DNA from: Planctomycetaceae bacterium | GTDB taxonomy: Bacteria; Planctomycetota; Planctomycetia; Planctomycetales; Planctomycetaceae | NCBI GenBank assembly: GCA_023262145.1 | Contig: JALRDR010000028.1 | Span: 1 to 33,373 of the forward strand | DNA length: 33,373 nucleotides | Reading direction: 5' to 3' | Translations under genes and position numbers: made by a program | Part shown: one piece after another, positions 1 through 33,373 of the stretch | Layout: every line of letters begins with the position of its first letter | Numbering within the stretch: the first letter of the stretch is position 1 | Notes under the pieces: model-generated | Databases searched by the model: none | What the model was told of the DNA's origin: nothing | What the model saw: the letters and a program-made list of their open reading frames with translations, nothing else

Positions 1-2
1 AC

Positions 3-2060
3 GATCACAAGTACGATCCGTTTACACAGCTGGACTATTACCGACTGCTGGCATTCTTCAACAACACGGAAATTGAAGCGGACCTCAGGAATCCAGCGCA
101 GCCATCGTCCATCGCATTTCTCGGTCCTTCAATGCAGATCACAGAACCGCAGCGCGATCGCGAGCGACAGAATGCAGAGCGGGTCATTGAAGAGCTTCGC
201 ACGCAGATCTCGGCAGCGGAGGAGGCTCTGCAGGGCCGTCTGGAAGAACTTGCCGAGCACCGCGCAACGTGGCTCCGGCAACAGCGTGATGCAGAACTGC
301 AGAGCATTCTGAAGGTCACAGGATTTCAGTCGCAGGGTGCTGCGGATTCCTGGAAGCTGCTGGCAGATGGCAGTGTGCTGCTGACGGGAAAGGAACCCCC
401 GGACACAGATTTGTACACAGTCATCACGGCGCAGCCGCTCACTGAAGTGCGGACAATTCGCCTGGAAGTACTGACGGATGAGTCATTGCCGGGCAAAGGT
501 CCGGGACGCGGTGAGTCCGAACGGCCCAACTTTGTGCTGCATGAATTTCGAGTGCAGCACCGGGACAGCACCGGGACAACGAGGCAGCTTGGCTTCAGTG
601 CAGCCAGAGCAGATTTCTCACAACAGAACTGGGATGTGGCCGGAGCGATCGACGGCAGGTCCCCGACCGGCTGGGCGATCGCACCGGAATTTGGCCGCAG
701 TCATTTCGCGGAGTTTCAACTGCAGCAGCCACTCACTACGGCGGCTGAGGATGAGCTGATTTTTGAGCTGGATCAGCATCTGGGAAAAGGACGCAGCATC
801 GGTCGTTTTCGTCTGCGAGCAGGCCCGGCAGGATTTGCTGAGGGGTCCGCAGCAATGCCGGCTGAATTCGTCGCTGTCCTGCAGAAGCCCCGGGAGAAAT
901 GGACAAAGGCGGACAGGAAACTGCTGCAGCAGCAGTTTGCAACGGAAGACGAGTTATTGCAGAGGCTGATGCAGGAGTTACAGCGACAGGAGAAGTTGCT
1001 GGCCACGCTGAAACCGCGCACCACACTCGTGATGGTTGAGTCAGAGTCGCGGCCGACCTTTGTTTTTCAGCGTGGGGATTATCGCAGTCCCGGGGAGCCG
1101 GTGTTGCCCGGGTTTCCTGCCATTCTGAACGACCATGCTGACACCGGGACGACTCGCCTGGATCTCGCTCGATGGCTCGTATCGGATGCGAACCCACTCG
1201 CAGCCAGAGCTGCTGTCAATCGCTGGTGGGCAGAACTGTTCGGAGCAGGACTGGTCGCCACGCCCGAAGATTTTGGCCTGAAGGGCGACCGCCCAGAGCA
1301 TCCGGAGTTGCTGGACTGGCTGGCCGTAGAGCTGATGGAAAACGGCTGGTCAATGAAATCGCTGCTCAGAACGATCGTATTGAGCAAAACCTATCAGCAG
1401 TCGTCGGCTGTCGCACCTGAGGTGCGGGCTGCAGATCCGGAGAATCGATGGTTGTCGAGAGCTTCGGCATTCCGCATGGATGCAGAGATGATGCGGGACA
1501 ATCTGCTGGCGTTATCCGGCTTGCTCGATCGTTCCCAGGGTGGTCCTCCCATTTACCCCCCGCAACCAGACGGTTTGTGGAAAAAGGTGGGTGGCACACA
1601 GTACGACTATGAGGTCAGCGAAGGCACGCAGAAGTATCGACGAAGTCTCTATATTGTGCTGAAACGAAGCGCGATGTTCCCGGGGTTGATGACTTTTGAC
1701 GGATCCATCAGGCAAACCTGCACCGTACGGCGATCTCGAACAAATACTCCGATGCAGGCGCTCATGCTGATGAATGATGGTCTGAGCATAGAGGCTGCTG
1801 CTGCTCTTGCTGTCCAGGTGAATTTATCTGCAGACGAATCTGACGAAGTGCGGCTGGCGAAGATCTTTCTTCGCTGTACATCGCGACCGCCTGCCACCCG
1901 CGAGCTGCAGCTTTTGACAGACCTGCTGAATGACCAGCGTGCGGCCTTTTCTGAGGCAGCGACGGTCTCGTCCGAGGCGGTTGTTGAGGTGGAGCGCGCC
2001 GCATGGACAAGCGTGTGTCTGGTCATGCTGAATCTGCACGAGACGATCACGCGCAACTGA
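3..2060 (+). CDS. PSCyt/DUF1549-DUF1553 planctomycete protein, C-terminal part (5' truncated by window edge)
   Basis: The frame is open from nt 3 (DHKYDPFTQLDYYRLLAFFNNTE..., the region that follows the second CxxCH in this family). The C-terminal half has NPLAARAAVNRWWAELFGAGLVATPEDFG...HPELLDWLA...SLLRTIVLSKTYQQSS...RQTCTVRRSRTNTPMQALMLMND, typical of DUF1553. Confidence 0.93.
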   Translation, partial: DHKYDPFTQLDYYRLLAFFNNTEIEADLRNPAQPSSIAFLGPSMQITEPQRDRERQNAERVIEELRTQISAAEEALQGRLEELAEHRATWLRQQRDAELQSILKVTGFQSQGAADSWKLLADGSVLLTGKEPPDTDLYTVITAQPLTEVRTIRLEVLTDESLPGKGPGRGESERPNFVLHEFRVQHRDSTGTTRQLGFSAARADFSQQNWDVAGAIDGRSPTGWAIAPEFGRSHFAEFQLQQPLTTAAEDELIFELDQHLGKGRSIGRFRLRAGPAGFAEGSAAMPAEFVAVLQKPREKWTKADRKLLQQQFATEDELLQRLMQELQRQEKLLATLKPRTTLVMVESESRPTFVFQRGDYRSPGEPVLPGFPAILNDHADTGTTRLDLARWLVSDANPLAARAAVNRWWAELFGAGLVATPEDFGLKGDRPEHPELLDWLAVELMENGWSMKSLLRTIVLSKTYQQSSAVAPEVRAADPENRWLSRASAFRMDAEMMRDNLLALSGLLDRSQGGPPIYPPQPDGLWKKVGGTQYDYEVSEGTQKYRRSLYIVLKRSAMFPGLMTFDGSIRQTCTVRRSRTNTPMQALMLMNDGLSIEAAAALAVQVNLSADESDEVRLAKIFLRCTSRPPATRELQLLTDLLNDQRAAFSEAATVSSEAVVEVERAAWTSVCLVMLNLHETITRN

Positions 2061-2209
2061 GTTGCACGACTTTCACGGGTTTTTGCTCAGCTTGTTAAGC
2101 CAAGTTGCAGATTTTTGCCAGAAAAGCTGTGTTTCTGGGAAGAATTTCTGAGACAGCGAACGATACTCTTTGCGGTGTACAAATGTTGCGAGTGCAGTAG
2201 ATGTGAAGA

Positions 2210-2244
2210 ACAAGTGAAGACTGCACTGATCACTTGTGTTTTTT
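2210..2244 (+). terminator. Intrinsic terminator candidate 1 (8 bp perfect stem, 12 nt loop, T6)
   Basis: ACAAGTGA-agactgcactga-TCACTTGT-gTTTTTT. Confidence 0.6.
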
Positions 2245-2355
2245 CGTCCATTTCAGGGACGGTTTAACTCCTTGTCCGAGGGTATTCGGACATCACCTGC
2301 CAGATTGATTTGTCGGCATTACCGGCACAGCTGTTTTCGGTGGGTTTTTATCCTG

Positions 2356-2392
2356 ACTCTGCTGTTTTCAAAAACGGCAGGGTCTTTTTTTT
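2356..2392 (+). terminator. Intrinsic terminator candidate 2 (about 11 bp stem, T8)
   Basis: ACTCTGCTGTT-ttcaaa-AACGGCAGGGT (two GU wobbles) followed by CTTTTTTTT. Confidence 0.75.
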
Positions 2393-2822
2393 GGCTCGTT
2401 GTCAGTCGGCAAGGAAGGCCTGTCTGATCATGAACGAGCATTCGGTACTGTCGCGCAATTCAGTTCCGATTCTTCCTTGCGCCGCGCTCTCATTTTTTCT
2501 CAGGCGGAGTCCGCGAAGAATCGCGGCTGGCGAATTATGGTGATGCGTCGGTGCTGTAGCCCCGGGGTACCACAGCGATGCTCGCCTGCTGCGAGGCACG
2601 TCCGCAGCAGGAGCCGGGACAGAAGAGTCATAGCGGTTTCCGAATCCTGCGGGGACGTTCCCGGGAATTTCGTGACAAACCTGTGTCGTTGCTGATGGTG
2701 CAGGTGTTTGCGGACTGATCAGTGCGCTCATCATTTTGCGCCAGGTGGCCTGCTGAACTACCGCGATGACTGGCTGGAAAAGCTGCTGCTGTACCTGAAT
2801 GGCAGTGCTGATCAGCAGTGGC

Positions 2823-2856
2823 AAAAAAAACCCCGCAGCGAAACGCTGCGGGGTTT
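2823..2856 (-). terminator. Strong intrinsic terminator for the 4189->2887 minus-strand unit
   Basis: On the minus strand: AAACCCCGCAGCG-TTT-CGCTGCGGGGTTTTTTTT, 10 bp perfect GC-rich stem plus U8, 34 nt after the stop of the 2887..3054 ORF. Confidence 0.92.
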
Positions 2857-2886
2857 CTGACACATACACACCACTATTCGCACGGT

Positions 2887-3054
2887 TCAGAGAGGATCAA
2901 CCTGTAGTGTTCCCGGTGCGACTCCGGCGTCAATTTCTTCCTGAGTCGGCAGAACTCCGGGGGCTTCTTCTTCCCATGAAACTTCGGGGCTTTCGTTGCA
3001 GCCTGTCAGACAGGCTGCGGAAACGAACAATACAGAAATCAGCATCGTCTTCAT
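2887..3054 (-). CDS. Small putative lipoprotein (55 aa)
   Basis: MKTMLISVLFVSAACLTGCNESPEVSWEEEAPGVLPTQEEIDAGVAPGTLQVDPL: signal peptide with lipobox-like LTGC. It lies directly downstream of the DUF1559 gene and just upstream of the terminator. Start chosen inside the longer 118 aa ORF. Confidence 0.75.
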   Translation of the reverse strand: MKTMLISVLFVSAACLTGCNESPEVSWEEEAPGVLPTQEEIDAGVAPGTLQVDPL

Positions 3055-3070
3055 CGAGAACTGCTCCCTC

Positions 3071-4189
3071 TCAGAATTCGCCAACGGGCAGACCATCGGA
3101 TGCGCCGGCAAGTCGGAGCAGAACGTCATGGTCTGAATTGACAGAGAGTGAGCGAACTGACCCATCGGCGAGGCAGTACTGAACAATTCCAGTATGGCAG
3201 CTGGTGAACTTGCGTCGATCCTGCTCCGGGTAGTTAAACGCAACCCCGGTCAGCGACCGCGTTGCATAGTGTACTCCCATCGGACCCATCATCCACGAGA
3301 ACGCAGTTGTACGGGAATTGTTACCGCCGGCCTTAAAGAAATCGCCGGTGACTTCCCCGAACAGAATAGTGTTTGATAGTCCGTCTCGAACATCACGAAA
3401 CTTCTTCTGCTGATTCATGCGGAAGATCCCTTCGTAGTCATTGATCGCTGCGAAGTCTGCAGAGGACGGGGAAATCAGGCGTTCCTCCGCCGTAAACGTC
3501 ATCCGTCCGGCACATGGCAGGTAATTCGTCAGGCCATGATTCAGATGTGTTGGAGTTGAATTTGGGCCAAGTTTGTATTCCTGCCGCACTCGGAAGCCTG
3601 GACTGAGCGCGATGGTCAGCGGATCATTCGACAATGTGAAGTTGAAATTTCCGAAGCTGAGGTCAATTGATGTGGTGGACAAGGCGCGGGCTGCATTATC
3701 GGTGGGGCACAGCAGCGCTGGAACCTGGTTACCCATTACGGCCGCAATCTGAGGATAATTCCAGTACGGCTGACGATCGGTGGCAGGAGTTCCGTCGTAA
3801 TCCTTTGGATTCAGGGAGATGCTTCCTGAGAATGCGCTGTACATCGCTTCCTGCTCCAGATACGGAAGCAGATAGACCATTGTGCCAACAAACGAGTAGT
3901 TCGAGCGTAAATCCGGGTCGAGGTAAGCTGACGTATCGAACAGCTGGCCCGGAGGCAGTTTGCCGTAGGATGATTCAAAATTGTGGACAGCAAGACCAAG
4001 CTGTTTCAGATTGTTGCGACACTGTGTTCGTCGCGCAGATTCACGAGCCTGCTGCACTGCGGGCAGCATGAGCGAAACCAGAATCGCAATGATTGTGATG
4101 ACAACGAGCAGTTCAATCAGAGTGAAGCCAGTTCGCTCTTCATTGGCGGGGCCGGCAGAAACCGGGGGATAATTCTGTCGAATCCTCAT
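3071..4189 (-). CDS. DUF1559 domain protein with type IV prepilin-like N-terminus
   Basis: GFTLIELLVVITIIAILVSLMLPAVQQARESARRTQCRNNLKQLGLAVHNFES... plus C-terminal H-x9-DG-type motif (CHTGIVQYCLADGSVRSL). Confidence 0.95.
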   Translation of the reverse strand: MRIRQNYPPVSAGPANEERTGFTLIELLVVITIIAILVSLMLPAVQQARESARRTQCRNNLKQLGLAVHNFESSYGKLPPGQLFDTSAYLDPDLRSNYSFVGTMVYLLPYLEQEAMYSAFSGSISLNPKDYDGTPATDRQPYWNYPQIAAVMGNQVPALLCPTDNAARALSTTSIDLSFGNFNFTLSNDPLTIALSPGFRVRQEYKLGPNSTPTHLNHGLTNYLPCAGRMTFTAEERLISPSSADFAAINDYEGIFRMNQQKKFRDVRDGLSNTILFGEVTGDFFKAGGNNSRTTAFSWMMGPMGVHYATRSLTGVAFNYPEQDRRKFTSCHTGIVQYCLADGSVRSLSVNSDHDVLLRLAGASDGLPVGEF

Positions 4190-4530
4190 CTTGGGGTGTC
4201 CTTTTTCTGAGCAAGACCGTGGTAATGTGGTGTGGATTCAATGTGTCCTGAATACGCATCAACTACGTTTTCACATTAAAATCGTTACCAACCGTGCCCT
4301 CTAGGTAGGTCACAGAAATGGTGCTGTCAGAAAAAAGGCCGCTTTTCGATGGTTTTCCGCCTGAAAAGTCTGCCTGAGTTCGCTCTTCCCTCAAGAACGC
4401 ACAGCCTGAAGACCGAAGCGCAGAGGTTTTGTGTCCGGTCTGGCTGAGTTTGCGGATTCTGCCAATTGCTGAGGTAAGGCAGTTGAGAGGGATTTTTTGC
4501 GTTGCGACACTGCCCGATCGGGCACTTGCA

Positions 4531-6054
4531 TCAGGCGTTGAGAATTTCGTGAATCACTCGTCCGTGGACATCAGTGAGTCGCCGATCGATTCCGCCCGCG
4601 CGCACTGTCAGGCGGGTGTGATCGAACCCCAGTAAATGCAGCACTGTTGCATGCAGGTCATAGCACTTCGTTTCGCCGGTTGCTGTCTGATAGCCCAGCT
4701 CGTCGCTTTCCCCATAGGTTACTCCGGGTTTCACCCCGGCTCCGGCCAGCCACGTAACGAATGTCCCTCCGTTGTGATCACGGCCTTCGCCGCCCTGTGC
4801 GAAGGGGGTGCGTCCAAATTCAGTACTCCAGATCAGCAGTGTGTCCTCCAGTAATCCGCGTTGACCAAGGTCATTGAGCAGGGCCGTCATCGGCTGATCA
4901 ATGCTACGCGCCATTGGAGGAAGTTCCCTGGGGATACTGCCGTGGTTATCCCAGTTATTTGTGGCCCCCTGTGGCCCGCTCCACACCTGGACGAATCGAG
5001 TTCCCCGTTCAAGGAGCCGACGGGCAAGCAGACACCGTCGAGCAAAGTCCTGCGTTTCTTCGATGTCAGTACCGTATGCAGCGTGTGTGACGTCGGATTC
5101 CTGTGTCAGATCGAATGCTTCAGGTGCAGCCAGCTGCATTGCTGCAGCAAGTTCAGCTGCCGCAATTCTTGCTTCCAGCTGAGTGTCCTGAACGCGAGTT
5201 GCTGCATGACGCTCGTTGATGATCCTGAGCAGCCTGCGGGTTTCCAGATCGGCTGCGCCTGTCGCAAACTCAAATGTGGGGTCCGGGAACAAATCCGGCA
5301 GAGCGCTCATGTCTGTTCCGTTGAGAACAGTGCCCTGATAGCGAGAAGGAAGAAAGCCGGCACTGAAATTACCCCGCTGGTTGTACGGCAGTCCACGAGG
5401 GTCCGGGAGCACAACAAAAGTGGGAAGCTCTTCCGAGAGTTGTCCCAGCGCGTAGGAGATCCAGGCACCAAAACAGGGAAACCCTGGCGTCATGAACCCG
5501 GTATTCATGAGATAGGTAGCTGGTCCATGGACATTCGTTGCTGCTGACATAGCCATCAGGAACGCTGGCTGGTCGATGACTTGTGAGAAGTGTGGAAAGA
5601 GCGAACTCACCCAGCGTCCGGTTTCGCCATAGCGGGCGAACTGAAAGGGGCTTTTCATCACCGCCCCGGCCGGTGCCGTAAAGCCCTCCGGCTTCTCATC
5701 CGGACCGAGGTTCTGGCCGTGCAGCCGTTCGAGAGCCGGCTTGTAGTCGAATGTATCCATCGGGCTGACGCCGCCAGTCATGAACAGCTGGATTACTCGC
5801 CGCACTCGGGGCTGGTGATGAGTTGTCGCGATCTGATCGTGACTCTGTTCACTGGCGGCGGCCCCGGTTGTCGGCTGATTTCCGGTATCGGCGTGATCCT
5901 CGTCCGCGTGCAGCAGCGCAGCTGCAGCAATGGATGCGAACCCTCCGGTGGCTCCAGTGAGCAGCGCTCGTCGAGAAGCGTGAAACTGCGAAGAGGCTGG
6001 AGACAGTGGAAAACGCAGGGAATCAGCGTAAAAAAAGGGCATGAAATTGCTCAC
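4531..6054 (-). CDS. DUF1501 domain protein (sulfatase-like), Tat-type signal
   Basis: N-terminal SRRALLTGATGGFASIAAAALL; RVIQLFMTGGVSPMDTFDYKPAL...; LLIWSTEFGRTPFAQGGEGRDHN...FVTWLAGAGVKPGVTYGESDELG; DLHATVLHLLGFDHTRLT. Confidence 0.95.
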   Translation of the reverse strand: MSNFMPFFYADSLRFPLSPASSQFHASRRALLTGATGGFASIAAAALLHADEDHADTGNQPTTGAAASEQSHDQIATTHHQPRVRRVIQLFMTGGVSPMDTFDYKPALERLHGQNLGPDEKPEGFTAPAGAVMKSPFQFARYGETGRWVSSLFPHFSQVIDQPAFLMAMSAATNVHGPATYLMNTGFMTPGFPCFGAWISYALGQLSEELPTFVVLPDPRGLPYNQRGNFSAGFLPSRYQGTVLNGTDMSALPDLFPDPTFEFATGAADLETRRLLRIINERHAATRVQDTQLEARIAAAELAAAMQLAAPEAFDLTQESDVTHAAYGTDIEETQDFARRCLLARRLLERGTRFVQVWSGPQGATNNWDNHGSIPRELPPMARSIDQPMTALLNDLGQRGLLEDTLLIWSTEFGRTPFAQGGEGRDHNGGTFVTWLAGAGVKPGVTYGESDELGYQTATGETKCYDLHATVLHLLGFDHTRLTVRAGGIDRRLTDVHGRVIHEILNA

Positions 6055-6246
6055 CAGGCAGAAGACGAAGCGGCAGGTCCTGCAGTTCTAACCGAAGCCC
6101 TGACTGGTCTCAACACGCAGAATCGTCATTGCTACAATCCGAGGTAAGGACTGAAACCCGCAATGGACAATGACAGGAGCGAACTGGGCACATGCTGGGC
6201 TGATGCAGCCGGCATCCGGTTCGCTGGTGACTGATCAACTGCAGGC

Positions 6247-7005
6247 ATGGATGCCATGAAACGCGTAAAACACTGGTTGTATCTGGGATTGATTGTGGCG
6301 GGAACGGCCTTGCTCCGCGTGCTGTTCCGGACCGTTCGCGTTCAGCACTATTGTGTAGAACCTGATGCGACGCCCTACAGCAGGCCCCGTGGTTCTGTGC
6401 GATATGCGTTCCCCTTCTGGCATGATCAGATCGCCCTGGCGATCTTTTCCAGTCGCACATGGAACCTGTCTGGCCTGATCAGTCGCCACCGGGATGGCGG
6501 GTATGTGGCTGATGCGGCCCGCATCGCAGGAATTCGTCCCGTACGCGGCAGCAGTAGTCGCGGAGGTGCGACGGCGGTCGCTGAACTGCTCCGGCTTCCG
6601 ACGTTGCATTTCGCAATGACTCCGGATGGGCCACGTGGGCCGCGACGGACGTTGAAGGATGGGGTTATTTTCATTGCCTCGCGCTCCGGACGGCCTCTTG
6701 TGCCATCCGGGATGGCCTGCAGCAATGCCTGGGAGATTCGCGGCAGCTGGACAACACTGACGATTCCGAAGCCGTTCTCCCGAACTGTACTCATTGCCGG
6801 GACGCCTGTTTCCATTCCGGAAGACGCAGAACGTGAGGAGCTTGCTGAATACATGAAATGTCTGGCTGAAGAGATGCACCGACTGGAGCAGCTGGCGGAG
6901 CGGGTGATTGGCGGCGACCAGACCGCTGTCAGCGAGATTGATCGTTCCGGGGAACACACGTGGGCAGCAATTGCCCGTGACTCAGACCGGAAGGCAGCAG
7001 CCTGA
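6247..7005 (+). CDS. DUF374 lysophospholipid acyltransferase-family protein
   Basis: PFWHDQIALAIF...LISRHRDGGYVADAARIAGIRPVRGSSSRGGATAVAEL...FAMTPDGPRGPRRTLKDGVIFIASRSGRPLVP. Confidence 0.9.
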   Translation: MDAMKRVKHWLYLGLIVAGTALLRVLFRTVRVQHYCVEPDATPYSRPRGSVRYAFPFWHDQIALAIFSSRTWNLSGLISRHRDGGYVADAARIAGIRPVRGSSSRGGATAVAELLRLPTLHFAMTPDGPRGPRRTLKDGVIFIASRSGRPLVPSGMACSNAWEIRGSWTTLTIPKPFSRTVLIAGTPVSIPEDAEREELAEYMKCLAEEMHRLEQLAERVIGGDQTAVSEIDRSGEHTWAAIARDSDRKAAA

Positions 7006-7055
7006 AAGAAGTGGTGCCCGGAGTGTTCAGCCCAGCAGCATGAGATCTGTAAGAG

Positions 7056-7631
7056 ATGAACCAGAATCTGATCCCTCCGCAAAACGCCAGCCTGCTTGTT
7101 CTGATAGACCTGCAGGAAAAACTTCTGCCCGCAATCCTGGATGCGGAGAAGGTGCTGAGGAGCTGCGAGTTTCTGCTTGACGCTGCATCACTTTTTGATG
7201 TTCCGGTTCTGATCACGGAGCAGTATCCGCGGGGGCTGGGGCCCACCAGCGTGCGTCTGACATCAAAGTGTGAAGATTCTGCACGGCCTGACAAGCTGTC
7301 ATTCAGCGCGGCGGAGCTGGTGCGACATCGGCTCTCCGCCGCCGGGGAGGGTATTTCAGCGGTTGTCCTTTGTGGGATCGAAGCTCACATCTGCGTACTA
7401 CAGACAGCACTGGAACTGCTGCAGGACGGGCTGGATGTTTTTCTGGTCACTGATGCTACTGGCAGCCGCCGGAAGCACGACCATCAGATTGCGCTAGCTC
7501 GCATGCAGCAGGCAGGTATTGTTGCGGTCACAGCTGAATCAGCAGCATTTGAATGGTGTCGGCGCGCGGATCACGAGCGATTTCGGGAACTCAGCAGGCT
7601 GGTCAGGGCTCGTGATGCTGGCGACCAGTGA
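7056..7631 (+). CDS. Isochorismatase-family cysteine hydrolase
   Basis: ASLLVLIDLQEKLLPAI...VLITEQYPRGLGPT...VVLCGIEAHICVLQTALELLQDGLDVFLVTDATGSR. Confidence 0.9.
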   Translation: MNQNLIPPQNASLLVLIDLQEKLLPAILDAEKVLRSCEFLLDAASLFDVPVLITEQYPRGLGPTSVRLTSKCEDSARPDKLSFSAAELVRHRLSAAGEGISAVVLCGIEAHICVLQTALELLQDGLDVFLVTDATGSRRKHDHQIALARMQQAGIVAVTAESAAFEWCRRADHERFRELSRLVRARDAGDQ

Positions 7632-8696
7632 TCATGACAACAGGGAGGTGTCCGGAGCGTCGTCGCCGGCGATTTCTTCCAGCTGCTGCAGCATTTGCCG
7701 GGTGGTGAGCGAGTCAAGTCCTTCAAACGTAGGACGCACGGGCGGCGTTGTCAGCTGGTGAGTGCGGCTTCCCAGAAACGCGCGGTCGGCCAGGCGGAAC
7801 TGCAGGACAGACAGCAGGACACCGGCAAAGATGAGGGCTGCAAGCCATGTGAGCCAGGGATTGAGTTCATCGGCCCTTGTAACGACAGTTACTGCGGCAG
7901 TTGCGATAATCCGATCGGAAAGAATCAACGGCGCCAGTGCAAGTTCGCCGCTTCCGTCCTGGCCTTTTGCTGCATAGCCTTCACGTTTGAAGAGGTAGCC
8001 GGCGAATTCCACGTCAGGTCCGTTTTTGCCCAGCGAATCGCCGATCGGCAGCCCCTGATCTGCCGCGAGGGCGATGACATGCACCAGCTGATTGCCGGAA
8101 TCCGGCGTGGAAATCCATGCATCCCAGGCCCTTCGAATCCCATAGCTGCGGGATTCCTCAGGCAGAACAGCCTGCGTCAGTCGGCGGAGTCGACCACGAA
8201 TTTTCAGGGGTCGTCCGCGAGCGTTTTCCGGTGAGTCGATAAGGACGGCATAACGACCTTCCGGCATCTGATCACGCCGGCCAGCAAAGACGCGGTCGGC
8301 AAGCTTCAGAGTTCCAAAGAATGCATCCTTTTCTGCCGCAAGAACACCCAGTACGTCATCCTGAATTCCGGCTGTGAGTGCCACTGGAAGATCATCGGGG
8401 CCGGATGTTGGGTCTGTCTGACGTTCCAGAGCAGCTGCAGCCTGAGAATTGATGATATTGTCAGGATTCTGAAATCGAGGAGCAGCAGGGTCCTGAACCA
8501 CTCGGAACTCATCGCTGAGCAGACTGGAGGCTGGGGGCGTTTTTGACAGATTGGAGTCCGGCGTCGGGGGATTGGTCATTTGCTGCAGTCGCCAGAGCAG
8601 CAGCAGGGCTGCTGCGGCAACAAAGAGCAGCGTACCTCGACGTGTTCTGCGAAGCAGATTTTCACTGCGTTCTGTTCCACGGGACCGGAATCGCAA
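7632..8696 (-). CDS. Hypothetical membrane protein (N- and C-terminal TM segments)
   Basis: 354 aa ORF with TMs at GTLLFVAAAALLLLW and WLTWLAALIFAGVLLSVLQF. The first start in frame is a TTG at 8696; no upstream ATG before an in-frame TGA. Confidence 0.75.
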   Translation of the reverse strand: MRFRSRGTERSENLLRRTRRGTLLFVAAAALLLLWRLQQMTNPPTPDSNLSKTPPASSLLSDEFRVVQDPAAPRFQNPDNIINSQAAAALERQTDPTSGPDDLPVALTAGIQDDVLGVLAAEKDAFFGTLKLADRVFAGRRDQMPEGRYAVLIDSPENARGRPLKIRGRLRRLTQAVLPEESRSYGIRRAWDAWISTPDSGNQLVHVIALAADQGLPIGDSLGKNGPDVEFAGYLFKREGYAAKGQDGSGELALAPLILSDRIIATAAVTVVTRADELNPWLTWLAALIFAGVLLSVLQFRLADRAFLGSRTHQLTTPPVRPTFEGLDSLTTRQMLQQLEEIAGDDAPDTSLLS

Positions 8697-9156
8697 GGGA
8701 GAAGTTCCTGATGAATCAAGCGAGGCTGATCAGAACAGCCGATTGAGTTCGACGAAGGTCGGGAGAGCTGTGTTTGCAGGACTGCAGGTTTGCGCTGCAG
8801 CAATTTGCCATCCCTGAGCCTGAAAACGGGCCTCAGACCGCCCAGGATCATGGCCTGATTCTGTCAGTGTGTAAAGCCCGTTGTCTGCCTCGTTCGCGCA
8901 GAGCGTGTGATTCGCCAGGTTTCTCAGCCAATCCACGTTGTCAAATCTGCACCGACTGAATCTGTTGTAACGCCTGCTCACGTTTCCGAATGGTGGCTCT
9001 GTAGCGATTCTGTCGTTTGGGTGGCAGGGTGAATCACTGTTCATCGCTTGAGGGTTGATTTAGGGCAGTGAATCAGTGCTGCGCTCTCAGCGGGGCATAA
9101 CTTTCCCTTCCGGGCAGCATCACTGCATTTCCAGGATCAGCGAACAGCAGGTGTCG

Positions 9157-10611
9157 ATGATGAAATCAACATTCTTTCCAGCCTTGTCTGTCGCAGCGCT
9201 GGGCAATGCTTCCTCCAGTGAACGATTCCGTCAGATGATCTCCAGCGACTCGGCGTCCCTGTTCGGTATTGCGAAAAACTCTTCTGTTGCGGCTCCGGCG
9301 ACTTCTCGCATGCGTTCCGGGGAACTCGTTTCGTCAATATCTGAAGGCACAGACGGCTCAACAGAAGAGCTGTTGCGGGAAATCCTGTCGTGCAAACGGC
9401 GGGGGCCGGGAAACTGGCGACAGATTGACCCGACATCCAGAATTCTGGTCGCAGCGATGCCGCTGGCCCAGAGAATCTCGATCTGCGATATGCTGATAGC
9501 GCAAGGGTATCAGCACCTCTCTGTCATACGCGACAACGATGAACTGGAAGAGGTAATGTTGCGGGAACATCCGGATCTGATCGTCTTCGATGCTGACGAA
9601 GGGCAAGAAAGCTGTCTGCAGACTCTGGAGCGAATGGCGGGGAAGTCTGAGCTGAGTGCGACTCCAGTGCTGGTCATTGGTTCACAGGAAACATTTCGGC
9701 GTGAGGCACTGCAGGCAGGCGCCTGCGATTACGCAGGTAAGCCACTGGAGGCCGAAGACCTGCTGCCCAAGGTACGCAACTCAATTCTGATCCATCGCAG
9801 TCAGATCAATGAGGGCTGGGTGCAGCAACGGCTGCTTGAATTTGTCACCAGTCGCACGGCCGAACTTGAGATCAGTCGTAATGAACTGATTCGTTGCCTG
9901 GCAAGAGCGGCTGAGTTTCGTGACAACGAGACGGGCAATCATGTTGTTCGCGTCGGGCGTTATTCGGCAATCATTGCCAGGCAGATGGGTTATCCGGAAG
10001 AGCGTCTGAAAACGCTTGAAGAAGCCGCTCAGATGCACGATGTGGGCAAGATCGGGATTCCGGATTCCATTCTGTTCAAGCCGGGCAGACTGGTTGCGGA
10101 GGAGTATGAACTGATCAAGAAACACTGTTCGCTGGGACGGCAGATCATTGAGCCGCTTTCGGGCCGGGAACGTGATGTACTCAATAATCACACAACACTC
10201 GGGCGGCATCTGATGAACCACGAGTCTTCGGGATTGCTGATGCTGGCTGCCAGCATTGCACAGAACCATCATGAACACTGGGACGGCAGCGGTTACCCAC
10301 ATGGGCTTTCCGGTGAAGAGATACCACTTGAAGGGCGCATCGTCGCAGTGGCCGATGTGTATGATGCTCTTTCCAGTCGTCGTCCCTACAAGGATCCGTT
10401 TCCTCGCAGCAAATGTCTGGAAGTGATTGCAGAGGGACGAGGTACTCAGTTTGATCCAGCTGTCGTGGATGCGTTCTTCGACTGTGCTGATCGGATCCGT
10501 GAGGTTCAGCTTGAACTGATGGATCTTGAGGAAGCAGGCGGTCTGAGCGGAAGGAAATCGTTTGATGACATTCGCAGCAGTGCCCGCCGATCAGGACATG
10601 CTGAGTCCTGA
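9157..10611 (+). CDS. REC-like + HD-GYP domain response regulator (putative cyclic-di-GMP phosphodiesterase)
   Basis: REC-like fold around ILVAAM...PDLIVFDAD...PVLVIGS...DYAGKPL. HD-GYP: ETGNHVVRV, MHDVGKIGIPD, NHHEHWDGSGYPHGLSGEEIPLEGRIVAVADVYDAL. ORF open from GTG 9076; ATG at 9157 preferred. Confidence 0.92.
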   Translation: MMKSTFFPALSVAALGNASSSERFRQMISSDSASLFGIAKNSSVAAPATSRMRSGELVSSISEGTDGSTEELLREILSCKRRGPGNWRQIDPTSRILVAAMPLAQRISICDMLIAQGYQHLSVIRDNDELEEVMLREHPDLIVFDADEGQESCLQTLERMAGKSELSATPVLVIGSQETFRREALQAGACDYAGKPLEAEDLLPKVRNSILIHRSQINEGWVQQRLLEFVTSRTAELEISRNELIRCLARAAEFRDNETGNHVVRVGRYSAIIARQMGYPEERLKTLEEAAQMHDVGKIGIPDSILFKPGRLVAEEYELIKKHCSLGRQIIEPLSGRERDVLNNHTTLGRHLMNHESSGLLMLAASIAQNHHEHWDGSGYPHGLSGEEIPLEGRIVAVADVYDALSSRRPYKDPFPRSKCLEVIAEGRGTQFDPAVVDAFFDCADRIREVQLELMDLEEAGGLSGRKSFDDIRSSARRSGHAES

Positions 10612-13600
10612 GGGTCGTGATCTGAGCTGCTGAGCCAGCCGCGGCATCAGTCCATAGGAAAGTGCCAGCAGCTTGATGGGGTGCAGTGTCGGAATTTCTG
10701 CCTCCTGCTCCATCTGCATTCGGCAACTGCTGCAGTCTGTGACTCCGGCATCAGCATCAATCGAAGCCATTGTGGAGATCAGTTCCCTGCCAATCTGCAG
10801 TGACTGTGAGAAGTGTTCTGCCGCCAGTCCGAACGTGCCGGCCATGCCTGTACAGCCCTTCTCAATTTCCAGCACGGTGAGTCCGGGAATCAGTTTCAGC
10901 AGTTCCAGCATAGCCGCTGTGCGAGTCAGTGCACGAATATGGCAGGGAGTGTGCCAGGCCACGCGGATTGCGAGAGGGGTGAAGTCGGTGCGAAGTTTTC
11001 CCTCACGATGCAGGTTGAGCAGGAAGGTACCGGCGTCCATTGTGCGATCAGCAACAATTCGTGCGTCCTCATCAGTCGTGATGCGCGGATAGTCCTGAGT
11101 CAGACACAATGCTGCGGACGGTTCTGTGCAGAGGATCGGATAGCCTTCTCGTGCTGGCTCAGCAAGCTCCCGCAGATTCTGCTCGGCAACACTGCGAGCG
11201 GCCGGAAGGTCTGCCACAGAGACCATATTCATACCGGAGATGGTCTGTCCACGAGGAATGAAGACTCGAAATCCGTTGTGTTCGAGGACGCGGACAAATG
11301 CCTCAGCGAGTTCCGTGTCATGGTGATTGGAGAAATAGTCAACAAAATAGACAACGGTCGGTCGCGAACTTCCGGGGGCACCGGAGTTGTCTTCCCGCAG
11401 AACACGTGGTGAGTCCAGGAAGGCGCGACGGGCAAATTCCGGCAAGCGGCGATCAGCGGCAAGCCCAATGAACCGCTGCAGCGTTTTCCTGATCAGTCTA
11501 CTGCGGAGGAGCTGGTTTCCGGGAAAGGAAAATCGCGATACGAGGCTGGCGTATGTATGTACTCGTGACATCAGCCAGCTGGTGCGGGTGTGTCCATGCT
11601 GGCGGAAAAAGTGGGCTCGCGCTTCTGTGACGGCATGTGGAATATTGACCTCTGAAGGACATTCAATCTGACATTGCCGACAGTTAAAACAACTTTCCAC
11701 AACCTTCCTTGCGGAATCGTACTGCAGGAGTTCGAACGAGTCTTCCGCGCAAAGGGCTCGCCGCAGCAGATTTGCCTTGGCTCGCGGTGACAGTTCTTCG
11801 TCCGAAAGATCTTCCACAAAGGGACACATTCTTCCGACGTCGTCCGGGACTCGACAGCTGGCACAGCCATTGCAGCTGACGGCTGTCTGTGCCGCTTCCG
11901 ATGCACTCCAGTTCAGTTCCATAATGGGCAGCAGGGAGGAGGTACTGCCGGCTGACAAAGCAGCCACCTGGTTATTGCGCAGGTAGCGAATGGTCAGACG
12001 AGGATCGTTGCTGACGATCTTGTCCGGATTCATCAGCTGCAGTGGATCAAAGATATCACGCACCTGTCGGAAGACAGTATAGAGTGGCCCGTACTGACTG
12101 CGGACGAAGGAGGTGCGAGAAAGACCATCACCGTGTTCTCCACTGATGCTGCCGCCGAAGTTGATGACCTGCCGGTAAAGATCGCGGGCGATATCCTCAA
12201 TCTGAGTGCTGGAATTCCGCGTCGGGACCGGGATGATTGGTCGGAAGTGCAGCTGTCCTGACGCGACGTGAGCATAGAGCGTGGCAGTGACCTCGTACTT
12301 CTGAAAGACATGCCGAGCAGCAGCCAGAAATCCTGTGAGCTCTTCCGGAGGAATCGCAATATCCTCCACGAACGGCAGTGGTCGTGAATCGCCCCGGAAT
12401 GTTGCCAGCAGCGAGACAACCTGAGCCGGCAGGGCCCAGAGCAGTTCCACGTCGTCGAATGCTGTGGCAATCCGAGTCACCTTGAACTGGATTCCATTGC
12501 GTCGGATCTGATTCTGGAGATCGTCGAGTCGCTGCCGGACTTCCTGTTCACCTCTGCCGGAGAATTCCACGATCAGTCCTGCCTCCGCATCAGGCAGAAT
12601 GATTCGACTGAAGCGAGGGTCACGTTCGCGACCGAGGCTGAGCAGGCGGCGATCCAGCAGGTCGCAGGCACTGGGATCCATGGGCAGAATCAGCTGCACA
12701 GCGCGAATGGCACTTTCGAGACTGGCAAACATGAGCAGGGCAGCGGAACGATGTTCAGGCAGGGCCATCGTATACAGCGTTGCTTCTGTAAATGCTGCCA
12801 GTGTTCCTTCTGATCCGGTGAGCAGTCTGGGGAGGTCAAGATGGTCGTCCCGCAGAATATTTCGGAGCATGTAGCCGCAGCAATTTCGGATCAGAGCCGG
12901 CTGATGTCTGCGGATCAGCTCAGAGTTCTGCTGCAGCAGCTCCGCAAGTTGCTGCAGGATTGCAGCGCGTCGGGTCGCGGGGGTCTGGCTGACAAGCTGC
13001 TCCGACTCCAGCCTGTTGTGGTACTGACCGTCGGACGGTTGATGATCGATGAATCGGGGTGTGGAGTCTGCCGTCGCCAGGATTGACTCACGACCAAATT
13101 CGAATCGTTGCCCACCTGAAACCACACATTCGATACTGACGACGTGATCGCGGGCCGAACCAATTCGAACGGCGTGCGATCCGGCCGCGTCGACTGCCAG
13201 CATTCCGCCCACCGTGGTGGTGCGACTTCCGGACGGATCCGGTGCAAAGTAACGACCGTGCGGTCGCAGAGCTTTATTCAGACGATCTCGAGTGATCCCC
13301 GGCTGCACACGGACCCGATCGGGGTCAATCCTGATGACACGGTTCATGTGCCGCGAAAAGTCAACGACAATTCCCTGCCCGAGCGCTCCGCCAGCAAGTC
13401 CGGAACCGCTGCCTCGAGGAATCAGTGCGATGCCATTTCGAGCTGACCACGCTGCCAGTTGTTCCACATCGGCTGTAGATCGTGGGAAGGCTACAGCCAG
13501 GGGCGCAATCTCGTAGAGACTGGCGTCCGATGAGTACAGCGAGATTGCAGTCTGATCGATGCGGATTTCTCCCTCGATCAGATCTCCCAGGTCCTCGCTG

Positions 13601-13809
13601 ATTCTGTGCCTCAGCTCTTCCACAGACTGTTTGCCCTGACGGTTAACTGAAAGCTGTGAGTACAGCAGAGCAGAAGGCTCGCTCGGGAGCGACCGCCTGG
13701 CTCTGCTGGTTGTGAACGCCACTGCCCGTAGTCCGCAGACAGACCTGTCATCTGCCTGCAGCACGTTCCTTCTGCATCGCCTGTTGTCGATAGCGTTCGG
13801 AGATTTCAA
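10591..13809 (-). CDS. FAD-binding oxidoreductase fused to Fe-S (GlcD-GlcF/YdiJ-like) domain
   Basis: PCMH-type FAD domain (AVAFPRSTADVEQLAAWSARNGIALIPRGSGSGLAGGALGQGIVVDFSRHMNRV), Cys clusters CNGCASCRVPDDVGRMCPF and CFNCRQCQIECPSEVN, CCG-like C-terminus (HTPCHIRAL...KGCTGMAGTFG...TDCSSCRMQME). Exact start uncertain. Confidence 0.92.
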   Translation of the reverse strand: MKSPNAIDNRRCRRNVLQADDRSVCGLRAVAFTTSRARRSLPSEPSALLYSQLSVNRQGKQSVEELRHRISEDLGDLIEGEIRIDQTAISLYSSDASLYEIAPLAVAFPRSTADVEQLAAWSARNGIALIPRGSGSGLAGGALGQGIVVDFSRHMNRVIRIDPDRVRVQPGITRDRLNKALRPHGRYFAPDPSGSRTTTVGGMLAVDAAGSHAVRIGSARDHVVSIECVVSGGQRFEFGRESILATADSTPRFIDHQPSDGQYHNRLESEQLVSQTPATRRAAILQQLAELLQQNSELIRRHQPALIRNCCGYMLRNILRDDHLDLPRLLTGSEGTLAAFTEATLYTMALPEHRSAALLMFASLESAIRAVQLILPMDPSACDLLDRRLLSLGRERDPRFSRIILPDAEAGLIVEFSGRGEQEVRQRLDDLQNQIRRNGIQFKVTRIATAFDDVELLWALPAQVVSLLATFRGDSRPLPFVEDIAIPPEELTGFLAAARHVFQKYEVTATLYAHVASGQLHFRPIIPVPTRNSSTQIEDIARDLYRQVINFGGSISGEHGDGLSRTSFVRSQYGPLYTVFRQVRDIFDPLQLMNPDKIVSNDPRLTIRYLRNNQVAALSAGSTSSLLPIMELNWSASEAAQTAVSCNGCASCRVPDDVGRMCPFVEDLSDEELSPRAKANLLRRALCAEDSFELLQYDSARKVVESCFNCRQCQIECPSEVNIPHAVTEARAHFFRQHGHTRTSWLMSRVHTYASLVSRFSFPGNQLLRSRLIRKTLQRFIGLAADRRLPEFARRAFLDSPRVLREDNSGAPGSSRPTVVYFVDYFSNHHDTELAEAFVRVLEHNGFRVFIPRGQTISGMNMVSVADLPAARSVAEQNLRELAEPAREGYPILCTEPSAALCLTQDYPRITTDEDARIVADRTMDAGTFLLNLHREGKLRTDFTPLAIRVAWHTPCHIRALTRTAAMLELLKLIPGLTVLEIEKGCTGMAGTFGLAAEHFSQSLQIGRELISTMASIDADAGVTDCSSCRMQMEQEAEIPTLHPIKLLALSYGLMPRLAQQLRSRPSGLSMS

Positions 13810-14221
13810 GGTTGAATTGGGGATGCTCTTCGTTCATCGCTGAACGGCGATGTCGTGAAGCGCACCGATAACACACGAGCATATCCCCCATGAACGTAAA
13901 CAACAGCATATCAAAAAAAGCAGCCATCAGCAGGATAACCAATGCTGTTACCGGGCGATACCAGGCCCATGCCACACAGCTGAGGCTGGCGGCAATCCCC
14001 ACAATGGCCAGACCCAGCGCTGGAGGGAAGTCCTTCTGACGCCAGAGATCATCGCAGCCACAGATGCGGCACCTGCAGATGACCTGATCGTGAAAATCGC
14101 CGGCACCTTCGTTGCGGCTCCAGTCACAGTGACTGCACCGCACCGGTCCTGTTGCCGGTTCTGGTGTAGAAACCTGCCGGGTCTGGCAGGCGGGACACTG
14201 ATAGATAATGTGAGCTGTCAT
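13748..14221 (-). CDS. Membrane protein with multiple zinc-ribbon-like CxxC pairs
   Basis: IYQCPACQTRQ, VRCSHCDWS, VICRCRICGCDDLW, LVCYRCASRHRR flanking a two-helix hydrophobic segment. Confidence 0.75.
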   Translation of the reverse strand: MTAHIIYQCPACQTRQVSTPEPATGPVRCSHCDWSRNEGAGDFHDQVICRCRICGCDDLWRQKDFPPALGLAIVGIAASLSCVAWAWYRPVTALVILLMAAFFDMLLFTFMGDMLVCYRCASRHRRSAMNEEHPQFNLEISERYRQQAMQKERAAGR

Positions 14222-14242
14222 AAGTGAGTGGTCCCGCGTTCT

Positions 14243-15043
14243 TCAGAGCGGTATGCCGATATCCTGCTGCAGCAGCGCAGCGGACATCTCTCCCATGAAT
14301 ACAAGGATGAGACAGGCAAAAAGAACTCCGGTTGTTGACTGGGTATTGCGGTGTCGCAGGATAAGCAGTGACATGATGGATGCAGCAGCCGGTGCCAGAA
14401 TGGCTCCGCCGATCCGCAGGAGCAACCACATCCACTGCAGTTGCTGCAGCGACTGTCCGGAGACCAGCAGCCAGACGCTGAGCGAGGCGAGCCCACGCAG
14501 GATCGCTGCTGCAAGGAGAATTCGACAGAACCATACAAGCGGACGGAGCGACATGGTGGGGGTCGTCAGATACCAGTGCCCCAGCAGCATTCCGGTGAGC
14601 GTTGCGCCAAGTACAGCTGCGGATGTGAGGTCAGCAAACAGGTGCAGCCACATTGCCATTCCCTCGCGGCCAGCGGCCGCTGTGATGCCCAGGGCAGCCA
14701 GCGTGGTAAGCGCGATCACGGCGATGCAGACTGATCCCGCAGTCCGTCGCCCGAGTTTCCAGAAGACATGCCCGGGATACGCGGCCGCAGCGGCGGCGAA
14801 GGCGAGCTGCTGGAGTAATGTGGAGCGGTCTGCCAGAGAAGCCGCCTGAGCAGGACTCAGCCCCGAGAACTCTGAGCCACGCTGATCGATTGCAGACTGA
14901 AAACTGAGTACCAGCAAAACACAGAGCCCGAGCATCAGCAGCATCTGAATGCGAAAGAAACCGTCAGCAACGTCCCTGCGCGACATCAGGATCCACATCA
15001 TGGCAATCCCGGCAACAAGCCGGAGGACAAAGTCGGCGATCAT
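14243..15043 (-). CDS. Polytopic membrane protein of unknown function
   Basis: 266 aa, about 8 hydrophobic segments, in-membrane MWLHLFADL and LLGHWYLTTPTM. Closely spaced with 13748..14221 and folE on the same strand. Confidence 0.8.
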   Translation of the reverse strand: MIADFVLRLVAGIAMMWILMSRRDVADGFFRIQMLLMLGLCVLLVLSFQSAIDQRGSEFSGLSPAQAASLADRSTLLQQLAFAAAAAAYPGHVFWKLGRRTAGSVCIAVIALTTLAALGITAAAGREGMAMWLHLFADLTSAAVLGATLTGMLLGHWYLTTPTMSLRPLVWFCRILLAAAILRGLASLSVWLLVSGQSLQQLQWMWLLLRIGGAILAPAAASIMSLLILRHRNTQSTTGVLFACLILVFMGEMSAALLQQDIGIPL

Positions 15044-15050
15044 GCCTGCC

Positions 15051-15656
15051 TCACCTGCCGTTAATCAGCGCCATCGCCTCAGCGCGGCTGCCCAGATTGT
15101 CCTTCAACTGTCCTCGAACGGCACTGGTTACAGTAAGCGCTCCGGGCTTCTTGACCCCGCGAATTGTCATACAGGTATGCTCCGCTTCCACAACCACGAT
15201 GACCCCGCGGGCAGAAAGTACCTGTTCGACCAGGTCTGCAACCATGTGAGTCATACGTTCCTGAACCTGTGGTCGGCGAGCCACTTCGTCGACCACCCGC
15301 GCAAGCTTGCTGAGCCCGGTGACGCGTCCGCTGGGAATATAACCCACATGTGCCTTCCCCATAAACGGCAGCAGGTGGTGCTCACACATACTGTTGAAAG
15401 AGATGTCGCGAACGAGTACCAGCTCGTCGTATTCTTCTTCGAATACCTTCTCAAGATGTCGACCCGGTTCCAGATGCAGACCGCCAAAAATCTCTGCGTA
15501 CATCCGGGCTACTCGAGCTGGTGTTTCCTGCAGCCCATCGCGATCCGGGTCCTCACCAACTGCCAGCAGAATTTCTCTGACCGCACTCTGAATCCGCAAC
15601 TGGTCCACTGTTCGAGCGTCCGGCGGAATGGCGCCACCGGCAAGAATGTCGTTCAT
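15051..15656 (-). CDS. folE: GTP cyclohydrolase I
   Basis: [59 protein letters not shown]...[26 protein letters not shown]. Start at internal ATG (MNDILAGG); ORF open to 15755. Confidence 0.97.
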
Positions 15657-16003
15657 ATCAGTCAATTGCTGTCTCCGGAGTTGAGAGAATCGCCTGTGCG
15701 CGGTGAAGCGGAGCGGAACCGAGGGATTGAGCCGTGGAGTCCGCTGAATTTGCACGAGCAGGCAGTGGGTTCAGTTGTCAGAATGTGGATTCGTCCTGAT
15801 TTTACGACGAACGCCTGCGGGAAACACTCTGCGGTCGCTGCTTTCCTGAGAACGGTGGGGTTTCATGGCGGATTCTCACCCGACCGGCTGATCCCGTTGC
15901 TGCAGCAAATTCTGTGAACTGCCGAATCTGCTCCCCTGCTGCTCTGGAACAGCCCTGCCCAACGCTATACTGCGTCGCGCAGGTGTTGTTCGCTGGAGTT
16001 AAC

Positions 16004-16837
16004 ATGCACAAGGTGACGCAGGATATGTCGGAGCGACTTCTGGAAGGTAAAGTGGCGTTGGTAACCGGCGCCGGACGTGGACTTGGTCGGGGTTTTGCAG
16101 AACATCTGGCTGCACTGGGCTGCCTTGTTGGCGTACACGGGATGCGTGAAAATGGCCCGGCCGAATACGGTGAAGGGTCAACTCTGACCCGGACTGCCGC
16201 TGAAATCGGTGAAACTCACAATTCGAAGACCTGCCGCGTTCTTGGTGATCTGACCTGCCCTGAACAGGTGCAACGCGTTTTTGCGGAAGTTACTGAGCAG
16301 CTGGGAGCGGTAGATATTCTGATCCACAATGCCGGTGGCGATATCGCTGCTGCCGGCGGCAAGCCAAATCCCAATGACTGCGTGCAGATCAAACAGGAAG
16401 ACGTGCAGTCGGTACTTAACCGCAATCTGCTCAGCACCATCCTCGTCTGCCAGGCAGCGGCAAAAAGCATGATGCCGCGAAAACAGGGGCGAATCCTCAC
16501 CATCAGCTCCATCTCGGCATTCCGCGGAATTGCGAACAGCGCCATCTATGCCACCGCGAAAGCAGGTGTCGTGGAATATACCCGCTGCCTTGCCGAACAA
16601 CTGCGTCCCTACAATATCAACGTCAACACGCTTGCCCCTGGCGATACGCGTACAGGCCGGTTTCTGGGAACTCGTGAGGTTCCTGCGGAACGTCTGGCAA
16701 CTGATGGCACACTGGATCGCATCGGCCAGGTCGACGAAGTAACTCGGGTCTGCGAGTTTTTTGCCGGCCCGCTGGGCGCATTTGTTACCGGGCAGGTGCT
16801 GCGAGTTGATGGTGGTTCACAGATCTGGCCAGCCTGA
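16004..16837 (+). CDS. Short-chain dehydrogenase/reductase
   Basis: GKVALVTGAGRGLGRGFAEHLAALG, LIHNAGGD, ISSISAFRGIANSAIYATAKAGVVEYTRCLAEQLRPYNINVNTLAPGDTRTG, GQVLRVDGGSQIWPA. Confidence 0.93.
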   Translation: MHKVTQDMSERLLEGKVALVTGAGRGLGRGFAEHLAALGCLVGVHGMRENGPAEYGEGSTLTRTAAEIGETHNSKTCRVLGDLTCPEQVQRVFAEVTEQLGAVDILIHNAGGDIAAAGGKPNPNDCVQIKQEDVQSVLNRNLLSTILVCQAAAKSMMPRKQGRILTISSISAFRGIANSAIYATAKAGVVEYTRCLAEQLRPYNINVNTLAPGDTRTGRFLGTREVPAERLATDGTLDRIGQVDEVTRVCEFFAGPLGAFVTGQVLRVDGGSQIWPA

Positions 16838-16977
16838 TCTGTGTCTGGCCAGCCCGAAGCAAAGCACCTGCTCACTGTATCGCAGCAGAGCAATCTTTAC
16901 GGCTGGGTAATCTTCGCGAGGCGTCAGTCCGACAGCGATTTCTGCGGCGACGATAAGCCTGTGAGTGATCCAGCCTG

Positions 16978-18141
16978 TCAGCCATCCAGCGCTGCTGCAA
17001 GGTCTGCAATCAGGTCGTCTGTATGCTCAAGGCCAACAGAGATACGAACGGTCTTTTCTGAGATTCCTGCCAACTGCCGCGCTTCAGGTGACATCGATGC
17101 GTGACTCATGGTCACCGGGAATGAAATCAGCGATTCTATTCCGCCCAGAGATTCAGCGACGTCAAACAGGCGGGTCTGCATACAGACCCGCTCTGCTGTG
17201 GGACGCCCATCAATTGTGTCAAAGGACAACATTGCACCGAATCCGTGTTGCTGCCTACGGGCCAGTTCGTGCTGCGGGTGCGACTCCAGACCCGGATAGT
17301 AGACGTGTTCGATGAGCGGGTGCTGATCCAGAAATTCGGCAATCTTCATTGCGGAGGCCTGCTGTGCTTCCATTCTGCAGCCAAGTGTCTTGACACCCCG
17401 GAGCACAAGCCATGCATCAAACGGGGAACAGGCAAGGCCCAGAGCATTGCAGATCCAGGCAATCTGCCTGGCGTGTTCTGCTGACTTCGAGATTACGCAG
17501 CCGCCGACGACGTCTGAATGACCATTCAGGTATTTGGTGGTGGAGTGCATGACGACATCCACACCGAATTCGAATGGCCGCTGCAGGTAGGGTGAGAGAA
17601 ACGTATTGTCGCACAGTGTGATGCAACCGTGTTGTCGGGCAAGTTCAACCATAGCCTGCAGATCGATGACCTTCAGGAGCGGATTGCTGGGCGTTTCAAT
17701 CCACATGCCTTTGGTTTCAGGGCGAAAGGCGGCAGCCACGGCGGAGGCATCCGTCATATCCACAAACGTGAAATGCATGCCCTTCTGACCGAGATAGCGG
17801 TCAAACAGGCGAAATGTGCCACCGTACAAATCGGCCGGAGCGATGATGTGATCGCCGGGGGAAAACAACGCCATCGCACAGTGAACAGCAGACATTCCCG
17901 TAGATGTCGCCACACATCCCACACCTCCCTCGAGTGCTGCGAGGTTTTCTTCGAGCGCTTTGCGAGTTGGATTGGACGAACGCGTGTAGTCGTAACCGGA
18001 ATTGGTTTCGAGGGAGTTCCAGTAGAACGTGGACGTCGGATAGATGGGTGTTGTCACACTGTTGTATTGCTGGTCCTTGTGCACCCCACCATGAACGCAA
18101 CGGGTGACAAACTGCAAAGGATCGCTGGCTTCTGGCGACAT
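16978..18141 (-). CDS. Cys/Met metabolism PLP-dependent enzyme (cystathionine gamma-synthase/lyase-like)
   Basis: TRCVHGG...YDYTRSSNPTRKALEENLAALEGG...GDHIIAPADLYGGTFRLFD...IETPSNPLLKVIDL...CDNTFLSPYLQRPFEFGVDVVMHSTTKYLNGHSDVVGG. ATG at 18141 preferred over TTG at 18165. Confidence 0.93.
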   Translation of the reverse strand: MSPEASDPLQFVTRCVHGGVHKDQQYNSVTTPIYPTSTFYWNSLETNSGYDYTRSSNPTRKALEENLAALEGGVGCVATSTGMSAVHCAMALFSPGDHIIAPADLYGGTFRLFDRYLGQKGMHFTFVDMTDASAVAAAFRPETKGMWIETPSNPLLKVIDLQAMVELARQHGCITLCDNTFLSPYLQRPFEFGVDVVMHSTTKYLNGHSDVVGGCVISKSAEHARQIAWICNALGLACSPFDAWLVLRGVKTLGCRMEAQQASAMKIAEFLDQHPLIEHVYYPGLESHPQHELARRQQHGFGAMLSFDTIDGRPTAERVCMQTRLFDVAESLGGIESLISFPVTMSHASMSPEARQLAGISEKTVRISVGLEHTDDLIADLAAALDG

Positions 18142-18658
18142 GAGGACGACGTTCTGTTCTGGCAAAAGGAATCATGTGGAAGGCTGCTGGCGGTCGTGCA
18201 GCCTGCTGCTGCAGATTCTCACTGCGACCGGACAGATTACAAGCAGCAGACGCGGGAATTGGGTTTTTCTGAGTGCCAGGTTGCCGGCCCTTGCGAAACG
18301 ACCACCCCGGAGACTGCAGCGAGCGGCAGGCGACGTCGGATGGATGACGACTGTCGTCGATTAAATGACATGTGAGTCACAAAACGACTGCTGCATTACG
18401 CCTTCTGTGTGTGGGTAAGTCATTGTTCTGAATGAGCTTAGGGGGATTGGGGTCAGTGTGGCACGCAAATCGCGAATCCTGTCCGACGTTGCAGTATTCC
18501 CCCCGGAACATCCGGCTGCAGCAACGGCCGTCTGCTGCCTCCTGATCCTGAACATCTGAAATTGGTTCAGTGTGGAGCATCACTGCGTCTGTGACGTGTT
18601 CAGGCAGGAGCGCAAACGGCCGGTGTTTTCAAACTGTGTTTTCTCAGGAGACACCATC

Positions 18659-18973
18659 ATGAAGAAACGTCTTGTGGCCCTTGCTGCCATGCTGTGCCTG
18701 TTGGCAGTCTGTTCGGAGAGCCGCGCGGAGCACCGTTCTACACGCAACCGATCGTCTTTCGGAATCTCGATCAACACTGGTCGTGGTGTGTCATTCAGCT
18801 TTGGTCGTGGCTCATTTTACAGCAGCCCATATGGCAGCCCATATCGCAGCCAGAGTTACTACTCCGGGGGCCTGCCGTATTCCTACGGTTCACACGGCCA
18901 TCTGCATCATGTGCCACAGCAGCGGATCTACGTGACTCCCCATTACGGTCATCATCACTATCACTGCTTCTGA
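18659..18973 (+). CDS. Small secreted Gly/Ser/Tyr- and His-rich protein
   Basis: MKKRLVALAAMLCLLAVCSESRA signal peptide, then GRGVSFSFGRGSFYSSPYGSPYRSQSYYSGGLPYSYGSHGHLHH...HYGHHHYHCF. Confidence 0.75.
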   Translation: MKKRLVALAAMLCLLAVCSESRAEHRSTRNRSSFGISINTGRGVSFSFGRGSFYSSPYGSPYRSQSYYSGGLPYSYGSHGHLHHVPQQRIYVTPHYGHHHYHCF

Positions 18974-19040
18974 TCAGTTCATGGTCCATGAGATCAGTCA
19001 GCAGGGCGTAGAGTCAGCCGACTGCTGAACGGCAACTGCA

Positions 19041-19071
19041 GCGGGTGATCGTCGTGCGACGGTCACCCGGC
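19041..19071. terminator. Long GC-rich hairpin between convergent genes (possible bidirectional stop, no U-tract)
   Basis: CGGGTGATCGTCG (19042-19054) / CGACGGTCACCCG (19057-19069): 13 bp with one GU wobble; outer AG/CT can extend it past a bulged G. Confidence 0.5.
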
Positions 19072-19083
19072 TGCCCTGCTGTT

Positions 19084-22000
19084 CTAGCGTTTCATGAGCA
19101 TTTCATCGAGGTTCAGAATAACACTGGCCACGATGGTCATGGCTGCTGCGGAGTCGCCCTGCATTCCTTCCGGAAGCGCACCCAGTGGCTGCGTTGCCAG
19201 CTGCATGGCAGCTTCCGGGCTGTCGGCAAATTCCCCGAGAGAGTCCTGAAAGAGCTGCTGCAGCTGCTGCACTTCTGCTGCCGTTGCATCACGGCACAGT
19301 GCGGTTCGGAGAGCAAACCGGATCTGTTCTTCCAGCGTTTCGGAGGACTGCAGAATCCGACGTGCAAACGCCTGAGCCGCTTCCACGTATACTTCGTCAT
19401 TCATGGTGACCAGTGCCTGCAGCGGAGTATTTGTGCGATTGCGTTTGAGCGTACAGGTTTCGCGATTGGGTGAATCGAAGGTGGCCATTGAGGGGTAGGG
19501 GTTACTGCGGCGCCAGGTTGTATAAACAGCGCGGCGATAGCGGTCATCTCCGGAACTTGGCTGCCAGTCTGTTGAGCTTCCAAAAGCAGCAGACAGCCCC
19601 ATGCTTGGTCGCGGTGGGCGCACCGGTGGGCCATACATTTTTCTGCTCAGCAGACCAGCGACGCTGAGCGCCTGGTCACGAACCATCTCTGCCGTCAGAC
19701 GAACGCGGGGCCCGCGTGCAAGCCAGCGATTGGCCGGGTCAGCCTCAAGAAGTTCGGCTGTCACTACGGAGGACTGCTGGTAGGCGGATGAAGTCACCAG
19801 CAGTCGCAGCAGCGCGCGAGTGTTCCAGGCATTCTGAGTCAGCTCAATTGCCAGCCAGTCCAGCAGTTCCGGGTGTGACGGCAGTTCACCCTGCGATCCG
19901 AATTCTTCACTGGAGGCAACGATGCCAACTCCGAACAGATCCTCCCAGAATCGATTCGCTACGACTCGCGCAGTCAACGGGTTTGCCGGGTCCACAAGCC
20001 ATTTTGCGAGTGTGAGGCGGTTCAGTGGCTGATCAGCGGACGGCTGTGGAAATGCTGCCGGAAACCCGGCAGTTACTTCGTCACCGCGATCGAGATAGTT
20101 GCCGCGATACTGGAAAAAAGTCCTGCGGCTGTTTTCTGCAGCAAGTTCCTCCATGACCGGTACACTGGTTCCCGGTTTGATCCCATTCAGTTCCTGCTGT
20201 GCCGCCTGCAACTGCTGCCGTTCCTGCTTCAGTTCCGCTGCGGCAGACCGGCGATAGAAGTCTGCCAGTTGCCCCTGCTGATCATCGGTCCGCTGATCGT
20301 GGGGTGTCTGAATGACCTGCTGCATGGCCGCTGGCACACGGGCACGCGCAATGGCAGATGCAGAATCAGTGCCGCTGATGCGGAACTGACCCAGCACATG
20401 GTTTTCGTAGGGTGCCTGATGCTCAATCACCAGGCGCAGTATGGAATCTGCAGGCACGTCCTGCACCTGCTGCGGGACCAGAATGAGCTGGTGTGGCTGA
20501 TCCACCTGTCCACCCACAGCCCAGCCATTGTCTGCTTCGGTCTTACCGTCGAGGACTTCGGAGGCCGGGAATCCGTCCTGTTCCCAGTCCGCAGCAACAT
20601 CTGCAAAAGTGAGCGGGCGAATGCTGGAAGGAGAGTACTCCGCTGATGGTGAGGGAGCTTCAGTAACAGTCTGCTGCCAGATTTCCGAGCGTTGTTCGTC
20701 CAGCAGCTGAAGGCGGAAATTCACGAGCCTGGTGTGCAGGTTGTTGTCGGTCCGGTTGTGGATCACGATGCTGTCGATGGGATGAGCAGATCCAAGGTCG
20801 ACTTCCCACCACGGGTCTTTTGAGATGGCTGTGTGTGTCACTGAGCCGGCCTGAAAGTTGCCGTCTGTCCTGCCATCGATGGCCAGCTGTGGGGGACCGT
20901 TGAAGTCCGTTGAGCTTTGTGTTGCCGTACCAGCGGGAGCGATATTGGAGCCGGATGCAAGCACCTGCACCTCGGCGAGGGAAAGGATGCGATCGTCACC
21001 GGGGATATCAATACGAACATATCGCGCTTTGGGAGCGGCATTTCCCGGTGGAATCAGCATCGCCCGCAACTCAGAAATTACAAAATTACCGCCACCGTGT
21101 CCGGCGCCATTGCCGGGCAGATCTGTGGATGGCAGCGTTTCAATCTGCAGGGCGGCAGGCAGAGCGCTGCCATTCGGCCCACGCGGGAAATCAGACAGGG
21201 GCAGGTCGAGGGTCAGCGTGTCCTTTGCAGCCGGTTCAGCGGTTCGCAGGATGCCGTCCTGCCCGATCTGCAGCGGTTTTTGTGATGCTCTGACGGCCGT
21301 GGCTGGAGTGACGGAAGTCCATGCCATGGGCAGCAGGAGTTGTTCTTCCCATAATTTCTGTGACGCGGCCAGTTCTGCGGTAGGTGTACTGAGCAGCAGG
21401 TCCAGCTGTTCGACCTGCTGTTGCAGTTCGCTTTTCCGCTGTTCCTCATCCGGGGTGAAGAGTGACAGAATCGGTTCTTCGTTGCGTCGGTCCGCATCAG
21501 CTGTGTTGTTCAGCAGAGCAAACAGCTGGAAGTATTCCTGCTGTGTAATGGCGTCGTACTTATGACTGTGGCATTGAGCGCAGGCAATGGTGGTTCCCAT
21601 CCATACGGCCATGGTCGTGTTGACACGATCAACAATAGCCGCATTGCGGAATTCCTCGTCCTGGGTTCCACCTTCATTATTGGTCATTGTATTGCGATGG
21701 AAGGCGGTGGCGATCAGCTGATCATTGGTGGGATTCGGGAGCAGATCTCCGGCCAGCTGTTCAACAGTGAATTGCGCAAAGCTCATGTCACTGTTCAGGG
21801 CTCGGATGACCCAGTCGCGGTATGCCCAGATGGTTCTTGCCGGGTCGTCCGCATAGCCAGCAGAGTCTGCATAGCGAGCGAGGTCGAGCCAGCGGCGTCC
21901 CCAGTGTTCACCGTACTCCGGTTTTTGCAGCAGATGATCAACAAGCCGGGACCAGTTGTCGGCGTGATTCTGCTGCAGCAGGGGCAGCCAGTGTTCCAGT

Positions 22001-22593
22001 TCAGCGGTAGTGGGGGGCAATCCAGTCAGATCGAGGAACACGCGTCGGATGAGCGTTTCCGGGGCCGCCTGAGCAGATGGCTGGAGTCCGCGCTGCTGCA
22101 TACTGTGCAACAGAAACTGATCCACCGGATTGGCTGGCCAGTCAGCGTGTGGCCCGGAGGGCGTTGGGGGTTGCGGGCGCTGAGGAGCTGCCCACGACCA
22201 GTGAGTTGCGTAGTCAGCCCCCTGCTGAATCCAGCGTCGGAACAGATCGATTTCTTCCGCTGTCAGGGGCGCGCTGAATTCCGGAGGCGGCATGCGGATA
22301 TCGGGATCGGCAGATGTCAGTCGAGCAATCAGAGTGCTGTTTTGCGGGTCGCCCGGAACTACTGCGGTGTCACCGGATTCGCGGGGCGTCGTTGCCGATT
22401 CGCGGAGATCCAGTTGCAGACCAGCCTCACGCTGGCCTTCGTCAGGTCCATGGCAGGCCAGACATCGATTCGACAGCAGCGGGCGAATCTGTTTGTTGAA
22501 GTCAACGCTTTGCGCCTGCAGATCTGAAGGCAGAAAGTTCAGCACATTGACAAGGCTGATGCTCAGATACAGGAGACGGGCCGTCAGTTGCAT
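19084..22593 (-). CDS. PSCyt1/DUF1549/DUF1553 planctomycete cytochrome-type protein with F5/8 type C-like insert
   Basis: CLACHGPDEGQREAGLQLD, IACAQCHSHKYDAITQQEYFQLFALLNNT, RTIWAYRDWVIRALNSDMSFAQFTVEQLAGDLL, NPLTARVVANRFWEDLFGVGIV..., RETCTLKRNRTNTPLQALVTMND. Discoidin-like NIAPAGTATQSSTDFNGPPQLAIDGRTDGNF...PWWEVDLGSAHPIDSIVIHNRTD. Confidence 0.95.
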   Translation of the reverse strand: MQLTARLLYLSISLVNVLNFLPSDLQAQSVDFNKQIRPLLSNRCLACHGPDEGQREAGLQLDLRESATTPRESGDTAVVPGDPQNSTLIARLTSADPDIRMPPPEFSAPLTAEEIDLFRRWIQQGADYATHWSWAAPQRPQPPTPSGPHADWPANPVDQFLLHSMQQRGLQPSAQAAPETLIRRVFLDLTGLPPTTAELEHWLPLLQQNHADNWSRLVDHLLQKPEYGEHWGRRWLDLARYADSAGYADDPARTIWAYRDWVIRALNSDMSFAQFTVEQLAGDLLPNPTNDQLIATAFHRNTMTNNEGGTQDEEFRNAAIVDRVNTTMAVWMGTTIACAQCHSHKYDAITQQEYFQLFALLNNTADADRRNEEPILSLFTPDEEQRKSELQQQVEQLDLLLSTPTAELAASQKLWEEQLLLPMAWTSVTPATAVRASQKPLQIGQDGILRTAEPAAKDTLTLDLPLSDFPRGPNGSALPAALQIETLPSTDLPGNGAGHGGGNFVISELRAMLIPPGNAAPKARYVRIDIPGDDRILSLAEVQVLASGSNIAPAGTATQSSTDFNGPPQLAIDGRTDGNFQAGSVTHTAISKDPWWEVDLGSAHPIDSIVIHNRTDNNLHTRLVNFRLQLLDEQRSEIWQQTVTEAPSPSAEYSPSSIRPLTFADVAADWEQDGFPASEVLDGKTEADNGWAVGGQVDQPHQLILVPQQVQDVPADSILRLVIEHQAPYENHVLGQFRISGTDSASAIARARVPAAMQQVIQTPHDQRTDDQQGQLADFYRRSAAAELKQERQQLQAAQQELNGIKPGTSVPVMEELAAENSRRTFFQYRGNYLDRGDEVTAGFPAAFPQPSADQPLNRLTLAKWLVDPANPLTARVVANRFWEDLFGVGIVASSEEFGSQGELPSHPELLDWLAIELTQNAWNTRALLRLLVTSSAYQQSSVVTAELLEADPANRWLARGPRVRLTAEMVRDQALSVAGLLSRKMYGPPVRPPRPSMGLSAAFGSSTDWQPSSGDDRYRRAVYTTWRRSNPYPSMATFDSPNRETCTLKRNRTNTPLQALVTMNDEVYVEAAQAFARRILQSSETLEEQIRFALRTALCRDATAAEVQQLQQLFQDSLGEFADSPEAAMQLATQPLGALPEGMQGDSAAAMTIVASVILNLDEMLMKR

Positions 22594-22831
22594 AGCAGCA
22601 CCCAGAGTGATTCAGGCAGGAGTCTGGCGGCAGAAGATCCTGCCGCCGAAGCAACACTGATTATATCGCGCAAGCGGTCATCCTTCACGCCGCTTTTCCT
22701 GCAGATGCGGCTGTCGTGAGGGGAAATCAGTATCGAGGGCAGGAACCAGATCAGGCAATCTGCGCTGCGACTCGGTTTGAGCAGTGATTTTGTTAGGATC
22801 CGACGTGCGAATCAGGAAGGCTGCATCATTT

Positions 22832-22867
22832 CCGGAGGGACCCCTGATCCCGGAGGTGCCCCTGATT
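22832..22867 (+). repeat. Two tandem 18 bp units upstream of the M24 peptidase start
   Basis: CCGGAGGGACCCCTGATC (22832-22849) then CCGGAGGTGCCCCTGATT (22850-22867), 15/18 identical. Confidence 0.7.
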
Positions 22868-22912
22868 CTGCAGAAGCGTTCAGGGACCAGGTTCAGAAAT
22901 CAGGATACAGCG

Positions 22913-24073
22913 ATGCTTACGGAAGCAGGTTGCCGGGCCAGACAGCAGCGACTCTGGCAGCGAATACCCGAGGAGATTGAGTGGTTGCTGGTGGGTGACC
23001 CTCGACATATTCAGTATCTCAGCGGTTTTCGAATTAACCCGATCAGTTTTTCTGCCGCAGAACAGGCTCTGCTCCTGCTTACACGCGCTGGTCAGACCGT
23101 TCTGCTGGCCGACAACTTCGTGCGGCGAACTGCCACGGAATCTGTATTTGTTTCCGATGAGATCATTGTCCCGTGGTACACCCATCGTCAGTCGGTAAGC
23201 AGTCGACCGGAGGCACTGAATCAGGCGCTGCAGGAAGCGCGGAAATACTGGGGTGGCCGCGCCGGCCTGATTGAACCCGAGGGAATCTCAGAATTGTCAG
23301 CGGCAACCGTGGCTGAGGATGCTGCATGGCAGTTTGCCGACGACGAGGAATCTGAGCCGCAGACTCTGGGGGATGTGATCCGGAATCTGCGACGCAGCAA
23401 GGATGAGGACGAGCTGGATCTGCTGCGTCGCTGCATGCGTGCCTGTGAAGCGGGGCATCGCCGAGCCCTCGAATTCATTGCTCCGGGGGTCAGCGAACTG
23501 CAGATTTACCTGGAAGTTCAGCGGGCCGCACAGCAGGAGGCAGGCATTCCCTGTGTCGTCTACGGAGACTTCCGGGCGACTCATTCGCACCTGCATAAGG
23601 CCGGCGGGCAGCCCACCGACTACGTGCTGCGTGACGGCGATCTGTTCATCCTCGATTACTCGGTCGTAATTCACGGTTATCGCAGTGACTTCACCAATAC
23701 GATTGCCGCCGGCGCGGCTTCGGCTGCAGCAGTGGAGCAGTATGCGGCCTGCCAGCGAGCGCTGCAGGCGGCAGAGCAATTACTCTGCGACGGACAGCCG
23801 TGCGACGAAATCTGGATGGCTGCCTCGGAACAGCTGGAAGACGCAGGTTACGGACAACTGGCTCATCATGCCGGACATGGGCTGGGACAGGAACATCCGG
23901 AGCCACCAATCCTTGTTCGGGAAAGCACGGACGAACTGATGGCTGGCGATGTCATCACTCTGGAGCCGGGTTGTTACATTGAGGGCACCGGTGGCATACG
24001 CATCGAGCACAATTATCTGATTGAAGCGGAAGGCTGTCAGCGTCTGAGCAACCATGAACTGCGGCTCAGGTGA
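22913..24073 (+). CDS. M24-family metallopeptidase (Xaa-Pro aminopeptidase-like)
   Basis: LFILDYSVVIHGYRSDFTNT, HHAGHGLGQEHPEPPIL, DVITLEPGCYIEGTGGIRIEHNYLI: metal ligands D, D, H, E, E all present. ORF open from GTG 22784. Confidence 0.93.
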   Translation: MLTEAGCRARQQRLWQRIPEEIEWLLVGDPRHIQYLSGFRINPISFSAAEQALLLLTRAGQTVLLADNFVRRTATESVFVSDEIIVPWYTHRQSVSSRPEALNQALQEARKYWGGRAGLIEPEGISELSAATVAEDAAWQFADDEESEPQTLGDVIRNLRRSKDEDELDLLRRCMRACEAGHRRALEFIAPGVSELQIYLEVQRAAQQEAGIPCVVYGDFRATHSHLHKAGGQPTDYVLRDGDLFILDYSVVIHGYRSDFTNTIAAGAASAAAVEQYAACQRALQAAEQLLCDGQPCDEIWMAASEQLEDAGYGQLAHHAGHGLGQEHPEPPILVRESTDELMAGDVITLEPGCYIEGTGGIRIEHNYLIEAEGCQRLSNHELRLR

Positions 24074-25376
24074 GCAGACCGGAAAGCTGTGTGAAGGAAG
24101 TCTGAGCGGGGATCGGGAACAAGGGAATCCCGCCGTCGGGACCGGTTTGTGTGGTCAGTGCAACAGGAAGCAGGCGCTGGCAGGTTGACTGGCTGCTGAA
24201 TACACGAATGCTCAGCCCTTTCGCCGATTCGTCCAGCAGAGGTCGTGCAGTCCACTGGAATGGGTTCCTGCGAATGGCGCACAACGCCTCCTGCCAGTCC
24301 AGCGGATGTGCTTCTTTGCCGTTAAGCGGACGACGCGGATGGGCTGGATCATTGGTGCGAATCAGATAGCTGTCGGAATGATTGAGCAGATGCTGGAACT
24401 GGGAGCGATCCGTCAGATCCAGAGACTCAGCACTTTCCAGCAGTGGCGTTTCGCCAAGCAGGGAGCGGACCATTTCCGGCACGAGGCGTCCGAAATGCCG
24501 CTGCTCCGCCAGACCTGATCCGGGCGGGCTGAGCAATTGCACCGCCCCGGTATTCCAGCCTCGAATCAATCCCGGAACCCCCAGCAGAGAATCTGCGCGG
24601 AGGCAGTTGGGGTCCAGGCAGTCATCTTCAATCCGCCGAATTACAGTGGAAATCCGGGTACTGGGTCCGCCTGAATTCATACGACCAATGCGATACAACG
24701 TCCCTCGATCAAAGGCAAGGTCACGTCCGTTGACGACGGGAATCTGCAGGCAATCTGCCAGAAACTGACTCGCAGACCACGTTCGTCCGCTGCAGCCGGA
24801 ATCCAGCAGCACGGTTTCCTGGCGACGCTGCGGCAGACCAGTCCGGTCCGGGAACAGGTGGTGTCGAACCCACGCTGCTGCTGATGTCTGCGGCTGCAGC
24901 AATTCGAGCCCGTTGGGAAGACTGCAGGACTGATCGAGGACAGTGATGCTGCCGTGTGGATCAATCCGCAGATCGGTGCTGGCAAACCACGACCAGTGTT
25001 GTCTGGCAGAAGTTTCCCCCTGCAGCGGCTGCAGTTTCCTGCAGAGTTCTGCACCCGCTGCACCAGATGTCAGGCGCTGCAGGCGTAGCGGAAGAGACTG
25101 TCCGGACAGTAGCCGATCAAGACAGATCGAAACGGCATGGAATCGTTGCAGCAGCCCGGCGGAGATCCTGCCATGGATATCAGCCGGCTGGATTTCAGGC
25201 ACAGTCTGAAAACGGCGGATGGTATGTGGAAAATAATCGGCAATTGCCGCTGCCGCGGAAAAAACAGGCTGAGCACTGCGGCACTTTTGAGCAGGTGCAG
25301 CGGCAGACGATGCGGAAACAGGTTCGGGAGCGTGGTGTAACACAGCAAAAACTCGAAGTAAGCCGCAGTTATTCAC
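24066..25376 (-). CDS. Divergent circularly permuted type 2 ATP-grasp (DUF404/DUF407-like) protein, possibly pseudoenzyme
   Basis: IPVVNGRDLAFDRGTLYRIGRM..STVIRRIEDDCLDPNCLRADSLLGVPGLIRGWNTGAVQLLSPPGSGLAEQRHFGRLVPEMVRSLLGETPLLES resembles the family core (GRDL..; YRRVDDDFLDP..; DSxLGVPGL...; NAxGxGxADDK; VPEMIRxYLGEEPxL). GTG start. Confidence 0.7.
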   Translation of the reverse strand: MNNCGLLRVFAVLHHAPEPVSASSAAAPAQKCRSAQPVFSAAAAIADYFPHTIRRFQTVPEIQPADIHGRISAGLLQRFHAVSICLDRLLSGQSLPLRLQRLTSGAAGAELCRKLQPLQGETSARQHWSWFASTDLRIDPHGSITVLDQSCSLPNGLELLQPQTSAAAWVRHHLFPDRTGLPQRRQETVLLDSGCSGRTWSASQFLADCLQIPVVNGRDLAFDRGTLYRIGRMNSGGPSTRISTVIRRIEDDCLDPNCLRADSLLGVPGLIRGWNTGAVQLLSPPGSGLAEQRHFGRLVPEMVRSLLGETPLLESAESLDLTDRSQFQHLLNHSDSYLIRTNDPAHPRRPLNGKEAHPLDWQEALCAIRRNPFQWTARPLLDESAKGLSIRVFSSQSTCQRLLPVALTTQTGPDGGIPLFPIPAQTSFTQLSGLLT

Positions 25377-25465
25377 GGAATCTGTACGGGGAGAGAACTA
25401 AACTTCGGGACACGAACGGCAAACACCGTGCCAGACCGCAACAAGTTCTTTCCAGACCGTAGCGG

Positions 25466-26986
25466 ATGTCGGGTACAGACCTGCTCAGACCCCCGCAGAG
25501 TCACGCCGGACTGATGTGTTGTCCGAGTCCGGATGTTGTGGAGAAGCGACCGTTGGACAAACAGGCGGAATCCCGGGAAATCACAACAGGCCGACCTGAT
25601 TCGGCGTCTGCCGGGCTGTTCCGCGCTGTGACACACCGTCTGGGGCTGAGCAAAGCCGTCGCATACTCCGTGCTGCTTCGCGTCTGGCAGTTACTCACCG
25701 GTCCGATCACGAGCTTTTATTTTCTGGTGCAGTTCTTCAGTCCGGCTGCGCGGGATTACTACTTTGCATTCAGCAGTATGCTGGGTGTGCAGGTTTTTCT
25801 GGAGCTGGGTCTGCACGTAGTGATCATTAATGTGACTAGCCACGAATGGTCGCAGCTGAAGTGGGAAGATGGTCGGTTGACCGGCGATGTGCAGGCCTTA
25901 TCACGTTTGTCAGAGCTGCGTCGTCTTACTGATCGCTGGTATGCCGCTGCCGCAGTTCTGTTCCTGTTGGCCGTTTCGTTTGCTGGCTATCAGTTTTTTG
26001 ACAGCAGTGCCGGGGCCGGGGATTTGTCGGACGCGGGTCGTGCGGCAGTGGACTGGCAGGGCCCATGGCTGATTCTGACAGTGCTGACGTCTGTCCAGTT
26101 GTGCCTGCTTTCGAGGACATCCATTCTGGAAGGCTGCAATCACGTTGAGTCGATTACTCGCGTGCGTTTCTGGCAGGCGCTGGCCGGTACCGCATCGGTC
26201 TGGCTGCTGATGGCGCTGGGGCTGCAATTGTGGGCTCTGGCGGCTTCTGCAGCAGTACGCCTGACGGGAGATCTGTACCTGGTATACGGTAGTTTTGGAT
26301 CATTTTTCAGGCAGCTGAGCAAAGTCAACGCAACGGATTCGCTCAGCTGGAAAGACGAAGTGCTGCCGCTGCAGTGGCGAATCGCGGTACAGTCAGTGTT
26401 CTCCTGGCTGGCGCTGCAGATGCCGATCCTGTATGTGTTCAGGGAACTGCCTGCCGGCGATGCTTCGCGGCTGGGCCTGACGTGGTCACTGCTGACAGCC
26501 GGACAGGGGGCAGCGATGGCATGGGTTGAAACACGACGTCCGGTGTTCGGAATTCTGATCGCCGCGCGCAGATATGCCGCACTGGACCGTTTGTTCATTC
26601 GGCTGACAACAATTTCCAGTCTGCTCATGGCAGCGCTGGGTGGAGCGTTACTGCTGCTGATTTTACTCATCGGTCAGCAGACGGGAGCATTATTCCAGAA
26701 GTTGTCAGACAGTCTGTTGCCGCTTCCGTCGGCTGGCCTGCTGGCGCTGGGATTTGTAATTGTGCATCCGGCCCTGTGTTCCGGGCAGTATGTTCGTGCT
26801 CACAAGCGGGATCCGTATCTGTTCGCCGCGTCGTTCTCCAGTCTTTGCTGTGCCGTTTTGCAGGTGGCGTCCGGCCGGCAGTGGGGCACCGCCGGGGTTG
26901 CGCTGGGATATTGCCTTGCCGTTTGCCTTGTGCAGACACCGCTGCTGTTAAGGATCTGGTGGAGGTGTCGACGTGAGTGGCACTGA
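25466..26986 (+). CDS. Polytopic membrane protein, polysaccharide flippase/Wzx-like
   Basis: 506 aa with about 12 hydrophobic segments, first gene of a three-gene unit with a methyltransferase and a glycosyltransferase; 14 bp overlap with the next gene. Confidence 0.65.
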   Translation: MSGTDLLRPPQSHAGLMCCPSPDVVEKRPLDKQAESREITTGRPDSASAGLFRAVTHRLGLSKAVAYSVLLRVWQLLTGPITSFYFLVQFFSPAARDYYFAFSSMLGVQVFLELGLHVVIINVTSHEWSQLKWEDGRLTGDVQALSRLSELRRLTDRWYAAAAVLFLLAVSFAGYQFFDSSAGAGDLSDAGRAAVDWQGPWLILTVLTSVQLCLLSRTSILEGCNHVESITRVRFWQALAGTASVWLLMALGLQLWALAASAAVRLTGDLYLVYGSFGSFFRQLSKVNATDSLSWKDEVLPLQWRIAVQSVFSWLALQMPILYVFRELPAGDASRLGLTWSLLTAGQGAAMAWVETRRPVFGILIAARRYAALDRLFIRLTTISSLLMAALGGALLLLILLIGQQTGALFQKLSDSLLPLPSAGLLALGFVIVHPALCSGQYVRAHKRDPYLFAASFSSLCCAVLQVASGRQWGTAGVALGYCLAVCLVQTPLLLRIWWRCRREWH

Positions 26987-28070
26987 TACGACAGATTCCG
27001 TGAACTGGATGCGGATGCAACCGGTGCCCTGCCCTGTCTGCGGCGATGAACGGTCGCGCCCGTATCTTCGGGGACGCGACGAACGTTGCGGAATGCCTGG
27101 CGAATTCCTCATCGTCAGCTGTCGTTCCTGTCAGCATCTGTTCATGAATCCTGCGCCGCTGGATGATGATCTGCTGCGATGTTATCCGGACGACTATGCT
27201 CCGCATCAGCCACTTGTTGCAGAAGCAGATGCGGGACCTGCAGCCTCAACTGCTGCTGCAGGTGCTGCATTGGTTCCGTGGTATCTGCGTTACCTGCCGT
27301 TGCGATCGATTCCCGGTCTGCGGCGACTCTACGGCTGGCTTACGGACGACAGAACGCAGCCAGTGTTGCCGGTACCGGCAGGCATTACCGGGTTAGCGCG
27401 GGCGCTGGAGATCGGATGTTCGACCGGCAGATACCTTGCAAAGCTGAGAGAAGCCGGCTGGCAGGTAAGCGGTGTGGAACTGGTGGAGCGACCTGCGCAG
27501 CAGGCTGCCGCCGCAGGATTTGATGTGCAGTGTGGAACTCTGGAACAGGCGGGATTTGCGGCTGAGAGTTTCGATCTGGTTGCTGCGTGGATGGTACTGG
27601 AACATGTTCCCCGTCCTCTGGAGACACTGCTTGAAGTGCAGCGCGTGCTGCGTCCGGGTGGGCAGGTGCTGCTGGGGGTGCCAAATGCGGGATGCTGGCA
27701 GCGCGTGGTATTTGGAAGCAGCTGGTACTGCCTGGATCTGCCGCGTCATCTGCAGCATTTTCGCGGCGAAAGTCTGCGCCGGCTTGCAGCAGCAGCGGGT
27801 CTGGAGGTTGTATCGATCCGACATCATCGACTGCTGGCTGGGCTGGCGGGAAGTGTGGGGATTGTGATTCGTCGTGTTTGTGGCGAAAGTCGACTGACAC
27901 GCTGGCTGCGATTGTATCCGGAACGGCCGCGGCTGTGGTTTCAGCTGGCCACAGCTCCAGTGGCGATTCTGCTGAGTCTGCTTGGCCAGGGCGAAGGTCT
28001 GACGGTCTGTTTCCGCAAACCGGCGACGGACTTCACGACTGCCGCGGATGCTCACCGAAAGTCAGGATGA
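26973..28070 (+). CDS. Class I SAM-dependent methyltransferase with N-terminal zinc-ribbon-like motif
   Basis: CPVCGDERSRPYL...VSCRSCQHLFMNPAP; ALEIGCSTGRYLAKLREAGWQVSGVELVERPAQQAAAAGFDV...FDLVAAWMVLEHVPRPLETLLEVQRVLRPGGQVLLGVPN. GTG start. Confidence 0.92.
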   Translation: MSGTDTTDSVNWMRMQPVPCPVCGDERSRPYLRGRDERCGMPGEFLIVSCRSCQHLFMNPAPLDDDLLRCYPDDYAPHQPLVAEADAGPAASTAAAGAALVPWYLRYLPLRSIPGLRRLYGWLTDDRTQPVLPVPAGITGLARALEIGCSTGRYLAKLREAGWQVSGVELVERPAQQAAAAGFDVQCGTLEQAGFAAESFDLVAAWMVLEHVPRPLETLLEVQRVLRPGGQVLLGVPNAGCWQRVVFGSSWYCLDLPRHLQHFRGESLRRLAAAAGLEVVSIRHHRLLAGLAGSVGIVIRRVCGESRLTRWLRLYPERPRLWFQLATAPVAILLSLLGQGEGLTVCFRKPATDFTTAADAHRKSG

Positions 28071-28076
28071 ACTGCG

Positions 28077-29120
28077 ATGCGAATTCTGTTTCTGGCCTCA
28101 GGACCACAGGTTCCATCAACGCGATTTCGTGTCCTGCCTTGGGTACGGCCATTGCGGGCAGATGGTCACCAGGTGGTGGTCGCGCAGAGTTTTCCGCAGA
28201 AGTACGATTACTTTCCGTGGATGGGTTTTCGACCCAGCCAGCTGCTCAAACGCAGCGTGCGCTGGTGGCACTGGTTGCGCAGCCGCCTGCAGGGCTTCGA
28301 TGTGGTCATCATTGAGCGAGAAATCTTTGACAGCGAATCCGCAGAGATGGAGCTGCGGTTTCGCGAGACGTGTCGTCGTCTGATTCTGGATCTCGATGAT
28401 GCTGTTTTTCTGCGTTATCCGAACAAGTTTGAGCAGTTGATTCCGGCGGCAGATCTGGTGATCTGCGGAAATCGTTTCATTGAGGAGTGGGTTGCTGAAC
28501 GCAATGCTGCCACATGTCTGCTCCCGACATGTGTGGATCTGGATCGCTATGTTCCTCGTGCGTATTCAGGTCTTCCGGCGCGGCGTCCTGTGATTGGCTG
28601 GATGGGGACAGCGGGGAATCTGGTCTACCTGCGGGAAGCACTCGCTGGTCTGCGGCAACTGCGCACGGATCATGACTTTGAGCTGCATCTGATTGTGCCG
28701 GATCTGTCCGCGTTGTCAGCGGACGATCTGGCGGGGTTACCGGTGCAGCAGCGGTCTTGGAGTGCAGAGAGGGAGATTGCGGATCTGCAGAGTTTTGATA
28801 TTGGGCTGATGCCGCTTTCGAGGACGGACGAATGGGCAAAGTACAAGTGCGGGCTGAAGCTGATCCAGTACCTGGCGACGGGTGTTCCAGGCGTCGCCTC
28901 GGCGGTTGGAGTGAACTCAGAAATCCTCGATCATGGTGGTTGTGGAATCGTGATCAATGCACCAGAGGAGTGGGCGGAAGGTCTGGGCAGACTTTTGAAT
29001 TCCGACGATTTACGTCAACAGCTGGGGGCAGCCGGGCGAAAGCACGTTGAGCGGAACTATTCGGTGCAGGCCTGTTACCCGCAGCTGGTTCATGCACTGC
29101 AGAGTGCAGGCGGAAGGTGA
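28077..29120 (+). CDS. Glycosyltransferase, GT4-like
   Basis: MRILFLASGPQVPSTRFRVLPWVRPLRADGHQVVV...VIGWMGTAGNLVYLREAL...FDIGLMPLSRTDEWAKYKCGLKLIQYLATGVPGVASAVGVNSEIL. Confidence 0.88.
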   Translation: MRILFLASGPQVPSTRFRVLPWVRPLRADGHQVVVAQSFPQKYDYFPWMGFRPSQLLKRSVRWWHWLRSRLQGFDVVIIEREIFDSESAEMELRFRETCRRLILDLDDAVFLRYPNKFEQLIPAADLVICGNRFIEEWVAERNAATCLLPTCVDLDRYVPRAYSGLPARRPVIGWMGTAGNLVYLREALAGLRQLRTDHDFELHLIVPDLSALSADDLAGLPVQQRSWSAEREIADLQSFDIGLMPLSRTDEWAKYKCGLKLIQYLATGVPGVASAVGVNSEILDHGGCGIVINAPEEWAEGLGRLLNSDDLRQQLGAAGRKHVERNYSVQACYPQLVHALQSAGGR

Positions 29121-29227
29121 ACAGGATGGGGAGCATTTCCCCTGCGTGGGTAGTTGAGTCGTTGAGAGCGGCCGAGGGTGTTATTCTTCCTGATCAGACT
29201 TGATCAAACGCAGAGCAGGCAGAATTC

Positions 29228-31507
29228 ATGTCACAGGGATTCCTGGGATTTGCAGATAACCCCGACTGGCAGCAGGCGGCTCAGGACGACGTACAGATCG
29301 CGGACGTGGTGTTTAACCTGCCGTTGGAGCGTCCCTATTCGTATGTGGTTCCTGATCAGCTGCGGGGGATGCTGCGGGCGGGACAACGCGTGACAGCTCC
29401 GCTGGGCAGATCGAATCGAGCCGTAACGGGTTACTGTGTCGGAGTCCGACAGTCGGACACGCAGACACGGCGATTGAAGCCCATTCTTGAGCTGCTTGAT
29501 GCGGAGCCGCTGATTGACGAAGCGATGCTCGAACTGACTCAGTGGATCGGCCAGCGTTATCTGTGCGGCTGGGGTCAGGTCCTGGACAGCATCATACCGG
29601 CGGGTGTTCGTCGCCGCAGTGGTACGCGGGAGATTCGTTGTTTCGAGCTGGCAGAGGATGCAGAAAGTCGACTGCAGTCGACACGACTGAATCGGCAGCA
29701 GCAGGCGATTGTGGATATTCTCAGATCCAGTCAGCAGCCGGTTGCGGCCACGTCATTGTGTGAGGAGGCTGGTTGTGGCCCCGGTCCGTTGTCCACGCTG
29801 CAGAAGAAGGGGTTGATTCTGCCGCTGCGAATGCGCACGGAAGTTTCCGGAGAAGACACTGGAGGCCCGATCAGGAAAGAAGCTGATCTGACGCTGAATC
29901 CTCAGCAGCGACAGGCACTCAATACGATTCTGAAGCCGATTCGCGAGGGAGTTTCCGAGACTCTGCTGCTGCATGGTGTGACGGGAAGTGGCAAGACGGA
30001 GGTGTATATCCAGGCGATTCGCGAGGTTGTCAGTTATGGCCGCCAGGCAATTGTGCTGGTTCCGGAGATCAGCCTGACACCGCAGACGATTCGCCGTTTT
30101 CGCAGTCGCTTCAAATCAGTGGCGGTGTTGCACAGTCACATGTCAGATGCGGACCGACACTGGCACTGGCAGCAGATTGCAGCGGGTCGTGTGGAAGTGA
30201 TTGTGGGTGCACGAAGTGCTGTGTTTGCGCCGACACCGCACCCGGGTCTGATCGTGATTGATGAGGAGCACGAGCCAACATTCAAGCAGGACAGTACTCC
30301 CCGATATCATGCCCGCGAGGTGGCGCACCAGCGTTGTCAGGCACATGGTATCCCGCTCATTCTGGGATCAGCGACGCCGACACTGGAAGCGTGGCTGCGG
30401 GCGCAACGGGGGATTTATCGGCTGGTATCAATGCCGCATCGAGTTGAAGGTCGGCCACTGCCGCCGGTTGTGATTGTGGACACTCGCAATGATCCACGTG
30501 TGAGCCGTGGTTCTTCCATTGGTCGAGCGATGCAGCAGGCGATCATGCGGGCGTTGAAGGAGAAGGGGCAGGTGATTCTGTTCCTTAATCTGCGTGGGTA
30601 TTCACCGGTGGTCTGGTGTCGCAGCTGTGGCGAAGGAGTGAAGTGCGGTCAGTGCGACATCACACTCACGCTGCATCGAGATCGCAATGTTGTGGTCTGC
30701 CACAGCTGTGACTTTGAAGCGGAGCCGCCGCAGACCTGTCCTGGCTGTGGTAGTCCGGCAATTCGCTTTCTGGGCACCGGAACTCAGCGGCTGGATGAGG
30801 AGGTGCGGCATCTGTTTCCCCAGGCGCGTGTCCTCAGAATGGACAGTGACTCGATGAAACGCCCGGGTAGTCACGATGAGGCGTTGAGCAGCTTTCGTCG
30901 TGGGGAAGTGGATATCCTGCTCGGCACCCAGATGATCGCGAAGGGGCTGGACTTCCCGAATGTGACGCTGGTCGGCGTTGTGGATGCGGACACGATGCTG
31001 CGTCAGCCGGATCTGCGTGCAGCAGAACGGACTTTTCAGCTGATTGCTCAGGTCGCAGGACGCACCGGACGTGGCGAACGGGCGGGTCGTGTGCTGGTGC
31101 AGACAACTGTTCCGGATGATCCGGCGGTGCGGTATGCGTCTGAGCATGACTACATCGGGTTTGCCGGTCACGAACTGGCGGAGCGGCATGATGCGCTGGC
31201 GCCTCCGTTCAGTGCAGTGGCCCGCGTCATTTTTCGTGGTCCGGACGATCAGCGAACACGGGAAACAGCGATCGCAGTGGCCGAACGGCTGCGTGCGGGA
31301 CGAACTGAGGAAACCCAGGATGTGAGGATTCTGGGGGCTGCTCCGGCACCGATCCTGCGGCTGCGCAACTACTGGCGCTATCACCTGCAGATCTGTGGCG
31401 CAACGTCAGAAAAGGTGCGGCAGTTATGGGAGTCCGTGGAACAGTCACTGACGTTACCGGAGGATGTTGAGCTGGCAGTGGATGTGGATCCGATGAACGC
31501 ACGTTAG
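29228..31507 (+). CDS. priA: Primosomal protein N' (replication restart helicase PriA)
   Basis: LLLHGVTGSGKTEVYIQAI, VIDEEHEPTFKQDSTPRYHAREVA, Zn region CRSCGEGVKCGQCDITLTLHRDRNVVVCHSCDFEAEPPQTCPGCGS, ILLGTQMIAKGLDFPNVTLVGVVDADTMLRQPDLRAAERTFQLIAQVAGRTGRG. Confidence 0.97.
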   Translation: MSQGFLGFADNPDWQQAAQDDVQIADVVFNLPLERPYSYVVPDQLRGMLRAGQRVTAPLGRSNRAVTGYCVGVRQSDTQTRRLKPILELLDAEPLIDEAMLELTQWIGQRYLCGWGQVLDSIIPAGVRRRSGTREIRCFELAEDAESRLQSTRLNRQQQAIVDILRSSQQPVAATSLCEEAGCGPGPLSTLQKKGLILPLRMRTEVSGEDTGGPIRKEADLTLNPQQRQALNTILKPIREGVSETLLLHGVTGSGKTEVYIQAIREVVSYGRQAIVLVPEISLTPQTIRRFRSRFKSVAVLHSHMSDADRHWHWQQIAAGRVEVIVGARSAVFAPTPHPGLIVIDEEHEPTFKQDSTPRYHAREVAHQRCQAHGIPLILGSATPTLEAWLRAQRGIYRLVSMPHRVEGRPLPPVVIVDTRNDPRVSRGSSIGRAMQQAIMRALKEKGQVILFLNLRGYSPVVWCRSCGEGVKCGQCDITLTLHRDRNVVVCHSCDFEAEPPQTCPGCGSPAIRFLGTGTQRLDEEVRHLFPQARVLRMDSDSMKRPGSHDEALSSFRRGEVDILLGTQMIAKGLDFPNVTLVGVVDADTMLRQPDLRAAERTFQLIAQVAGRTGRGERAGRVLVQTTVPDDPAVRYASEHDYIGFAGHELAERHDALAPPFSAVARVIFRGPDDQRTRETAIAVAERLRAGRTEETQDVRILGAAPAPILRLRNYWRYHLQICGATSEKVRQLWESVEQSLTLPEDVELAVDVDPMNAR

Positions 31508-33057
31508 TGCGCTCAGCAACGGGAAAGCAGGAGCGGAACACGGTGGCAGAGGAAAAGATATCAAGGCAGTCGGATTCTGTTCAGCAGGCATGGTCTGCGG
31601 AACTATTCGCCACAGCGAGTCAGACATGGTCTGAACTGCTGTCTGAGCACCTGTGGAAGGTGACATCCGGTGCTGGTCCTGTACTGAACTGGGCAGATCC
31701 GGTTGCGGCAATTCGTGCAGCGGGTTCTTTTCTGGACGCCGGAAAGCCGGCGGATTCAGATGAGCTCATCCAACGCATCCGTGGCCTGATCTCAGAAATG
31801 CTCAGCCGCGGTCAGAATCTGCACCACCCGAGGTACATCGGCCATCAGGTTCCGTCGTCGAGTCCGGTTGCGGGACTGTTTGATGCGGTTGGTTCGGTTA
31901 CGAATCAGGTGATGGCGATTTACGAAATGGGCCCGTGGTCCACAGCGGTTGAGCATGCTTTGATTGAACGGTTGTGCAGGAAGGTTGGCTGGGAGTCGGA
32001 GAGCAGCAGTGGTGTGCTGACGCACGGTGGATCGCTTGCGAATCTGACGGCATTGCTGACAGCTCGCAATGTCTGTTTTCCGGATTCGTGGAGGTCAGGG
32101 CTTCCGGACGGCGCAGTTCTGGTAGCAAACGCAGACGTGCATTACTGCGTGACGCGGACGGCGGGAATCCTCGGGCTGGGGGTGGAAAATGTGCTCCGCG
32201 TGCCGGTGAACGAACAACGCAGGATGCGCACCGATCTGCTGGATCAGCTGTTGTCGCAGCTACGTCGCCAGGGGCGGCCTGTCATGGCGGTCTCTGCCTG
32301 TGCCGGATCCACTCCGACGGGAGCGTTTGATGACCTGGAGCAGGTTGCAGAAATCTGTACACGGCACGGCGTCTGGATGCATGTGGACGCGGCACACGGC
32401 GGGTCGGTGATTTTCAGTGACCGGCACAGGCAACTGCTGCGAGGAATTGAACGTGCTGACAGCATCGTCTGGGATGCTCACAAGATGATGTTCGTGCCGG
32501 CGCTCTGTACGGCGGTGCTGTACCGCAATCGAGAGGTACGTTTCCAGACATTTGCTCAGGATGCCCCGTATCTGTTTGATCCGTCCAGTCCGGGGATGGC
32601 CGATATCGACAGCGGCATGCGCACTGTGGAATGCACCAAACGGGCGGCTGGTTTTGGACTGTGGGGACTGTGGTCGCTCTTCGGCGAACAGATTTTTGCG
32701 GACCTCGTGGATCAGGTACTCGAACGATCGCAGCAGTTTCACCGGATGCTGCAGGAGGCTGACGACTTCGAGTCATGCAATGATCCGGCCTGTAATATTC
32801 TGACGTTCCGTTATTGTCCGGACTGGCCTGGTGCGAGCGATCCGGAGCTCAACTGGCTGCAGAGAGAGATTCGTACCCGGCTGATTCGCAGCGGGGAGTT
32901 TTATATCGTGCAGACATCGCTGGAGCAGACCGTTGTGCTGCGGACGACCGTGATGAATCCGCTGACGACAACGTCAGATTTTGGCGATCTGCTGGATGCG
33001 GTACGACGCACGGGTAAGCAGATTCTGGGGGAGCGATCTGCCGGCGGGTGCGGCTGA
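31507..33057 (+). CDS. Group II PLP-dependent amino acid decarboxylase
   Basis: HHPRYIGHQVPSSSPVAGLFDAV...GVLTHGGSLANLTALLTAR...WMHVDAAHGGSVIFSDRHRQLLRGIERADSIVWDAHKMMFVPALCTAVLYRN. GTG start overlaps the priA stop (TAGTG). Confidence 0.93.
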   Translation: MRSATGKQERNTVAEEKISRQSDSVQQAWSAELFATASQTWSELLSEHLWKVTSGAGPVLNWADPVAAIRAAGSFLDAGKPADSDELIQRIRGLISEMLSRGQNLHHPRYIGHQVPSSSPVAGLFDAVGSVTNQVMAIYEMGPWSTAVEHALIERLCRKVGWESESSSGVLTHGGSLANLTALLTARNVCFPDSWRSGLPDGAVLVANADVHYCVTRTAGILGLGVENVLRVPVNEQRRMRTDLLDQLLSQLRRQGRPVMAVSACAGSTPTGAFDDLEQVAEICTRHGVWMHVDAAHGGSVIFSDRHRQLLRGIERADSIVWDAHKMMFVPALCTAVLYRNREVRFQTFAQDAPYLFDPSSPGMADIDSGMRTVECTKRAAGFGLWGLWSLFGEQIFADLVDQVLERSQQFHRMLQEADDFESCNDPACNILTFRYCPDWPGASDPELNWLQREIRTRLIRSGEFYIVQTSLEQTVVLRTTVMNPLTTTSDFGDLLDAVRRTGKQILGERSAGGCG

Positions 33058-33067
33058 CAGGTGCGGC

Positions 33068-33373
33068 TTATTCGGTTGAGTCGGTGGCGTTTCGTTCTGC
33101 GTCCAGCGACGTCTGAATGCGATCCTGGACGGCCTGAAACAGTCCGGGGTGCATTCCAAACGGTGGAGTGATGAGCCAGGACACCTGTGGAAAGTTTGCG
33201 GCGGCTTCCTGGACGAGTGCCGGGATGTCCTGGGTCCAGTGGCGACCCGGGGCAAGGAACCACGGAAAGACCACAACTTTTGTGGCTCCCCGTTCAATGC
33301 AACGGGCAAAGGCTTCGGCAATGGACGGACTGGCCAGTTCCATGTGGGCCGGCTCCACAATGGCGTACTGCGA
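33068..33373 (-). CDS. CbiX/SirB-type sirohydrochlorin chelatase-like protein, C-terminal part (5' end off window)
   Basis: Frame open to the window edge: SQYAIVEPAHMELASPSIAEAFARCIERGATKVVVFPWFLAPGRHWTQDIPALVQEAAANFPQVSWLITPPFGMHPGLFQAVQDRI. Confidence 0.82.
   Translation of the reverse strand, partial: SQYAIVEPAHMELASPSIAEAFARCIERGATKVVVFPWFLAPGRHWTQDIPALVQEAAANFPQVSWLITPPFGMHPGLFQAVQDRIQTSLDAERNATDSTE

Follow-up and report, generated by a model that had tools for sequence, protein, structure and literature searches.

The window analysed here (the whole stretch of 33,373 nucleotides of a Planctomycetaceae genome) opens with a PSD1/DUF1553 gene on the plus strand (3..2060 in the ORF list, Pfam PF07587, E 9.9e-94), the 5' part of which lies outside the window. 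The conserved core of a small RNA (2234..2392, plus strand) begins 173 nt after the stop codon of this gene, and is followed by a convergent DUF1559 gene with an N-terminal methylation motif (3071..4189, minus strand, Pfam PF07596). The same order, DUF1553 gene, RNA block and opposite-strand DUF1559 gene, was shared by G013 and G009, two genomes of the same genus, with a similar distance between the DUF1553 stop and the RNA core and with orthologues of the DUF1559 gene in the same place. A strong GC-rich hairpin after an A-run (2832-2857, CCCCGCAGCGAAACGCTGCGGGG), also found in G013, is probably the terminator of the minus-strand DUF1559 gene.

Inverted repeats and fold stability downstream of the DUF1553 gene

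The first-pass annotation of this DNA had described a dense row of inverted repeats at 2118-2392, ending in a stem plus T8 terminator, as a candidate unannotated structured RNA. The repeats were indeed present, including those with perfect arms of 7-8 nt: two pairs of perfect 8-nt arms at 2191-2198/2220-2227 (AGTGCAGT/ACTGCACT) and 2210-2217/2230-2237 (ACAAGTGA/TCACTTGT, with a T-run after this second repeat), a perfect 7-bp stem at 2273-2279/2286-2292 and, by direct reading, CGTCC/GGACG at 2245-2261 and GTCGG/CCGGC at 2312-2326. An imperfect inverted repeat with 14-nt arms lay at 2111-2145. The terminator scan found a stem of 13 bp (2355-2384) with T8 directly after it (2385-2392). The two pairs of 8-nt arms interleave, so both cannot form as nested helices; they would make a pseudoknot, or form in an either/or order, just 5' of the conserved RNA. 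They are nearly all upstream of the conserved block (2234-2392) and were not conserved in G013 or G009, and are therefore possibly due to chance.

In the comparison with dinucleotide-shuffled sequence that had been suggested for this segment, 2061-2400 folded better than the shuffles (z -2.6 and -2.8 in two runs). Most of this excess stability came from the terminator: without it, 2061-2345 gave z -0.8, and 2118-2244 folded no better than its shuffles (z +0.25). The conserved unit 2234-2392 reached z -5.7 (z -2.0 minus its last 55 nt), and the stretch of equal length just upstream of it z 0.0. All 30 copies of the family described below folded better than shuffled sequence (mean z -5.2). The mean was -1.7 with the last 55 nt removed, only mildly better than shuffles for a fold that has lost its terminator, and -0.5 for upstream stretches of the same length. 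Fold statistics of single sequences were ambiguous on their own, and relatives were therefore compared.

Conservation and covariation in the Planctomycetaceae

The window and G013 are 87% identical in 2234-2392, compared with 56% in the flank immediately 5' of it, 43% in the 3' flank and 73% in the adjacent end of the coding region. The extent first proposed was thus upheld for 2234-2392, which is conserved, but not for 2118-2233, which is poorly conserved and folds like chance; the position near 2244, put forward as a possible transcript end, was instead where the first conserved hairpin (P1) begins. The hairpins are real, and the conserved element includes only those from 2244 onward.

When the 340-nt segment was compared with 59 genomes by BLAST, clear homologues came up in G013 and G009 alone, and a plasmid search gave none. 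A covariance model built from the three syntenic copies of the window, G013 and G009 (R1) matched four divergent copies in the same genus (G015, G003, G004 and G005, 42-44 bits), in which the structure was kept through many compensatory changes; its matches in other genera were weak and mostly unconfirmed. The model built from 7 copies (R2) gave a single strong match per genome in 16 of the 18 genomes of the genus, and detected further copies in other genera. With the model built from 23 copies (R3), 30 clear carriers belonging to 5 genera were detected among the 170 genomes of the family Planctomycetaceae: 16 genomes of the window's genus and 14 of four other genera, each with a single copy. 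In the carrier G081, whose genome is one contig, the copy occupies 1972091-1972275 on the minus strand. A marginal R3 match in G019 (E 0.006) was left out of the counts, and R3 had no match outside the Planctomycetaceae among 398 genomes sampled from the class. As part of the favoured explanation as a whole, these copies probably form a new family, so far confined to part of the Planctomycetaceae, with one copy per genome.

The only genomes of the genus in which the RNA was not detected were G002 and G016 (98% and 79% complete, respectively); given the completeness of G002, a real loss is possible there. In G013, two contigs (C89 and C105, loci L038 and L039) had ends within or beside the RNA, and overlapped there with small differences; since both end at the RNA, the assembly broke at this point, possibly through strain variation. 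A weak R2 match just upstream of csrA in G003 (L137) was rejected, its likeness to the RNA being limited to the terminator hairpin.

Covariation among the relatives was very strong, as expected of the structured RNA proposed in the first-pass annotation, which is supported by folding against shuffles, conservation and covariation alike. In the alignment of the 30 copies (A8), which was fitted to the model, 94.3% of the cells formed standard pairs and 35 of the 39 pairs showed double-sided changes, counts which do not represent independent events because the copies are related. The covariation score was 0.619, vs. 0.215 for shuffles and at most 0.142 for slid structures. A model-free alignment by MAFFT, given to RNAalifold, again yielded the helices P3 and P4 (see below) with compensatory changes.

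The core of the RNA (2234..2392, plus strand; R3 positions 1-181) was delimited by end-to-end matches of the relatives' covariance models and by the sharp fall of identity to G013 on both sides, and the 5' end of the RNA may lie further upstream than 2234; the gene is about 160-190 bases long. Helix P1 (2244..2262, UCGUCC/GGACGG) had 94% of its cells paired over the 30 copies, with double-sided changes in 5 of 6 pairs, and was variable and often a longer hairpin in relatives. Helix P2 (2273..2292, UGUCCGA/UCGGACA), with a G-rich loop, was paired in 88% of cells, with double-sided changes in 6 of 7 pairs. Helix P3 (2295..2345) joins ACCUGCC (2295-2301) to GGUGGGU (2339-2345), with 94% of cells paired and double-sided changes in 5 of 7 pairs, and encloses P3a (2312..2326, GUCGG/CCGGC), with 96% of cells paired and double-sided changes in all 5 pairs. 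Most relatives carried UGCUCGC/GCGAGCA in P3 and, in P3a, UUCAUA followed by GGAGA/UCUCC; in the window clade (G000, the window genome, with G013 and G009) these sequences were swapped for other paired ones. Helix P4 and its T8 (2355..2392) form the intrinsic terminator, present in every copy (97% paired, double-sided changes in 14 of 14 pairs). All these helices are on the plus strand. A further helix closing P1 (P0) was predicted in many single folds and was left out, its pairing being inconsistent in the alignment.

Putative promoters and gene context of the copies

Many copies were preceded by a visible -24/-12 element of the σ54 type. When scored with a matrix that follows the known consensus, and not trained on planctomycete promoters, 20 of the 30 copies had a σ54-like site within 200 nt upstream (cut-off score 10); the same held for 2.2% of background stretches and for 1 of the 30 stretches taken downstream. 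Among four copies that came to light only once this pattern was known (L155, L156, L158 and L159), three passed the cut-off and one scored 7.9. No site reached this score in the other 10 copies, including the whole window clade (G000, G013 and G009) and the copies of G006, G007, G008, G010 and G011; no σ70-like promoter was found upstream of the window copy either. The sigma factor gene rpoN was present in the window genome (G000:C238:6218-6691, E 1e-61) and in 156 of the 170 genomes of the family. A putative σ54-type promoter in most copies is strongly supported by these matches. Planctomycete σ54 has been linked to chaperones, proteases, stress proteins and csrA (PMC12316311), a paper in whose text a word search found no small RNA.

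Outside the window clade, the RNA was found in other neighbourhoods: beside a divergent DUF374 gene with a Gfo/Idh/MocA gene downstream, with a HAD-type hydrolase gene downstream, or beside DUF374 with a convergent H+-pyrophosphatase gene. In six loci (L138, L144, L154 and L156-L158) it lay between a divergent and a convergent gene, without a same-strand neighbour on either side, which argues for a transcription unit and a promoter of its own. The element is conserved, covaries and carries its own terminator, and its gene neighbours vary.

The DUF374 gene was the divergent neighbour of the RNA in most carriers (L119, L127, L128, L129, L138, L140 and L144). In the window, a DUF374 gene (6247-7005) was found 3.9 kb downstream of the RNA and on the same strand, a displacement which points to a rearranged locus in the window clade.

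Interpretation and comparison with known small RNAs

Taken together, the most probable explanation is a standalone small RNA of a new family, acting in trans and mostly controlled by σ54. Its conserved fold is a row of hairpins (P1, P2 and P3 with P3a) closed by the intrinsic terminator P4. From the sequences we infer its transcription, its action in trans, base-pairing, signal and targets as follows. In most carriers, the σ54 (RpoN) polymerase would transcribe the RNA from a promoter that serves it alone, and a promoter of this class would need an activated enhancer-binding protein, so that the RNA would be made only under a particular signal, probably nutritional or stress-related. The structured transcript may then act in trans, most likely pairing with mRNAs, without Hfq, through conserved single-stranded stretches such as the P1-P2 linker and the UUCAUA of P3. 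No Hfq (PF17209) was detected in the 18 genomes of the genus, while five control genomes gave a match, and any base-pairing by this RNA would therefore need to be Hfq-independent. Several csrA copies were found in every one of these 18 genomes (at least 3, and about a dozen at most), three of them in the window genome (G000:C914:3339-3494, C169:6488-6634 and C301:830-979); post-transcriptional control in the genus may rest on CsrA.

Of the two origins left open at first, an independent small RNA or a regulated 3' UTR, the independent small RNA is favoured, because the same RNA occurs in unrelated contexts, several of them without a same-strand neighbour, and mostly with its own σ54-like promoter; the window copy still fits a 3' UTR as well. 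That the window element belongs to the DUF1553 mRNA, as its structured 3' UTR or as a small RNA processed from it, is rather unlikely, and this reading was kept for the window copy because its clade has no recognisable σ54 site and has DUF1553 upstream on the same strand, with the stop 173 nt before the core (and similarly in G013 and G009) and neither a σ54- nor a σ70-like site found upstream of the window copy. However, the RNA elsewhere does not adjoin DUF1553 and often has no same-strand upstream gene at all, the DUF1553 gene of other members of the genus is directly followed by a DUF1501 gene without the RNA, and the RNA is far better conserved than the stretch separating it from the DUF1553 stop. 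In the window clade, with no recognisable σ54 site and a position about 170 nt behind DUF1553, the RNA would thus come from another promoter or from processing of the 3' end of the DUF1553 mRNA.

A same-strand gene (Gfo/Idh/MocA or HAD-type hydrolase) 50-360 nt downstream of many copies, and a terminator that could be regulated, would suit a cis-acting leader or attenuator controlling that gene by conditional termination, but the downstream gene differs by group and is convergent in the window, G013, G009, L138, L144, L154, L156, L157 and L158, and single folds show no conserved competing antiterminator helix, which makes this reading improbable. We consider it about as doubtful that the RNA works by binding protein, for instance as a sponge for CsrA, in the manner of CsrB/RsmZ: Hfq was undetected and each genome of the genus holds at least 3 CsrA copies, σ54-like promoters have been reported for planctomycete csrA (PMC12316311) and ANGGA occurs once in most copies, yet the GGA motifs are few and lie in stems instead of hairpin loops, and several copies, those of the window clade among them, lack the recurrent one. 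Much the least probable is a short protein-coding gene. In G003, G004, G005 and G015, a small ORF could begin at ATGGAGATGATCAGTCTGTTCTCC; nevertheless, its ATG and frame are not kept in the other copies, many copies have stops in every frame, no frame is open in all of them, and the changes preserve pairing.

The preferred small RNA would allow a wider, more tentative reading, which we place at somewhat less than even: the σ54-controlled, Hfq-independent RNA might serve several genera of the Planctomycetaceae as a standard regulator that connects nitrogen or stress signalling with post-transcriptional control in a lineage without detected Hfq and with several CsrA paralogues, and might have been rewired in some clades, including that of the window, to another promoter or to a 3'-UTR origin.

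Rfam 15 (including 6S RNA, tmRNA, SRP RNA and RNase P) gave no match at the gathering threshold in the window and six homologous loci, and the sole match in 12 further loci was a chance one, away from the RNA. The weak matches of the window, to PyrR (RF00515, 19.2 vs. a gathering threshold of 54 bits), NsiR1 (RF02399, 16.8 vs. 39) and suhB/mmgR (RF00519, 15.2 vs. 41 bits), reflected a likeness to the hairpin row or the terminator hairpin, each alignment including the terminator region, and were not found in other copies of the RNA. In the open literature (subscription papers being outside the scope of the search), no planctomycete small RNA of such description was found. Almost no small RNAs have been described in planctomycetes, and a 2022 survey counted 8 Rfam-listed families for the whole PVC group vs. 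345 for Proteobacteria (PMC9029176).

Among known systems, CsrB/RsmZ are similar in that this is a small RNA in a CsrA-rich genus and is linked to a sigma factor associated with stress, but the planctomycete RNA lacks their repeated GGA in hairpin loops. Another likeness is to the σ54-dependent small RNAs of Gammaproteobacteria, Qrr (Vibrio), GlmY/GlmZ (enterics) and CrcZ/CrcY (Pseudomonas). Unlike these, the planctomycete RNA belongs to another phylum, has no Rfam match, is single-copy, occurs in a genus where Hfq was undetected, and has no known activator gene identified beside it; like them, it is a small structured RNA with its own terminator and a putative -24/-12 promoter, which an enhancer-binding protein would probably activate. 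It is a previously uncatalogued small RNA family of a known kind of element, and its interest lies less in a new mechanism than in the lineage, the promoter class and the testability: the very strong covariation, the predictable σ54 switch and a carrier genome in one contig (G081) open to direct test both the role of σ54 in planctomycetes and the action of small RNAs there without Hfq.
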